Origin: Mucilaginibacter sp. UR6-1 | GTDB taxonomy: Bacteria > Bacteroidota > Bacteroidia > Sphingobacteriales > Sphingobacteriaceae | DNA length: 64,000 nucleotides | Assembly (NCBI RefSeq): GCF_020880975.1 | Contig: NZ_JAJIWP010000002.1 | Span: 1 to 64,000, forward strand | Direction of reading: 5' to 3' | Shown: positions 1 to 64,000 of the stretch, piece after piece | Layout of the letters: every line of letters starts with the position of its first letter | Numbering within the stretch: the first letter of the stretch is position 1 | Program-made: the position numbers and the translations under genes | The notes under the pieces: generated by a model | The model's input: the letters and a program-made list of their open reading frames with translations, nothing else | What the model was told of the DNA's origin: nothing | Database searches by the model: none

Positions 1-22
1 AAGGAAAGGGCGAAGCCGCCCC

Positions 23-58
23 AAAACAAAAAAGCCGGCCAACTGTAGCTGACCGGCT
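23..58 (-). terminator. intrinsic terminator, minus strand
   Basis: Arms 33-40 and 51-58 pair (AGCCGG with CCGGCT) around a 10-base loop. The plus strand to the left is A-rich, so the minus-strand transcript would end in a U tract. It would end the candidate small RNA, because no minus-strand protein gene lies upstream in the window. Confidence 0.55.
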
Positions 59-205
59 GATGCCTGATAGGATGTAATAGTTATAATGATATACAGCGCC
101 CCTTAAACTGTTAACCTGCCCCTGAAACCGCGGGAAGCATAATAGGATGACGCACCATTGTGGGTATTGCTTTAGGGTTGGCGCCGTATTAAAAATGTAT
201 GAATT
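25..205 (-). ncRNA. candidate structured small RNA (unidentified)
   Basis: No protein-coding gene is apparent in 1-389. Read on the minus strand, arms at 171-189 and 91-107 can pair: ten base pairs with one G-U wobble, a two-base bulge, then about seven more pairs with one mismatch. Inside lies a smaller hairpin (about 119-142). Downstream on the same strand comes a GC-rich hairpin (58-33) followed by a T-rich tract, which looks like an intrinsic terminator. A weak promoter-like AATCTTTG (one mismatch to TAnnTTTG) lies near 210-217. This suggests an RNA of about 175 nt. A 6S-like RNA is one possibility; the identity is not established. Confidence 0.35.
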
Positions 206-304
206 GCAAAGATTTTTTAATCACTACAGATACCTGTTATATATGGGTATATAGTTGCTTGCCTGTAAGTACTTAACAGCCTGAAACAAAATAGTTAAAA
301 AGCA

Positions 305-354
305 TTTGACAGAATTGGAATAAAACGTATCTTTGCAGTCCCGAATTTTACGGG
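305..354 (+). promoter_or_regulatory. rplM promoter and 5' leader hairpin
   Basis: TTTG at 305-308 and TATCTTTG at 328-335 are 19 bases apart and match the Bacteroidota -33/-7 consensus. Transcription would start near 340, so the transcript begins with a small hairpin (CCCG 340-343, CGGG 351-354). The leader to the GTG start is about 50 nt. An autoregulatory L13 leader has been described in Bacteroidia; whether this hairpin belongs to it is not known. Confidence 0.65.
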
Positions 355-389
355 TAGAATAAACGTTTAATTAATTTAATTTTAAGCAA

Positions 390-827
390 GTGAATACGTT
401 AAGTTACAAAACTGTCTCAGCCAACAAAAAAACCGTTAACAAGGAGTGGGTTGTTGTTGACGCGGAAGGCGAGATTTTGGGGCGCTTGTCTTCTAAGATC
501 GCTATGATCATCAGAGGAAAAAACAAGCCAAGCTTTACCCCAAACGTAGACTGCGGTGATAACGTTATTGTTATTAATGCAGACAAGGTAAAACTGACCG
601 GAAACAAGTTTGCCGATAAGCAATATGTTTCTTACACTGGTTACCCAGGTGGTCAGCGTTTCATTTCTCCTAAGGAGTTAATGGCAAAGCATCCTGAGCG
701 CGTAATTGAAAAAGCCGTTCGTGGTATGTTACCTAAGAATCGTTTGGGCAAGGCCTTATTTGGTAATCTGCATGTTTATGCCGGTGCCGAACATCCGCAC
801 GCCGCTCAAAACCCTAAAACCATTTAA
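390..827 (+). CDS. rplM: 50S ribosomal protein L13
   Basis: This 145-residue protein is full length for L13, an early-assembly protein of the large subunit that binds 23S rRNA. The recognisable blocks are VDAEGEILGRLSSKIA near residues 22-37, the TGYPGGQ segment near 83-89, and HPERVIEKAVRGMLPKN near 101-117. Translation starts at a GTG with no Shine-Dalgarno sequence. It is the first gene of the rplM-rpsI-rpsB-tsf group, with rpsI 27 bases downstream, and is served by the promoter at 305-335. Confidence 0.97.
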   Translation: MNTLSYKTVSANKKTVNKEWVVVDAEGEILGRLSSKIAMIIRGKNKPSFTPNVDCGDNVIVINADKVKLTGNKFADKQYVSYTGYPGGQRFISPKELMAKHPERVIEKAVRGMLPKNRLGKALFGNLHVYAGAEHPHAAQNPKTI

Positions 828-840
828 CTTTTTAATTTCT

Positions 841-847
841 AAAGGAG
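841..847 (+). promoter_or_regulatory. strong Shine-Dalgarno site of rpsI
   Basis: AAAGGAG ends seven bases before the rpsI ATG at 855. Most other genes in the window have no such site, so this is exceptional here. Confidence 0.7.
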
Positions 848-854
848 AAAAGAA

Positions 855-1241
855 ATGCCAACAACTAACACTTCAGGCAGAAGAAAAACCGCAGTTGCCC
901 GCATTTATTTAAGCGAAGGCAACGGCAACATTACCGTTAACGGTAAAGATTACAAAGAGTACTTCCCAACATTGCCGCTACAATACATCGTTAACCAATC
1001 AGCAGAGGTTGCGGGTGTAGCAGGTCAGTATGATGTTAAGGTAAACGTAGCAGGTGGTGGTGTTAAAGGACAGGCCGAGGCCGTTCGTTTAGCTATCGCT
1101 AAAGCTATTGTTGAGCTTGACGCTGAAAAGAAACCAGCCCTGCGCGCTAAAGGTTTAATGACACGTGATGACCGTATGGTTGAGCGTAAAAAACCAGGAC
1201 GCCGCAAAGCGAGAAGAAGATTTCAATTCAGCAAACGTTAA
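855..1241 (+). CDS. rpsI: 30S ribosomal protein S9
   Basis: A 128-residue protein matching S9 over its length. The N-terminal half carries SGRRKTAVARIYL and the GNITVNGKDYKEYFP segment. The basic C-terminal tail (about 105-128, ending in FQFSKR) is the S9 tail that reaches the P-site tRNA. It follows rplM, the normal pairing in bacteria, and is read from a strong Shine-Dalgarno site, unlike most genes around it. Confidence 0.97.
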   Translation: MPTTNTSGRRKTAVARIYLSEGNGNITVNGKDYKEYFPTLPLQYIVNQSAEVAGVAGQYDVKVNVAGGGVKGQAEAVRLAIAKAIVELDAEKKPALRAKGLMTRDDRMVERKKPGRRKARRRFQFSKR

Positions 1242-1247
1242 TATTTT

Positions 1248-1254
1248 AAGGAGG
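1248..1254 (+). promoter_or_regulatory. strong Shine-Dalgarno site of rpsB
   Basis: AAGGAGG lies eight bases before the ATG at 1263, the strongest ribosome binding site seen in the window. The downstream tsf start has none. Confidence 0.7.
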
Positions 1255-1262
1255 ACTCAACA

Positions 1263-2114
1263 ATGGCAAGAACAACATATCAGGATTTACTGGATGCAGG
1301 TGTACACTTTGGTCACCTTACCCGTAAATGGGATCCGAAAATGGCTCAGTACATTTTCATGGAGCGCAACGGTATCCACATTATCGATTTAAATAAAACT
1401 TTGGCAAAAGTTGAAGAAGCAGCTTCAGCCATCAAACAAATAGTAAAATCAGGACGTAAAGTTTTGTTTGTTGCTACCAAGAAACAAGCTAAAGACATCG
1501 TTGCTGAACAAGCTAAAACTGTAAACATGCCTTTCGTTACCGAGCGTTGGTTAGGTGGTATGTTAACTAACTTCGCTACCGTACGTAAGTCGATCAAAAA
1601 AATGTCGAACATCGACAAACTGACTAAAGACGGTACTTACAGCATCCTTTCTAAAAAAGAGCGTTTGATGATCCAGCGTGAGCGTATCAAACTGGAAACT
1701 TTATTAGGTGGTATAGCTGACCTTAACCGTTTACCGGCTGCGTTGTTCCTGATCGACGTTAAGAAAGAGCACATCGCTGTTTCTGAAGCGTTGAAACTGA
1801 ACATCCCAACCTTCGCGATGGTTGATACTAACTCTGATCCTTCAAACATCGACTTCCCGATCCCGGCGAATGATGATGCTACAAAATCAATCTCTTTGAT
1901 CACTTCTATCATCATCAAAGCTATTGAAGAAGGTTTAGACGAGCGCAAACGCGAGAAAGAAGACGAAGCTGAAAAAGAAGCTGCTGCTGCAAAAGCAAAA
2001 GCTGATAGCCCTGAGGCTGCTGCCGAAGGTGGTAAAAGAGCACGTAAAGTAACAGCCGAGGCTGAAACTGAAACTGAAGCTCCATCTGCCGAAGCTTCTT
2101 CAACTGAAGAATAA
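1263..2114 (+). CDS. rpsB: 30S ribosomal protein S2
   Basis: This is S2, a late-joining small-subunit protein that helps recruit S1. The core (about 1-225) has YQDLLDAGVHFGHLTRKWDP at the start and GGMLTNFATVRKSI in the middle. After the core is an extension of about 55 residues rich in Ala, Glu and Lys (EKEAAAAKAKADSPEA), predicted disordered, which brings the length to 283 residues compared with about 240 in E. coli. Such low-complexity tails occur in Bacteroidota S2. rpsI lies 21 bases upstream and tsf 88 bases downstream, separated from tsf by a 15-bp hairpin. Confidence 0.97.
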   Translation: MARTTYQDLLDAGVHFGHLTRKWDPKMAQYIFMERNGIHIIDLNKTLAKVEEAASAIKQIVKSGRKVLFVATKKQAKDIVAEQAKTVNMPFVTERWLGGMLTNFATVRKSIKKMSNIDKLTKDGTYSILSKKERLMIQRERIKLETLLGGIADLNRLPAALFLIDVKKEHIAVSEALKLNIPTFAMVDTNSDPSNIDFPIPANDDATKSISLITSIIIKAIEEGLDERKREKEDEAEKEAAAAKAKADSPEAAAEGGKRARKVTAEAETETEAPSAEASSTEE

Positions 2115-2120
2115 TTTAAT

Positions 2121-2167
2121 GCTGAAAGGTTGAAATGTTGGAATGTTTCAAGTTTCAACCTTTCAGC
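2121..2167 (+). terminator. rpsB-tsf intergenic hairpin (attenuator-like)
   Basis: Perfect 15-base arms, GCTGAAAGGTTGAAA at 2121-2135 and its complement at 2153-2167, around a 17-base loop. The following tract is only CTTTTAAC, so it is probably a weak or partial terminator, or an RNA-stability element that sets the rpsB to tsf ratio. Confidence 0.55.
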
Positions 2168-2202
2168 CTTTTAACATTTGTAACATTTAAAACATAACAA
2201 TA

Positions 2203-3054
2203 ATGTCTACAGTACAAATATCTGCCGCCGACGTAAACAGACTGCGCCAGCAAACCGGTGCCGGTATGATGGATTGCAAAAAAGCTTTAACTGAAACTAA
2301 TGGTGATTTTGAAGCAGCAATTGACTATTTAAGAAAAAAAGGTGCTAAAGTAGCAGCAAGCCGTCAGGACCGCGAGTCAAATGAAGGTGTTGTTATCGCC
2401 CGTGCATCTGCTGATGGTAAAAAAGGTGTTGTAATTGAGCTTAACTGCGAAACTGATTTCGTGGCAAAAAATGCTGAATTCATCGCTTTTGCTAACGCTA
2501 TCGCTAATGCCGCTGTTGAAAAAACTCCGGCTTCAATTGATGAATTATACAAACTTGAAATTGATACTGAAACTTCACGCATCTCTATCGGCGAAGCTAT
2601 TACCGACAAAACCGGTAAAATTGGCGAGAAGATAGGCGTATCAAAATACGAAGTGGTTGAAGGCGAGAAAGTAATTGGTTACATCCACGGTAACTTCCGT
2701 TTAGGTGTATTGGTTGCTTTGAGCGCTAACGCCGAAGGTGCTGAAGAAGCAGGTAAAGACGTAGCGATGCAAATTGCTGCCATGAACCCTGTTGCTATTG
2801 ATAAGGATGATGTTGACGCTACTACTATTGAGCGTGAATTAGCTATCGCTAAAGAGCAAATTCGTGCCGAAGGTAAACCGGAAGAAATGGTTGAAAAAAT
2901 TGCCACCGGTAAACTGAACAAATTCTACAAAGATTCAACCCTGTTGAACCAGGAATTTGTTAAGGACCCATCAAAAAATATTTCACAGTTTTTAGCAACT
3001 GTTGAAAAAGGCCTTACCGTAACCGCCTTTAAGCGAGTTGCTTTAGGAGCTTAA
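2203..3054 (+). CDS. tsf: elongation factor Ts
   Basis: EF-Ts is the guanine nucleotide exchange factor for EF-Tu. The N-terminal UBA-like module (about 9-48) contains the signature LRQQTGAGMMDCKKAL. The exchange core contains the conserved NCETDFVAKN motif near 78-87, whose Asp-Phe pair inserts into EF-Tu. The length of 283 residues is normal. It follows rpsB as in most bacteria and ends at a strong terminator. Confidence 0.97.
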   Translation: MSTVQISAADVNRLRQQTGAGMMDCKKALTETNGDFEAAIDYLRKKGAKVAASRQDRESNEGVVIARASADGKKGVVIELNCETDFVAKNAEFIAFANAIANAAVEKTPASIDELYKLEIDTETSRISIGEAITDKTGKIGEKIGVSKYEVVEGEKVIGYIHGNFRLGVLVALSANAEGAEEAGKDVAMQIAAMNPVAIDKDDVDATTIERELAIAKEQIRAEGKPEEMVEKIATGKLNKFYKDSTLLNQEFVKDPSKNISQFLATVEKGLTVTAFKRVALGA

Positions 3055-3061
3055 TTTTATT

Positions 3062-3096
3062 ATCCCCCTCGTTTTAAACGAGGGGGATTTTTTTTG
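3062..3096 (+). terminator. tsf terminator
   Basis: ATCCCCCTCG at 3062-3071 pairs perfectly with CGAGGGGGAT at 3079-3088 and is followed by eight T residues. It is a clear intrinsic terminator closing the ribosomal protein group. Confidence 0.93.
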
Positions 3097-3118
3097 CGAT
3101 AACTTTTTTAACTACTTA

Positions 3119-3137
3119 TGCCGAACTTGTTTCGGCA
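3119..3137. repeat. short REP-like palindrome
   Basis: TGCCGAACTTGTTTCGGCA forms a hairpin 12 bases before the nagA start. It resembles dispersed short palindromes seen between genes in many bacterial genomes. No other exact copy was seen in this window. Confidence 0.4.
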
Positions 3138-3149
3138 ATTTAATGTTTA

Positions 3150-4274
3150 ATGGTCACAGCATTACATAACCTGCAATTAATAACTAACGGAACCATTGTT
3201 TCGGGTAAGGCAATTTTAATTGAGGGTAATGTTATTAAAGCGGTGACGGATGCCGGGCAACTCCCCGCAGGTATTAAAAGCATTGACCTGAATGGTGCTT
3301 ATGCAGCACCAGGACTCATTGACCTGCAGATTTACGGTGCCGGTACCAAACTATTCGGCGGCAATCCATCCGTTGAGGCGCTGGCCGAGATGGAAGACGT
3401 ATTGTTAAAACAAGGTACAACGGGGTTTTTGGCCACCATTGCAACTAATAGCGATGAGGTGGTACTGCAAGGTATTGATGCTGCAAAGCAATATATGCCC
3501 CATGCCAAAGGCAACTTTTTAGGCCTTCACCTTGAAGGGCCATATCTTAACCCTAAACGTAAAGGCGCGCATCCCGAAAGCTTTATTAAAAAAGCTGTAC
3601 TAACCGAACTCAAAAGCTGGGTTGAGCGTGGCGAAGGCATCATTAAAATGATAACCATAGCGCCCGAGTTGCAGGATGCCGAGGTGGTTGAATACCTCGC
3701 ATTGCAAAACATTATTATATCAGCAGGGCATACTGATGCTACTTACGATCAGGCTTTACAATTTTTGAACAACCCGGTAAAGGCGGCAACGCACCTTTTT
3801 AATGCCATGCCGCAAATGCACCATCGTGAGCCGGGAATAATTCCTGCTATTTTTGAGAAAAGGCCATACACCAGCATTGTGGCCGATGGCATACATGTGA
3901 GCTTTCCGATGATTGCCCTGGCTAAACGCGAGCTGGGTGAAAAACTGTTTTTTATTACTGACGCGGTTACCGTAGCCAACGAAGGCGCTTACCAGCACCA
4001 GCTTAAAGATGGCCGTTTTGTAATGCCCGACGGTACACTGTCTGGCTCGGCATTAACCATGCTGAAGGCAGTTGAAAACGGCGTAAAAAAGATAGGCATC
4101 AGCTTGCCCGAGGCTATAAATATGGCATCACTTTACCCGGCGCAACTGGCATCGCTCACAAAAAAAGGTAAAATTGAAGCAGGCTACTTTGCCGATTTGA
4201 TAATTTTTAATGATAGTTTTGCCATCGCAACTACCGTATTGCAGGGTGAGATCGTGTATAACACAAACCAATAA
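3150..4274 (+). CDS. nagA: N-acetylglucosamine-6-phosphate deacetylase
   Basis: NagA converts GlcNAc-6-phosphate to glucosamine-6-phosphate and acetate in the cytoplasm. This 374-residue amidohydrolase has the motif HLEGPYLNPKRKGAHP (metal-binding Glu, near 128-143), SAGHTDATY near 192, THLFNAMPQMHHREPG near 214-229, and the catalytic Asp in FITDAV near 270. The first strand reads LIDLQIYG rather than an HxH motif, as in single-metal NagA enzymes such as that of E. coli. No other amino-sugar genes are adjacent, but it could feed recycled wall sugars, as could the GH3 enzyme at 43365-45092. Confidence 0.92.
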   Translation: MVTALHNLQLITNGTIVSGKAILIEGNVIKAVTDAGQLPAGIKSIDLNGAYAAPGLIDLQIYGAGTKLFGGNPSVEALAEMEDVLLKQGTTGFLATIATNSDEVVLQGIDAAKQYMPHAKGNFLGLHLEGPYLNPKRKGAHPESFIKKAVLTELKSWVERGEGIIKMITIAPELQDAEVVEYLALQNIIISAGHTDATYDQALQFLNNPVKAATHLFNAMPQMHHREPGIIPAIFEKRPYTSIVADGIHVSFPMIALAKRELGEKLFFITDAVTVANEGAYQHQLKDGRFVMPDGTLSGSALTMLKAVENGVKKIGISLPEAINMASLYPAQLASLTKKGKIEAGYFADLIIFNDSFAIATTVLQGEIVYNTNQ

Positions 4275-4311
4275 TATTGAAACTAACTGACAACACTATA
4301 ACACATATCTG

Positions 4312-5016
4312 ATGAAATACAAAAGGATCTTACTTAAACTCAGCGGTGAATCGTTGATGGGCGAAAGGCAGTATGGTATTGATAACAACCGCGTGCAGCA
4401 ATACGCGCAGGATATTAAAACCGTATTTGATGCCGGTATTGAGGTTGCTATAGTAATTGGCGGCGGCAACATCTTCAGGGGGTTGAGTGCCGAAAAATCA
4501 GGTATGGAACGTGCGCAGGCCGATTATATGGGCATGCTGGCAACGGTAATTAACTGTATGGCCATGCAAAGCGCGCTGGAGGATATAGGTATTGATACAC
4601 GCCTGCAATCAGCCATTAAAATGGAGCAGATATGTGAGCCTTACATCCGTCGCCGTGCCATGACGCATTTGCAAACCGGTAAAATAGTAATATTTGGTGC
4701 CGGTACCGGTAACCCATACTTTACTACGGATACCGCTGCCTCATTACGTGCTATCGAGATCAAGGCTGATGTGGTAATGAAAGGTACCCGTGTAGATGGT
4801 ATTTACACTGCCGACCCGGAGAAAGATCCCACCGCTACCCGTTACGATGAGATCAGCTTTCAGGAAGTGTATGACAAGGGCCTGAACGTAATGGATATGA
4901 CCGCCATTACCCTTTGTAAAGAGAACAAGTTACCAATTGTAGTGTTTGATATGAATAAGGAAGGCAACTTTATGAAACTTGCCCAGGGCGAACACGTAGG
5001 TACTATTGTAAAGTAA
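4312..5016 (+). CDS. pyrH: uridylate kinase
   Basis: UMP kinase phosphorylates UMP to UDP in pyrimidine nucleotide synthesis. The 234-residue protein has the amino acid kinase fold, with [13 protein letters not shown] at the N-terminus, the glycine-rich [11 protein letters not shown] near 47-57, and [16 protein letters not shown] near 128-143. It precedes frr, a conserved gene pairing in bacteria (often rpsB-tsf-pyrH-frr, here interrupted by nagA). The ATG start has no Shine-Dalgarno sequence. Confidence 0.96.
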
Positions 5017-5092
5017 CAGCATTTTGTTATAGCCTGTAAAAGGCTTTACACAGAACAGATGTTTTTATTATTTTTGTTGAAAATTTATAAAA

Positions 5093-5656
5093 ATGAGCGA
5101 ACTCATTAAAAAGCAGGTTAACGATGCAAAGGCTTTAATGGAAAAAGCCGTTGACCATACAGATAGTGAACTATTAAAGATCCGTGCTGGTAAGGCAAAT
5201 CCTGCCATGCTGGATGATATTACCGTTGATTACTATGGCACACCAACTCCATTGAGCCAGGTAGGTAATGTAAATACACCTGATGCGCGTACCATTGTTG
5301 TACAACCTTGGGAAAAATCATTACTTAACGCTATCGAAAAAGCGATTAAGGATGCCAACCTGGGTGTAAATCCTACCAATGATGGTGTTATTATCCGCAT
5401 CAACGTACCACCACTTACCGAGGAGCGTCGTCGTGACCTGGTGAAGAAAGCCAAAGGCGAGGTTGAAAGCGGCAAGGTAGCTGTGCGTAACATCCGTAAA
5501 GATGCTAACGAGAAGATCAAGAAGCTAAAAGCTGAAGGTGTATCAGAAGATGAGATCAAAACCGGCGAAGCCGAAATCCAAAAGCTGACCGACAGCTACA
5601 TAGCTAAATGCGATGTATTATCAGAAGCTAAGGAAAAAGATATAATGACGGTTTAA
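5093..5656 (+). CDS. frr: ribosome recycling factor
   Basis: RRF, with EF-G, splits the post-termination ribosome. The protein is 187 residues, the usual length. It shows the conserved KIRAGKANPAML segment near 29-40, DYYGTPTPLSQVGNV near 46-60, and LTEERRRDLVKKAKGE near 108-123. It is 76 bases after pyrH and is closed by a terminator whose T tract runs into the next promoter. Confidence 0.97.
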   Translation: MSELIKKQVNDAKALMEKAVDHTDSELLKIRAGKANPAMLDDITVDYYGTPTPLSQVGNVNTPDARTIVVQPWEKSLLNAIEKAIKDANLGVNPTNDGVIIRINVPPLTEERRRDLVKKAKGEVESGKVAVRNIRKDANEKIKKLKAEGVSEDEIKTGEAEIQKLTDSYIAKCDVLSEAKEKDIMTV

Positions 5657-5677
5657 TAACCAACCTAATGTCAAATT

Positions 5678-5712
5678 AAAGGGGATGAGCGTTTTACGCC
5701 ATTCCCTTTTTT
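5678..5712 (+). terminator. frr terminator
   Basis: An interrupted stem with arms at about 5678-5691 and 5697-5709 (AAAGGGGATG opposite CATTCCCTTT) is followed by a T tract. The last T residues form part of the -7 element at 5713-5720. Confidence 0.8.
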
Positions 5713-5720
5713 TATTTTTG
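5713..5720 (+). promoter_or_regulatory. -7 element of the ABC exporter gene
   Basis: TATTTTTG matches TAnnTTTG and ends seven bases before the ATG at 5728, so the transcript would have a leader of only a few bases. It sits directly on the tail of the frr terminator. Confidence 0.6.
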
Positions 5721-5727
5721 CGCCCTT

Positions 5728-7482
5728 ATGAAATTGCTTTTATCATATTTATCAAAACATAAATGGGTGGTGGTGCTTGCCCTCGGCCTGGCTGCTGTTA
5801 ACATCGGCTTTTCACTGCTTGATCCTTACATTACAGGCCGTATTGTGGATGAGGTGATTGAAAAACGCCAGCATCTTGAATACAGTCAATATTTACAAAA
5901 TGTATTGCGTTTGGTGGCTTACGCGGTAGGCGTGGCCATGGTATCGCGCATAGCCAAAAACTTTCAGGATTATTTTACCAGCATCATTGTGCAAAAAACC
6001 GGTGCCGAAATGTATTCGGATGGTTTGAGGCACTCGCTGCAAATGCCTTACCAGGTGTTTGAGGATCAGCGCAGCGGCGAAACCCTGGGCATACTGCAAA
6101 AGGTACGGTTGGATAGCGAAAAGTTCATCACCTCGTTCATCAGCATATTGTTTGTGAGCATTGTAGGTATGGTGTTCGTAATTGTTTATTCGGCCACGGT
6201 GAGCTACAAGGTAACAATAGTGTATTTTGCCGCTATACCGGTTATAGCGCTGGTAAGCACACTAATGAGCCGCCGTATAAAAAAGGTGCAAAAAAGCATC
6301 GTGAATGAAACTACCGCGCTGGCCGGTTCAACAACCGAATCATTGCGTAATATTGAGCTGGTAAAAAGCTTGGGTTTGGCTAACCAGGAGATTGAGCGCC
6401 TTAATAAAACCACCTACAAAATACTCGATCTCGAACTTAAAAAAGTAAAGTTTGTGCGCAGCATGAGTTTTGTGCAGGGTACTACGGTAAACCTGGTGCG
6501 CAGTGCCATGGTGGTGGTATTACTGATACTCATCTTTGGCGGAACCATTTCGCCGGGGCAATATTTTAGCTTTTTATTCTACTCATTCTTCCTGTTCAAC
6601 CCATTGCAGGAGTTGGGTAACGTTATCCTGTCATGGCGTGAGGCGCAGGTATCACTGGGTAACTTTAGCCGCATACTTTCAACACCGATAGAGGTTAAGC
6701 CGGATAAGCCGGTACTGCTTGAAAAGGTAAGTAAACTGTCTTTTCAGGATGTAAGCTTTAAACACCTTACGGCCAACCGCAATGCGTTAAACCACATCGG
6801 CTTTGAAACCAACACCGGCGAAACCATTGCTTTTGTTGGTCCATCAGGCTCGGGTAAAACTACGCTGGTTAAGTTACTGGTAGGGTTGTATCAACCCATG
6901 CAGGGCGATATTTTATATAATGATGTGCCAAGTAATGCTATTGATCTGGATCAGTTGCGGGAGCGTATCGGTTTTGTAACACAGGATACGCAATTGTTCT
7001 CAGGCACTATTCGTGAAAACCTGCAATTTGTTCGTCCCGGTGCTACGGATGCCGAGTGTATGAATGTGCTGCACCGTGCTGCCTGCCAGGGTTTGCTGGC
7101 CCGTGCAGATAAGGGTTTGGATACCGTAATTGGCGAGGGCGGTGTAAAGGTATCTGGCGGCGAAAAACAGCGCCTTTCAATAGCGCGGGCTTTGCTGCGC
7201 AACCCGGATATACTTGTATTTGACGAGGCTACCTCGGCATTGGATTCATTGACCGAGGAAGAGATCACCGAAACGATACGTGATGTATCTGTAAAGAACG
7301 ACCACATTACCATATTGATCGCCCACCGCCTGTCAACCATTATGCATGCCGACAAGATATACGTGCTGGAGAAAGGCAATATTGTGGAATCAGGCAAGCA
7401 CCTTGATCTGCTGCTGCAAAAAGGCCTGTACTATGCCATGTGGCGCCAGCAGATAGGCGAGAAGGATGTGATTGACGGGTAA
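5728..7482 (+). CDS. ABC exporter, fused permease and ATPase
   Basis: A 584-residue half-exporter of the lipid/drug type that would work as a homodimer in the inner membrane. Six membrane helices occupy about residues 12-310. The ATPase domain has Walker A GPSGSGKTTL near 371, Q-loop FVTQDTQLFSG, signature VSGGEKQRLS near 474, Walker B ILVFDEAT near 495 and the switch His in IAHR. The substrate cannot be read from the sequence. It is transcribed alone from a near-leaderless promoter and is followed by a repeat-rich gap. Confidence 0.9.
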   Translation: MKLLLSYLSKHKWVVVLALGLAAVNIGFSLLDPYITGRIVDEVIEKRQHLEYSQYLQNVLRLVAYAVGVAMVSRIAKNFQDYFTSIIVQKTGAEMYSDGLRHSLQMPYQVFEDQRSGETLGILQKVRLDSEKFITSFISILFVSIVGMVFVIVYSATVSYKVTIVYFAAIPVIALVSTLMSRRIKKVQKSIVNETTALAGSTTESLRNIELVKSLGLANQEIERLNKTTYKILDLELKKVKFVRSMSFVQGTTVNLVRSAMVVVLLILIFGGTISPGQYFSFLFYSFFLFNPLQELGNVILSWREAQVSLGNFSRILSTPIEVKPDKPVLLEKVSKLSFQDVSFKHLTANRNALNHIGFETNTGETIAFVGPSGSGKTTLVKLLVGLYQPMQGDILYNDVPSNAIDLDQLRERIGFVTQDTQLFSGTIRENLQFVRPGATDAECMNVLHRAACQGLLARADKGLDTVIGEGGVKVSGGEKQRLSIARALLRNPDILVFDEATSALDSLTEEEITETIRDVSVKNDHITILIAHRLSTIMHADKIYVLEKGNIVESGKHLDLLLQKGLYYAMWRQQIGEKDVIDG

Positions 7483-7483
7483 T

Positions 7484-7572
7484 ACCCCTCCCTAACCCTC
7501 CCGAGGGAGGGAAATTTAAAAGCTTTGAAAATAAATTTGTAATTCCCTCCCTCGGGAGGGTTAGGGAGGGGT
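7484..7572. repeat. 30-base perfect inverted repeat, MITE-like
   Basis: Arms at 7484-7513 and 7543-7572 are perfect reverse complements of 30 bases around a 29-base AT-rich spacer. Each arm contains CCCTCCCGAGGGAGGG, itself nearly palindromic. The element follows the ABC exporter stop and may also serve as a terminator. A diverged single arm occurs at 59103-59132. Confidence 0.85.
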
Positions 7573-7576
7573 TCGC

Positions 7577-7740
7577 AAACTAATTATGAGCTTGTTTCGT
7601 ACCAAGCAATGATGTGGTTTTATATTCCTTTCTGCCCTTATCATATCGGGCGGTAGCGAGATATCTACACGAGTTTATAATCAGGCAACAGATTCCTCTT
7701 TGTATCTCGCTCGCAACGGCAAGTAATAAAAGTTAAAACC
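7577..7740. repeat. gap with degraded repeat remnants
   Basis: No gene is visible here. GTACCAAGCAATGA near 7597-7611 resembles part of the repeat at 43250-43331, and AGCGAGATA near 7660 and TATCTCGCT near 7702 form inverted arms. The stretch looks like decayed dispersed repeats. Confidence 0.35.
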
Positions 7741-7746
7741 TCATAA

Positions 7747-7793
7747 AAAAACAACCCCCTCTTTGCGCAGCAGAGAGGGGGCAGGGGGTGAGT
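7747..7793 (-). terminator. ndk terminator within a CCCCCTCT repeat
   Basis: On the minus strand, CCCCCTCT pairs with AGAGGGGG around a short loop and is followed by TTGTTTTTTT. It lies just past the ndk stop. The adjoining CAGGGGGTGAG belongs to a repeat family also found at 21565-21602 and 39378-39450. Confidence 0.6.
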
Positions 7794-7802
7794 TAAAATA
7801 AC

Positions 7803-8222
7803 TTAAAATTTCTCGAAAGCTGAGAAAAAGAAACTGCCTTCAATCTGTGCGTTCTCGTCAGAGTCTGAACCGTGAACGGCATTCGCTTCAATTGATTGGG
7901 CGAATAACTGGCGGATAGTACCCGCTTCAGCTTTAGTAGGATCAGTAGCGCCGATCAGTTTACGGAAATCTTCAACCGCGTTGTCTTTTTCAAGTATGGC
8001 GGCAACGATAGAGCCTGATGACATGAAATCAACCAAAGCACCATAAAACGGACGCTCTTTGTGTACAGCGTAAAATTCGCCAGCCTTGGCAGCGCTAAGC
8101 GCGGTATATTTAAGCGCTACAATTTTAAAACCGCTTTTAGTAATCTTATCCAATATTGCACCAATATGCCCGTTTGCAACAGCATCAGGCTTAATCATGG
8201 TAAATGTTTTGTTAGTTTCCAT
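7803..8222 (-). CDS. ndk: nucleoside diphosphate kinase
   Basis: Ndk exchanges the terminal phosphate between nucleoside tri- and diphosphates through a phosphohistidine. The protein is 139 residues, standard for the family. It begins [16 protein letters not shown] and contains the active-site segment [15 protein letters not shown] near 113-127, whose His carries the phosphate. It is a single-gene unit facing the ABC exporter, with a -7 element at 8244-8251. Confidence 0.96.
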
Positions 8223-8243
8223 TTTGAGTGTTTATAGTTGCCG

Positions 8244-8251
8244 CAAAAATA
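8244..8251 (-). promoter_or_regulatory. -7 element of ndk
   Basis: The minus strand reads TATTTTTG (TAnnTTTG), ending 21 bases before the ndk ATG. The upstream -33 element is not clear. Confidence 0.5.
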
Positions 8252-8422
8252 GACTTTTACAGCATCATTTTTAAAACTTTTTGGTATAAGAGCAAAAGTA
8301 GCAGGCTTTTATCACATAAAGGGATAGCATAGCATACTGCCGGCTCGTAAATAAAAATGTTACACCTAAATATCAATGCGTTGGAAATTTATCTTAGCTT
8401 TGCAATCCTTTAAAAAAGTTTG

Positions 8423-9433
8423 ATGTTAGATATAGCCTCGGTTGCCCGGCTGTTAGAGCAGCCACGAAAAATAGTAATAACCACGCATCATAAGCCTGAT
8501 GGCGATGCGATGGGCTCGTCGTTAGGCTTGTATAATTATTTAGTACAGCAGGGGCACCATGCCCGGGTTGTTGTACCGTCAGACTATCCCGACTTTTTAA
8601 GCTGGTTGCCCGGTAATGAGGAAGTGGTCATCTATACCGAAAATGTTGCCATTGCCGACACCCTGATAGCCGAGGCCGAAATGATATTTTGCCTTGACTT
8701 TAACGCCCTGTCGCGCATTAACGCCATGACGGATAGCGTACGCGCCAGCCAGGCTGTAAAGCTGATGATAGATCACCACCTGGACCCCGAGGATTTTGAT
8801 GATTTTCGATACTGGGACATTAACGCCTGTGCTACTGCGCAGTTAGTGTATACCTTTATTGCCGATGCCTTAAATAACAAGGCCCTGATCAATAAAGATG
8901 TGGCTACCTGTTTATATACGGGCATCCTGACGGATTCAGCATCATTCCGATTGCCTAAAACAACTGCCGAAGTGCACATGATAGCCGCCGAGCTGATCAA
9001 TGCCGGTGCGGTTAACTGGCGCATACACGAGCTGATTTACAACAGCTCGACCGAAAACCGCCTTCGCTTTTTAGGGCATTGCCTGAGCAATAAGCTGGAG
9101 GTGCTTTACGAATACAATACCGCCATCGTATCAATAACCAAAGCCGAACTTGAACATTATGATGTACAAACCGGCGATACCGAAGGCATAGTAAATTTTG
9201 CACTATCAATTGCCAATATTAAACTTGCAGCGTTTATTGTTGAACGTACCGGTGAGGTTAAACTCTCGCTGCGCTCAAAGGGCGAGTTTCCGGCTAATGA
9301 GATCTGTAAAAAGTACTTTAGCGGCGGCGGGCACCGCAACGCGGCCGGAGGCCGGTCAGACAAGCCGCTTAACGAAGTAATACAAGAATTAAAAGATATA
9401 TTACCCAACTACAAAAAGTTATTAATACAATAG
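8423..9433 (+). CDS. DHH phosphoesterase, NrnA-like nanoRNase/pAp phosphatase
   Basis: Members of this DHH/DHHA1 family degrade 2-5 nt RNAs and dephosphorylate pAp. The 336-residue protein has the metal-binding HHKPDGDAMGSSLG near 22-35, the DHH motif in IDHHLDPEDF near 114, and the DHHA1 substrate motif GGGHRNAAGG near 307. The ATG at 8423 is chosen over a TTG three bases upstream. A -7-like TAGCTTTG lies at 8395-8402. FKBP genes follow after two bases, so co-transcription is likely. The exact substrate is inferred from family. Confidence 0.88.
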   Translation: MLDIASVARLLEQPRKIVITTHHKPDGDAMGSSLGLYNYLVQQGHHARVVVPSDYPDFLSWLPGNEEVVIYTENVAIADTLIAEAEMIFCLDFNALSRINAMTDSVRASQAVKLMIDHHLDPEDFDDFRYWDINACATAQLVYTFIADALNNKALINKDVATCLYTGILTDSASFRLPKTTAEVHMIAAELINAGAVNWRIHELIYNSSTENRLRFLGHCLSNKLEVLYEYNTAIVSITKAELEHYDVQTGDTEGIVNFALSIANIKLAAFIVERTGEVKLSLRSKGEFPANEICKKYFSGGGHRNAAGGRSDKPLNEVIQELKDILPNYKKLLIQ

Positions 9434-9435
9434 AA

Positions 9436-10392
9436 ATGAAAAAAGGCTTCATGTTTTTTGCGCTTGCCGCGTTAGCTATGGCAAGCTGTAACGGTGGATT
9501 TAAGCAGGCACCGGGTGGTTTGCTTTACAACATCCACAATGATAAAGAAGGTACTACAATTAAAGAAGGCGACTTTTTAGCGGTTAACGTGATCACTAAA
9601 AATGATGCCGACTCGGTATTGTCATCAACTTACGATGCCGGTAACTCGGCTCCTGTGCTGATGCAAAAACCACAGGCAAAAGGCGATATTTATGCCGCGC
9701 TGCAATTATTGAGCGAAGGCGATAGCGCTACCATCAAAATGAATATCGACTCGGTATTCCCTAAAGGCCAGCGCCCGCCGCAGCTTAAAGGTAAATACCT
9801 GGTTTATGAGATGAAAGTTGAAAAAGTGATCAGCAAAGGTAAACTGAGCGATCAGGTTTTCCAGGGCCGTATCTCTGAGTACTTCAAAAAACAATCAGAA
9901 GACTTTAAAAAACGCGAGCCTGCGCTGATCTCAAAATATATTGCTGAGAAAGATCTGAAAGTAACTAAAACGCCTTCAGGCCTTAACTATGTAGTTACTA
10001 AACAAGGCAGCGGCCCGCAAATTATTGAAGGCGATACTGCTGTTGTTAACTACACCGGTCGTTTACTATCAGGCAAAGTGTTTGATACCAGCGTTAAAGA
10101 AGTAGCCGAGAAAGAAAAGATAGCTAACCCGATGCGTAAGTATGAGCCTATCCGTGTTCCGGTTGGTTCAGTAGGTATCATCAAAGGTTGGGCTGATGCA
10201 TTGGTGTTGTTAAACAAAGGCGCTAAAGGTACTTTCGTTATCCCGTCAAGCCTGGCTTACGGCGAGCAGGGTTCACCAAACGTTATCCCTCCGTACTCAC
10301 CGTTGGCTTTTGAGATTGAAGTGGTTGACGTGGTAAAACCAAAGGCAGGCGCGGCACCACAGGCTGTAGCACCGGCTCCGGTTAAAAAATAA
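9436..10392 (+). CDS. FKBP-type peptidyl-prolyl isomerase lipoprotein (copy 1)
   Basis: A 318-residue lipoprotein: the signal ends in the lipobox MASC near residue 18, so the mature protein is membrane-anchored. The C-terminal FKBP domain (about 185-300) has VVNYTGRLLSGKVFDTS, the GIIKGWADAL segment and SLAYGEQGSPNVIPPYSPL. Residues about 40-130 (EGDFLAVNVI, DSVFPKG) look like a second, degenerate FKBP-like fold. It probably assists folding of exported proteins. It is paralogous to the next gene and starts two bases after the phosphoesterase stop. Confidence 0.88.
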   Translation: MKKGFMFFALAALAMASCNGGFKQAPGGLLYNIHNDKEGTTIKEGDFLAVNVITKNDADSVLSSTYDAGNSAPVLMQKPQAKGDIYAALQLLSEGDSATIKMNIDSVFPKGQRPPQLKGKYLVYEMKVEKVISKGKLSDQVFQGRISEYFKKQSEDFKKREPALISKYIAEKDLKVTKTPSGLNYVVTKQGSGPQIIEGDTAVVNYTGRLLSGKVFDTSVKEVAEKEKIANPMRKYEPIRVPVGSVGIIKGWADALVLLNKGAKGTFVIPSSLAYGEQGSPNVIPPYSPLAFEIEVVDVVKPKAGAAPQAVAPAPVKK

Positions 10393-10412
10393 CTGCACAT
10401 TTAAAAAATACC

Positions 10413-10446
10413 GGCCTTTCTGACCATCATCAGAAAGGCCTTTTTA
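10413..10446 (+). terminator. terminator between the FKBP genes
   Basis: GGCCTTTCTG (10413-10422) pairs with CAGAAAGGCC (10431-10440) and is followed by TTTTT. The second FKBP ATG is at 10452, directly after it. Confidence 0.85.
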
Positions 10447-10451
10447 TTACT

Positions 10452-11441
10452 ATGAAAAAAACAAGTATAGCCATTGTGCTGGCCGCTTTATCATTTTCGG
10501 CATCGGCACAGGTACAACGCACGGCAAAGGGTGCCGAGTGTACCATTGTTACCAAAAACAACGGCCCTCATATTAAAGAGGGCGACATTATTACTTTCCA
10601 GGTAGAGCAGCTTACCGATAAGGATTCGGTATTATTTAGCACCTATAAGGCCGGTAAACCGGTACAAACGCAGGTGCGTGCCTCGCAAAGCATAATGGAC
10701 CTGATGGACGTATTTACCCTGCTTGGCGCTAAAGATAGCGCGCTGGTAAAATTGCCGGTTGATTCGGTTTTTAAAGGTCATGAAGATGCTATGCCTGCAT
10801 TCCTGAAAAAAGGAAGCAATATCATAACAAGGCTAAAAATTGAAAAGGTACAATCGCTTGCCGAAGCCATGGCCGAAAAGGAGGCTGAAATGGCTAAACT
10901 TAAAACCGCTGAAACCACAGCGGCTAATAAATATATCACTGATAATAAGTTAACGGTTGCAACAACGCCGTCGGGCTTAAAATATGTTATCAAATTACCA
11001 TCGGCCAGGCTAAAACCCAAAGCAGGTGATACCATGCTGGTTAATTATGTAGGCCGCACGCTGGATGGTAAGGTGTTTGATTCGAGCATTGAGGCCGAAG
11101 CAAAAAAAGCCAACCTGCAACAACCCGGGCGTACTTATGAGCCCATTGAGGTGGTACAAGGCGAAGGCCGTGTAATAAAAGGCTGGGAAGAAGGTTTGGC
11201 CTTACTGGGCGAGGGCTCAAAAGCTACGCTGATCATCCCATCGGCATTAGGTTATGGCGAGCGTGGTTCGCAGCCGGTTATTATGCCATACAGCACCCTG
11301 GTGTTTGATGTTGAACTGGTAAAGGTAAAGCCGGGTAAAAAGGCGGTAACAGCGCCGGTTAAAAAAGCGCCTGCCAAAAAAGTGCCGGTACGTAAAAAGA
11401 CCGCCGCTAAAAAGGCAGCCACAAGTAAAAAAGCTAATTAA
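10452..11441 (+). CDS. FKBP-type peptidyl-prolyl isomerase (copy 2), basic tail
   Basis: A 329-residue paralogue of the preceding gene. It has a cleavable signal peptide ending SFSASAQ near residue 20 with no lipobox. The N-terminal half has the same degenerate module (EGDIITFQVEQL, DSVFKGH). The FKBP domain (about 190-293) has LVNYVGRTLDGKVFDSS, RVIKGWEEGL and SALGYGERGSQPVIMPYSTL. After the domain comes a Lys/Ala/Pro tail of about 35 residues (VKKAPAKKVPVRKKTAAK) resembling histone H1 tails, unusual for an exported enzyme. The tail might bind envelope polyanions; that is inference. Confidence 0.87.
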   Translation: MKKTSIAIVLAALSFSASAQVQRTAKGAECTIVTKNNGPHIKEGDIITFQVEQLTDKDSVLFSTYKAGKPVQTQVRASQSIMDLMDVFTLLGAKDSALVKLPVDSVFKGHEDAMPAFLKKGSNIITRLKIEKVQSLAEAMAEKEAEMAKLKTAETTAANKYITDNKLTVATTPSGLKYVIKLPSARLKPKAGDTMLVNYVGRTLDGKVFDSSIEAEAKKANLQQPGRTYEPIEVVQGEGRVIKGWEEGLALLGEGSKATLIIPSALGYGERGSQPVIMPYSTLVFDVELVKVKPGKKAVTAPVKKAPAKKVPVRKKTAAKKAATSKKAN

Positions 11442-11446
11442 TTTAA

Positions 11447-11477
11447 AGCCTTCTGATATTAATCAGGAGGCTTTTTT
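11447..11477 (+). terminator. FKBP copy 2 terminator
   Basis: GCCTTCTGAT (11448-11457) pairs with ATCAGGAGGC (11462-11471), with one G-T pair, followed by TTTTTT. The T tract runs straight into the tatD -7 element. Confidence 0.85.
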
Positions 11478-11484
11478 ATTTTTG
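11477..11484 (+). promoter_or_regulatory. -7 element of tatD, leaderless arrangement
   Basis: TATTTTTG ends four bases before the ATG at 11489. With the usual start distance the transcript would begin at or next to the start codon. Confidence 0.6.
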
Positions 11485-11488
11485 CCGC

Positions 11489-12259
11489 ATGGTATTAACT
11501 GACACACATACCCATCTGTACTACGAAACCGACCCGGAGAAGCGCCGCGGGCTAATAGACCGTTGCCTGCAAAATGATGTAAAGCGCCTGTTTTTACCCA
11601 ATGTTGATGCCGATTCGGTGCCGAAGGTTTATGAACTTACCGACGCTTACCCCGAGATGTGTTTCCCGATGCTGGGCCTGCATCCCTGCGATGTTAAACC
11701 GGGTTGGGAGGAGCATCTGGAAAAAATAAAAGTTTACCATCAACCCGGGCATAAAATATATGCCATTGGCGAAATAGGTATCGACCTGTATTGGGATAAA
11801 ACCTATCTCGAGGGGCAAATAGCCGCCTTTAAGGCGCAGATCAATTGGGCAAAGCAGCTTAATTTACCAATCGTAATTCATTGCCGCGATGCTTTTGATG
11901 AAGTGTACGAGGTGTTGTTAAGCGAAGCCGATGATAAGTTACGCGGTATATTTCATTGCTTTACCGGTACGGTCGAATATGGCCAAAAGGTGATCGATCT
12001 GGGGTTTTACCTGGGTATTGGCGGTGTGGTTACTTATAAAAACAGCGGGTTGGATAAGGTGGTTGAGCAAATTGACTTACAGCATATAGTTTTAGAAACG
12101 GATTCTCCGTATCTTACGCCCACTCCTTACCGTGGTAAACCTAACGAAAGTTCGTACCTGATATACATTGCGCAAAAGCTTGCCGATATATATAATACAG
12201 ATGTTGAAACGGTGGCTGATGTAACTACCCTTAATTCAAAAAAAATATTCGGGGTATAA
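11489..12259 (+). CDS. TatD family metal-dependent hydrolase
   Basis: A TatD-type 3'-5' DNase of 256 residues. The metal ligands appear in order: TDTHTHL near 5-11, GEIGID near 94-99, VIHCRDAF near 128-135, FHCFTG near 152-157, and ETDSPYLTP near 205-213 followed by RGKPNESSY. The family acts on DNA ends, with roles proposed in repair and DNA clearance. It is probably translated from a leaderless message. The asparaginase gene follows after 34 bases. Confidence 0.92.
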   Translation: MVLTDTHTHLYYETDPEKRRGLIDRCLQNDVKRLFLPNVDADSVPKVYELTDAYPEMCFPMLGLHPCDVKPGWEEHLEKIKVYHQPGHKIYAIGEIGIDLYWDKTYLEGQIAAFKAQINWAKQLNLPIVIHCRDAFDEVYEVLLSEADDKLRGIFHCFTGTVEYGQKVIDLGFYLGIGGVVTYKNSGLDKVVEQIDLQHIVLETDSPYLTPTPYRGKPNESSYLIYIAQKLADIYNTDVETVADVTTLNSKKIFGV

Positions 12260-12293
12260 TAATTTATTTAAAACACACACACGACAAATATTA

Positions 12294-13313
12294 ATGAACC
12301 AGATACTGATCATCTATACCGGGGGGACAATAGGTATGATGAGCGACCCGGTGACAAAGGCGCTTGTACCCATTAACTTTGAGCAGATAATGGATAACGT
12401 GCCCGAACTGGAGCGCCTTAATTGTAAAATAAAGGTACACTCGTTTGATACCGTTATCGATTCATCTAACATGAATCCGGAGATATGGAACGAGCTGGCC
12501 CGCCTTATTAAAAAGAATTACGATTCGGTAGATGGATTTGTGGTATTGCATGGCTCGGATACGATGGCTTTCAGCGCATCGGCATTGAGCTTTATGCTCG
12601 AAAACCTGGATAAGCCGGTGATATTTACCGGTTCGCAACTACCCATAAGCGCGGTACGTACCGATGCCAAGGAAAACCTGATGACGGCCATCGAGATAGC
12701 CAAGGCAAAAAAGAATGACCGTGCGCGTGTACCCGAGGTATGTATCTATTTTGATTATAAACTCTTTCGCGGTAATCGATCCTTTAAATACAATTCATCT
12801 AAATTCGAGGCCTTCCGCTCGCCAAATTACCCAATACTGGCCGAGTCGGGCGTTCACCTGCGCTTTAGTATAAATGATATCCGTCAGCCCGGAACAGAAC
12901 CCATCATTGTACATAATATGGCCGCTAATGATGTTGCCGTATTAAAATTATACCCGGGCATTAGTCCGAAGGTGGTGGAAAGTATCCTGTCATCTGATGT
13001 TCGCGGCGTGGTGATGGAAACCTACGGTTCGGGCAATACCACTACCGACGACTGGTTTATTGACCTGCTCAAGAACGCTATCGACAGCGGTAAGGTGATA
13101 CTGGATATATCGCAATGTAAAGTGGGTACAGTTGAGCTTGGCCGTTACGAAACCAGCAAGCAACTAAAGGATATTGGTGTAACCAATGGTTACGACATGA
13201 CCTTTGAGGCTGCCGTAACCAAAATTATGTATCTGCTGGGGCAATCTGATGATCCGCTGCAGGTAAAGGAATGGCTTGAAACCGACCTGCGCGGAGAGCT
13301 TACCATCTCCTGA
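12294..13313 (+). CDS. ansA: type I L-asparaginase
   Basis: Cytoplasmic asparaginase hydrolysing L-asparagine to aspartate and ammonia. The first catalytic triad Thr lies in IYTGGTIGMM near 7-16 and the second in VLHGSDTMAFSASAL near 83-97; NLMTAIEIA follows near 129. It is 339 residues with no signal peptide, consistent with type I. It converges on the glycosyltransferase at 13316, with two bases between stops. Confidence 0.9.
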   Translation: MNQILIIYTGGTIGMMSDPVTKALVPINFEQIMDNVPELERLNCKIKVHSFDTVIDSSNMNPEIWNELARLIKKNYDSVDGFVVLHGSDTMAFSASALSFMLENLDKPVIFTGSQLPISAVRTDAKENLMTAIEIAKAKKNDRARVPEVCIYFDYKLFRGNRSFKYNSSKFEAFRSPNYPILAESGVHLRFSINDIRQPGTEPIIVHNMAANDVAVLKLYPGISPKVVESILSSDVRGVVMETYGSGNTTTDDWFIDLLKNAIDSGKVILDISQCKVGTVELGRYETSKQLKDIGVTNGYDMTFEAAVTKIMYLLGQSDDPLQVKEWLETDLRGELTIS

Positions 13314-13315
13314 TA

Positions 13316-14041
13316 TTATTTAACACCAAGCATGCCGTATTTTAGAATGCAATAGATAGCGCGGAAACCATCTTTCCAGCCTATCTTTTTGCCTTCTTCG
13401 TACGTACGGCCGTAGTAGGATATACCCACCTCGTAAATGCGGATCTTAGGTACGCGTGATATTTTCGCGGTAACTTCAGGCTCAAAGCCAAAACGGTTTT
13501 CGCGCAGCGTAAGTGCCTGTATCATTTTGGTATCAAACAGTTTGTAGCACGTTTCCATATCCGTAAGGTTAAGGTTAGTGAACATGTTTGATAGCGTGGT
13601 TAAAAACTTATTGCCTATTGTATGCCAAAAGAACAGGATACGGTGGGCATTGCCGCCCATAAACCTTGAGCCGAATACCACATCGGCAAAACCATCAACA
13701 ACGGGTTTAAGCAGGTCGTTAAACTCCTCCGGATCATATTCCAAATCGGCATCCTGAATGATCAGGTATTCGCCTGTTGCTTTGCTGATGCCGGTATGCA
13801 GCGCGGCACCTTTGCCTTTATTAACCTCATGCGCATAGTACTTAATATCCATATCAGTATTTGCATCCATATAGTTTTTTATGGCTTCTTCGGTATTATC
13901 AGTCGAGCGGTCATTAACTATAATTATTTCTTTAGCAATGTTATTACGCAGGGTTACGCTTTTTACTTTGTTAAGGATGAAGTGAATGGTACGCCCTTCA
14001 TTATAAGCCGGGATAACGATGGAAAGTTTGGTAATCGGCAT
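13316..14041 (-). CDS. glycosyltransferase family 2, polyprenyl-phosphate type
   Basis: A 241-residue GT2 enzyme. It starts with SIVIPAYNEGRTIHFIL and has the metal/nucleotide-sugar motif QDADLEYDPEEF near 94-105, then GSRFMGG. The size and ETCYKLFDTK motif resemble dolichol- or undecaprenyl-phosphate sugar synthases that lack C-terminal membrane helices. It likely makes a lipid-linked sugar donor at the cytoplasmic face. The ATG at 14041 is preferred over an upstream TTG. Confidence 0.85.
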   Translation of the reverse strand: MPITKLSIVIPAYNEGRTIHFILNKVKSVTLRNNIAKEIIIVNDRSTDNTEEAIKNYMDANTDMDIKYYAHEVNKGKGAALHTGISKATGEYLIIQDADLEYDPEEFNDLLKPVVDGFADVVFGSRFMGGNAHRILFFWHTIGNKFLTTLSNMFTNLNLTDMETCYKLFDTKMIQALTLRENRFGFEPEVTAKISRVPKIRIYEVGISYYGRTYEEGKKIGWKDGFRAIYCILKYGMLGVK

Positions 14042-14047
14042 GATCAA

Positions 14048-14376
14048 TAGTTTGCGGTTAAAGTAATTAATAACCTTTAAGTACTATAATTATGCCTACA
14101 ACACTGTGTTGTGAAGCTCTATAACAGAAAAGGCAGTTATTAGCCGCAAAAGTGTAAAAGTTACACCTTGTCGGAATATTATTGGCTTAATTTAATGATT
14201 GAGAATCAATACAGAAATTGTAATTAGTGAATTAAAAGTAACAATGTGGGGAAAATATTGCGCAGTATGAGAATTGTTTTAAAATGGTTTTAAGATGCAA
14301 ACAGTTCAATCTAAAAATACATTTTATTGTTTAAACCTTAATTAATGATATTTGCCGTTCAATATAAACAAAGCTT
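14048..14376. other. gap between divergent genes
   Basis: About 330 bases between the glycosyltransferase and pdxJ. It holds a 15-base palindrome ACAACACTGTGTTGT at 14098-14112 that could be an operator, and a pdxJ -7-like GATATTTG near 14347-14354. No RNA gene or small ORF was recognised. Confidence 0.5.
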
Positions 14377-15105
14377 ATGGTACGTCTGTCTGTAAACATC
14401 AACAAAATAGCAACGCTGCGCAATTCACGCGGAGGCAATAACCCCGATGTGTTAAAGGTAGCTATGGATTGCGAACGTTTTGGCGCGCAGGGCATAACTG
14501 TACACCCAAGGCCTGATGAGCGGCACATACGTTACAGTGATGTACGTGCTATTAAACAGGTAATTACCACTGAGTTTAATATTGAAGGTAACAGCCGCGA
14601 ACAAAAGTTTGTTGATTTAGTACTTGAAACCAAACCAGCACAGGTTACCCTGGTGCCCGATGAACTGGGGCAGATTACCTCGAACCACGGCTGGGATACC
14701 ATTGCCAATCAGGATTATTTGAAATATACTATTGCTATGTTTCAGGAGGCGGGTATTCGTGTATCTATTTTTGTTGACCCGGTGCCGCAAATGGTGGAGG
14801 CCGCCGCTACAACAGGTACCGACAGGATAGAGCTTTATACCGAAGGCTATGCCACCCATTTTTCGCACGGGCGTGAGCTGGCAATCGCTCCCTATATCGC
14901 TGCTGCCAAGGTGGCAAATGAAGCAGGTTTGGGCATTAATGCCGGGCACGATCTTGATCTGCAAAACCTTAAATTTTTTGCGGCCCATATACCCGGTTTG
15001 CTTGAGGTAAGCATTGGCCATGCACTGGTTAGCGATGCCTTATACTTTGGTCTTGAAAGTACCATTCATCAATATTTGGAACAACTGAAAGTCAGTTCGG
15101 TTTAA
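14377..15105 (+). CDS. pdxJ: pyridoxine 5'-phosphate synthase
   Basis: PdxJ condenses 3-amino-1-hydroxyacetone phosphate with deoxyxylulose phosphate to form pyridoxine phosphate, the last ring-forming step of DXP-dependent vitamin B6 synthesis. The 242-residue protein begins [17 protein letters not shown], has [16 protein letters not shown] near 40-55, [11 protein letters not shown] near 92 and [13 protein letters not shown] near 187-199. These are PdxJ hallmarks. The neighbouring gcvP needs PLP, but the two genes have separate promoters. Confidence 0.95.
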
Positions 15106-15187
15106 CGTTTTACCAATTTTGGTGTTTTGCTGTGCTGATGCTGGAGTTGCGACCATGTAAATGCAATGTCAATAACAGGTTAGGTGA

Positions 15188-15217
15188 TTGATAATCGGCT
15201 TAATAATTGTACCTTTG
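15188..15217 (+). promoter_or_regulatory. gcvP promoter
   Basis: TTG at 15188-15190 and TACCTTTG at 15210-15217 are 19 bases apart. The transcript would start near 15222, leaving a leader of about 25 bases, too short for a glycine riboswitch. Confidence 0.65.
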
Positions 15218-15246
15218 CGGCATTATATTAACAGGGCCATATTTTC

Positions 15247-18138
15247 ATGCAATTGAACACTGATTACCAGGAAAAATTCCAGTCGCGCCATATCGCTCCC
15301 AACGATGCCGACACCGCCGAAATGTTAAAAACTGTAGGCGTAAATTCATTAGACGAGCTTATTGAACAAACGGTTCCGGCGCCGATACGCCTCAAGAACC
15401 CTTTGAATTTGCCGCCTGCCAAAAGCGAATTTGATTACCTGAACACGCTTAAACAAACCGCGTCAAAAAACAAGGTTTTTAAAAGCTACATCGGTCAGGG
15501 CTATTATGATGTTATTGTTCCGGGTGTAATACAGCGTAACATTCTCGAAAATCCGGGATGGTATACCCAATATACGCCGTACCAGGCCGAGATCGCACAA
15601 GGCCGTTTACAGGCGCTGCTTAACTTCCAAACCATGGTGATTGACCTTACCGGTATGGAAATAGCCAATGCCTCGTTACTTGATGAAGGTACCGCCGCTG
15701 CCGAGGCCATGTTTATGCAATACAGCCTGCGTAAAAATCAAAAGGCCAATAAATTTTTTGTATCTGAAGAGCTATTTGCTCAAACCATTGATATTTTAAA
15801 AACCCGCTCACAGCCTTATGGCATTGAGCTGGTAATGGGTAGCCACGAGTCGGTTGAATTGACCGAGGATATGTTTGGCGCTATTGTACAATACCCTGCC
15901 AAAAATGGCGAGGTATATAACTACAGCGATTTTGCTGCCAAAGCACACGAAAAAGGCATTAAGCTAACCGTAGTTGCTGATTTGATGAGCCTTGTACTGC
16001 TAACGCCTCCGGGCGAGTGGGGTGCCGACATTGTAGTGGGCAGCAGCCAGCGCTTCGGTATCCCGATGGGCTTTGGTGGCCCGCATGCGGCTTTCTTTGC
16101 TACCAAGGAGGAGTACAAACGCTCAATGCCTGGCCGTATTATTGGCGTTACCATTGATAGTGCCAACAATTACGCCCTGCGTATGGCATTGCAAACCCGC
16201 GAGCAGCACATCCGCCGTGATAAGGCAACTTCAAATATTTGTACAGCCCAGGCACTATTGGCTATTATGGCCGGCATGTACGCCGCCTACCACGGTCCGC
16301 AAGGACTTAAACTGATAGCCGAGCGTATACATGGTTTATCCGTATTGCTTTCAAACTCGTTAGAGGGGCTGGGCTACAAGCAACTAAACAAAGCTTACTT
16401 TGATACCCTGCAATTTGATTTGGGCGACCTTGTTGGCCCGCTGCACGGCGAGGCGCTGAACAATGAGATGAACCTGAACTATAATGGTTCAACGGTTACC
16501 ATTACGCTTGATGAAACTACCTCGGTTGAAGATGTAAAAACCATTGTTCGCTTTTTTGCCAAAGTAAAAGGCAAAACCCTGAATGATGTAAACATTGATG
16601 AGCTGAAGGGCATCCTGCAAACTACCATTCCGGCAGCATTGCAGCGTACATCAGCATACCTAACCCACCCGGTATTTAACTCGCACCACTCAGAGCATGA
16701 GATGCTGCGTTATATTAAATCGCTTGAGGCAAAGGATCTTTCATTATGCCACTCTATGATTGCCCTGGGCTCATGCACCATGAAGCTGAATGCTACTACC
16801 GAGATGGTACCGGTTACCTGGGCCGAGTTTAGCAAGATGCACCCTTTTGCCCCGGTTGATCAAACCGGCGGTTATATGCAACTGTTTGATGAACTTGATA
16901 AATGGCTGAGCGAGATTACCGGCTTTGCAGCCATGAGCTTACAGCCAAACGCCGGCGCGCAGGGCGAATATGCAGGTTTGATGGTTATCCGCGCTTACCA
17001 TTTGGATAGGGGTGATACCCAGCGTAACATCGCTTTGATCCCGTCATCAGCACACGGTACCAACCCGGCATCGGCAGCTATGGCCGGCATGAAGATCATC
17101 GTTGTAAAATGTGATGAGAATGGCAACATTGATGTTGCCGACCTGAAAGCTAAAGCCGAGCAATATAAAAACGAACTTTCGTGCCTGATGGTAACTTATC
17201 CTTCAACACATGGTGTTTTTGAGGAAAGCATCATCGAAGTATGTAACATTATACATGACAACGGCGGCCAGGTTTATATGGATGGTGCCAACATGAACGC
17301 GCAGGTAGGTTTAACCAGCCCGGCCAATATTGGTGCCGATGTTTGCCACCTTAACCTGCATAAAACCTTCTGTATTCCTCACGGTGGCGGTGGCCCGGGC
17401 ATGGGCCCGATCGGTGTAGCTAAGCACCTGGTGCCTTACCTGCCGGGCCATGCGGTGGTTGATATCGACAAGGGGAAATCCATCCCGGCTGTTTCGGCAG
17501 CGCCATGGGGTTCGGCATCAATCCTGATCATATCTCACGCTTATATAGCCATGATGGGGGGCGAAGGCTTAACCAACGCTACCAAATACGCTATACTGAA
17601 TGCCAATTACATAAAAACAAGGCTAAAAGAGCATTACCCGGTATTGTACACCGGCAGCAAAGGCCGTTGCGCGCATGAAATGATATTGGATTGCCGCTCG
17701 TTCAAAGTACAGGGCATTGAGGTTACCGATATTGCCAAGCGTTTAATGGACTATGGCTTCCATGCGCCAACCGTATCATTCCCGGTTGCGGGTACAGTGA
17801 TGATTGAGCCTACAGAATCAGAGCCTAAGCACGAGCTTGACCGTTTCTGCGATGCGATGATAGCTATACGTAACGAAATAAAAGATGTGGAAAATGGCTT
17901 GCTTGACAAGATAGACAACCCGCTGAAGAACGCGCCGCACACTGCTGCTGTAGTAACCGGCAACCAGTGGGATCACGCTTACACCCGTCAAAAAGCGGCA
18001 TTCCCGCTGCCTTACGTGGCTGCTTACAAATTTTGGCCATCAGTAGGCAGGGTTAATGATACTTATGGCGACCGTACGCTTATTTGCTCATGCCCGCCAA
18101 TTGAAGATTATGCTTTTGAAGAAAGTGTAATTGAATAA
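15247..18138 (+). CDS. gcvP: glycine dehydrogenase (decarboxylating), P protein
   Basis: The P protein of the glycine cleavage system decarboxylates glycine on PLP and passes aminomethyl to the H protein lipoyl arm. This 963-residue protein is the fused form with both halves. The N-terminal half has IGQGYYDV near 79 and [20 protein letters not shown] near 108. The C-terminal half has the PLP lysine in [20 protein letters not shown] near 699 and the [15 protein letters not shown] segment. gcvT and gcvH are not in this window. It ends at a very strong terminator. Confidence 0.97.
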
Positions 18139-18153
18139 TTAGGAATATTTTTT

Positions 18154-18203
18154 AACGCATAAACAATATGTGCCTTTTTGCATATTGTTTATGCGTTTTT
18201 TTT
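18154..18203 (+). terminator. gcvP terminator
   Basis: A 17-base stem, AACGCATAAACAATATG (18154-18170) with its complement at 18181-18197, followed by a run of T. It may also slow transcription in the opposite direction. Confidence 0.92.
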
Positions 18204-18474
18204 GTAAAAAATGCATTTTTAAAGCTGATTTTAGCAACAAATACAACCCATTTTGCGTATTTCAATGTGTAATATTTATGATCAAATGATGATTGTGATA
18301 TTTATTATACATAAATTTAAGCTGGTGCAATAAAGAGTACTATTCACACTGATAAAAGCGCTGTAATTTTGATGTAAGATTTTGTGTGATAAGAATTGTG
18401 AGAATTAATTTTTATAGATTTACAACTTTTACGAATAAAACTTTTTACTTGACCATACGTATAACACCCCTAAT
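18204..18474. other. AT-rich gap upstream of the receiver gene
   Basis: About 270 bases of AT-rich DNA with no ORF, repeat or clear TAnnTTTG element recognised. It presumably holds the promoter of the receiver gene. Confidence 0.4.
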
Positions 18475-18891
18475 ATGAGTATTCTTAGCAAAACAATAAA
18501 CGTTCTGTTAGTTGATGATGATGAGATCAATAATTTCATCTCAATTAAACTGATAAAAAAAGCGTTGTTAAACACCAACATCACCGCTTGCCTGAACGGT
18601 AAATTTGCTATTGATCAGCTTGTTGAATTGCAGCAAAAGGACCCGGAAGGGCTGCCCGACTATATCCTGCTGGATATTAACATGCCTATTATGAATGGCT
18701 GGGACTTTTTGGATGAGTACAAACGCCTCGGTATCGATCCATTAAAAAAGACCAAGATATTCATCATCTCTTCTTCGGTTTTTAGTAACGATATCAGCAA
18801 GGCCAAATCATACCCGCTTGTGCACGATTTTATTTCAAAGCCGCTGAATGTTGAACGTATAAAAGAAATTTTCGACGTAGAGAAAAATTAA
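18475..18891 (+). CDS. single-domain response regulator (CheY-like)
   Basis: A 138-residue receiver domain without an output domain. The acidic pocket is VDDDEINN near 14-21, the phospho-acceptor Asp lies in LLDINMPIMNGWDFL near 64, the Ser/Thr switch in FIISSSV near 100, and the Lys in FISKPL near 122. Such lone receivers are common in Bacteroidota and relay phosphate or bind partner proteins. No kinase lies next to it. It overlaps by four bases the convergent hydrolase gene. Confidence 0.92.
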   Translation: MSILSKTINVLLVDDDEINNFISIKLIKKALLNTNITACLNGKFAIDQLVELQQKDPEGLPDYILLDINMPIMNGWDFLDEYKRLGIDPLKKTKIFIISSSVFSNDISKAKSYPLVHDFISKPLNVERIKEIFDVEKN

Positions 18892-19658
18892 ACCGCCTGT
18901 ATAGCGAAATGCTCGCCATCAAAGGTTACTGTGCCAACTGTAGTGCCTTTTGAGTGGTAAAACAAACATTGCCAGCCATCAGCCGCGGCTTGTTTTCCAT
19001 ATTCTTCGCGCAGCTCCATGGCTTTACGGCCATCATAATCATACTTAGCAATAAACCGGCGCAGCAATTGTTCAGGTTCCGGCAATTCATCGCCACCAAA
19101 AAACACCTTTTGGCCATCTTCTTCAATTAAAAACACCTGGTGATACTGGCAATGCCCGCCCGATAGCTGGTAGGTGATACCCGGTTTTAGTGTGCCATCA
19201 CCTTCAGTAGTGGTTAGTTTTACACTATCCTGCAAGGCTTCAAAAATCTCGATATGGTATGATGATGATTTACCGGCCAGGGCGTATTCCCACTCGCCGC
19301 GCTGAACCACATGCTCAGCCTGCGGAAAGCTGGGTTGCAGGCCGCCGCCACGTTCAACCACCAAACCGCCTGAATGATCGTAATGCAGGTGCGACATTAG
19401 TATCAGCGTAACATCCTCAGGCTCAAAACCCGCATTACGTATATGTTGGTGCAGGTAAAGCTCGTCGCGGGTATCTTTGTAGCCCAAACCGCTGTCTAAC
19501 AGGATCAGGTCTGTTGAGGTTTTTATTAGGAATGGATTTACGTGGATGAACAACGAGCCGGGGCGGCTTTTACGGTCATCGGTTTCGGGGTTAAAGGGAA
19601 CGAACTTTTTTGTTGCATCTACCGAGTAAGAGCCTTCGTCCAGTGTAAATATTTCCAT
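18888..19658 (-). CDS. metallo-beta-lactamase-fold hydrolase
   Basis: A 256-residue cytoplasmic member of the MBL fold. The zinc-binding HxHxDH motif is MSHLHYDHSGGL near 88-99; LSGGHCQYHQ near 165 and FFGGDELPEP near 185 supply further ligands. It has no signal peptide. The family includes lactonases, glyoxalase II and RNases; N-acyl-homoserine-lactonase-like and general hydrolases share this layout, so the substrate is unknown. It is transcribed away from recJ. Confidence 0.83.
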   Translation of the reverse strand: MEIFTLDEGSYSVDATKKFVPFNPETDDRKSRPGSLFIHVNPFLIKTSTDLILLDSGLGYKDTRDELYLHQHIRNAGFEPEDVTLILMSHLHYDHSGGLVVERGGGLQPSFPQAEHVVQRGEWEYALAGKSSSYHIEIFEALQDSVKLTTTEGDGTLKPGITYQLSGGHCQYHQVFLIEEDGQKVFFGGDELPEPEQLLRRFIAKYDYDGRKAMELREEYGKQAAADGWQCLFYHSKGTTVGTVTFDGEHFAIQAV

Positions 19659-19789
19659 GATCTGTATATATGCTGATGTTTGAGCAAGCTCAGAATATCA
19701 GCCCGGTGTTATTTTGTTAACAATATTTAATTGGCTTTTATGTTTAATAGCCAATGTTATATATTTAGGGTTTTATCCCCTGCAAAGAT

Positions 19790-21490
19790 ATGAATAAACG
19801 GTGGGCCGTAAGGCAAAAAGCGGATCATGATGAAGTAAAAAGCCTTGCTGAGGCCTTAAACATCAATCCCGTTTTAAGCCATTTGCTGTTGAGTCGTGGT
19901 ATTCATAATTATGATGAAGCCCGCTATTTTTTCCGTCCGGATATACGTCATCTGCATGATCCCTTCCTGATGGCCGGTATGGAACAGGCTGTTGAACGTA
20001 TTGAACTGGCCATTGCTGGTAACGAAAAGATACTGATATACGGTGATTATGATGTAGACGGTACCACAGCCGTATCATTAGTATATGGCTTTTTTAAAGA
20101 GCGTTATGATAACCTGGAGTATTATATTCCCGACCGTTATACCGAAGGCTACGGTATATCCACCCAGGGCATTGATTATGCCGCTGCCAATGGTTTCTCG
20201 TTAATTATAGCGCTGGATTGCGGTATCAAATCTATTGATAAGGTTGATTACGCCAACACGCTGAATATTGATTTTATTATTTGCGACCACCACACCTGTG
20301 GCGATACCATACCTGCGGCCGTTGCCGTGCTTGACCCGAAACGCCCGGATTGCGGATATCCATATAAGGAGCTTTCGGGCTGTGGCGTTGGCTTTAAGCT
20401 GTTGCAGGCTTATGCCGAGAAAAATGACATTCCGTTTGAGGAGATATTTCGTTTTGTTGACCTGGTAGCTATCAGCATTGCCTGCGATATTGTGCAGATA
20501 ACCGGCGAGAACCGTGTGCTGGCTTACTTTGGCCTGCAAAAACTCAATAACGAGCCATGCACGGGTATAAAGATATTAATGGAAGTAGCAGGTCGGTCAG
20601 CCAATTACTCCATCGCCGATATTGTATTTACGCTTGGCCCGCGCATTAACGCCGCAGGCAGGATAGATGATGCTAAGCATGCCGTGCAATTGCTGATAGC
20701 GTGCGATGAGGCAGATGCCCGCGAAAAGGGCGCGCTCATCAATATTAAGAATACCGAACGCAAGGGGCACGACCTGCAAATAACCGACGAAGCCTTAAGC
20801 ATGATTGGTGCAAGCGAAGCCATGATCAACCGCAAATCAACCGTGGTATTTAACGAGAGCTGGCACAAAGGGGTGATCGGTATCGTGGCCTCACGCCTCA
20901 CCGAAAAATATTACCGCCCGACCGTAGTGCTCACCCGCTCAAACGGGCATGTGGCAGGCTCGGCACGCTCTGTTTTGGGCTATGATCTGTATGAGGCCCT
21001 ATGCGGTTGCAGCGACTTATTATTGCAATTCGGCGGGCACAAATACGCCGCAGGCCTCACCATGAAGCCCGAAAATGTGGAAGCGTTTGTCGAGAAGTTT
21101 GAAGAGGTGGTAAGTGCATCTATTACTGCCGAGCAATTGATCCAGCAGATAGAAATTGATGCGGAGCTCGAACTGAAGGATATTGACGGTAAGTTCTTCA
21201 GGGTACTGAACCAATTCGCTCCGTTTGGGCCGGGTAATATGTCGCCTGTATTCCTTTCAAAAAACGTATATGTAAATGGAACGCCCGGCCTGGTGGGTAG
21301 CAATCATATCAAAATGAGCATTAGTCAGCCCGGGTCGGCGTGGTTTGATTGTATTGCCTTTAACCACGGCGAATGCCTGCACCAGATTCGACCCGGTGTG
21401 CCCTTTGATGTATGCTACAGTATCGAAGAAAACGTATGGCGCGACAAGCGTTCGCTGCAATTAAATATCAAGGGTATAAGGTGTTATTAG
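19790..21490 (+). CDS. recJ: single-stranded-DNA exonuclease RecJ
   Basis: RecJ degrades ssDNA 5'-3' in recombination and mismatch repair. The 566-residue protein has DYDVDGTTAVSLVYGF near 85-100, the DHH motif in IICDHHTCGDT near 161, HKGVIGIVASRL in the DHHA1 region near 360, and FGGHKYAAGLTM near 416, followed by an OB-fold C-terminus. Length and order match the family. A clear terminator follows at 21523. Confidence 0.96.
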   Translation: MNKRWAVRQKADHDEVKSLAEALNINPVLSHLLLSRGIHNYDEARYFFRPDIRHLHDPFLMAGMEQAVERIELAIAGNEKILIYGDYDVDGTTAVSLVYGFFKERYDNLEYYIPDRYTEGYGISTQGIDYAAANGFSLIIALDCGIKSIDKVDYANTLNIDFIICDHHTCGDTIPAAVAVLDPKRPDCGYPYKELSGCGVGFKLLQAYAEKNDIPFEEIFRFVDLVAISIACDIVQITGENRVLAYFGLQKLNNEPCTGIKILMEVAGRSANYSIADIVFTLGPRINAAGRIDDAKHAVQLLIACDEADAREKGALINIKNTERKGHDLQITDEALSMIGASEAMINRKSTVVFNESWHKGVIGIVASRLTEKYYRPTVVLTRSNGHVAGSARSVLGYDLYEALCGCSDLLLQFGGHKYAAGLTMKPENVEAFVEKFEEVVSASITAEQLIQQIEIDAELELKDIDGKFFRVLNQFAPFGPGNMSPVFLSKNVYVNGTPGLVGSNHIKMSISQPGSAWFDCIAFNHGECLHQIRPGVPFDVCYSIEENVWRDKRSLQLNIKGIRCY

Positions 21491-21522
21491 TTTAATTCAC
21501 CCTGTCATCGCTATCGCCCGAC

Positions 21523-21559
21523 ATCCCTCTCTACGTTAGCGTAGAGAGGGATTTTCTAT
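21523..21559 (+). terminator. recJ terminator (CCCTCTCT type)
   Basis: ATCCCTCTCTACG (21523-21535) pairs perfectly with CGTAGAGAGGGAT (21540-21552), followed by TTTTCTATTT. A closely similar hairpin occurs at 39311-39335. Confidence 0.85.
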
Positions 21560-21564
21560 TTAAT

Positions 21565-21602
21565 CCCCCTCTCTGTTTACAGAGAGGGGGCAGGGGGTGA
21601 GT
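21565..21602. repeat. CCCCCTCT hairpin repeat with CAGGGGGTGAGT tail
   Basis: CCCCCTCTCTGT pairs with ACAGAGAGGGGG at 21565-21590, followed by the tail CAGGGGGTGAGT. The same tail follows hairpins at 7753-7793 and, diverged, near 39378-39410 and 39421-39450. Confidence 0.7.
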
Positions 21603-21656
21603 AAAACAAACCACCAACCTCCATGTTAACGAATAAACCTTTTAAATCAACACAAC

Positions 21657-22505
21657 ATGAAATGGCTTGGCAGGCGCGAAAGTAGTAATACCGAACAAGG
21701 CAGCGGCGGTGGTCGTGGTTTGGCATTGGGTGGGGGCGTGGTAGGCATTATTGCCGCCGCTATCTACTTCTTTACCGGGATTGATCCATCAGCAATACTG
21801 GGTGGTACCCAGCAGCAGCAAGGGGAACAAACCAATACCCAGCCCGGCATTGATCCGAACAACCAGCAGCAAAAGTTTGTAAGTGTTGTACTTGCCGATA
21901 CCGAAGATATATGGGGGAAACTGTTTAAGGAGATGGGCAAAACATACGAGGAGCCTACCCTTCACTTTTTTGAAGGCGGTGTGCAAACCGAGGGCTGCGG
22001 CTTTGCCCAATCGGCTACAGGGCCGTTTTATTGCCCCGGCGACCGTAAAGTATATATCGACGTTACTTTTTTTGATGAACTGGAGCAACGCTTTGCTGCT
22101 GCCGGAAATTTTGCCCGTGCCTACGTAGTAGCGCACGAGGTTGGGCACCACGTACAGCAACTGCTGGGTACAAGTGCCAAACTGGAGCGTGCCCGTGGTA
22201 ACGTAAGCGAAGCAGAATACAACAAGCTATCGGTAGCGCTGGAACTGCAGGCCGACTTTTACGCAGGTGTATTTGCCCATTACGAAGAAAGCACCAAGAA
22301 CGTTTTAGAACCCGGCGATATTGACGAAGCCCTGAACGCCGCCAACCAAATTGGCGACGACCGCCTGCAAAAAGAAAGCACCGGCCGCGTAGAACCCGAC
22401 AGCTTTACCCACGGCACCAGCGCCCAACGCCAACACTGGTTTAAAAAAGGCTACGAAACAGGTGATGTTAAGCAAGGCGATACTTTTGCGGAGATGGGAT
22501 TATAG
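21657..22505 (+). CDS. YpfJ-type neutral zinc metallopeptidase
   Basis: A 282-residue membrane-anchored protein of the YpfJ/'neutral zinc metallopeptidase' family. After a basic Gly/Ser-rich start, one membrane helix spans about 24-42, then a Gln/Asn-rich linker. The zinc motif HExxH is VVAHEVGHHVQQLLG near 157-171, and the downstream Glu lies in ALELQADFYAG near 197. GFAQSATGPFYCP near 118 is also typical. The substrate is not known. Its last six bases overlap the end of the convergent methyltransferase gene. Confidence 0.88.
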   Translation: MKWLGRRESSNTEQGSGGGRGLALGGGVVGIIAAAIYFFTGIDPSAILGGTQQQQGEQTNTQPGIDPNNQQQKFVSVVLADTEDIWGKLFKEMGKTYEEPTLHFFEGGVQTEGCGFAQSATGPFYCPGDRKVYIDVTFFDELEQRFAAAGNFARAYVVAHEVGHHVQQLLGTSAKLERARGNVSEAEYNKLSVALELQADFYAGVFAHYEESTKNVLEPGDIDEALNAANQIGDDRLQKESTGRVEPDSFTHGTSAQRQHWFKKGYETGDVKQGDTFAEMGL

Positions 22506-23369
22506 GATGATTTTTACATCCGTAAGGTCAATTGTTTCAGGTAAAAATATATTATCTGAATATATAAATACCTCTGTTCCCTTACTTGATTTCGCAGCAC
22601 TATAATTAAGTGAATATTCAAAAGTTTGATGCTTGGAATAAAGTTGCTTTATTTCCAGTGCGTTATCATAGGATACAATCCACTTGTGTCTATCAAGTGA
22701 TGTAATCATCTTACTTACTTCCTCGTGATCGCTGTGTTTATAGTAGTTGACATATAATTCTTTACCTTTTAAATAATATGGAGGGTCAAAGTAGAATAAT
22801 GAATTTATAGGTAGTGTTTTCTTTAACTGCGGAATTAGATTACAAGCATCTAAATTATATAGATTTATTCTGTCAGAATACTTTGCAATTCTTTGTATTC
22901 TCTTAATTAAATTGTCTTTATTATATCGGGCATCAATCTTATAGTTGCCAATTTGATCTATGCCACCAATAACACCACCTTTGATTATACCCGATCTATT
23001 TGTTCTGTTTAAAAAAAAAGTTGAAAATCCTAAATCATCAATATTTGCGATATTTTTTTCTTTTTGGATTTCTTTTTGAAGTTTCCAGGTTTCAATATTA
23101 ACTACAGTATCCTTTATTTTTTTACAAAGACTTTCGGTGTCATTTAACACACTATGCCAAAAAGCATAAATGGATTTGTCATAATCATTTATGACAATAT
23201 TTGATGCATATTCGTCTATCAGTAAAGTTAATGCAACGGATGCTCCGCCTGCATAAGGTTCAATATACCATCCATCCATTAAAAGATTTTTTTTAAAAAT
23301 CTCTTTGATAAAATCAGATACTTTTGCTTTACCTCCAGGGTATCTTAACGGGGAATAAAAGTCTGTCAT
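22500..23369 (-). CDS. DNA adenine N6-methyltransferase, D12 class, orphan
   Basis: A 289-residue Dam-like enzyme that would methylate adenine in duplex DNA. It begins DFYSPLRYPGGKAKVSDFI (motif X), has motif I YIEPYAGGASVALTLL near 35-50 and motif IV FYFDPPYYLKG near 192-202. No endonuclease gene is adjacent. The ATG at 23369 overlaps the upstream stop as ATGA, so the two genes are translationally coupled. Base composition is clearly more AT-rich than neighbours, pointing to horizontal transfer. Its site is not readable from sequence; GATC is only one option. Confidence 0.92.
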   Translation of the reverse strand: MTDFYSPLRYPGGKAKVSDFIKEIFKKNLLMDGWYIEPYAGGASVALTLLIDEYASNIVINDYDKSIYAFWHSVLNDTESLCKKIKDTVVNIETWKLQKEIQKEKNIANIDDLGFSTFFLNRTNRSGIIKGGVIGGIDQIGNYKIDARYNKDNLIKRIQRIAKYSDRINLYNLDACNLIPQLKKTLPINSLFYFDPPYYLKGKELYVNYYKHSDHEEVSKMITSLDRHKWIVSYDNALEIKQLYSKHQTFEYSLNYSAAKSSKGTEVFIYSDNIFLPETIDLTDVKIIL

Positions 23370-24733
23370 ACTAATTCCCAAATTTTCTCAATAAATACTT
23401 GAATAACATCCCAGCTCCTTTTTAAATGTTGTTCATTTGGTGAATAATGTCGGTTATGTACGTATGCATTGAATGTATCTATGGCTAAAATATCATGGGC
23501 ATCATTTATTGAAACTCTAATACCCTTGAGCTCATGGTCTGTCAATAAGTTTCTGGCTTCTAAATAATCCGCTACTTTTTCAATTTTTTCCTTTAATGGC
23601 GTAAGTTTTTTCACTCCTTTAATAGCCCCTTGTTTACTTGCAATAAAAGCATCGATACTTAGTTCGATAAATACACGGAAAATAACAGCAGTGGAATTGA
23701 CGAAATCTGCTACGTTTAAATCTTTTAATTCGTGATAAATAGTATTGACTCTCTGGTCGGTAATTTTTATTATACAGTTTTTAGGTATCAAATATTTCCG
23801 ATCTGAAGTAGGGGGAAGGCTTCTTATACTTTTTGGAGTATTAATTGGAGCAGTTTTATCATCTATTTTTAATGTAGAAGATATTAATTGCCAAGGGGAT
23901 TTGGATTTATTTGTTTTGTCAGGTAGCTCTGTTTTCTGAAAACCTTCAATGTAGTTTTTTCGATCATTCTTTGTTCTTATTGCATTAACAGTATAATCCT
24001 TATATAAAAAATCTGAAGCTATTTTTGATAAGCCTTTAACCAATTCGGGTTCTTGTAAGTCAGAGCTTAATATTTTATTTGTGTATTTTATACCTAAAAC
24101 ATCCCTAACATCCGGGTCTGTTAGAAGACGCTCGACATTTGTATATGTTAGGTTTGATAGATCTTCTTTTAATTTATGGTCTGTAAAATTGGAACGTTGT
24201 AAAAATTCGATGGCTTGTAATGCAATCGGATTATGTCCTTTAATCTTTTTACTGAATCGTGCCTGTTGAGTTGTATCCCAAGCTACAGTTCCAACACCAC
24301 CGTTTTCTCCTGTATGTTTAAGTTCTATCCATTTGTCCGCATCTGCGGGGTTCTCAAATACTAAACAGTCAATGTTTGAAATGGGTTTTTTTGCAAAATT
24401 TTCAACATGCGGCTTTAGTTTTTTTAAGAAGCTCACACTCTTGGCGTCCACTATATCGGGGGAGTTTAAAATTTTCAAAATACTAACTCTTCTATTACCC
24501 TCTAAGACAGTGAATCTTTTTTTGTCTTCTTTGTTAGGCGTTACATATATTGGATCACCTGGGTTTAGACCGGCATCTAAAATATCTTTTGCTAGTTTTA
24601 TTAATTTTTCAGGCTGGTCATCAACCATTAATTGTATTGCATCCCTTTGGTTGGTAACCATTTCGAAACGGGGATTTTCAATGCTAACAATTAGGTTAGT
24701 AAGTTTGATAGCTTGTCTTTGAGCGTCTGGCAT
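23366..24733 (-). CDS. ParB-like N-domain protein, partner of the methyltransferase
   Basis: A 455-residue protein with a ParB/Srx-type N-terminal domain (about 10-100), including ENPRFEM and the ParB motif VLEGNRRVSILKIL near 75-88. The middle is Lys-rich. The C-terminus (about 350-455) is helical and ends DTFNAYVHNRHYSPNE followed by WDVIQVFIEKIW; the conserved-looking polar patch recalls HEPN-like domains, but this is tentative. There are no helix-turn-helix or plasmid partition neighbours, so chromosome partition is unlikely. AT-rich and coupled to the methyltransferase, it may be part of a modification-based defence or selfish cassette. Confidence 0.72.
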   Translation of the reverse strand: MPDAQRQAIKLTNLIVSIENPRFEMVTNQRDAIQLMVDDQPEKLIKLAKDILDAGLNPGDPIYVTPNKEDKKRFTVLEGNRRVSILKILNSPDIVDAKSVSFLKKLKPHVENFAKKPISNIDCLVFENPADADKWIELKHTGENGGVGTVAWDTTQQARFSKKIKGHNPIALQAIEFLQRSNFTDHKLKEDLSNLTYTNVERLLTDPDVRDVLGIKYTNKILSSDLQEPELVKGLSKIASDFLYKDYTVNAIRTKNDRKNYIEGFQKTELPDKTNKSKSPWQLISSTLKIDDKTAPINTPKSIRSLPPTSDRKYLIPKNCIIKITDQRVNTIYHELKDLNVADFVNSTAVIFRVFIELSIDAFIASKQGAIKGVKKLTPLKEKIEKVADYLEARNLLTDHELKGIRVSINDAHDILAIDTFNAYVHNRHYSPNEQHLKRSWDVIQVFIEKIWELV

Positions 24734-24757
24734 TGTTTAAATAAGATAAGGTTTACT

Positions 24758-24765
24758 CAAAGGTA
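24758..24765 (-). promoter_or_regulatory. -7 element of the ParB-like/methyltransferase cassette
   Basis: The minus strand reads TACCTTTG, a perfect TAnnTTTG, 24 bases before the start codon. The -33 position reads TTAG rather than TTTG. The cassette therefore seems to be read by the host housekeeping polymerase. Confidence 0.55.
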
Positions 24766-24835
24766 TTAATTTGTTTAAAAAAAACTAATTTTATAAACTT
24801 GATGAAACTCAATTCATTTGCTGTTCTCTATTAAT

Positions 24836-25663
24836 ATGAAACAACTCCACCTCTACATAATCCTTTCTTTATTCCTCCTCACCACCTCTTGCTCCCCCAA
24901 AAAAGGACCTTACGCTGTAACCAACAAGGTGTATAACGAGCAGGCCGAAGCCTTTGCGCAAACGTTGCTGCAAACCGAGCCGGTGGTTTTGACGGATAGC
25001 CTGGGACGTAAGCTGGTCAGCGAGTGGGTGGGTACGGTAAATTTTAATCTGCGCAAGCCTAACTATGTGGTAATCCACTATACCGCGCAGGATTCGGCGG
25101 CGCAAACGCTTAAAACATTTACCATCACCAAAACGCAGGTGAGCGCGCATTACGTCATCGGCGGTGATGGGCGCATATACCACATGCTTAACGATTACCT
25201 GCGCGCCTGGCATGGCGGTTCGGGCAAGTGGGGCAACGGTACTGATGTTAACAGCTCATCCATTGGTATTGAGCTGGACAACAACGGCAAGTCGCCCTTT
25301 AACGATGCGCAGATCAACAGCCTTGTTATTTTGTTAGCGCATCTTAAAAAATCATATAATATCCCAACGGCCAATTTTATCGGGCACCAGGACCTGGCGC
25401 CTACCCGCAAAGTTGATCCCGGTAAATACTTCCCCTGGAAAAAGCTGGCCGAAAAAGGCTTTGGCTACTGGAGCAACGATGTGCTTGAACTGGCTCCCGA
25501 AGGGTTTGACGTAGCTACCGCCTTACGATTGATCGGTTACGATACCAGCAACCTCAACGCTGCCATATCAGCCTTTAAAAACCACTTTATTCAGGCCGAT
25601 AGCTCACCGGTACTATCACAACTCGACCTGAATGTGCTGTACAATGTTTACCAAAAATATTGA
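24836..25663 (+). CDS. N-acetylmuramoyl-L-alanine amidase, lipoprotein
   Basis: A 275-residue exported amidase of the amidase_2 (AmiD/AmpD) family that cleaves the bond between muramic acid and the peptide stem. The signal ends in the lipobox TTSC near residue 19. Zinc ligands and catalytic residues lie in VIHYTAQDS near 77, AWHGGSGKWG near 125, SSIGIELDN near 142 and FIGHQDLAPTRKVDPG near 180. It probably recycles or remodels peptidoglycan in the periplasm. The ATG at 24836 is chosen over a TTG 18 bases upstream because the signal peptide starts there. Confidence 0.9.
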   Translation: MKQLHLYIILSLFLLTTSCSPKKGPYAVTNKVYNEQAEAFAQTLLQTEPVVLTDSLGRKLVSEWVGTVNFNLRKPNYVVIHYTAQDSAAQTLKTFTITKTQVSAHYVIGGDGRIYHMLNDYLRAWHGGSGKWGNGTDVNSSSIGIELDNNGKSPFNDAQINSLVILLAHLKKSYNIPTANFIGHQDLAPTRKVDPGKYFPWKKLAEKGFGYWSNDVLELAPEGFDVATALRLIGYDTSNLNAAISAFKNHFIQADSSPVLSQLDLNVLYNVYQKY

Positions 25664-25664
25664 T

Positions 25665-25946
25665 CTACAAAGGCGTTGGTACCGGTACTGAAGATCCACG
25701 CGGATAAAATCCTTCATCCATCAGCATAAGTTTGCCTTTTGAAAAGTAGTAGAATTTGGTAGTGGTATCTTTTATGTTGTACGGAACATCCTTATAAACT
25801 GTGCGGTAGGTAGACATTTCAACGACCAAACTACGAGGGTGTTCCTTTATAAACTGCTCTTCGGGCATACCTACAGTAACAGGTTTTAATACGGTGCAGC
25901 CTATAACAAATAATGTTAAAGAGGCTATTATAAGTGCTTTCTTCAT
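25665..25946 (-). CDS. small lipoprotein of unknown function
   Basis: A 93-residue protein starting MKKALIIASLTLFVIGC, a lipoprotein signal with Cys at about 17. The start is placed there rather than at 26039, where the extra residues look non-coding. The mature part contains MPEEQFIKEHP and a tyrosine-rich FYYFSKG segment, reminiscent of SmpA/OmlA-like small envelope proteins, but the family is not recognised. Its stop is two bases from the convergent amidase stop. Confidence 0.72.
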   Translation of the reverse strand: MKKALIIASLTLFVIGCTVLKPVTVGMPEEQFIKEHPRSLVVEMSTYRTVYKDVPYNIKDTTTKFYYFSKGKLMLMDEGFYPRGSSVPVPTPL

Positions 25947-26036
25947 TGTGATATGTTTTGCAGTTATGATGAAAAAAGCAAACATAGGTTTAACCAACTC
26001 CGGATAACAATACTGATACACGCTGATTGCCAGCCA

Positions 26037-26070
26037 CAAAAAAAGCGGACTATGTTTTAATAGCCCGCTT
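26037..26070 (-). terminator. glnS terminator
   Basis: Arms at 26043-26052 and 26061-26070 pair (AAGCGG with CCGCTT plus CTA/TAG). On the minus strand the stem is followed by a run of T. It lies just past the glnS stop. Confidence 0.85.
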
Positions 26071-26090
26071 GGTATCCTGATAAAAAGGTT

Positions 26091-27746
<1,656 letters not shown>

Positions 27747-27796
27747 GATCAAAAATTAAAAATGCGCATAAATTCATCTAAATGCGCAAAATTTTA

Positions 27797-27804
27797 CAAA
27801 GGTA
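27797..27804 (-). promoter_or_regulatory. -7 element of glnS
   Basis: The minus strand reads TACCTTTG, a perfect TAnnTTTG, about 50 bases upstream of the ATG. The -33 element is not obvious. Confidence 0.5.
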
Positions 27805-27920
27805 TACAAAAAAGCGCCTTGTGTTAGGATGTTTTGTTTGTTTTAACTGTAACAGCATCAATAATCATAATTATGGCGGCAGATTTGTTATTTTGCTTGT
27901 TTAAGCCCTAAATTAGCAGC

Positions 27921-28703
27921 ATGCCCCTGCAAAATATACTGGTTGAAATACGTTCGCGTATTTGTTACATCATTATCAATCGCGAAAGCAAACTCAACGC
28001 GCTAAATTTCTCTACGCTTGCTGAACTTGGCGAGGCTATAAAACAGGCTTTTTTAAATACTGATGTTGGCGGCATTATAATAACCGGTGCCGGGCCAAAG
28101 GCTTTTGTTGCTGGTGCTGATATTGCCGAGTTTGCCCCGCTTGATACCGATGGCGGCCGAAAGATGGCCGAAACAGCCCAGCATAATGTTTTTGATGTAA
28201 TTGAGCATGGTAATAAACCGGTTATAGCCGCTATAAACGGCTTTGCTTTAGGCGGTGGGCTTGAGCTGGCTATGGCCTGCCACATCCGCTTGGCATCGGC
28301 AAATGCTAAATTGGGTTTGCCCGAAGTTACTTTGGGGCTTATACCGGGTTACGGCGGTACGCAGCGTTTAACCCGCCTTGTAGGTAAGGGGCGTGCGCTT
28401 GAAATGATATTAACTGCCGATATGATCACGGCGGAGCAAGCTCTGCAGTTTGGTTTGGTGAACCATGTTGTAAAGCCGGATGCCTTGTTGCCAAAGGCCG
28501 AAGAGATCATGAATAAGATACTGACCAGGGCGCCACTGGCTGTGGCATCAGCCATTAAGGCGGTAAATGCAGCCATTACTGATGCTGAAAAAGGGTTTGA
28601 TGTAGAGATAAATGAGTTTGCCGCCTGCTTTGCAACTGATGATACCCGCGAGGGCATAGCGGCTTTTACAGAGAAAAGGAAGCCTGATTTTAAGGGGAAA
28701 TAA
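27921..28703 (+). CDS. enoyl-CoA hydratase/isomerase family protein
   Basis: A 260-residue crotonase-fold enzyme. The oxyanion-hole segment is AFVAGADIAEFA near 65, followed by INGFALGGGLELAMACH near 104-120. LGLPEVTLGLIPGYGGTQRL near 132-151 holds the catalytic Glu, consistent with a hydratase that adds water to trans-2-enoyl-CoA. The substrate chain length and pathway are not clear: no other beta-oxidation gene is adjacent. It has its own upstream region after glnS. Confidence 0.88.
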   Translation: MPLQNILVEIRSRICYIIINRESKLNALNFSTLAELGEAIKQAFLNTDVGGIIITGAGPKAFVAGADIAEFAPLDTDGGRKMAETAQHNVFDVIEHGNKPVIAAINGFALGGGLELAMACHIRLASANAKLGLPEVTLGLIPGYGGTQRLTRLVGKGRALEMILTADMITAEQALQFGLVNHVVKPDALLPKAEEIMNKILTRAPLAVASAIKAVNAAITDAEKGFDVEINEFAACFATDDTREGIAAFTEKRKPDFKGK

Positions 28704-28826
28704 CTGTGGTTGCCCCATGGTTAAGTTTTTTTTGTAACCTAATTTAATTTTTTTTAGTATAAGACATAAAATTGCAGATTGTATTTATGTCTTGCATATT
28801 TTGCCCTATAAACACTATTTTGCTGT

Positions 28827-30278
28827 ATGAAAAGAATTCTCATCATAGATGATGAAGTGAACGTCGCCTTGTTGTTGTCAAAATTTCTAACACGAAATGG
28901 CTTTGATGTAGTTACTGCCTCAAACGGAGCCAGCGGGCTGGAAAGTTTGAAGAACAGTGAATTTAACCTTGTGCTTTGCGATTACAGGTTAGAGGATACC
29001 GATGGGCGCGAGATGCTTCGTCATATCAAGACGAATTACCCTAAAACCGGCGTGATCATCATTACCGGTTATTCTGATATAAAAATGGCTGTCGAACTGA
29101 TCAAGATGGGCGCATATGATTATATCACCAAGCCGCTATACCCGGATGAGATATTAAACACCATTAACAAAGCCATTGAAACGCAATACGCGCTTTTACA
29201 GGCTGATGAGGAAGAATTGCCGGTTGCCGCGCCCGAAAAAACTACCTCAGCCAAAAATAATGGTAAAAAGCATTTAATGGGCGGCGAGTTTGTGGTTGGT
29301 ACCAGCCGCGCCTCAAAAGAACTGGCCCGTCAGATTGACCTGGTGGCCCCAACAGGTTACAGCGTAATTATATTAGGCGAAAGCGGTACCGGTAAAGAAG
29401 CTGTTGCCAAGAGCATACACGTGGCCAGTCCGCGTTCAAGCAAACCATTTATTGCGATGGATTGCGGCTCACTTACCAAGGAGCTTGCCGCAAGCGAGTT
29501 CTTCGGGCACGAAAAGGGCTCATTTACCGGTGCTTTATACACTAAGATAGGCCACTTTGAAATGGCTAATGGCGGTACCCTGTTTCTGGATGAGGTGGGC
29601 AACCTGTCGTACGATATTCAGGCAGCATTGCTGCGCACCGTGCAGGAGCGTAAGGTAAAACGTATTGGTAGCACTAAGGAGATCGATCTGGATGTGCGCA
29701 TTATCGTAGCTACTAATGAGAACCTGCAGGATGGCATTAACAAAGGCCGTTTCCGTGAGGATCTTTATCACCGTTTTAACGAATTTGCCATTTACATGCC
29801 GCCACTGCGTGATCGCGGGCAGGATATTATAGCGCTGGCTGAGCACTTTTTACATATTGCTAACGAGGAGCTGGGCCGTAGCGTAACGGCATTTTCAGAG
29901 GAGGTGGTAGAATGTTTTATGAACTATCGCTGGCCGGGTAACATCCGCGAGCTTAAAAATATTGTTCGCCGTGCAACCCTGTTAACCGAGGGCGGCGAAG
30001 TTCCTTTAAAGGCGCTTCCGCTTGAGTTATCAAACTATAAAATGCCTGTATTGGAAAGTGTGGGTACCTCATCTGTTTCGGCTACGGTTGCAGCCGCTCC
30101 GGTTGAGGTTAAGGAGATAAAGCACGACTTGAAAAATGCCGCGCTTGAGGCCGAGTACGAAACTATTTTGCGTGTATTGCGTGAGGTGAACTTTAACAAA
30201 ACCCGCGCCGCCGAGATATTGAAGATAGACCGCAAAACGCTTTATAATAAAATGAAAGCCATCAACATGGGTAAATAA
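28827..30278 (+). CDS. sigma-54-dependent response regulator, NtrC family
   Basis: A 483-residue regulator. The receiver (about 1-120) has IIDDEVN near 6, the phospho-Asp in LCDYRLEDTDG near 52 and the Lys in ITKPLYP near 102. The AAA+ domain (about 155-385) has Walker A GESGTGKEAVA near 188, the sigma-54 loop GSFTGA near 231 and Walker B GGTLFLDEVG near 249. The Fis-type HTH is at the end (NKTRAAEILKIDRKTLYNKM). It would activate RpoN promoters when phosphorylated. No sensor kinase lies in the window; a 64-residue H-box protein follows after three bases. Confidence 0.93.
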   Translation: MKRILIIDDEVNVALLLSKFLTRNGFDVVTASNGASGLESLKNSEFNLVLCDYRLEDTDGREMLRHIKTNYPKTGVIIITGYSDIKMAVELIKMGAYDYITKPLYPDEILNTINKAIETQYALLQADEEELPVAAPEKTTSAKNNGKKHLMGGEFVVGTSRASKELARQIDLVAPTGYSVIILGESGTGKEAVAKSIHVASPRSSKPFIAMDCGSLTKELAASEFFGHEKGSFTGALYTKIGHFEMANGGTLFLDEVGNLSYDIQAALLRTVQERKVKRIGSTKEIDLDVRIIVATNENLQDGINKGRFREDLYHRFNEFAIYMPPLRDRGQDIIALAEHFLHIANEELGRSVTAFSEEVVECFMNYRWPGNIRELKNIVRRATLLTEGGEVPLKALPLELSNYKMPVLESVGTSSVSATVAAAPVEVKEIKHDLKNAALEAEYETILRVLREVNFNKTRAAEILKIDRKTLYNKMKAINMGK

Positions 30279-30281
30279 AGT

Positions 30282-30476
30282 ATGGCAGATAATACAGGAG
30301 AAAAAATTGATATACACCTGTTGAGGCATGATGTTAACAACCAGCTTTCAAACATCAACCTTTGCCTTGAGCAGTTAAAGTACGAGGTAACCGACCAAAC
30401 CGAGGATTACAGGTTTTACCTCGAAGCCATTGCCATAAGCTGTAAAAAGATACAGGAAATATTGGCAGATAAATAA
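30282..30476 (+). CDS. 64-residue H-box (DHp-like) small protein
   Basis: A small, helical protein starting MADNTGEKIDIH. The segment LLRHDVNNQLSNINLCL near 14-30 looks like the H-box of histidine kinase dimerisation domains (His followed by Asp and Asn, as in Spo0B-type H-boxes). A second helix follows (YRFYLEAIAISCKKIQEIL), which could complete a two-helix hairpin. No ATPase domain is present. Its ATG is three bases after the regulator stop, so it is almost certainly co-translated with it. It may accept, pass or block phosphate; this is inference. Confidence 0.72.
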   Translation: MADNTGEKIDIHLLRHDVNNQLSNINLCLEQLKYEVTDQTEDYRFYLEAIAISCKKIQEILADK

Positions 30477-30558
30477 TAACGTTTACGTAATAAGGCAGAT
30501 TAAAACAATTTGCCTTATTTTATTATTACCGTAGCGTAAGCAAAATTGTTCCATTTAC

Positions 30559-31602
30559 ATGTCCATCTTTAGCTATAAGCAGCGTAATAACATTATACTG
30601 GTAAGCATTATTGTGCTTGGCTGCTTTTTGCTGTACGCGCTTAGCGGCTTATTTAGCTCCATATTGGGTGCGGTTGTGCTTTTCACCATATTCCGTTCAA
30701 GTTATCTATACCTGGTTGAGCGGCGCGGGCTTAACGGCCCTGTGGTTGCGGTAGGCATTATTATAGTATCGCTTATTGTTATCGTTATACCATTTCTGCT
30801 GCTGAGCTTTATGGTGATCAACAAGATCGCTGAGCTTAACACCGACTCTTTCCTGCTCGAAAAATGGTTCAAAAAAATAGATGCCTTTACCGGCTCTAAT
30901 CTTAACAAACCCCACTTTGTTGAGGATGGCATACAAAAGCTGAGCGATTACGCTACAGAGCTGTTTCCATCCATTATAGGTGGTGCCGCCAATATTATTG
31001 TCATTCTGTTATTCATGTACTTTATACTGTATTTTATGTTTGTACAGATGAAGAGCTTTGAGGCGGGTTTGCTGCGCTACGCTCCCTTTCGGGAGCAGCA
31101 TGCGCTAAAGTTTGCGCAAGAGTTGCGTAATTCTACTTACTCCAACGTTTTGGGGCAGGGCGTTATATCTATAGTACAGGGCGCTTTGCTGGCCAATGGC
31201 TTTTGGATATTCGGCATACCCGACCCTATATTCTGGGGCGTGATAGGTACTTTTATTTCGTTTTTACCCGTAGTTGGCGCGCCAACGCTTACCATACCAG
31301 CCGGGCTGTTATTGATGGCTGACGGCCATGCCATAAAGGGCGTTGTGCTGATAGCGTACGGTGTACTTTTTATTGGTAATGTTGATAATGTTTTGCGTAT
31401 GGTAATCAATAAGCGCATTGCCAATACGCATCCGCTTATATCGGTAGTAGGGGTATTTATCGGCCTGCCTTTATTTGGCATTTTGGGGCTGGTATTTGGC
31501 CCTTTACTGCTATCATACTTTTTATTACTGGTTGAAATTTACCAAACCAACCGCATGGCTGCCGAGCGCCTGGAGCGCATACGCACGGGGCCCGATCTTT
31601 AA
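30559..31602 (+). CDS. AI-2E family permease
   Basis: A 347-residue inner-membrane protein of the AI-2E/YdiK-PerM family. It has about seven to eight hydrophobic helices: a pair near 12-50, one near 60-85, one near 140-165 and a cluster after 195. The family motif region is GVISIVQGALLANGFWIFGI near 199-218 and FLPVVGAPTLTIPAGLLL near 235-252. Some family members export autoinducer-2 or act as Na+/H+ antiporters; substrate here is unknown. Confidence 0.87.
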   Translation: MSIFSYKQRNNIILVSIIVLGCFLLYALSGLFSSILGAVVLFTIFRSSYLYLVERRGLNGPVVAVGIIIVSLIVIVIPFLLLSFMVINKIAELNTDSFLLEKWFKKIDAFTGSNLNKPHFVEDGIQKLSDYATELFPSIIGGAANIIVILLFMYFILYFMFVQMKSFEAGLLRYAPFREQHALKFAQELRNSTYSNVLGQGVISIVQGALLANGFWIFGIPDPIFWGVIGTFISFLPVVGAPTLTIPAGLLLMADGHAIKGVVLIAYGVLFIGNVDNVLRMVINKRIANTHPLISVVGVFIGLPLFGILGLVFGPLLLSYFLLLVEIYQTNRMAAERLERIRTGPDL

Positions 31603-31746
31603 AAAAAATTCAGGTGCGATAAACTATAAAGGGTAAAAAACGGTTAAATAATTACATATTTAGTCCTGCAAAGGCGCGTATTGACTTTACGGTAAAGTAT
31701 TTAATTATTTTTTAAAACAAAATCGTCAACTTAAAATTTATAGGAT

Positions 31747-32013
31747 ATGAACGACAACACAAAAACAGTAGTTGCCTTGCTGGCAGGAATAGCGGCAGGC
31801 GCGGCATTAGGGTTATTATTTGCCCCTGATAAAGGCTCTGAAACCCGTGATAAGCTCAGCGAATCGTTAAAAAACCTTGGTGATTCAATTAAGGATACGG
31901 CAGCCGCTGAGATAGATAACCTGGTTGGTTTTAAAGACAAGGTTGTTCAAAACATCAAAACAAAAATTAAAGGTGCCGAAGAAGAATACCAGGACGACCT
32001 TGAGCACGCATAA
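31747..32013 (+). CDS. YtxH domain protein
   Basis: An 88-residue protein. The N-terminal hydrophobic stretch [20 protein letters not shown] near 8-27 and the [20 protein letters not shown] segment are typical of YtxH/gas-vesicle-like small membrane proteins. The rest is amphipathic helix, probably coiled coil. It is the first gene of a trio with the holin-like and 158-residue proteins. The family is often stress-induced; that is general knowledge and not shown here. Confidence 0.85.
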
Positions 32014-32066
32014 ATAAATTTTACAGCCCCGCCGCAAGGCGGGGCTACTAATACTACCCTCTACCT

Positions 32067-32411
32067 ATGGAAGAAAAAAAAGATACTACATCAACACAGC
32101 CGATCATTGATCAGTTGAAGGAGTACGCCGAAACGCGTTTCACGCTTGCAAAATACAAGGCCATTGAAAAAGGCTCATCAGTTATTGCCAGCATCATTAT
32201 TGATTTGATTGTTGTAGTAATTGCGGCAGTAACATTCCTATTCGCGAGCTTTACGCTGGCGTTGTTCCTGGCCGATGTTTTTGCTTCTTACTGGAAGGGT
32301 TTCGGCGCGGTGGCTGGTTTGTATCTGCTCATCGTTATTATCATTATAGCGGCAAAAGGCAGCTTTGAAAAACCAATAATTAATGGTTTCATTCGTAAAA
32401 TCTTCAAATAA
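32067..32411 (+). CDS. phage-holin superfamily III/DUF1469-like membrane protein
   Basis: A 114-residue protein with two membrane helices, about 41-70 and 79-101, preceded by an amphipathic segment (IDQLKEYAETRFTLAKYKAIEK). The layout is that of the 'putative holin-X/DUF1469' family, which despite its name is usually chromosomal and not a lysis protein. It lies between the YtxH protein and a protein of unknown function, five bases before the latter, so an operon is likely. Confidence 0.8.
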   Translation: MEEKKDTTSTQPIIDQLKEYAETRFTLAKYKAIEKGSSVIASIIIDLIVVVIAAVTFLFASFTLALFLADVFASYWKGFGAVAGLYLLIVIIIIAAKGSFEKPIINGFIRKIFK

Positions 32412-32416
32412 AAGCA

Positions 32417-32893
32417 ATGGCAGGCATACCAATTAAAAATATCGACGACCTGAGAAGTGAGATCGCGAGGCTTACAATTGCTGAAGATGTACAATCAACA
32501 TCATTAAAGCTGCGTTTCAGCAGCCCGTCAGCATTATTCGCCACAGTATTATCCATATTCCCAAAATCGGCCACGCTTGACGGCGTTAAGGGCGCAGGCT
32601 TCTTTAAGCAGGATTTTGTTGGCCTTATCTCACGCTTTTTATTACCGTTAACGCTTAACAAAACACTGTTCAGGGGCTCAAACTTCCTGGTAAAAGCTTT
32701 AGTAAGCGTGCTATCTCAAAAGGCCTCTACCTATATTAATGAGGATTCTGTTACCGGCGTGTGGGGCAAAGTAAAGGGCCTGTTCAGTAGTATTACCAGT
32801 AGCATAGGTAAAAAGAAAAAGCCGGATGTTGTTGTAGAAACGGTAGTTGTTCCGCCTGTGGCAAGCGTGCCGCCTTATACCGAAACTTACTGA
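32417..32893 (+). CDS. conserved-looking protein of unknown function, stress trio
   Basis: A 158-residue protein that I do not recognise. It begins MAGIPIKNIDDLRSEIARL, has a hydrophobic segment near 75-100 (FVGLISRFLLPLTLNKTLF) and ends in a Pro/Val-rich tail (VVVPPVASVPPYTETY). It is five bases after the holin-like gene, so it is probably co-translated. Its role is likely linked to the two membrane proteins upstream. Confidence 0.72.
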   Translation: MAGIPIKNIDDLRSEIARLTIAEDVQSTSLKLRFSSPSALFATVLSIFPKSATLDGVKGAGFFKQDFVGLISRFLLPLTLNKTLFRGSNFLVKALVSVLSQKASTYINEDSVTGVWGKVKGLFSSITSSIGKKKKPDVVVETVVVPPVASVPPYTETY

Positions 32894-32941
32894 TAAATAC
32901 TTTATTGAACCACCGCATTTGCTATTAGCCATGGCGAAAGT

Positions 32942-32949
32942 TATTTTTG
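32942..32949 (+). promoter_or_regulatory. -7 element upstream of trmB
   Basis: TATTTTTG matches TAnnTTTG, 17 bases before the GTG start at 32967. Confidence 0.5.
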
Positions 32950-32966
32950 CGCTTTAATTTTTTTAA

Positions 32967-33614
32967 GTGGGTAAAGATAAGATACGCAGGTTTGCCGAGG
33001 TGGCAACCTTTAGCAATGTACTGCAGCTTGATGAAGGCAAGGTAATGCAGGGCCGCTGGGCCAACGATTTTTTTAAGAACAGCAACCCGGTAGTGCTTGA
33101 ACTGGCCTGCGGTAAAGGTGAATACACCGTAAACCTTGCCCGTATGTTTCCTGAAAAGAATTTTATTGGCATTGATTATAAAGGCAACCGTATTTGGCGC
33201 GGGGCTAAAACCGCGTTAGAGGAGGGTGTTAACAACGTAGGCTTTTTACGTATACAAATAGAAACCATACTGGATTACTTTGCGCCGGGCGAGGTAGACG
33301 AGATCTGGATTACCTTCCCCGACCCGCAGCCGCAGCTAAGCCGCGAAAAAAAGCGGTTAACATCGCCGCGTTTTCTTGAAAAATATAAGCAGATATTAAA
33401 ACCGGGCGGCTTTATTAACCTGAAAACGGATAATGATGGTTTACATGCCTACACTGCCGAAAAGATAGCCGACCTGGGCTTAAACCTGCACGTACGTACT
33501 GAGGATCTTTACCACTCGGCGTATGCTGATGAGGTGCTATCCATAAAAACTTATTACGAGCGCAAATATTTACAGGATAACAAGAATATCAATTACCTTA
33601 AATTCTCATTTTAA
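32967..33614 (+). CDS. trmB: tRNA (guanine-N7)-methyltransferase TrmB
   Basis: TrmB makes m7G46 in tRNA using S-adenosylmethionine. The 215-residue protein has the SAM-binding LELACGKGEYTVNLA near 47-61, IGIDYKGNRIWRGAKTA near 71-87 and the tRNA-site motif WITFPDPQPQ near 113-122 (Gln-Pro-Gln replaces the commoner Trp-Pro-Lys). It starts at GTG with no Shine-Dalgarno sequence. The alkyltransferase-like gene follows six bases downstream. Confidence 0.95.
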   Translation: MGKDKIRRFAEVATFSNVLQLDEGKVMQGRWANDFFKNSNPVVLELACGKGEYTVNLARMFPEKNFIGIDYKGNRIWRGAKTALEEGVNNVGFLRIQIETILDYFAPGEVDEIWITFPDPQPQLSREKKRLTSPRFLEKYKQILKPGGFINLKTDNDGLHAYTAEKIADLGLNLHVRTEDLYHSAYADEVLSIKTYYERKYLQDNKNINYLKFSF

Positions 33615-33620
33615 CCAATA

Positions 33621-33959
33621 ATGGCCGAAGAGAACTTTTTTGACCGGGTATATGAGGTGGTGCGGCAAATACCTGCCGGGCGTGTAACCTCGTATGGCGC
33701 TATCGCGCATTTTCTCGGTACAAAGCGTTCGGCCAGGGTGGTGGGTTATGCCATGGGCGCATCAGGGGCGGCGTACCCGCCTGTACCGGCACACCGTGTG
33801 GTAAACAGCCAGGGCTTGCTTACCGGTAAATTCCATTTCCCTACGTTTGAGCTTATGGAGCAAATGCTGGCCAGTGAAGGCATTATGGTTGAGGATAACA
33901 AGATCCAGAATTTTAAGGAAAAGTTTTGGGACCCATCTGTAGAGCTCTCCTTAGATTGA
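33621..33959 (+). CDS. alkyltransferase-like protein (ATL), catalytic Cys missing
   Basis: A 112-residue protein with the DNA-binding domain of O6-alkylguanine-DNA alkyltransferase (MGMT). The helix-turn-helix region PAGRVTSYGAIAHFLG is near 18-33. The acceptor motif PCHR is here PAHR (VPAHRVVNSQG near 54-64), so no Cys can accept the alkyl group. Such ATL proteins bind O6-alkylguanine and flag it for nucleotide excision repair. It probably shares a transcript with trmB. Confidence 0.88.
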   Translation: MAEENFFDRVYEVVRQIPAGRVTSYGAIAHFLGTKRSARVVGYAMGASGAAYPPVPAHRVVNSQGLLTGKFHFPTFELMEQMLASEGIMVEDNKIQNFKEKFWDPSVELSLD

Positions 33960-34030
33960 TTTTTAACTTTTAGGTATTTTATTTAAACTATTGGCAAGGT
34001 AAGGGTGTTGTAAAATAAAACTTCATTACC

Positions 34031-34252
34031 ATGAAAAAGCTATTTTTAATACCGATAGTAGCCGCGGCCTTAGCATTTACTGCTTGCAGTGGCACCAACC
34101 AGCAGGGTGCGGGTACCGATAGTCCGCAAAATTCAAATGATACCACCCTGAATACCGACACTGTAATAAAGCATACCGATAGCTCAAGTACCGGTTTAGA
34201 TAATTCAGGTTCGGGAGGAACGGCAGTGGTTGACAGTACAAAAAAAGAGTAG
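34031..34252 (+). CDS. small Ser/Thr-rich lipoprotein
   Basis: A 73-residue protein with a lipoprotein signal (AALAFTACSG, Cys near 19). The mature region is Ser, Thr, Asn and Gly rich (NSNDTTLNTD, STGLDNSGSGG), probably unstructured, and the family is not recognised. Its stop codon is embedded in the terminator hairpin at 34243-34271. Confidence 0.72.
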   Translation: MKKLFLIPIVAAALAFTACSGTNQQGAGTDSPQNSNDTTLNTDTVIKHTDSSSTGLDNSGSGGTAVVDSTKKE

Positions 34253-34271
34253 CCCAGGCTGCTCTTTTTTT
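34243..34271 (+). terminator. lipoprotein gene terminator
   Basis: AGAGTAGCC pairs with GGCTGCTCT, including the TAG stop, followed by TTTTTTT. Confidence 0.75.
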
Positions 34272-34422
34272 ATGAAAGGCTATTTGTAAATCGCTGTATT
34301 TTGTTGACAATCAGTATAATGTTAACAAATAAATAATTGCTTATTCACATTAATATGGAATGTTATAGCTTATTTTTATTGACCTATTCAGGGTCACTAT
34401 AAATTAACCTAAAACATTTTAT

Positions 34423-34896
34423 ATGACCTGGAGAAAATTCAGCGGCGAAGTGATCCAAACGCCCATTCTTGAAGAAGTTGAACACGCCATTGAGCGTGAG
34501 AGCCTGCTTGGTAATAAACTTAAAGTTTGCATTGGTACCGACTCGCAGGTTAAGGGCGCTGTTACTGATTTTGCCACGGTAATTGTGTTTATCCGCGAGC
34601 AGCGGGGCGGATTCATGTTCATTCATCAGGAGCGTACATCGCAAAAAATGAGCATTAAGGAGCGGATGCTTACCGAGGTGCAAAAATCTATCGACACGGC
34701 TTACCGTCTTTGCGATCTGCTCGACCTGTACGATGTTGACCTGGAGGTACATGCCGACATTAACACCAACCCAATGTTTAAAAGCAACCAGGCCCTGCAC
34801 GAGGCCATGGGCTATATTTTAAGTATGGGCTTTGTGTTCAAGGCCAAGCCCGAGGCTTTTGCCAGCTCGTATTGCGCTAATAAAATGGTGCAGTAA
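34423..34896 (+). CDS. YkuK-like RNase H-fold protein (DUF458)
   Basis: A 157-residue cytoplasmic protein resembling the YkuK/DUF458 family, predicted to have an RNase H-like fold. The N-terminal acidic strand KVCIGTDSQVKGAV near 30-43 and the LEVHADINTNPMFKSNQ segment near 107-123 supply Asp residues suitable for metal binding. The natural role is not established. It converges on the FtsX-type permease gene, six bases between stops. Confidence 0.78.
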   Translation: MTWRKFSGEVIQTPILEEVEHAIERESLLGNKLKVCIGTDSQVKGAVTDFATVIVFIREQRGGFMFIHQERTSQKMSIKERMLTEVQKSIDTAYRLCDLLDLYDVDLEVHADINTNPMFKSNQALHEAMGYILSMGFVFKAKPEAFASSYCANKMVQ

Positions 34897-34902
34897 AGCC
34901 GG

Positions 34903-37287
34903 TTAAACTTTAAGCTTGAGGGCCGGATTAAAATTAACGGCTCTGGCAATTTGCAGGCAAACCGTAATGGCCACTATGGCGGCTGATATGAACAGCGCAA
35001 TTATAAACGGTACTAAGGAAACATTAACGCGATAAGCAAATGTTTCCAGCCATTGGTTTGTGATGAGGTATGATGCAGGCCATGCTATGGCGTTAGCTAA
35101 TAATACAATGTAAAAGAATGGCTTGCTTAGCGTTACCAGCAGTTGCTTGCCATTTGCGCCAAATACTTTTCTGAGTGCTATCTCTTTTATGCGGAGATGT
35201 ATGGCCTGCGCAGCCGATGCAAAAAAGCCTAAAGAGGCGATAAATATAGCCAATGCCGAAAAACAGGTTAGTACTGAGCGTAACTGCTCCTGCTTTAAAA
35301 AAAGCTGCCCATACAGTTCATCCAAAAAGTGATAGTTAAAGTTATCGCCATCCATTTTGTTAATGTCGCTCCACTGGCGGTTAAGGGTGGTTAGCAGGTT
35401 GGGTATGGCTTTGCTTTCGGCACTTATCATTATTTGTGTTTTTAGTAAGCCACAACCGACATTCATCAGGTATATGGCTGGTTGTACGCTGCCTTCAAAA
35501 CCGTTGGCCTTTACATCCTTTATTACACCTATAACCTTATAATTGCCGCCACAGCCTGATACCACGCTGCCGATAGGATCATTCAATCCCATCGCTTTGG
35601 CCGCTGTTTCGTTGATCACCGCGTGGGCAGAATCAGCCTTAAAGGTTGATGAAAAAAGCTTGCCCTCTTTTACCCCGATATTCAGGGTTTCAAAATAGCC
35701 GTAACCCACCCCAATAGTTTGCATGGAATACGCCTTATTACGCACCCTGTATTCATAGGATGCCGGAATGATGCCGCCGGGTATATTTGATGCCACACTA
35801 ACAGCCTTTACACCCGGAATAGCTTTTATACGATCACTCACCGGGGCGAACTTTGCAGGGTCATTATAAATGGCCAGGTTATCAATATACACCACCTGTT
35901 TGGCGGTAAAGCCTACATTTTCTGATCGCATAAACGTAACCTGCTGACTGATGACGATAAGTGTTATCACAAAACCAATAGCGAACGCAAATTGCAATAC
36001 GGTTATTGAATTTCGTATCCACGAAAAGGTATCGCGGTTGGCAAATTGATTTCCGCGCAGCACCTCTATGGGCTTAAAGCCCGCCATAACCAGTGCCGGG
36101 TAAATGCCCGCTAATAGGGTAAGCAATATTACCGCTGTTAACAGTTGCGCTATAATCTTTATGGTTATGCCTGTAAGTAGCAGATCAACACCTAATAAAT
36201 TGTTAAAATAAGGCAGGCCCATCATCACAACAGCAAACGCTATTGATAAAGCCAACAGGCACTGGAAAAATATCTCTATCAAAAACTGAAAAATGATCTG
36301 CCTTTTTAGCTGACCGTTTACCTTTTTAACGCCAACTTCTTTTGAACGTTTATTTGCCTGTGAAATATAAAGGTTGGTAAAGTTTACACCGGTTACTATC
36401 AGTATAATCAATGCTAAAATAATGAGGCTTTTTACAATCTGATCATTAGCATGCGAGCTATAATGGGGCTTTAAGTGCAGGTTTTTAAGCGGATCTAAAT
36501 AAATAGCGGGCTTAGCTGAGCTGAGGGTTAAGGCTTCTTTAGCTACCTGGCTACTATCGGCCATGGCCGCTGCTTTATATATTCTGTCAATCTTTTTTGA
36601 GAGTAAGGCTACATCGGCATTGGGCTTTACCAATAAATAGGTTTGATAGATCTGGTTGGCGTAGCTTTGATCCTTGCCCTGCGTTATATCCTCGCTAAAA
36701 CCGATGCAATCAAAATTCAGATTGGTATTTCCGGGCGCGTCTTCGGCCACACCTGCTATGGTCATGGGCATGCCTGATTTGGAGATCATGTTCACGGTTT
36801 TGTTTTGAACATTGCTGTCGCCCGGAAAAAGTATGCTGGCTGTATGTTTTGATAGCAGTATGGTAGGTGTGGCGCTGTTGGGGTTAAGATTAAAGCCTTT
36901 GGGTTTAATGCCTAAAATTTTGGCTATGGAATAATCTGCACCAACCCATTTTTTAATCAGGAAACGCCCGGATGAGGTATGAAATGGTAACTGAAACAAT
37001 GCTGTATTCATTCTGCCGGTTTCTTCAACTTCGGGGCACTGACTTTTTATTTCTGCCGCCAGTTTACCCGGAGTGTAGGGCGATGGCCCATTAGGCATTT
37101 CACGCTCTACTAAATAAATGCGGTTAATATTATTATTCCATTTATCGTAGCCGGTTTCGTTATCAACATACAGCATTACAAAAATAAACGCCGCCAAACC
37201 CAACGCCAAACCGGCGATGTTTAAAAAGTTATACCATTTGCCTTTTAAAAAAGTCCGGAGCGCGATTTTTATGTCAAGATGGGTCAT
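34903..37287 (-). CDS. FtsX/MacB-type ABC transporter permease
   Basis: A 794-residue permease with two MacB_PCD periplasmic domains. The first helix is near 21-43 (FLNIAGLALGLAAFIFVMLY), then a large periplasmic domain to about 285, a four-helix bundle (about 286-450), a second periplasmic domain and three C-terminal helices from about 680. This duplicated layout is common in Bacteroidota and often tied to antimicrobial-peptide export or envelope stress. No ATPase gene is adjacent, so its partner must lie elsewhere. Confidence 0.88.
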   Translation of the reverse strand: MTHLDIKIALRTFLKGKWYNFLNIAGLALGLAAFIFVMLYVDNETGYDKWNNNINRIYLVEREMPNGPSPYTPGKLAAEIKSQCPEVEETGRMNTALFQLPFHTSSGRFLIKKWVGADYSIAKILGIKPKGFNLNPNSATPTILLSKHTASILFPGDSNVQNKTVNMISKSGMPMTIAGVAEDAPGNTNLNFDCIGFSEDITQGKDQSYANQIYQTYLLVKPNADVALLSKKIDRIYKAAAMADSSQVAKEALTLSSAKPAIYLDPLKNLHLKPHYSSHANDQIVKSLIILALIILIVTGVNFTNLYISQANKRSKEVGVKKVNGQLKRQIIFQFLIEIFFQCLLALSIAFAVVMMGLPYFNNLLGVDLLLTGITIKIIAQLLTAVILLTLLAGIYPALVMAGFKPIEVLRGNQFANRDTFSWIRNSITVLQFAFAIGFVITLIVISQQVTFMRSENVGFTAKQVVYIDNLAIYNDPAKFAPVSDRIKAIPGVKAVSVASNIPGGIIPASYEYRVRNKAYSMQTIGVGYGYFETLNIGVKEGKLFSSTFKADSAHAVINETAAKAMGLNDPIGSVVSGCGGNYKVIGVIKDVKANGFEGSVQPAIYLMNVGCGLLKTQIMISAESKAIPNLLTTLNRQWSDINKMDGDNFNYHFLDELYGQLFLKQEQLRSVLTCFSALAIFIASLGFFASAAQAIHLRIKEIALRKVFGANGKQLLVTLSKPFFYIVLLANAIAWPASYLITNQWLETFAYRVNVSLVPFIIALFISAAIVAITVCLQIARAVNFNPALKLKV

Positions 37288-37475
37288 GGGCAGATCAGTA
37301 AAGGTTAGCTAACACTTAAAAAGGTACATATTTTAAGCCAATATATAAATTGCTATAATTCAGTTATCTACGTATTTTATTGCTGTGCGATAATGAAACA
37401 CTGCGTTCGTTTTTATTGCAAATGTTGTTTTGTGCAGATGTAACAACTATTATCAATATTGTATGTTATCACTGC

Positions 37476-37946
37476 GTGAAAACTTACACTTTAATATGGG
37501 AGCAGGCCATCCCGATCTCACATGCCGAGGCATGGGACTTTTTTTCGTCGCCGCTTAATTTAGCTAAGATCACCCCGCAAGGCATGGGCTTCGTCATCAC
37601 GTCAGACTATACAGAGCATACCAAGATGTACGAGGGTATGCTGATCTCCTACAATATATCGCCCTTGTTCGGCATAAAAATGCGTTGGACGACCGAGATA
37701 ACCCACATTGCCGACGATAAAAGCTATTTTATTGATGAGCAGCGTTTCGGGCCGTACGCCATGTGGCACCACGAACATCATTTTAAAGAAGTTGAAGGCG
37801 GCATACACATGACTGACAAGCTGACTTACGCTATACCTTACGGCGCGGTAGGTACCATAGCCAACAAAGTATTGGTACATAAAAAAGTGAACCAGATATT
37901 CAGCCACCGCGAAAAAGCGATTGAAAAAATGTTTGGTAAGCTTTAA
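37476..37946 (+). CDS. SRPBCC-domain protein
   Basis: A 156-residue protein of the START/SRPBCC ligand-binding fold, starting VKTYTLIWEQAIPISHAEAW. Hydrophobic strands and the C-terminal helix (HREKAIEKMFGKL) fit the helix-grip fold. Relatives are annotated as cyclase/dehydrase or cell-division-inhibitor-like; the ligand is unknown. The GTG at 37476 is chosen because upstream codons to 37380 give a Cys-rich leader with no similarity to the fold. Confidence 0.75.
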   Translation: MKTYTLIWEQAIPISHAEAWDFFSSPLNLAKITPQGMGFVITSDYTEHTKMYEGMLISYNISPLFGIKMRWTTEITHIADDKSYFIDEQRFGPYAMWHHEHHFKEVEGGIHMTDKLTYAIPYGAVGTIANKVLVHKKVNQIFSHREKAIEKMFGKL

Positions 37947-37947
37947 T

Positions 37948-39177
37948 CTATTTGATCAGTACTGATTTGTTTTCGGGGTTCTTTTTGGGATTTTTTATCA
38001 AAAAGTCAGATTTGCGGATGTAATGGTTCAGCGGCTCCTCAACAAGTTTAAACAGGATGATGGAGATGATGTTCAATATTACAAAAGCATATAAAAGGTT
38101 GATCGGGTCATTTTCAAAAGGCGAGTACCAGTCTTTACCCCATTTGTCGTATAGTTCAAAAGCATAATCATTGGCGTGGTTAAACCAGCCATGCAGCAGG
38201 TTATACATCCAGCCCAGGTGTATCAGGTAAAATATGTATGAGCTTTTGCCCAGTAGCTCAACAAATTTATTTGCCAGTATTTTTTTGAGAATGGTAGTTT
38301 CGGTAAGCAGCCCGTAAAAAAACAAAGCTATGCAAACTGGCAACAGGTAGTTATTAGTAAAAATACCTATCGGGCTTTGCAGGCCGGTAGGCCAGCCCTT
38401 TGCCGGGGTTTGCAAGGCCATAATATAAACACACGCAAACATCAGGAATAAGCCGAGGTACGAGTACCTGATCCTGGTTTTACGCACAAAGCCCTTGCCC
38501 AAAACATACAGGGCCAGTTGCATCCCTACAAAAAACTCAAAGCATCGCCCTAAAAAGGTAAACAGCATCATAAAAGTGAAGTTGCCGAAAAAGCCAAACC
38601 AATCTACCCGGCTAAATACAACCACCAACAGCGCCCCAAAACCGGTTATAATGGCCGGTTGCAGCCAAAATTTGCGGTACCGCTGCATAATAAAAAAGGC
38701 GAACGGCGCCGAAAAGTAAAAGCACTCCTCAACCGTGAGCGACCAGCCCTGGGCGATGCCTGTATCCCAAAAATTATAAAAAAAGCCGCGCACAAAGGTG
38801 ATGTTCATGGCCAGCATGGCATATGGGTTGTAGCCCTTGGTAATGCTTTCATCGCCGGTGGCAAAAAAATATAAGAACGCGCCAACGGTTAGCAGGGCGT
38901 ACATAGGGTATATGCGCGCTACCCGATTTTTTAAGTATTGCTTAAACCAATCTTTGGTTAAATGGAAGTTATTATAATATCGATAAGTGATCAAAAAACC
39001 TGATAAAACAAAGAAGATGGTTACCCCAATGTGGAATTCGCCAAAGAAGCGTTGCCCAATTTGGGAAAAATTTTCACCAAAAACGTAGAAATAATGGGAT
39101 ACAAATACAAGATAGGCAGCCAGCGCGCGTACGCCGGTTAACGCCGGAAAATAGTTTTGCAAGCGGTTTTGTGACAA
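37948..39177 (-). CDS. acyltransferase family 3 (OafA-like)
   Basis: A 409-residue integral membrane protein with ten or so helices. It begins with the family motif LTGVRALAAYLVFVSHYFYV near 13-32, whose Arg and His are needed for acyl transfer, and has the EECFYFSAPFAF region near 152. These enzymes O-acetylate polysaccharides, lipid A or peptidoglycan at the membrane. It could act on the surface glycan made by the 46-53 kb cluster; that is inference. The start is a TTG; no ATG is nearby. Confidence 0.87.
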   Translation of the reverse strand: MSQNRLQNYFPALTGVRALAAYLVFVSHYFYVFGENFSQIGQRFFGEFHIGVTIFFVLSGFLITYRYYNNFHLTKDWFKQYLKNRVARIYPMYALLTVGAFLYFFATGDESITKGYNPYAMLAMNITFVRGFFYNFWDTGIAQGWSLTVEECFYFSAPFAFFIMQRYRKFWLQPAIITGFGALLVVVFSRVDWFGFFGNFTFMMLFTFLGRCFEFFVGMQLALYVLGKGFVRKTRIRYSYLGLFLMFACVYIMALQTPAKGWPTGLQSPIGIFTNNYLLPVCIALFFYGLLTETTILKKILANKFVELLGKSSYIFYLIHLGWMYNLLHGWFNHANDYAFELYDKWGKDWYSPFENDPINLLYAFVILNIISIILFKLVEEPLNHYIRKSDFLIKNPKKNPENKSVLIK

Positions 39178-39453
39178 AGCGATACTTTATTTAGGGTTTA
39201 CGCCAATAGTTTAAGTAACTAATGCCGCAAACGAAGTACCATAAAATAATCTGGCATTGTTTTTACTGGCGCGCCTGGGCACTCACCCCGCCTTCGCTTC
39301 GCTGGGCACCCCCTCTCTACTTAACGTAGAGAGGGAGTTTACATGTCGCAAATTATCAATTAAATAAGTAAAGAACCCCTCTTTGTAAACTGAAAGGGGC
39401 AGGGGTGAGTAATTTTAAATTTCCCTCTTTGCGCAGCAGACAGGGTGAGTCAT
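39178..39453. repeat. gap with CCCTCTCT-family repeats
   Basis: Copies of the CCCTCT hairpin family lie at 39311-39335 (CCCTCTCTAC with GTAGAGAGGG), 39376-39410 (diverged hairpin with GCAGGGGTGAGT) and 39421-39450 (GCGCAGCAGACAGGGTGAGT). No gene is visible. Confidence 0.6.
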
Positions 39454-40398
39454 TTACAATGCCGAACCCTGTATCACGCCTCTGTCTAAAATCTTTTTAT
39501 CAATGTAATATTGTATCTCCGATTTTTTGAGCTGCCAGTTAGGGGCTATAAGTAACTCACGGTCGCTTAGGCCAAACAGGCGCTGTACCACCACATCCGG
39601 GCGAACTATAGGCAACAGCTCACATAAAAATTCGGCATAATCATCAAGCGTAAATAACTTGAAAGGGTCGCGTTTATATTTAACGCCCATTACCGAGCCT
39701 TCAACAATATGCAGGTGATGGAATTTTACGAACTTTATTTGTGGGTGGCGGTTTATCTCGTCGGCATAGCGCAGCATCATTTCACGCGTTTCCCACGGGA
39801 AGCCAAAAATGGTGTGCACACAAATATCCAGCTTGCTGTTCTCCACCAGTTTCAGGGCATTCAGTAAATCCTCATGCGTACAGCCACGATTGATCTGGTT
39901 AAGTGTATCGTTATAGATGGATTCCATACCCATCTCCAGGTCAACATCAAAGCGGTCGGTATAGCTTTCAAGCAAGGCTATCTTTTCAGCATCGATACAG
40001 TCGGGGCGGGTACCTACGGATAGGCCAACAATATTTTCGGTATTGATGCTCAACGCCTCATCATACATCATTTTTAAATAATGCGTAGGGGCGTAGGTAT
40101 TGGTGTTGGGCTGAAAGTAGATAATGAACTTATCGGCCTTATTGCCTTTTATGGCGCGCTCCATGCCTTGCTCCACCTGCTCGCGCAGGTTGGGCGTACT
40201 GCGAGATACTGATGGCGTGAACGAATCGACATTACAATACGTGCAACCGCCATAGCCCTTTGAGCCATCGCGGTTAGGGCAGGTAAAACCACCGTCAACA
40301 ATTACCTTGAACACACGCTGCCCGTCATATTTTTCGCGCAGCCACGCACCGTAATTATTGTATCCTTTAAATCCTTGTTTTACTTCTGCTGTTTCCAC
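39454..40398 (-). CDS. TIGR01212-type radical SAM protein (YhcC-like)
   Basis: A 314-residue radical SAM enzyme. The cluster-binding cysteines lie in CPNRDGSKGYGGCTYC near 39-54 (CX11CX2C spacing). FIIYFQPNTNTYAP near 93 and VGLSVGTRPDCID near 125-137 are typical of this family. It would cleave SAM to a 5'-deoxyadenosyl radical; the substrate is unknown. It starts at GTG. Confidence 0.88.
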   Translation of the reverse strand: METAEVKQGFKGYNNYGAWLREKYDGQRVFKVIVDGGFTCPNRDGSKGYGGCTYCNVDSFTPSVSRSTPNLREQVEQGMERAIKGNKADKFIIYFQPNTNTYAPTHYLKMMYDEALSINTENIVGLSVGTRPDCIDAEKIALLESYTDRFDVDLEMGMESIYNDTLNQINRGCTHEDLLNALKLVENSKLDICVHTIFGFPWETREMMLRYADEINRHPQIKFVKFHHLHIVEGSVMGVKYKRDPFKLFTLDDYAEFLCELLPIVRPDVVVQRLFGLSDRELLIAPNWQLKKSEIQYYIDKKILDRGVIQGSAL

Positions 40399-40515
40399 TT
40401 ATCTATATTGCAACGTAAATTAATGTAAGTTACAAAGATACGAATAATGCTTTGATGATACAGGCGCTTAAAATAATGGCAATGTCTGTAAATGAAAATT
40501 ATTTAATTTGCCGCC

Positions 40516-41085
40516 ATGCTTAACCACATCGAAGAAGATAAAACATTTACCGGCCTTACAACCCTTGCCGGCCTGGCGCAAACCTTTGATAACTGTAAGT
40601 TTATTGACTGCGATATGCCGGGTGCCGATCTGTCAAGCATCACTTTTATTAACTGCCGTTTTGAGCAGTGCGACCTTGAAAGGGCCGTGATCTTTAAAAC
40701 CGGTTTTCAGGATGCTTTTTTTAAGGATTGTAATGTTAACGGTGTGGATTTTAGTAAGGCACTCGATTTTTTGTTCGGAGTAAGTTTTGAGGGATGCACG
40801 CTTAATAACGTTATCTTATACAAAAAGAAAAATAAGGGTGGGCGGTTTACTGATTGTTTGTTAAAGGAAGCTGACCTGACCGAGTGCGACCTGACTGATG
40901 CCTTATTTGCCAACTGCGATCTGCACCGTGCTGTTTTTAGCTATACAATTCTCAAAAATGCCGATCTGCGTACCTCCTATAATTACATCATCGATCCGGA
41001 TGAGAACACGCTGAAAAAGACCCGCTTTTCGGTACATGGTTTGCCGGGATTACTGGCTAAATACGATCTCAGGATAGAGGGATAA
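40516..41085 (+). CDS. pentapeptide-repeat protein
   Basis: A 189-residue right-handed quadrilateral beta-helix protein. Pentapeptide-like repeats run through about 26-150 (FDNCKFIDCDMPGADLSS, FTDCLLKEADLTECDLTDAL), with a non-repeat C-terminal tail (HGLPGLLAKYDLRIEG). Relatives include Qnr and MfpA, which mimic DNA and protect gyrase, but this tail does not match Qnr. The function is unknown. A weak -7 element TTAATTTG lies six bases before the start codon. Confidence 0.85.
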   Translation: MLNHIEEDKTFTGLTTLAGLAQTFDNCKFIDCDMPGADLSSITFINCRFEQCDLERAVIFKTGFQDAFFKDCNVNGVDFSKALDFLFGVSFEGCTLNNVILYKKKNKGGRFTDCLLKEADLTECDLTDALFANCDLHRAVFSYTILKNADLRTSYNYIIDPDENTLKKTRFSVHGLPGLLAKYDLRIEG

Positions 41086-41163
41086 ATTTTACCGCACATG
41101 GTAACATATTGCAAAATATTACGTCAATTAGTAGATATATTAAATAACTGAACCTATTTTATT

Positions 41164-43206
41164 ATGAAGTTAACACATTGGGCAATGCTTGCCTCGGTTG
41201 CTGTTTCGGCGGCGGCCTGTAACTCAAACAAAAAGGACGCTACCAGCGAACCACCCGCGCGTACCGTTTTCTTTGACAAAACCGCCATGGACACCACCGT
41301 TAAGCCGGGCGACGACTTTTTTATGTATGCCGGTGGTAACTGGATGAAAAAGACCAAAATTCCACCATCAGAAACGGGTTGGGGGTCATTTTACACCCTG
41401 TATGATGATAACCAGAAAAATCTGCATCAGATACTTGAAGCCATTGCCAAGCAAGGTAATGAGCAAGGCAGCACTGAGCAAAAGGTAGGTGATTTGTACA
41501 CCAGCGGTATGGATACCGTTGCTATGGAGAAACTGGGCTTTGACCCGGTAAAACCACTGCTTGCCAAAGTAAAGGCGGTTAAAGATCATAAAGAACTATT
41601 AGCCCTGGCTGCTGATGGTTACAAGGATGGCGATGGCTTTTTATTAGGTTTTTATGTATCGCCTGATGATAAGGAAAGCAGTAAAAACGTGGCCCACTTT
41701 GATCAGGCCGGCTTAAACCTGCCCAATCGCGATTATTATTTTGATAAGGATAAAGAAGCTATCCGCAAGGCTTATGTAAAATACATTGCCAAACTGTTTG
41801 AATACACCGGCGAAGCCCCGGCCAATGCCGCTAAAAAAGCTGAGAGCATTCTGGCGCTGGAAACGGCCATCGCTAAATCTCACCGTACTCCGGTTGAGCT
41901 GCGCGATCCTAATGCCAATTATAATAAACTTGCCGTGGCTGATCTGCAAAAAGCTGTACCTGATATTGATTTGAAGGATGTGTTTACCCGTATGCAGCTA
42001 AGCACCGATACCGTATTGGTTGGCCAGCCCGATTATTACAAGGCGCTAAACGGTTTACTTAAATCTCAGCCTATTGATGTTTGGAAAGATAAGCTTGCCT
42101 TTAACGTACTTAACGGTGCTGCCGGCGATCTGAGTAAAAAATTCAGGGATGCACGGTTTGATTTTTTTGGACGAACATTATATGGCCAAAAGGAGCAAAA
42201 AGAGCGTTGGAAAAATATGGCATCGCAGGTTGATGGCGGCCTGGGCGAGTTGCTTGGTCAGCTTTACGTTGAAAAATACTTCACACCTGATGCTAAGGAT
42301 CGCATGCTTAAACTGGTAAATAACCTGCAGGCGGTGTATAAAGACCGTATTGAAAAGCTGGACTGGATGAGCCCTGAAACTAAGAAAAAGGCGCTCGAAA
42401 AACTTAATTCGTTTGTTAAGAAGATTGGCTATCCTGACAAATGGAAGAATTACGATGATGTAGAGATCAGCAAGGATGCTTATTACAAAAACCTGCAATC
42501 AATAGCCAGGCACGACTATAAGGAAATGATTGCTAAGGTGAACAAACCGGTTGACAAAACTGAGTGGGGGATGACGCCGCCTACGGTTAACGCTTATTAC
42601 AACCCATCGTTTAACGAGATAGTTTTCCCGGCAGGTATCCTGCAGTTTCCGTTCTTTGATAAGAACGCTGATGATGCCATTAACTATGGCGCTATCGGTG
42701 CGGTTATCGGCCACGAAATGACCCACGGTTTCGATGATCAGGGTCGCCAGTACGATGCTCAGGGCAACCTGAAGGATTGGTGGACTGCCGCCGACGCGTC
42801 TAAATTTAAGAGCAAAGTGCAGATCATGATCGATCAGTATAACGGCTACACCGTACTTAACGGTTTGCATGTTAACGGCAGCCTTACCCAGGGCGAAAAC
42901 CTGGCTGATATTGGCGGTGTTGCCATTGCTTACCAGGCATTTAAAAATACCGGGCAGGGCAAAGGCGATAAAAAGATTGACGGCTTTACGCCCGATCAGC
43001 GTTTCTTCCTGTCATACGCCCAGGTATGGCGCATAAAAAGCAGTGATGAAACCATGCGTGTACGCATCAGTTCTGACCCGCACTCGCCTGAAATGTTCCG
43101 TGTAAACGGCGTGCTGGCAAATACCCCGGCATTCTACAAAGCCTTTAACGTGAAACCCGGCGATAAAATGTATCGTGCCGAAAAAGATCAGGTTAAGGTT
43201 TGGTAA
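41164..43206 (+). CDS. M13 family metallopeptidase, lipoprotein
   Basis: A 680-residue neprilysin/PepO-like zinc endopeptidase. The lipobox is AAAC near residue 20, so it is membrane-anchored outside the inner membrane. The zinc motif is VIGHEMTHGFDDQG near 516-529, and the third ligand and its neighbour lie in GENLADIGGVAI near 578-589. VNAYYNPSFNEIVFPAGIL near 475-493 is the conserved substrate-binding region. It ends 6 bases before a dispersed repeat. Confidence 0.93.
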   Translation: MKLTHWAMLASVAVSAAACNSNKKDATSEPPARTVFFDKTAMDTTVKPGDDFFMYAGGNWMKKTKIPPSETGWGSFYTLYDDNQKNLHQILEAIAKQGNEQGSTEQKVGDLYTSGMDTVAMEKLGFDPVKPLLAKVKAVKDHKELLALAADGYKDGDGFLLGFYVSPDDKESSKNVAHFDQAGLNLPNRDYYFDKDKEAIRKAYVKYIAKLFEYTGEAPANAAKKAESILALETAIAKSHRTPVELRDPNANYNKLAVADLQKAVPDIDLKDVFTRMQLSTDTVLVGQPDYYKALNGLLKSQPIDVWKDKLAFNVLNGAAGDLSKKFRDARFDFFGRTLYGQKEQKERWKNMASQVDGGLGELLGQLYVEKYFTPDAKDRMLKLVNNLQAVYKDRIEKLDWMSPETKKKALEKLNSFVKKIGYPDKWKNYDDVEISKDAYYKNLQSIARHDYKEMIAKVNKPVDKTEWGMTPPTVNAYYNPSFNEIVFPAGILQFPFFDKNADDAINYGAIGAVIGHEMTHGFDDQGRQYDAQGNLKDWWTAADASKFKSKVQIMIDQYNGYTVLNGLHVNGSLTQGENLADIGGVAIAYQAFKNTGQGKGDKKIDGFTPDQRFFLSYAQVWRIKSSDETMRVRISSDPHSPEMFRVNGVLANTPAFYKAFNVKPGDKMYRAEKDQVKVW

Positions 43207-43246
43207 ACCTCACCCTAATCCTCTCCTAAGGAGAGGGAACTTTAAA
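43206..43246. repeat. CCTCTCCTAAGGAGAGG repeat after the M13 peptidase
   Basis: A 17-base palindrome at 43220-43236 within ACCTCACCCTAATCC...GGAACTTTAAAA. A diverged copy with the same order follows recG at 59047-59084. In both cases the repeat begins right at the stop codon, so it may act as a 3' end hairpin. Confidence 0.65.
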
Positions 43247-43249
43247 ACC

Positions 43250-43331
43250 CGTCATTGCGAGGTACGAAGCAATCTCTTTTATCTAAGCTAATTAAGTCGC
43301 TTCAGAGATTGCTTCGTGCCTCGCAATGACG
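43250..43331. repeat. 28-base inverted repeat, GTCATTGCGAGG family
   Basis: Arms at 43250-43277 and 43304-43331 are reverse complements with one G-T mismatch, around a 26-base AT-rich spacer. The core CATTGCGAGG and GAAGCAATCTC resemble a dispersed intergenic repeat found in many bacterial phyla, probably a MITE or REP-type element mobilised by a trans-acting transposase. Confidence 0.85.
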
Positions 43332-43364
43332 TAAATAAGGATGAAATAAATAGTTAGGGAGAAT

Positions 43365-45092
43365 TTACGGCAGCATTACGCCAGTTCCCGTGGGGAAAAA
43401 GCTGTTAACGCTCACAGGTAGTTTACCCATAGGCTTTATTTGCCCGGTTATTACTTTAACTGCAGCACGCTGCAATTCATCGGTATTTTGATAACAGGCC
43501 AGGAGTGCCCCGCTACGCTCAATGCCCGGCAGCCCGGCAATAGTATAAGCATTGGCAAACACGGTGGTTACCGTATGTGGCTGGGCTGCAAGCTGCGCTA
43601 TCAGGAATTTTATGTCAGCATTATAATCCAGTTTGCTTTGCGGGCGGCTGCGGGTATCATATATCGATATAAATATCTGGTCGTACTTTTTCAAGTTAAC
43701 CAGCATGGAGTTAAGGTCATTAAGAGAGGTGGTTTTACCTACCACAAACAACATGCTATTTGGATACCATCGGGCCAGCTCTTGCTGAAAGGTGGTCATT
43801 CTATCAATGCCGATATTAACAATAGCAGTTTTAGCCAGCGGGTTTAACCGCAGGGTAGGGGTGCTGCCTTTCAGCATGGTAACTGCCGCATCGCTTAGCT
43901 GTTGTATAAGTGCTTTGGCTTCTGGGCGGTTAACGTAACTTACTGCATCGCGTAACGGGGCAGGTTTATAACTGTTAAGCCCGGCCCAGTATTTGGCGGC
44001 AAGCACTTTTTTTACCTTGGCCTCAAACTCAGCCTCAGTGATCAGATCCTTACGCAATGCTTTTTTGATAAGCTTAATAGCGCGCTCCGAGTTTTCTGAC
44101 AGCTCAAGGATATCATTACCTGCCAAAAATGCCTGTACATCGGCCTCACCGTTCGGGAAGAATTTGGTAACGCCCTTCATCTCCATCGCATCAGACACTA
44201 CAAGGCCCTTAAATTTTAATGAATCTTTTAGTAAACCGGTTATAATAGGGCGCGATAGTGTAGATGGCCTGTTCTTAGCTGTATCTAATGCCGGAATATT
44301 CATATGGGCAACCATTACGCCGGACAAGCCTGCATTGATAGCCTCCCGGAAAGGGTACATTTCTAAAGAATCAAGCCGCTGGCGGGTAAATGGTAATACC
44401 GGCAGATCGGCATGAGAGTCCACATTAGTATCGCCATGACCCGGAAAGTGTTTGGCAGTAGTTAAAATACCCTCATTTTGCATACCCTGAAAGTAAGCTA
44501 TACCCTTTTTTGCTACGTTAAAGCGGTTATCACCAAATGAGCGGTAATTGATTACCGGGTTATTAGGGTTATTATTGATATCCATTACCGGGGCAAAATT
44601 CATTTGCAGGCCAAGGTGTTTAAAATCGCGGCCTATCATTTGTCCCATTTTATAGATCAGGGTATTGTCCTGTATGGCGCCAAGTGTCATTTGATATGGG
44701 TAAGTGATGGCTGAGTCTAACCGCATGCCTACGCCCCATTCGCCATCCATTGATACCAGCAGGGGTACTTCGGCCGCGCGCTGGTACCTGTTGGTAAGCG
44801 CTGCCTGCCTGCCCGGGCCGCCCTGAAAAAATACCAGGCCGCCAACCTTTTGTTCCTTGATCACCTGTTCAACCGAATCCTCATAAGCACGGCCTTTGTT
44901 GGTATGCGCACGCACAAAAAAAAGCTGGGCTATGCGTTCTTTAGTGCTTAACTCATCGTAAACAGAATCAACCCAACGGTTTTGCTGCGAAAGCGATTGC
45001 ACAAAGCCTGCTTTTTGAGCAAATGAGCACGTGTAAATAAAAAATGATATGGTTAATAGTATATATTTTATACGCGGATAATATCCTTTCAT
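43365..45092 (-). CDS. glycoside hydrolase family 3, beta-N-acetylhexosaminidase-like
   Basis: A 575-residue exported GH3 enzyme (signal near 1-25). The catalytic (beta/alpha)8 barrel contains the NagZ hallmark KHFPGHGDTNVDSHADLP near 214-231 and the nucleophile Asp in VVSDAMEMKGV near 297. A C-terminal domain (about 400-575) follows. NagZ-type enzymes release GlcNAc from peptidoglycan or chitin fragments, feeding nagA. Confidence 0.9.
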   Translation of the reverse strand: MKGYYPRIKYILLTISFFIYTCSFAQKAGFVQSLSQQNRWVDSVYDELSTKERIAQLFFVRAHTNKGRAYEDSVEQVIKEQKVGGLVFFQGGPGRQAALTNRYQRAAEVPLLVSMDGEWGVGMRLDSAITYPYQMTLGAIQDNTLIYKMGQMIGRDFKHLGLQMNFAPVMDINNNPNNPVINYRSFGDNRFNVAKKGIAYFQGMQNEGILTTAKHFPGHGDTNVDSHADLPVLPFTRQRLDSLEMYPFREAINAGLSGVMVAHMNIPALDTAKNRPSTLSRPIITGLLKDSLKFKGLVVSDAMEMKGVTKFFPNGEADVQAFLAGNDILELSENSERAIKLIKKALRKDLITEAEFEAKVKKVLAAKYWAGLNSYKPAPLRDAVSYVNRPEAKALIQQLSDAAVTMLKGSTPTLRLNPLAKTAIVNIGIDRMTTFQQELARWYPNSMLFVVGKTTSLNDLNSMLVNLKKYDQIFISIYDTRSRPQSKLDYNADIKFLIAQLAAQPHTVTTVFANAYTIAGLPGIERSGALLACYQNTDELQRAAVKVITGQIKPMGKLPVSVNSFFPTGTGVMLP

Positions 45093-45214
45093 AGCTCAAA
45101 TGTAGTTTAATCTACTTATCCTATCAATTGTTTTGCCAGTAGTGTTTTTTAAGGTACGAATAAACCTTTGCCCATGGTTTTACTCTATGCTGTAAAACCA
45201 ACAAGTTTAAAAAA

Positions 45215-45895
45215 ATGAAAAAAGTTTTATTTATTGCCATATGCCTGCTTATAGCGGGCGATGTTAGCGCCCAATATTATCGCCGTAAACCGGTGCGCCG
45301 CCCGCCGCCGGGATATTATCATAACAATAACCAACGCCGCCATAATGATTTTTACCAGGTAACGGCGGGTTTTAAGGGCGGCCTTAATATTGCCAATACG
45401 GTTGACGCTTATAACTCCGACTGGACAACCAACACCATTGCCGGTGCCAACCTTGGCTTTACGCTGGATGTGCCGATCATCTATCCGCTATCATTCGCGC
45501 CGGAGGTGCTGTGGTCACAAAAAGGGTTTAGCGCGCAAACTATTGACGGCGATTTTAAGCAGCGCAATAATTTTATTGATGTACCCCTGCTGGCCAAGAT
45601 CAAGCTTACACCGGGATTTAATTTTGTGATCGGCCCGCAGCTATCATTCCTGTTATCATCAAAAAATATTTACCGTAATGATTTTGCCACGGTTGTTGAA
45701 GAGCGTTATGATTACGAAGGCAACAAGACCCTTGTTGGCGGCGTGATAGGTTTAAGTATTGACCTTAACCGCACGGTTGACCTGCACGCCCGCTACACCA
45801 TTGACCTGCAGGACAGCAATACCGAGCGCTACTCAAACATACCCGATTACCGCAACCAGATTTGGCAAATAGGCCTGGGCTTTAAGTTCAGGTAA
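45215..45895 (+). CDS. PorT-family outer-membrane beta-barrel protein
   Basis: A 226-residue exported protein (signal ending near GDVSAQ, residue 20). After a basic Arg/Pro-rich linker (YYRRKPVRRPPPGYYHNN) comes a beta-barrel (about 45-226) with alternating hydrophobic residues and an aromatic-rich C-terminus ending FKFR. PorT-like proteins serve in outer-membrane transport or gliding/secretion in Bacteroidota; no partner is adjacent. Confidence 0.82.
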   Translation: MKKVLFIAICLLIAGDVSAQYYRRKPVRRPPPGYYHNNNQRRHNDFYQVTAGFKGGLNIANTVDAYNSDWTTNTIAGANLGFTLDVPIIYPLSFAPEVLWSQKGFSAQTIDGDFKQRNNFIDVPLLAKIKLTPGFNFVIGPQLSFLLSSKNIYRNDFATVVEERYDYEGNKTLVGGVIGLSIDLNRTVDLHARYTIDLQDSNTERYSNIPDYRNQIWQIGLGFKFR

Positions 45896-45905
45896 AAAGG
45901 TATGT

Positions 45906-45936
45906 AATTCTGAGGCATTTTAATTGCCTCAGAATT
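45906..45936 (+). terminator. hairpin after the barrel gene
   Basis: AATTCTGAGGCA (45906-45917) pairs perfectly with TGCCTCAGAATT (45925-45936). The T tract after it is weak (ATATTT), so termination is probable but not certain. Confidence 0.6.
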
Positions 45937-45987
45937 ATATTTAAGCATAATACTTGTGATTAATATCAAACATGATACTTTTATGTC

Positions 45988-46632
45988 ATGATATTTGACT
46001 TTCTAAAAACGATTAAGATATCGTATGGAATAACAGTTTGCAATGAGGCAAAGGAGCTTGAAGATTTGTTAAACACGCTTTTGCCATTAATTGATAAACA
46101 CGACGATGTAATTGTTTTGCAGGATGTAACAAATGAAAATGATGCTGTTAATAAGATTATTGAAAAATATAAAAATAGGGTAATAGTTTTTAAAACCCAT
46201 CTTAATGATGATTTCGCAACTTTTAAAAACAACCTTATAACCATTGCTAAAGGTGATTACCTTTTTCAGATGGATGCTGATGAAATACCCAAAGCATCAC
46301 TTATAAAACATCTTAAACCTATACTTAAAAAAAATAAGCGTAACGATTGCTTTTTAGTGCCCCGTATAAACATTGTTAACGGTTATACCGATGAACATAT
46401 TAAACAATGGAACTGGCACATAAATAGCAGCGGTTACATTAATTATCCCGACTATCAGCCCCGCATAATTAAACTGAATGGAAAGATAAAATGGAAAAAC
46501 AAGGTGCACGAAGTATTTACCGGTTTTGAAAATGAGTTTTTACTCCCTGCAGAAGATTTTGACCTTTGTTTGCTACATATTAAAGATATAGAACGACAAG
46601 AACGGCAAAATGCATATTATGATACCATTTAA
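45988..46632 (+). CDS. glycosyltransferase family 2 (WaaE-like)
   Basis: A 214-residue GT2 enzyme: ISYGITVCNEAKELEDLL near 11-28 and the DxD motif in FQMDADEIPKASL near 93. The short, soluble form resembles core-oligosaccharide transferases (KdtX/WaaE type), which lack a membrane segment. AT-rich relative to the window. It faces convergently the minus-strand cluster and probably belongs functionally with it. Confidence 0.82.
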   Translation: MIFDFLKTIKISYGITVCNEAKELEDLLNTLLPLIDKHDDVIVLQDVTNENDAVNKIIEKYKNRVIVFKTHLNDDFATFKNNLITIAKGDYLFQMDADEIPKASLIKHLKPILKKNKRNDCFLVPRINIVNGYTDEHIKQWNWHINSSGYINYPDYQPRIIKLNGKIKWKNKVHEVFTGFENEFLLPAEDFDLCLLHIKDIERQERQNAYYDTI

Positions 46633-46643
46633 TACCTCCATTA

Positions 46644-47585
46644 TTAAGCATTCAATTCAGCTACGATTGACTCAAAATGGCTTTGGAACAAGAAGTCATG
46701 TCCACCTTCACCTTCAGGTACTACATTGATCACATCAAATGATGTTTCGAGTACACGCTTAACCTTCAGTCCTTCGGCAATTGAAAAAGGAAATGATTGA
46801 TTCCCAATAAAAAACTTACATCCTGCAATTACTGAAGCAAGTTTTAAAAAATCAGAAACCTGTAGCCATTCTATATCAGGCACAATTTGTTTAATATCGT
46901 CGTATTCGCTTTTTACACCTATAAAAAGTTTATTTTTATATTGCTGTAAAAACGAATGATCTGTTAACAAGTTACGATAACGCTCACTACGGGCAACGAT
47001 AATAGTATCATTATATGAAGCATCAGGTTCAACAAACAGCCATTTTTTCCACAATTCTAAATTAACACCGGTAATGTATCCGCACCAGCGGGCTATGTTG
47101 CCTTTATCAAGCGGAATTAATCCTGCCCTAAAATAATCCAGGTCTATATCAATACGCTGTGTAGTAGTAATATCGCAAGTATTAATGTAAGGTTGTGCAG
47201 CAACAAGCGGAATAAGTAACTCTGCCATTTTTTGGTTGAGCATAACATTACCAAGCGGGTGAGTGTACCCCTTGGCAAGTTGCATTGGCTGATTTATCTT
47301 CAGATACAGGTTAACAGGTAATCCTGTTAATTCATGTAACTTTTTAATGGTCGGCAATGAATAAATAATATCGCCGGAATTGCCGCTGTGACTAAAATTG
47401 ATGCTTCCGTTTGACTGTGCTTTAGTTACAATATCATTCATCCTGAAAAGGTGCTGATGCTCAAACATTGTTTTAGCATATTCAGCACGTTTTGAAGCAT
47501 CCAGATTATATTTATATAGTTTGTATGCTTCTCTGTTGGTATATTTTAGCCAGTTTTTACTAAAAAAACCTTTCTTTTTTGCCAT
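46644..47585 (-). CDS. GT9-like glycosyltransferase or related GT-B protein
   Basis: A 313-residue protein with a basic N-terminal arm (KKKGFFSKNWLKYTN). FSHSGNSGDIIYSLPTIKKL near 64-83 resembles the acceptor-side GDxxxxxP motif of heptosyltransferases. The C-terminal FFIGNQSFPFSIAEGLKVKR near 265-284 resembles the donor-site region of GT9. Divergence is high, so the family call is tentative. It ends 11 bases after the plus-strand GT2 stop and starts just after the MsbA-like gene. Confidence 0.65.
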   Translation of the reverse strand: MAKKKGFFSKNWLKYTNREAYKLYKYNLDASKRAEYAKTMFEHQHLFRMNDIVTKAQSNGSINFSHSGNSGDIIYSLPTIKKLHELTGLPVNLYLKINQPMQLAKGYTHPLGNVMLNQKMAELLIPLVAAQPYINTCDITTTQRIDIDLDYFRAGLIPLDKGNIARWCGYITGVNLELWKKWLFVEPDASYNDTIIVARSERYRNLLTDHSFLQQYKNKLFIGVKSEYDDIKQIVPDIEWLQVSDFLKLASVIAGCKFFIGNQSFPFSIAEGLKVKRVLETSFDVINVVPEGEGGHDFLFQSHFESIVAELNA

Positions 47586-47598
47586 AAATTAAGGTTGG

Positions 47599-49434
47599 TT
47601 AATCGTTGTTAAACGTTTGCATATCAATAAGTTTTCGGTACAGCCCATTGTGTTCCATCAATTCGACGTGGTTACCTTGCTCAACAATACGGCCTTCTTC
47701 AAGCACTACTATAATGTCAGCATTTTGTATGGTGCTTAAGCGGTGTGCTATAATTAATGATGTGCGATTTTTCATTAGGTTGTTTAGAGCATCCTGGACC
47801 AGTTTTTCTGATTCTGTATCCAGTGCTGAAGTTGCCTCATCAAGCAGCATAATAGGCGGGTTATTAAGTACCGCACGTGCAATACTGATTCGCTGCCTTT
47901 GCCCGCCCGAAAGTTTTACACCACGGTCACCAATATTTGTTTGATAGCCATTATCGGTATCCATAATAAAGTTATGGGCATTGGCAATGCGAGCTGCTGC
48001 CTCAACTTGCTCCTGTGTAATACCGGTTTTACCAAAGGCAATGTTGTTGAAAATAGTGTCGTTAAATAATATTGACTCCTGGTTAACAATACCCATCATA
48101 GCACGCAGCGAATCTGAAGTTATATGTTTAATATCTTTATTATCAATTAAAACCGCACCTTCCTTTGGTTCAATAAATCTTGGCAGCAAATCCATAAGTG
48201 TTGATTTACCACCACCCGATGGGCCAACTAATGCTACGGTTTTTCCTTTAGGCACTATGAGATTAATGTTTTTAAGCACCACTCTCTCTTTATAGGCAAA
48301 GCTCAGGTTATTGAGATGTATCCCCTCCTTAAATTCAGTTACATCAACCGCATCAGGTGCATCTGTTATCTGTGGTTTTTCATCAATTAGCGCTAAAATC
48401 CGTTCACCAGCAACCAAGCCCGTATGTATGTTACTAAAAGCATCGCCAAGGGCTTTTGCCGGACGCATTAATTGCGAAAAAAGGGCAATATAGGCTATGA
48501 ACTGGCCAGGCGTAAGCTCTGACTCATTATTGAACAGCAGATAACCACCATATAGCACGATAAAGGAGATCATGATGATGGATAGTGCTTCAGATACAGG
48601 TGATGCCAGTTGCTGCCTTCGAGACATTGCCTTGCCTATGTTTGAATAACGGATGTTTTCATCATCAAAGCGTTTGATAATGAAATTTGTAGCATTAAAT
48701 GCCTTTATAATTTTGATGCCTGAAAGCGCTTCATCAAGGTAGCTTACCATATTGGCATATGAGTTTTGAGCTTCTACAGCCTGCGAGCGAAGTTTTTTTA
48801 CGATGCGCGAAATGATAAGACCAGCTACAGGTATAACCAGTAATGATATTAAGGTAAGTTTTACTGAGGTAGAAAATAATACCACAAGATACGCTATGAG
48901 TAACAATGGCTCCTTAAATATTACCTGCAACGAGCCGGTAACCGTAAACTGCACGGTTTGTACCTCTGATGCTATCTTAGAGATAATATCACCCTTGCGT
49001 TCGTTATTAAAAAAACCAAGATGAAGGTTTATTACATTATCAAATACCGCTTTGCGTATTTTTAGCAGTGTGTGAATGCGCATGTTTTCCATAGTACGTT
49101 GTGACAGGTACCGGAAAAAATTACCTAATATAACCGCCACAACTATAATTACACAAACAAATTGCAGCGCACCAAACTTTCCATTGTGTACAGTATAATC
49201 ATTTAAGTAATATTTAAACCAGCCCGCCACATCAAAGGTAGAAAGGTCACTGCTTACTTTGGCGGCCTTTTCCGGCCCGCACTCGTTCACGTTGAACAAT
49301 GTATTTAGTAGAGGGCCAAGCAAAGCCAATACGGATGTGCTGAATATCACATATAATAATGTATACAGTATATAGGGTATGGCAAATTTTTCAATAGGCT
49401 TGGCAAATGATAGCAGCCTGAAATATGTCTTCAT
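47599..49434 (-). CDS. MsbA-like ABC exporter/flippase
   Basis: A 611-residue half-exporter with six membrane helices (about 20-345) and a C-terminal ATPase: Walker A GPSGGGKSTL near 406, signature KLSGGQRQRISIARA near 507, Walker B MLLDEATSALD near 531 and the switch His in IIAHRLST. The MsbA subfamily flips lipid A-core or lipid-linked glycans across the inner membrane. Its place inside the glycosyltransferase cluster supports this role. The lumenal loop holds a Cys (NVNECGPEK near 49). Confidence 0.88.
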   Translation of the reverse strand: MKTYFRLLSFAKPIEKFAIPYILYTLLYVIFSTSVLALLGPLLNTLFNVNECGPEKAAKVSSDLSTFDVAGWFKYYLNDYTVHNGKFGALQFVCVIIVVAVILGNFFRYLSQRTMENMRIHTLLKIRKAVFDNVINLHLGFFNNERKGDIISKIASEVQTVQFTVTGSLQVIFKEPLLLIAYLVVLFSTSVKLTLISLLVIPVAGLIISRIVKKLRSQAVEAQNSYANMVSYLDEALSGIKIIKAFNATNFIIKRFDDENIRYSNIGKAMSRRQQLASPVSEALSIIMISFIVLYGGYLLFNNESELTPGQFIAYIALFSQLMRPAKALGDAFSNIHTGLVAGERILALIDEKPQITDAPDAVDVTEFKEGIHLNNLSFAYKERVVLKNINLIVPKGKTVALVGPSGGGKSTLMDLLPRFIEPKEGAVLIDNKDIKHITSDSLRAMMGIVNQESILFNDTIFNNIAFGKTGITQEQVEAAARIANAHNFIMDTDNGYQTNIGDRGVKLSGGQRQRISIARAVLNNPPIMLLDEATSALDTESEKLVQDALNNLMKNRTSLIIAHRLSTIQNADIIVVLEEGRIVEQGNHVELMEHNGLYRKLIDMQTFNND

Positions 49435-49607
49435 TAAAATTTTATAAAAGCGCGCAAAGCTAACAGTAATTAAACAATTATTATTATAACGTTAAACCGT
49501 AAGCCATTATATATATACTGAAAAGCTTATGGCTGTTACGTTATTTATAGCTTTAACGCTACAACTTATGGTTAGTTATCAGGGGTGAGTTTATATGAGC
49601 TTGTTTT

Positions 49608-50432
49608 TCAGTTGATTAATTTTTTATAAAAAACGTTAATACGTTCAACGTTTTTAAAAATCCGCTTAAAGAGTTTGGTGGTGTATAACCGGTTTTTGAA
49701 TGCGGAGCCCGAAATATAAAAGGTTGCTATAGTAGTATTAAGATAACGGCCTTTAAAAAACAGCGCGTATTTTTTTCGGGTACGTTCAACGGTTTGATCA
49801 AATGAATAATCAATATTGCCCAGGCTTTTATGTATAAGTAAAAAATCTATCACGTGGCAGGTGTAACCCAGCATTTCGGCCGTCATGCATATATCAAGGC
49901 CATATAAATGGTAACCGCCAATGTTGCCTGATAAAGCCAGGTTAGCGGCATTTTTTACCACCATAAAATTTTCGTCAACACTGCATACCCTGGCTGGTTG
50001 TTTCCCTTTTACATCAACGAAACCGTTTGGGTAACTAATTTTTATAGAAAGCTTTTTATAAAGCCTCGGGGCCGCCCCGGCATTACCTAATACCGCCCAA
50101 TTCGGGTGTAGTGCATCCATTTCATTAATACGTTTCTGTAATATGGAACGGGTACTGTGTTCGGTAAGTAGTATATCCTGATGGCATAAAATAATGTATT
50201 CACCTTTAGCTGATTGAAGGAATGAATTGAGCCCCGTGTAAGCATCCACTTTATTGGCGGCACTGTTATCAGCAATAAGAAACTCACAGTCTGCCGGATC
50301 AAAACCTCCTTTAATGAATGATTCGAGCATCTCAGTATATTCCTGCTTTTGGGTTACCAGTGTGCATATTGAATATTTGTATCGATACTCAGGTAAATCA
50401 ATACTTTTTACAAAATCAGGCAGGTTACTCAT
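49608..50432 (-). CDS. glycosyltransferase, GT2-like
   Basis: A 274-residue GT-A-like enzyme. The N-terminal YKYSICTLVTQKQEY and EFLIADNSAANKVDAY segments fit the nucleotide-binding fold; the metal motif position reads ILCHQDILL near 97-105 rather than a plain DxD. The C-terminus is basic. It lies immediately after another GT2 gene (no gap) in the minus-strand cluster and probably adds one sugar to the surface glycan. Confidence 0.75.
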   Translation of the reverse strand: MSNLPDFVKSIDLPEYRYKYSICTLVTQKQEYTEMLESFIKGGFDPADCEFLIADNSAANKVDAYTGLNSFLQSAKGEYIILCHQDILLTEHSTRSILQKRINEMDALHPNWAVLGNAGAAPRLYKKLSIKISYPNGFVDVKGKQPARVCSVDENFMVVKNAANLALSGNIGGYHLYGLDICMTAEMLGYTCHVIDFLLIHKSLGNIDYSFDQTVERTRKKYALFFKGRYLNTTIATFYISGSAFKNRLYTTKLFKRIFKNVERINVFYKKLIN

Positions 50433-51434
50433 CTAATTTCTGTTTAATACGGCATCAATAGATGCTTTGATATTTTTTTTACATTGCCGGTAATCCATGT
50501 AGCGATTGTTGGCGATGGCTTGTTTTGTAAAAGCGGCCTTGTATACCCGTATATCAGGCAAGAGGCCGGTAAACAGCTTCACCGATGTATAAAAGTATAC
50601 TTGTCCGGTGATCCATTTATAGAACAATGCTACGAACGTGGCAAAGGCCCATAACATTTTAAGCCCGCTGCCAAGGTGCAGGTAATGCAATGTAAGTTTG
50701 TTACGGGTACTTATGGTTTTGATCTTTTTTCGGGAGTTATGGCTTTTAATGGTTGATGATACTTCATGCCTGCAAACTGATGCAGGCACATAATAGCACT
50801 TCCAACTATTTTGCCATGCCCTTAACGATAAATCAAGATCCTCATGATAATAGGGCGAAAACAACTCGTTAAAACCACCTAACTGCATCAGCTTATCGCG
50901 ATTTACTAAAGCATTTGCGCCGCTTAAATAAAATGTATATATGTGATGAACGTTTTTTATATCGACGTTTCTTATCTTATTGATTTTATAAACAGAGCTA
51001 AGGGGGTATTTACATGATTCAGAGATATTGCCATTTGCCTCATCTATAATACATCCCATTGTTCCAAATGTATCGGGTTGCTCAAATAACACAAGTTGGT
51101 GTTCAAAATAATTTTCGTCAATCGATACATCACTGTTAAGCAATAACACCAACTCAAGGTTAGCCTGCTTAATACCCCTGTTTATGTTGGTTGAAAAGCC
51201 TTTGTTATCGGTGTCTGTTGTTGTTATAATATCAGGATAATGCTCATTTAAAAAGCTAATACTATCATCGGTTGAAGCATCATCAGCAACTATTATTTCA
51301 AAAGTGCAGCCAATTTTACGTAATGCATTATATATTGATGGCAGGTTTTTTTGCAATAGCACTTTGCCATTATAGTTAGGTATAACAACTGATATACCTT
51401 GAGGCGATTGTGTAATGTTATCTACTTTTTCCAA
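50433..51434 (-). CDS. glycosyltransferase family 2, rhamnosyl-type
   Basis: A 333-residue GT2 enzyme with SVVIPNYNGKVLLQKNLPSI near 15-34 and the DxD-type segment VLLLNSDVSIDENYF near 96-110. HEDLDLSLRAW near 191-201 is the catalytic-base region. One hydrophobic helix near 259-280 probably tethers it to the membrane. It starts at TTG and overlaps the upstream GT9 gene by 13 bases, indicating coupling. Confidence 0.85.
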   Translation of the reverse strand: MEKVDNITQSPQGISVVIPNYNGKVLLQKNLPSIYNALRKIGCTFEIIVADDASTDDSISFLNEHYPDIITTTDTDNKGFSTNINRGIKQANLELVLLLNSDVSIDENYFEHQLVLFEQPDTFGTMGCIIDEANGNISESCKYPLSSVYKINKIRNVDIKNVHHIYTFYLSGANALVNRDKLMQLGGFNELFSPYYHEDLDLSLRAWQNSWKCYYVPASVCRHEVSSTIKSHNSRKKIKTISTRNKLTLHYLHLGSGLKMLWAFATFVALFYKWITGQVYFYTSVKLFTGLLPDIRVYKAAFTKQAIANNRYMDYRQCKKNIKASIDAVLNRN

Positions 51435-52405
51435 TTTCTAATTATTAAAGCTACGGTTTGCGGGTCAATCTCCGCAAGAGTTTCCGATTTACTTTCCAAA
51501 TATCCGGCACGTTCACCCAGCGGTGCCCACCTGCCCGGATGAATGGGCCGAACACATGGAAACAGCCCTAATGTGTTAACGCCCGATGCCGCCGCAATAT
51601 GCAGCGGCCCCGTGCCCGAGGCAATGAGCCCATCAGCATTACGTATAAAATTTACAAACTGATACAGGTCCATTTTACCGGTAATGTTATTTATTGATGG
51701 TGGCAGCTTTTTTATCCAATCGGCAAGCAGTGTCTGTTCTTTTTCTGATCCGCTGATGAATATATTAAACTTCTCTGCCGGTAGCATATTGATAAGCTCG
51801 CCGAAATAATCAAGCGGCCACTCTACCCCGCTGCCATGCGATTTAGGATGCAGTATCAAATTAAATTTATCAGCGGATAGCAGTGCCATAATATTAGCGG
51901 GCACACATTGCCTTGGCTCAAATTGATAATACTTGTATACATCAGCAAGCGGCGGTACAGATAAGCTAAGGGGTTTAAGTAGCACTGTGTTAAGCTGCGC
52001 TTCGTGCAGATCTGATTTTTTGCGGCTCAGCTTTACCAGTTTATTGCAGGTAAGCCAGTGGAATATGCGGTTGGTGGTACCAATGCGAACTGTTATGTCC
52101 GCTGCCTTAGCCAGTTTAGCCACATGCTTGTTCGGAAAGACGTGTATAATACAATCAACGCCAAGGGTTTTAAGTTTAGCCGCCTGCTGCTCAAAGGTTA
52201 ACTTTTGCAGTTCATCATAATTAATAAACTCATTAACCGCTTTGCATGCCTCAATTACAGGCTGTGTATAGGTGCGCCCTAAAAAAGATATTTTAACACC
52301 AGGAAATGCCGACCGTATATACCCGCACATGGGCAGGGTAAGTACTACATCGCCAATGGCATCGGTACGGCTTATCAGTATATGTTTATATGGGGTATGG
52401 CTCAA
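51422..52405 (-). CDS. glycosyltransferase family 9 (heptosyltransferase-like)
   Basis: A 327-residue GT-B enzyme resembling ADP-heptose:LPS heptosyltransferases. Its N-terminus KHILISRTDAIGDVVLTLP near 7-25 carries the conserved Asp, and the C-terminal GPLHIAAASGVNTLGLF near 268-284 is the donor-binding region. It likely adds a heptose or other sugar to the lipid A core. It starts at TTG and overlaps the downstream GT2 start by 13 bases. Confidence 0.88.
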   Translation of the reverse strand: MSHTPYKHILISRTDAIGDVVLTLPMCGYIRSAFPGVKISFLGRTYTQPVIEACKAVNEFINYDELQKLTFEQQAAKLKTLGVDCIIHVFPNKHVAKLAKAADITVRIGTTNRIFHWLTCNKLVKLSRKKSDLHEAQLNTVLLKPLSLSVPPLADVYKYYQFEPRQCVPANIMALLSADKFNLILHPKSHGSGVEWPLDYFGELINMLPAEKFNIFISGSEKEQTLLADWIKKLPPSINNITGKMDLYQFVNFIRNADGLIASGTGPLHIAAASGVNTLGLFPCVRPIHPGRWAPLGERAGYLESKSETLAEIDPQTVALIIRNWKK

Positions 52406-52412
52406 TGCTGAA

Positions 52413-53372
52413 TTACTTTAGCTGCAACGTGTATTCAAAATACTTTTGCAGCACTAATAACGATATAATGTCCTCTTTTTGTTTATCAAAAAACTGCTTA
52501 ACGTAATTATTGGCGTTAACAGCTATTTGCCTGGCCTCTTCGGGGTGATCAATATAATATTGCAGCCGCTCCTCCAGGTCACTAAAATCATCCTTTATAT
52601 GGATGTAATGTACATTAGGTATCAGGCGGCCCTCCATAAACCAGGTTTCGTACCTGGGCGCAGGCATGACCGCAATGGAGTTTGACGACATGATCCATTT
52701 AAGGTTAGTGGCTACATCATTCCCTTCAAGGCTCAGTATAAATTTGTATTGCAAATGTTGTTTGATACCTATCTTAGGCTTTAACCAGGCGATGTTACCG
52801 CCATTGGTATTAACCTGCCCTAAATTGCATAGCGGGCTATTAAAATACATCTCCATAAACCTGATGCGGTGTGGCTGCGTAACCACCCCGCGGCCTATCA
52901 ACACGTCCTGCTTTTTTTCAAAGGGTATCTTATCATCAACAAACACAAAATGCCGGTATTTGTCAAGTTTAAGTAGTACCGCGTTGGCATTATCATCACC
53001 AATTGGCCTGCTTTTTTGAATGGTTGGTTCGGCAGGTGTATGTATCACATCGCCAAATAAAAAACAGGCTTTTAAGTTGCCATCAAAATAGCGGGTGTAC
53101 TCAAATGTATCAAAATTGTAAGCTTTAGGGCTTTTAAATATTGCCATATTCCTTAGCCTTATGGCGCTTTCTCCTAAACTAACCGATTGCTTTAATTTGT
53201 TGTAGTAATTTACCCTGTCGGCAATTTCAGCAGCATTATAGTTATTTAGCGCATTAAGCTTTTTACCCAATAATTGCCTGTATAAAAAACCTGGCAACGC
53301 CTGTCGCAAAATGTTTTTGGCGTAATAAAAAAGTTTGGGTTTTTTAACAGGGCGGCGTTTCACTATATCCAC
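52413..53372 (-). CDS. glycosyltransferase family 90 (CAP10/LpsA-like)
   Basis: A 319-residue protein. The C-terminal half, with KYKFILSLEGNDVATNLKW-like text (QYKFILSLEGNDVATNLKWI near 203-222), the MPAPRYETWF segment and HYIHIKDDFSDLEERLQYYI near 256-275, matches the GT90/CAP10 domain seen in LPS and capsule xylosyl/glucosyl transferases. It is the first gene of the minus-strand cluster, starting at GTG, seven bases upstream of the GT9 gene. Confidence 0.83.
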   Translation of the reverse strand: MDIVKRRPVKKPKLFYYAKNILRQALPGFLYRQLLGKKLNALNNYNAAEIADRVNYYNKLKQSVSLGESAIRLRNMAIFKSPKAYNFDTFEYTRYFDGNLKACFLFGDVIHTPAEPTIQKSRPIGDDNANAVLLKLDKYRHFVFVDDKIPFEKKQDVLIGRGVVTQPHRIRFMEMYFNSPLCNLGQVNTNGGNIAWLKPKIGIKQHLQYKFILSLEGNDVATNLKWIMSSNSIAVMPAPRYETWFMEGRLIPNVHYIHIKDDFSDLEERLQYYIDHPEEARQIAVNANNYVKQFFDKQKEDIISLLVLQKYFEYTLQLK

Positions 53373-53518
53373 ATAACAAATTTAAGCATTGCAAATATAC
53401 AGCGCTGTGCCGACTAATAGTTGCTATTTAGCGTGATAGATGAGCTTTGTAAGCACCCTCACCAATATTACATAATAGCTGGAGAGCTATCCTGAGTTTG
53501 AATAACAAGCTTATCAGG

Positions 53519-54811
53519 TTATCTACTGTTCATGATCTCTTCGATATGATCCGCCTCAACAGGTATATCGGCCATCAGGTCAATATTGCCATTTTCGGTT
53601 ATCAGTATATCATTTTCAATACGTATGCCCAGGCCTTCCTCCGGGATGTATATGCCCGGCTCGCAGGTAAGGATGTTGCCTGCCTCAAATGGTTTGTATC
53701 GGCTTGCATAATCATGCACATCAATACCCAGGTGATGCGAGGTGCCGTGCATAAAGTACCTTTTATATAAAGGCATCTTCGGGTCCTGCTTATTTACCTC
53801 GTGTTGTTTAAGCAGGCCAAGGCTGATGAGTTCGCTGGTCATGATGCGGCCAACCTCTTCATGGTATTCGGCCGATAGGGTACCGGTTACTATCAGTTTG
53901 GTAGCTGCACGCATTACTCGCAGCACCGCATTATATACATCGCGCTGGCGTGGGGTAAAACGCCCGTTAACCGGTATTGATCGGCTCAGGTCGGCATTGT
54001 AGTTGGCGTACTCGGCACCAAAATCAAATAATATCACATCGCCATCCCGGCATACCTGGTTGTTATCATTATAATGCAGCACAATAGCATTTTTGCCCGA
54101 TGCTATGATGGGGTTATAACCATGCCCTGTAGCGCGCTGGCGTAAAAACTCATGGGTAACTTCGGCCTCTATCTCATACTCGGTAACGCCGGGCTTTACA
54201 AATTTAAGCACACGTACAAAGGCATCGCGCGTAATGGCGCATGCCTTTTTGGTCAGTTCAATTTCAATGTTTGATTTAACGGGCCGCAGATCGCGCAGTA
54301 CAGGTGCCGAGCGCTGGTAATGATGCAGCGGGTATTTTTGTTTCAGATCGCTTATCATGCGCATATCGCGGTAGGGTACGGTATGCAGGTAGCCGTCATT
54401 CTCGTTAGTATTAAGGTAAATATTGTCGGCGTAATTAATAATACTATGTAATATATTATCATATTCGCTCAGCCAGTATACGTTTTGTATGCCCGACGCG
54501 GCGCGTGCTTCATCTTTGGTATACTTGTGTCCTTCCCAAACAGCAATGTGTTCATTGGTTTGTCTTAAAAAAAGTACTTCTCTGTATAGGATATTAGGAC
54601 ACTCCGGAAATAATATCAGGATACTTTGCTCCTGATCGATACCTGATAAATAAAAAAAATCAGGATTTTGCTTAAAAATATGTGTTTGATCGCCATTACG
54701 CGGAAACTCATCATTTGAGTGAAAAATAGCTATTGATGAGGGTTTTAATCGTGAAACGAAATTTTTTCTATTATTTATAAATAGTTCATTATCAATGGGT
54801 AGATATTTCAT
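53519..54811 (-). CDS. pepP: Xaa-Pro aminopeptidase (aminopeptidase P)
   Basis: Removes an N-terminal residue when Pro is second. The 430-residue protein has the AMP N-terminal domain (about 5-130) and the pita-bread catalytic domain. The dinuclear metal ligands appear in LFDFGAEYANYNADLSRS near 258-275, GTSHHLGIDVHD near 352-363, CEPGIYIPEEGLGIRIEN near 381-398. It lies between the glycan cluster and an OmpA gene, transcribed to the left. Confidence 0.93.
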   Translation of the reverse strand: MKYLPIDNELFINNRKNFVSRLKPSSIAIFHSNDEFPRNGDQTHIFKQNPDFFYLSGIDQEQSILILFPECPNILYREVLFLRQTNEHIAVWEGHKYTKDEARAASGIQNVYWLSEYDNILHSIINYADNIYLNTNENDGYLHTVPYRDMRMISDLKQKYPLHHYQRSAPVLRDLRPVKSNIEIELTKKACAITRDAFVRVLKFVKPGVTEYEIEAEVTHEFLRQRATGHGYNPIIASGKNAIVLHYNDNNQVCRDGDVILFDFGAEYANYNADLSRSIPVNGRFTPRQRDVYNAVLRVMRAATKLIVTGTLSAEYHEEVGRIMTSELISLGLLKQHEVNKQDPKMPLYKRYFMHGTSHHLGIDVHDYASRYKPFEAGNILTCEPGIYIPEEGLGIRIENDILITENGNIDLMADIPVEADHIEEIMNSR

Positions 54812-54889
54812 GCCGTAGAGGTTAAAAAATCAAAATCCCAAAACAATTACAGGGTTATAGGCGTTATGGGTTTAATTTTTGGAACAAAA

Positions 54890-54924
54890 TTTGGTATTCT
54901 TTTCAAACATAATTAGTATTTTTG
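54890..54924 (+). promoter_or_regulatory. OmpA gene promoter
   Basis: TTTG at 54890-54893 and TATTTTTG at 54917-54924 are 23 bases apart. The leader would be about 30 bases, AT-rich, with no Shine-Dalgarno site, fitting a highly expressed outer-membrane protein. Confidence 0.6.
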
Positions 54925-54961
54925 AAAAAAATCACAATTAAAATCGTTTAATCTTAAAACT

Positions 54962-56305
54962 ATGAATTATTCTACATTGAAGAAAACAGTCGCGTTATCG
55001 TTCGCTTCTTTGATGGCTGTGAGTGTGGCTTTCGCACAAACAGATTCAACCTCAACAGACTCAGCTTCTACGTCGACAGAACCTACTACTGCCAAGGTAT
55101 TTGGTGGCTTAGGTCAGTACAGAACCTTTAGCATTGGTATCAATGGTGGTGTTACTTCACCATTCAGCGCCCTGGGCGGTACTAATGACTATTTGAACGC
55201 AGACATTAACTTAGGTTACGGCCTGTCTTTCCGTCAACAACTTTCACACAGCTTCGGTCTGATCTTAGACTTGCACGGTGGTAAAGTTGGCGGTAACAAC
55301 AATGATGTTGAAAACGTTGATCCGGCATCATACACTGAAAAAGAATTTGAAACCCGTTTCTGGTCTGCTACCTTAGGTGGTCAGTGGAACTTCGGAAGCA
55401 TCGATTTCTTACACCGCAAAAACTCAGTTAACTTCTTCCTGAACGCTGGTGCCGGTTTAGCTTTATACAAGCCAAAAACTACTCCAACTGCTGGTGGCGA
55501 GTTAGTAAACTACAGCTCTGATGATAAATACATCAAAGAATTAGTTATCCCTGTAGGTGCAGGTGTTAAATTCCGTTTAAGCGATGGTGTTGCCCTGAAC
55601 TTAGGTTACACTGTAAACTTTGTTGACGGTGATAACTTTGACGGTTACAAAAGAGGATTCCCTACTCGTGACAAATGGTCATACGGTTACGCTGGCTTAG
55701 AGTTTACTTTAGGTTCAAAATCAAAACCGAACCTGGATTGGGTAAACCCTGTAGCTATGATGTATGACGAACTTTATGACGAAACTTTACGTCAGGAAGT
55801 TGAAGCCCTTAAAGGCCGTGTATCATCAGTTGAAACTGCAGTTAGCGACCTGAAAAAAGATTCAGACGGTGACGGTGTATCTGATCAGTTTGACAAATGC
55901 CCTAACACTCCTGCTGGTACAGTGGTTGACGGTGCTGGTTGCGCTATCGTATTCCCTAAATCTGATTCAACTGAAGCTGGTACTGCTTATTCAAACATCC
56001 AGTTTGAATTTGATAGCTCTGTATTAAGAACTTCAGCTTACCCTGCTCTTGACGCTACTTCTTCTGATCTGCGTTCATCAGGTGCTGTTGTAACTATCAA
56101 AGGTTACGCTTCATCAGAAGGTACTGCTGCTCATAACATGCAACTTTCTAAAGACCGCGCTAACTCAGTAAAAACTTACTTAGTTAACTCAGGTGTTGAA
56201 GCTAAAAAACTGAAAGTTAAAGGTTACGGCGAAACTAACCCGGTTGCTGACAACTCAACTGAAGAAGGACGTGTATTAAACCGTCGTGTTGAATTCAGCA
56301 AATAA
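54962..56305 (+). CDS. OmpA family outer-membrane protein
   Basis: A 447-residue envelope anchor. The signal ends at about 22 (AVSVAFAQ). A beta-barrel-like region spans about 45-260, then a short coiled coil (EALKGRVSSVETAVSDL near 281-297), one TSP3-type calcium repeat (DSDGDGVSDQFDKCPN near 301-316), and the C-terminal OmpA domain (about 342-447) with IQFEFDSSVLRTSAYPAL and NRRVEF, which binds peptidoglycan. Codon use is the most biased in the window (runs of GGT, GCT, AAA), suggesting high expression. Confidence 0.92.
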   Translation: MNYSTLKKTVALSFASLMAVSVAFAQTDSTSTDSASTSTEPTTAKVFGGLGQYRTFSIGINGGVTSPFSALGGTNDYLNADINLGYGLSFRQQLSHSFGLILDLHGGKVGGNNNDVENVDPASYTEKEFETRFWSATLGGQWNFGSIDFLHRKNSVNFFLNAGAGLALYKPKTTPTAGGELVNYSSDDKYIKELVIPVGAGVKFRLSDGVALNLGYTVNFVDGDNFDGYKRGFPTRDKWSYGYAGLEFTLGSKSKPNLDWVNPVAMMYDELYDETLRQEVEALKGRVSSVETAVSDLKKDSDGDGVSDQFDKCPNTPAGTVVDGAGCAIVFPKSDSTEAGTAYSNIQFEFDSSVLRTSAYPALDATSSDLRSSGAVVTIKGYASSEGTAAHNMQLSKDRANSVKTYLVNSGVEAKKLKVKGYGETNPVADNSTEEGRVLNRRVEFSK

Positions 56306-56337
56306 TTTTTGATCGATTCTTTTTTAAAGATCATATC

Positions 56338-56373
56338 GAAGGCCCCGGATAACCCGGGGCCTTCTTTTTTTTA
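56338..56373 (+). terminator. OmpA gene terminator
   Basis: GAAGGCCCCGG (56338-56348) pairs with CCGGGGCCTTC (56354-56364), followed by eight T. Confidence 0.93.
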
Positions 56374-56386
56374 TTAAATTTGCCAT

Positions 56387-56530
56387 ATGTACTTCTTCCG
56401 GAAAAAAGACCCGAGCAGGCCCAGCAACTTCAATCTTAAAGTGATGCACATCATCAATGCTATTGCTATTATCATGTTTGCGGGCGGCATCATCTGGAAA
56501 CTTATTGACTGGTTTATACTCAAAAAATGA
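56387..56530 (+). CDS. 47-residue single-pass membrane protein, coupled to ridA
   Basis: A short gene: a basic N-terminus (MYFFRKKDPSRPSNF) followed by one hydrophobic helix near 22-45 (INAIAIIMFAGGIIWKLI) and a short KK tail. Its ATG lies 14 bases after the OmpA terminator T tract. The TGA stop overlaps the ridA ATG as ATGA (56527-56530), the usual translational coupling. The signature is typical of single-pass membrane microproteins; the function is unknown. Confidence 0.72.
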   Translation: MYFFRKKDPSRPSNFNLKVMHIINAIAIIMFAGGIIWKLIDWFILKK

Positions 56531-56907
56531 AGACTATAATAAACACTACCAACGCCCCTGCACCTATAGGGCCATACAGCCAGGCTGTAAAAGCAAACGG
56601 CTTTTTATTTGTATCGGGCCAGATAGCCCTTAGCCCCGCTACCGGCGATCTGGTACTTGACGATGTAAAAACCGAAGCTACGCAGGTAATGGAAAATTTG
56701 AAAGCTATATTGACGGAAGCCGGTGCTGATTTTAGTAGTGTAATAAAAACAGGCATCTTTTTAAAGGATATGAATGATTTTGCCGCTGTTAACGAAGTAT
56801 ATGGTTCATACTTTACTGATAACTTTCCGGCCCGTGAAACGGTACAGGTTGCCGCTTTGCCTAAAAATGTGAATGTAGAAATATCAGTAGTTGCACTGGT
56901 TGGTTAA
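56527..56907 (+). CDS. ridA: RidA family reactive intermediate/imine deaminase
   Basis: RidA hydrolyses reactive enamine/imine intermediates from PLP enzymes such as threonine dehydratase. The 126-residue trimeric protein has TNAPAPIGPYSQAVKANGFL near 6-25, the VSGQIAL segment near 28 and the active-site Arg in NFPARETVQVAALPKNVNVE near 99-118. Its ATG overlaps the stop of the 47-residue membrane protein, so expression is coupled. recG follows after 18 bases. Confidence 0.94.
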   Translation: MKTIINTTNAPAPIGPYSQAVKANGFLFVSGQIALSPATGDLVLDDVKTEATQVMENLKAILTEAGADFSSVIKTGIFLKDMNDFAAVNEVYGSYFTDNFPARETVQVAALPKNVNVEISVVALVG

Positions 56908-56925
56908 TTGATATTTTAATCCGGA

Positions 56926-59046
56926 TTGGAACTTAACAAAAGCGCATCCCCCTTTGAAACGCCTGTTGAATATTTAAAAGGTGTAGGCCCGGCACGTGCC
57001 GAAGTGCTTAAAAAGGAACTTGCCGTTTTTACGTATGCCGATCTGCTGCGGTATTTCCCCTATAAATACATTGACCGTACCCGGTTTTATAAGGTAAAGG
57101 ATGTACACCCCGAGATGCCTTATGTGCAGGTTATTGTTAGGCTGTTGCGTAAGGAAGTTATTGGCGAAAAACGCACCAAGCGCCTGGTGGTGCAAGCACA
57201 GGATGATACCGGCCAGATAGAGCTGGTATGGTTTCAGGGCGTTACCTGGGTTGATAAGAGTTTGCGTGTAGGTAAGGCCTATATTATATTTGGTAAGCCG
57301 GGTATGTTTAACGGGCGGCCGCAAATGTCGCATCCGGAGATGGAGCTTTACTCCCCGCAGGCCATAAAGCGGCAGGGCAATCTTACCCTGCAACCGGCTT
57401 ACAACTCCACCGAAAAGTTAAAGCAATTTAGTTTAGACAGCAAGGGTATGCAAAAGCTCACTGTTATATTAATTGAGGAGTACGCCCGCTACCTGCAAGA
57501 GAACCTGCCTTTATACATCATCAATAAATACCGCCTGATGGACCGGCGTGAGGCTTACCGCCAAATGCACTTTCCGGATGATGCTAACAAACTTAACGAG
57601 GCGCAGCACAGGCTAAAGTTTGAGGAGCTTTTCTTTTTGCAATACAAGCTGTTAAAAAACAAGTTATACCGGACGCAAAAATTCAAGGGGAATATATTTG
57701 ATAAGGTAGGGCACTACTTTAATGGTTTTTATAATGATAAGTTGCCCTTTCCGCTTACTAATGCGCAAAAGCGGGTATTAAAGGAGATCAGGATTGATAC
57801 CCAGCGCGGCGTGCAAATGAACCGCCTGCTGCAGGGAGATGTAGGCAGCGGTAAAACCGTGGTAGCGTTGATGAGCATACTCATCGCTATTGATAACGGT
57901 TTTCAGGCCTGTATGATGGCACCGACCGAAATTCTCGCCAATCAGCATTATCAAACGGTAAAAAGCCTGGTAGGTGATAATTTTGTAGAGGTGGCGTTGC
58001 TTACAGGGTCCACCCCTAAAAAGCAGCGTAAGGTAATGCATGAACGCCTGCTTAGTGGTGAGCTAAAAATACTCATAGGTACCCATGCCCTTATTGAGGA
58101 TGCCGTACAATACCAAAACCTTGGCTTTGTAGTGATTGATGAGCAGCACCGCTTTGGTGTTGAGCAACGGGCTAAATTATGGCGCAAAAACATAGTGCCG
58201 CCGCACGTGCTGGTAATGACGGCCACACCCATACCGCGTACCCTGGCCATGACTATGTACGGCGATCTGGATGTATCGGTAATTGACGAATTGCCCGCAG
58301 GGCGTAAACCTATAGAAACCGTGCATTTTTACGAAAGCCAGCGCCTGCGCATGTTCGGCATGATGCGCGAGGAAATAGCTAAAGGCCGACAGGTTTACGT
58401 AGTTTATCCCCTGATAAAGGAAAGCGAAAAACTCGATCTTAAAAACCTGGAGGAAGGTATTGAAACCATGCGCCGCGAATTTCCGCTGCCAAAATACCAA
58501 ATAAGCATTGTGCATGGTAAAATACCGGCTGCTGTAAAAGAAGAGGAAATGCAGCGATTTATCCAGGCCCAAACACAAATTATGGTAGCCACCACCGTTA
58601 TTGAGGTGGGTGTGAACGTACCTAACGCCTCAGTTATGATCATTGAAAATGCCGAGCGGTTCGGGCTGTCCCAATTGCACCAGTTGCGGGGCAGGGTAGG
58701 CCGTGGTGCCGAGCAATCGTACTGTATATTGATGAGCAGTAACAAGCTGAGCAATGATGGGCGTATACGCCTGGATACTATGGTGAAAACCAACAACGGT
58801 TTTGAAATATCAGAGATAGACCTGCAACTGCGCGGCCCCGGTAATATTGAAGGTACCCAGCAAAGCGGTGTGCTCGACCTTAAGGTAGCCAACCTCGCTA
58901 CCGACCAGGAATTGCTGATGCAGGTACGCAAATGTGTTGAAGAGATATTTGAAAATGATCCGCAGCTCACCAACCCCGAAAACCAGATACTGCACCAGGC
59001 TACCCAATCAAAAAATGCCGGCCTTTCGTGGGATAAAATATCGTAG
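56926..59046 (+). CDS. recG: ATP-dependent DNA helicase RecG
   Basis: RecG reverses stalled replication forks and branch-migrates Holliday junctions. The 706-residue protein has the N-terminal wedge/OB domain (about 60-180), then helicase motifs: Walker A LLQGDVGSGKTVVALM near 302-317, DEQH in VIDEQHRFGVEQR near 405, MTATPIPRTLAMTMYGDLD near 432-450, and VIEVGVNVPNA with HQLRGRVGRG near 585. It starts at TTG; no earlier ATG is in frame. A diverged repeat follows its stop. Confidence 0.95.
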   Translation: MELNKSASPFETPVEYLKGVGPARAEVLKKELAVFTYADLLRYFPYKYIDRTRFYKVKDVHPEMPYVQVIVRLLRKEVIGEKRTKRLVVQAQDDTGQIELVWFQGVTWVDKSLRVGKAYIIFGKPGMFNGRPQMSHPEMELYSPQAIKRQGNLTLQPAYNSTEKLKQFSLDSKGMQKLTVILIEEYARYLQENLPLYIINKYRLMDRREAYRQMHFPDDANKLNEAQHRLKFEELFFLQYKLLKNKLYRTQKFKGNIFDKVGHYFNGFYNDKLPFPLTNAQKRVLKEIRIDTQRGVQMNRLLQGDVGSGKTVVALMSILIAIDNGFQACMMAPTEILANQHYQTVKSLVGDNFVEVALLTGSTPKKQRKVMHERLLSGELKILIGTHALIEDAVQYQNLGFVVIDEQHRFGVEQRAKLWRKNIVPPHVLVMTATPIPRTLAMTMYGDLDVSVIDELPAGRKPIETVHFYESQRLRMFGMMREEIAKGRQVYVVYPLIKESEKLDLKNLEEGIETMRREFPLPKYQISIVHGKIPAAVKEEEMQRFIQAQTQIMVATTVIEVGVNVPNASVMIIENAERFGLSQLHQLRGRVGRGAEQSYCILMSSNKLSNDGRIRLDTMVKTNNGFEISEIDLQLRGPGNIEGTQQSGVLDLKVANLATDQELLMQVRKCVEEIFENDPQLTNPENQILHQATQSKNAGLSWDKIS

Positions 59047-59132
59047 ACCTCACCTAAATCCTCCCCAAAGGAGAGGACTTTAAATTACTCAACCATTTTA
59101 TATTCCCTCCCTCGGCAGGGTCAGGGAGGGGT
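59047..59132. repeat. repeat gap after recG: CCTCCCCAAAGGAGAGG and CCCTCCC elements
   Basis: 59047-59084 is a diverged copy of the repeat at 43206-43246. 59103-59132 (TTCCCTCCCTCGGCAGGG...) is one arm of the 30-base element at 7543-7572 with two substitutions. The partner arm is missing. Confidence 0.7.
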
Positions 59133-59225
59133 AACAGATGCCATATTCTAAATTCCACACAATCTTCACCTCATCTGCATAAAATCTCCGTTAAAATTTA
59201 TCTTTGTTGAAACTGACTTCAACAC

Positions 59226-60605
59226 ATGAAAAAACTCCTACTCTCTGCTGCTATATTGTTCGGTGGCCTGTCACTCCAGGCGCAGGACTCGCTGATGATG
59301 CGTAAAATTTACGATGAAGCCCTGGTTAACGGTCAGGGATATGAAAACCTGCGTTACCTGTGTAAAAAGATCGGGCCTCGTTTAAGCGGTTCGCCCAATG
59401 CCCAAAAAGCGGTTGAGTGGGGCAAAAAGCTGATGGAAGATTACGGTTTTGACCGTGTTTACCTGCAGGAAGTTATGGTGCCGCATTGGGTACGTGGTGC
59501 AAAAGAGCAAGGCGCTATAATTGATGGTGATAAAAAAATATCGGTGCCTATTTGCGCGCTGGGCATGTCAATAGCCACATCGTCGGCAGGTATTACCGCC
59601 AATGTTATCGAGGTAAAGAGTATTAAGGAGATGCAGGATTTGGGTGAGAAAGTGATAAAAGGCAAAATAGTTTTCTTTAACCGCCCGTTTGATCCGCGTT
59701 ATATTGAAACCGGCCAGGGTTATGGTGCTGCCGGCGATCAGCGTTTTGTTGGCCCGGCCGAGGCTGCCAAGCTGGGCGCGGTAGGGGCTATCGTTCGTTC
59801 GTTAAGTCCGGCGTTGGATAATTACCCGCATACCGGCGGTACATTGAGTGAGCCGGGTACTAAAATGATACCTGCAGCGGCCATATCAACCATGGCTGCT
59901 GATAAGCTGAGCGGCATGTTGAGGCTGCGTAAATTGCCGCTGATCAAATTCTGGTTCAAACAAAGCTGCCAAACGCTGCCCGAAGTAAAATCATACAACG
60001 TAATAGGCGAACTTACAGGTACCGAGAACCCGAAGAAAGTGATCACTGTTGGCGGCCATTTGGATTCATGGGATCTGGCTGAAGGCGCGCATGATGATGG
60101 CACCGGCATTGTACAATCAGCCGAGGCATTACGCATACTGAAAGCCTTGAAGTACAAACCTAAAAATTCGGTACGTGCGGTGTTTTTTATGAATGAGGAG
60201 AACGGCACCCGCGGCGGTTTAAAATACGCTGAACTTGCAGCCAAAAATAAGGAAGACCATATTGCCGCTATTGAAACTGATGAAGGTGGTTTTGTGCCCC
60301 GGGGTTTCGGGTTTGATGCCTCGCCGGAAGTAGTGGCTAAGATTAACAAAAACTGGAAAAAATTATTTGAGCCTTATGAGGCCGATAGATTGGTGAAGGG
60401 CGAGGGTGGTACGGATATTGAACCTTTAAAAGAAACGGTACCAAACATTACCCTGATCAGCTTTTTACCCGATTCGCAGCGCTATTTTGATCTGCACCAT
60501 ACAGCAGCCGATGTATTCGAGAAAGTACATAAGCGCGAACTTGAATTAGGCTCGGCAGCCATGGCTTCACTGATCTATCTGATTGATCAGCACGGCTTAA
60601 AATAA
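59226..60605 (+). CDS. M28 family zinc aminopeptidase
   Basis: A 459-residue exported peptidase (signal ending LSLQAQ near 20). A PA-domain-like insert spans about 110-250. Zinc ligands lie in GGHLDSWD near 276, GAHDDGTGI near 289, the catalytic Glu in FFMNEENGTRGG near 323-334, ETDEGG near 353 and LHHTAADV near 425. It would trim N-terminal residues from peptides outside the inner membrane. Confidence 0.9.
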   Translation: MKKLLLSAAILFGGLSLQAQDSLMMRKIYDEALVNGQGYENLRYLCKKIGPRLSGSPNAQKAVEWGKKLMEDYGFDRVYLQEVMVPHWVRGAKEQGAIIDGDKKISVPICALGMSIATSSAGITANVIEVKSIKEMQDLGEKVIKGKIVFFNRPFDPRYIETGQGYGAAGDQRFVGPAEAAKLGAVGAIVRSLSPALDNYPHTGGTLSEPGTKMIPAAAISTMAADKLSGMLRLRKLPLIKFWFKQSCQTLPEVKSYNVIGELTGTENPKKVITVGGHLDSWDLAEGAHDDGTGIVQSAEALRILKALKYKPKNSVRAVFFMNEENGTRGGLKYAELAAKNKEDHIAAIETDEGGFVPRGFGFDASPEVVAKINKNWKKLFEPYEADRLVKGEGGTDIEPLKETVPNITLISFLPDSQRYFDLHHTAADVFEKVHKRELELGSAAMASLIYLIDQHGLK

Positions 60606-60646
60606 ATTGAATTTTATAATATAACAACTAAATCTTATCTCAATTA

Positions 60647-61171
60647 ATGAAAAAATTAGTATTACTGGTAGTGACTTTTTTAAGTTTTATATCTATTGTA
60701 TCTGCTCAAACTACGTTAAAGCAATACAAGGCTGGCCATACATTCAGCATCAGTTTGCCTGATTATATGTCAAAAACCATTGGTCTTAACAGTGACGCTA
60801 CTATACAATACAAAAGCAAAATAAAAGATGTTTATGGCTTTGTAATAGTGGATAGCAAAGAAGATTTGGCTTTAGCCGAAATGAATTTTTCATCATTAAA
60901 AGAATTTTATGAAAACTTTATTGCCAAATTTTTAAAAGATGAAGAGAAGCGTGTGGTTTCTGCCCCGGTTTACAAAAAAGTTGGTGATATTAATTTTGTT
61001 GAAACTGATGTGACCTATTATGATAAAGAAGCTGAAGCCGAAATATATTATTTGGCCGGTGTAGTTGAAACCAAGGCGGCATTTTATAAAGTAATGTCAT
61101 GGGCTACAAAGGAAAATAAGGATACTTTTAAAGCCGACTTTCAAAAAATACTTTATAGCTTAAAGGATTAA
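60647..61171 (+). CDS. secreted protein of unknown function
   Basis: A 174-residue protein with a signal peptide (VTFLSFISIVSAQTT, cleavage near 20). The mature domain (HTFSISLPDYMSKTIGL, then ATKENKDTFKADFQKILYS) has a mixed alpha/beta pattern resembling small lipid- or PsbP/DUF1795-like proteins, but I cannot assign the family. It is 41 bases after the M28 gene and may share its transcript. Confidence 0.75.
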   Translation: MKKLVLLVVTFLSFISIVSAQTTLKQYKAGHTFSISLPDYMSKTIGLNSDATIQYKSKIKDVYGFVIVDSKEDLALAEMNFSSLKEFYENFIAKFLKDEEKRVVSAPVYKKVGDINFVETDVTYYDKEAEAEIYYLAGVVETKAAFYKVMSWATKENKDTFKADFQKILYSLKD

Positions 61172-61191
61172 AATCACATAATAATATTACA

Positions 61192-61224
61192 AAGGCAGAA
61201 CACTTTACAGGTTCTGCCTTTTTC
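61192..61224 (+). terminator. terminator before the MFS gene
   Basis: AGGCAGAAC (61193-61201) pairs with GTTCTGCCT (61211-61219) around ACTTTACAG, followed by TTTTTC. Confidence 0.85.
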
Positions 61225-61233
61225 ATTTATCCT

Positions 61234-61241
61234 TATTTTTG
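61234..61241 (+). promoter_or_regulatory. -7 element of the MFS gene
   Basis: TATTTTTG matches TAnnTTTG and ends 16 bases before the GTG at 61258. Confidence 0.55.
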
Positions 61242-61257
61242 CACAAAACATACACAA

Positions 61258-62547
61258 GTGCCCGAAGCTGACAGTACCACACCTCCCAAAACCGACTCGT
61301 TTGCCGCCCTGCGGTTCAAAGATTTCCGTTCGTACCTAACCATGCGTTTCTTTTTTACGTTCGCTTACCAGATGCAGAACGTAGTGCTGGGCATCTACAT
61401 TTATGATGTTACGCATGATAAGTTTGCCCTGGGGTTGATAGGTTTGTATGAAGCTATTCCGGCAATCGGCTTATCGCTTTACGGCGGTTACATTGCTGAT
61501 AAGCTGGAGAAGCGTAAAATGCTGCTGCTTATATTCGGTACCATCTTTTTTTCCTCATTAGTGATGATGGCTGCCACACACAAAGGCGCGGGTGATTACC
61601 TGCACATGCACACCGTTGTACCTATAATTTACGGGATGCTGTTTATTAACGGATTGGCACGCGCCTTTTATGCACCCGCTGCCTTTTCGGTACTCGCTAA
61701 CAGCGTACCGCGTGAGGTATACCCAAACTCCAGCACCTGGAATAGTTCGAGCTGGCAAATAGCCTCCATTATAGCGCCGGTTGTGGGCAGTTTTATTTAT
61801 GCTTACATGGGCATTACAGGTGCTTTTACCACTATAGTGATTTTTTTAGCGGTAGCTTTTATATCGGTATGCCTGCTTAAAAAAGTGCCGCCGGTATATA
61901 CGCCTAAAGAGGGGATATGGAAAAGCCTTACGGAAGGGATACGCTTTGTATTTAATACCAAAATGATGGTGGGTGCACTAAGCCTGGATATGTTCTCGGT
62001 ATTTTTTGGTGGCGCGGTGGCTTTGCTCCCGGTATTTGCCAAGGATATTTTGCATGTAGGCCCGGAAGGGGTAGGCGTTATGCGCGGTGCAACCTCATTA
62101 GGCGCGGTGCTGACCATGCTGAGCATGACCCGCTTTTCGCCAATGGGCAAACCCTGGCGAAACCTGCTTATAGCGGTAGCAGGCTTTGGCTTATCGATAA
62201 TATGTTTTGGCCTGTCGCGAAATTTCTATTTGTCGTTGATATTCCTGTTCACCGAGGGAGCCTTTGACAGTATCAGCGTGCTGATCCGTGGCACCATTAT
62301 GCAGATGCTTACGCCTGATGAGATGCGTGGCCGGGTATCGGCAGTAAACCAAATGTTCATCGGTTCATCAAACGAGATTGGCGAGTTTGAATCGGGCGTG
62401 GCGGCTAAGTTGCTGGATACCGTACCGGCGGTGGTATTTGGCGGCACCATGACGTTGATCGTAGTAAGCATCACCTATCTTAAAACCAAAAAACTGATAC
62501 CGCTTACCCTGACAGATATTAACAAGAAGCCCGAACTGGCTACTTAA
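61258..62547 (+). CDS. MFS transporter
   Basis: A 429-residue major facilitator with twelve hydrophobic helices in two sets of six. The loop between helices 2 and 3 carries the family pattern YGGYIADKLEKRKMLLL near 79-95. The layout is like MFS_3/EntS-type exporters, often for siderophores or drugs; the substrate is not known. The start is GTG and there is no signal peptide. Its last eight bases overlap the convergent ABC-2 permease gene. Confidence 0.85.
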   Translation: MPEADSTTPPKTDSFAALRFKDFRSYLTMRFFFTFAYQMQNVVLGIYIYDVTHDKFALGLIGLYEAIPAIGLSLYGGYIADKLEKRKMLLLIFGTIFFSSLVMMAATHKGAGDYLHMHTVVPIIYGMLFINGLARAFYAPAAFSVLANSVPREVYPNSSTWNSSSWQIASIIAPVVGSFIYAYMGITGAFTTIVIFLAVAFISVCLLKKVPPVYTPKEGIWKSLTEGIRFVFNTKMMVGALSLDMFSVFFGGAVALLPVFAKDILHVGPEGVGVMRGATSLGAVLTMLSMTRFSPMGKPWRNLLIAVAGFGLSIICFGLSRNFYLSLIFLFTEGAFDSISVLIRGTIMQMLTPDEMRGRVSAVNQMFIGSSNEIGEFESGVAAKLLDTVPAVVFGGTMTLIVVSITYLKTKKLIPLTLTDINKKPELAT

Positions 62548-63343
62548 TGCTCCGCTTTTGCAAAATAAAATATCCGGCAAAAAACACCACAACGGCTATG
62601 GCAAGGCTTACATAAACATCATCAGTAAGTATGTTGATAACCAGTTGCCTTGATTGAGCGGGAGTTTTGGTACGTGGCATCATGTTGGTTAATGCCAGCA
62701 TTGGGTGCGAATAAGGGAAAAGGTATGCATATTTCCAGCCGGCCGAAGCCATGATAACGCCCGATATGGTACCTACAAAGCCGATGCCCATCGGTTTCAA
62801 AAAATCTTTCCATAAAAGGCTGAACAAAAACTGTATCGATAATATACCCAGCGACGAAAGGAACAGTTTAAAATACACCTGCAGCAGTGCGTACTCCATA
62901 TGGTATTCGTTAAACCGCAGTTCGGGTTTTAATGCTGATAACAGGTTGGCAAACCCAAGCGTAAATATCACGAACAGTGCGAGGCTGATTAATATCAACA
63001 GCAAAGCGTAAACATACTTAGCCGCATAAACCGCGAACTTTGGCAGCGGCAGGCTGAACAGCATTTTCCAGGTATCGGCTTTATGCTCAATATTGTTAAC
63101 CGAATAGGCGGTAAAAATTACAAATATTGGTAACAATAAAACACCCATAATATTTAATACACTACCAACATAACGTAGCCAAAGCAACTCGCCCGGCCAA
63201 CTGGCCATTTTTTCGGCATTGGTTAAAAAGCCAATGGTCATTAACAGGCAAATGAGCAGGGGCAGCAGTATAGCACACCAAAAAGCCAGCGTTTTGCGGG
63301 TTTTATAAAATTCAGACCGTAGGGAGAGTAAAAATGCTTTCAT
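62540..63343 (-). CDS. ABC-2 type permease
   Basis: A 267-residue membrane protein with six helices (near 18-40, 57-80, 106-135, 150-175, 185-205, 240-262). MKAFLLSLRSEFYKTRKT is the typical start of these bacitracin/lantibiotic-immunity-type permeases, so the ATG at 63343 is chosen over an upstream in-frame start. The ATPase gene lies 13 bases upstream, so the two form one transporter. Confidence 0.85.
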   Translation of the reverse strand: MKAFLLSLRSEFYKTRKTLAFWCAILLPLLICLLMTIGFLTNAEKMASWPGELLWLRYVGSVLNIMGVLLLPIFVIFTAYSVNNIEHKADTWKMLFSLPLPKFAVYAAKYVYALLLILISLALFVIFTLGFANLLSALKPELRFNEYHMEYALLQVYFKLFLSSLGILSIQFLFSLLWKDFLKPMGIGFVGTISGVIMASAGWKYAYLFPYSHPMLALTNMMPRTKTPAQSRQLVINILTDDVYVSLAIAVVVFFAGYFILQKRSIK

Positions 63344-63356
63344 GGTGATGCAGGGT

Positions 63357-64000
63357 TCAGACTTTTTTGGTGATAGATAAAAATAGGGTTTCGAGGTCTT
63401 GCTGCTGTTTACCGATACTGTAAACGGTGTATCCACTATTTATCAGCAGGGTATTGATCTCGCCGCTTTGCTGTTTTGACAGGTATGGTAGTCCAACCAA
63501 CGTTTCAGTTACCTGCGCAACCTCATACTGATGGCGCTTTAACAGGTTGGCGGCATCAACCGTATTATCAACTTCTATCAGTAACAAAGCCTGGTTAAGC
63601 GCTTCCAGCTCGGCAATACTGCCCTGAAAAAGCATGGTGCCGTTATTAATGATGCCCACATGTGTAGCCATACGCTCTATCTCTGACAGTAAATGGCTAC
63701 TGATAAACACTGTTTTGCCATGGTGGCGTGTTAGGTTAATCAGCAGTTCGCGTATCTCGATAATGCCATTAGGGTCGAGGCCGTTGGTGGGTTCGTCCAA
63801 TATCAGCAACTGCGGGTCGCTTAGCAGGGCCAGGGCAATACCCAGGCGTTGTTTCATGCCCAGCGAGTATTGCCCGGCTTTTTTATTGGCTGCATGTTGC
63901 AGTTGCACCAATTCAAGCATCTCATCAACCCTGCTTGCAGGCAGTTGCAGCAGGCCCACACGGTTAACCAGGTTTTCGCGCCCGGTAAGGTGCAGGTATA
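63357..64000 (-). CDS. ABC transporter ATPase, partial (5' end outside window)
   Basis: The reading frame is open to the window edge, so the N-terminal Walker A is missing. Visible are YLHLTGRENLVNRV at the edge, signature GQYSLGMKQRLGIALAL near 63850, Walker B LLILDEPTNGLDPNGI near 63790, and the H-loop VFISSHLLSEIERM near 63690. The C-terminal domain follows. With the ABC-2 permease next to it, it forms a two-gene exporter of the BcrA type; the substrate is not known. Confidence 0.9.
   Translation of the reverse strand, partial: YLHLTGRENLVNRVGLLQLPASRVDEMLELVQLQHAANKKAGQYSLGMKQRLGIALALLSDPQLLILDEPTNGLDPNGIIEIRELLINLTRHHGKTVFISSHLLSEIERMATHVGIINNGTMLFQGSIAELEALNQALLLIEVDNTVDAANLLKRHQYEVAQVTETLVGLPYLSKQQSGEINTLLINSGYTVYSIGKQQQDLETLFLSITKKV

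Follow-up and report, generated by a model that had tools for sequence, protein, structure and literature searches.

Two adjacent minus-strand genes at positions 22500–24733 of the window (the whole 64,000-nucleotide stretch of Mucilaginibacter sp. UR6-1 DNA analyzed here) very probably represent a copy of the PD-Lambda-5 phage defence operon, judging from profile matches to both of its components. The system itself has already been described, and the pair adds another member, in Mucilaginibacter. Its location is newly noticed: comparisons of orthologous loci indicate that the slot holding the pair serves Mucilaginibacter as a small chromosomal hotspot for defence genes.

An intact PD-Lambda-5-like operon

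Both open reading frames are real and intact and are joined by an ATGA overlap, as the preliminary description of this DNA had stated. The upstream gene (A; 23366–24733, minus strand) encodes 455 residues from an ATG, and the downstream gene (B; 22500–23363, minus strand) encodes 287 residues from the ATG of the overlap; a longer form of B, from a TTG at 23381, is also possible. Protein A matched the PADLOC model PD-Lambda-5_A with an E-value of 4.7e-160 (residues 6–453 on model positions 4–465 of 466), and protein B matched PD-Lambda-5_B with 4.8e-123 (residues 2–279). As is characteristic of PD-Lambda-5, the two genes lie side by side in a single operon. No Pfam model matched A at E-values up to 1, and in PHROGs the protein fell into a family of unknown function. 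Protein B, on the other hand, passed the cut-off of Pfam MethyltransfD12 (1.9e-19), matched PADLOC MTase_II (1.2e-106) and could be aligned with a site-specific adenine methyltransferase of known structure (PDB 7m6b). It carries the YPGGK and DPPYY motifs from which it had been recognized as a D12-class enzyme, i.e., a putative N6-adenine DNA methyltransferase.

PD-Lambda-5 was discovered by functional selection in E. coli, where this two-gene system was found by experiment to block phages (Vassallo et al. 2022, PMC9519451). In its passages on the system, the founding paper describes it as RM+Abi-like and reports that the founding member was cloned in a host without the mrr region. The passage states no reason for this host, which is the one we would expect to be chosen for an active methylase whose product is a target of Mrr. 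Compared with the E. coli system as presented there, our pair has both components at near full length and in the same two-gene arrangement, but belongs to another phylum and lies in a chromosomal hotspot rather than in a prophage. A distant DNA search for the E. coli operon returned only methylase fragments adjoining AAA ATPases. In the literature naming PD-Lambda-5 (mostly titles and abstracts), we found no mechanistic study. The earlier reading of the genes as a modification-linked phage defence pair was right, and the PADLOC profiles now attach a named system to it.

The AT-rich composition that had first drawn attention to the pair was borne out: its GC content is 32.2% (33.6% for A, 29.9% for B), compared with 43.4% in the window as a whole. 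Among window stretches of the same length, only 0.3% reach so low a GC content, and B ranks as the lowest-GC open reading frame of at least 100 residues in the window. The promoter element noted previously could be read directly from the letters as TACCTTTG (24758–24765, minus strand), 25 bases before the ATG of A; the consensus of the Bacteroidota-type promoter −7 box is TAnnTTTG. No good −33 box was visible upstream of A. At the other end of the operon, the stop codon of B overlaps that of a convergent zinc-metallopeptidase gene. The cassette contains no restriction endonuclease gene, in agreement with the preliminary description, and no phage genes lie beside the pair in the window.

Two further regions of the window depart from their surroundings in composition. 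A lower-GC gene run (45988–53372; 32–45% GC), with several glycosyltransferase-like members, looks like a surface polysaccharide cluster, and a 174-residue gene with a signal-peptide-like start (60647–61171) has 31.6% GC amid genes near 48%.

A variable slot and the distribution of the pair

The pair is flanked on the left by a gene for a putative neutral zinc metallopeptidase (Zn_peptidase, YpfJ type; 21657–22505, plus strand; Pfam PF04228, 1.3e-107) and on the right by one for an N-acetylmuramoyl-L-alanine amidase (Amidase_2; 24836–25663, plus strand; PF01510, 1.1e-34). When these flanks were compared with those of the closest relatives, homology stopped at the metallopeptidase stop codon (22504–22513) and restarted at the beginning of the amidase gene or slightly beyond it (24834–24849), which delimits a variable cassette slot between two core genes (22506–24835). 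Each of the three closest relatives carries a different defence-type gene there: an HNH_2 nuclease in G408 (PADLOC HNH, 2.2e-94), a dCTP-deaminase-type anti-phage protein in G445 (PADLOC dCTPase, 1.2e-160) and an MrcB_N-HNH protein in G472. Empty orthologous loci, proposed earlier as a useful comparison, were also found, the slot of G430 being reduced to 46 bp between coding matches.

A genus-wide tally of this slot, drawn from protein searches, covered 38 syntenic cases: 17 have little or nothing between the flanking genes, 14 hold defence-type cargo and 7 hold other genes. The defence-type cassettes, about 1–3.3 kb in length, comprise at least eight kinds (the window plus L101, L102, L103, L126, L127, L129, L131, L133, L134, L137, L138, L140 and L141). 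Besides PD-Lambda-5, they include HNH_2 nucleases, a dCTP deaminase, MrcB_N-HNH proteins with or without Nudix, a Bro-N protein (PDC-S13), a Schlafen-group-3 helicase (PDC-S41), an ABC-3C system (PDC-M68) and an NgoBV-type RM system with Vsr, where the PDC labels denote candidate systems, not tested ones. We saw no integrase at the cassette, and a search of its ends for target-site duplications and terminal inverted repeats brought up nothing convincing.

The slot could be mined for new Mucilaginibacter defence systems. In two genomes, the MrcB_N-HNH gene stands beside a Nudix (MutT-like) gene (L127:1034-2379 and L131:903-2253); since the PADLOC matches of the nuclease are only weak, the two genes may form a type IV-like pair not described before. 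A family of small open reading frames (N-x-LYRD-x-NYK...) also occurs between the cargo and the amidase gene, or by itself where the slot has no cargo (L101:3225-3404, L129:1036-1332, L137:2987-3499, L140:859-1251 and L143:997-1269), and is possibly a remnant or a partner.

Within Mucilaginibacter, convincing matches to A (E below 1e-100) were restricted to 2 of 150 genomes, with weak ones in 3 more. Only the window genome has the pair at the metallopeptidase–amidase site; M. straminoryzae (G533) has it at another locus, its own slot being empty. The pair is therefore not a fixture of this position. Its presence there in most relatives would have spoken against the defence reading; instead, their slots hold other genes or none.

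Single-protein scans of genome and viral contigs gave no relatives, but a scan with a four-sequence alignment did. The two genes, which might have proved never to co-occur elsewhere, are neighbours in 35 of the 36 assessable loci, meaning full-length A genes with enough surrounding sequence (left out of the count were duplicates, copies at contig ends, the prophage copy L044 at the end of its record, and L035, L038 and L043, which are short ParB-like proteins). The one exception is an A gene on an Azospirillum plasmid (L048), with no neighbouring B. Usually A precedes B on one strand, their ends overlapping or abutting; in a Pseudomonas prophage (L045) the two are convergent, and in L034 the gene nearest to B is a second, short ParB-like gene. 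The hosts belong to the Bacteroidota, Chlorobiota, Bacillota and Pseudomonadota, with one Methanoregula archaeon in addition, and relatives of both genes occur in prophages. In the record of Vibrio phage PE001 (L044, L188), A and B lie at opposite ends, with HerA-like and integrase genes between them.

Predicted domains of protein A and the partners of protein B

The structural model of A comprises a ParB-CTPase-like domain (residues about 5–165, with EGNRR at 78–82), a helical middle part (about 170–282), a disordered linker (285–309) and a HEPN-like domain (about 327–454). The mean pLDDT of the full model was 81.7 and its pTM only 0.48, so that the placement of the domains relative to each other is uncertain. 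The model gives the N-terminal domain a ParB-CTPase fold, for which the top match in a Foldseek search of the PDB was CDP-bound ParB (probability 1.00, E-value 1.9e-3), accompanied by Noc, KorB and sulfiredoxin, and the probabilities of the better matches were about 0.95–1.00. The best structural matches of A were ParB fragments aligned over 260–300 columns, and may include a ParB-type middle domain, so that the lack of a helix-turn-helix noted in the preliminary description may not hold. The EGNRR motif on which the ParB-like assignment had originally been based, and which supplies the phosphate-binding Arg motif expected of a ParB/Srx fold, is well conserved: N20, R22, G79, N80, R81, R82, W152 and H426 are invariant in the A proteins of 22 relatives.

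According to a survey of ParB-CTPase folds (PMC12704722), these bind CTP, ATP or GTP and often occur as orphan homologues on mobile elements. Protein A shares with those mobile-element proteins the N-terminal fold and a Box-II-like GNRR motif; it differs in having a HEPN-like domain fused to it, HEPN not being mentioned in that paper, and a methyltransferase encoded by a separate gene. A ParABS partition system was rejected, as there is no ParA-like gene beside the pair, whose flanks are the Zn_peptidase and Amidase_2 genes; partition genes had been reported missing in the preliminary description as well. Vibrio phage ValB1MD-2 encodes A as two adjacent genes of 252 and 265 residues (L187:2446-3998), with the ParB domain in one and the C-terminal part in the other; both scored as PD-Lambda-5_A, meaning that the two halves are separable.

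The C-terminal domain (23366–23758, minus strand) had been suspected of being HEPN-like from a polar patch, NAYVHNRHYSPN, which is indeed present. Modelled alone, the domain gave a pLDDT of 90.4 and a pTM of 0.85, and its Foldseek matches were mainly HEPN proteins (AF_0298, MntA-HepT, sacsin and Csm6, with TM scores of about 0.54–0.61 for the better ones). The E-values were weak, about 0.6 for the best match with HEPN or HEPN-MNT in its title and 0.29 for the best of all. No housekeeping domain was matched. Structure prediction leans towards the earlier suggestion, in that the domain models as a HEPN-like helical bundle that keeps an Arg/His pair. Among 28 aligned relatives, R353 and H426 are present in all, position 357 is Glu in 26, position 422 is Asn in 22, and position 427 is Asn in 25 and Ser in 3. 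A divergent ParB-like subgroup (L042, L050) is without R353.

Compared with HEPN ribonucleases and toxins such as HepT and Csm6, the predicted helical fold appears to be the same, but the canonical Rx4-6H motif is replaced. The motif is absent from the window A and from 26 of the 28 aligned domains: position 421, a possible site of its Arg, is always hydrophobic, and the conserved R353 sits on an earlier helix. Consequently, we do not class A as a canonical HEPN RNase, and, given also the weak E-values, the domain may be non-catalytic.

Close relatives of B in a phylum-wide sample adjoin A, a distant A-like gene, or an OLD-like AAA_15 ATPase gene. The latter pairing was also found in prophages of Citrobacter and Streptococcus and on two chromosomes of E. 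coli; the ATPase-paired loci (L177, L184, L185, L186, L189 and L190) lie in prophages, in an integrative element of E. coli and in the genome of a relative. Methylases with an ATPase partner occupy three places in the B tree, whose backbone is unresolved, so that acquisition of the ATPase partner once or several times would both be compatible with it. As in type II restriction–modification, an adenine methyltransferase of an MTase_II-modelled family is encoded in one operon with a second protein; here, however, the second protein is ParB-like and HEPN-like, and no known restriction nuclease domain was detected in it. The occurrence of one methylase family with unrelated partners, itself reminiscent of restriction–modification, is the strongest argument that B is likely the self-marker of host DNA. 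An orphan Dam-like regulator was also considered and rejected.

A possible mechanism and competing explanations

The operon was probably acquired as a single cassette into the Mucilaginibacter hotspot. In the mechanism that we consider most likely, B, whose enzyme class is assigned by homology, would methylate adenines at its recognition site and mark host DNA as self. Protein A would then sense unmarked DNA, or a signal of infection, through its modelled NTP-binding ParB-CTPase domain, and would switch on the HEPN-like domain. In the least certain step, the latter might keep phages from being produced, either through an attack on RNA or some other component of the cell or through restriction of DNA. 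Taken by itself, the HEPN-like effector step is a tentative but reasonable proposal; the published PD-Lambda-5 may work through restriction of DNA instead of cleavage of RNA. A broader combination seems doubtful to us, namely that B-type methyltransferases are a general self-marking module joined to unrelated effectors (the ParB–HEPN-like A and OLD-like ATPases) and, at the same time, that PD-Lambda-5 has as its effector a HEPN-like domain whose active site, R353/H426, is rearranged and which the NTP-loaded ParB domain switches on at unmodified DNA. If true, it would mean a restriction–modification logic with an effector possibly acting on RNA. Residues GNRR 79–82, R353, E357, N422 and H426, together with the natural split of A and the swap for an OLD-like ATPase, make the mechanism directly testable.

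Direct immunity of the restriction–modification kind, in which A would nick or cut B-unmarked DNA through its ParB/Srx-type domain and use the HEPN-like part only for oligomerization or binding, is possible, if rather unlikely. ParB/Srx superfamily proteins with ATP-regulated DNA-nicking activity are cited in PMC12839542, the HEPN catalytic motif is missing from nearly all the aligned relatives (26 of 28), and the OLD-like ATPases paired with B-family methylases are related to known defence ATPases; yet a mere scaffold would not need the invariant R353 and H426. We consider it unlikely that the genes form a toxin–antitoxin or addiction-like pair, with a toxic A silenced by B or its mark and freed when a phage shuts off or inhibits B. 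An overlapping two-gene operon, the frequency of HEPN-like folds among toxins and the term RM+Abi-like in the founding paper's account (PMC9519451) would suit such a pair, whereas the Azospirillum A gene without an adjacent B and the separation of the two genes in phage PE001 would not.

The preliminary description had also offered a phage-derived DNA modification module, which would protect phage DNA if A were a regulator of B. Of this, the phage connection stands, in that both genes have relatives in prophages; the module itself is very unlikely here, since the founding member blocks phages, according to the passages of PMC9519451 on it, and the window copy has housekeeping genes rather than phage genes beside it, and its slot is one that other genomes use for defence genes. 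Finally, we rejected the idea that these are ordinary housekeeping genes of the genus, which is scarcely credible for a pair so rare among the 150 genomes, unique at this site to the window genome and atypical in GC content.
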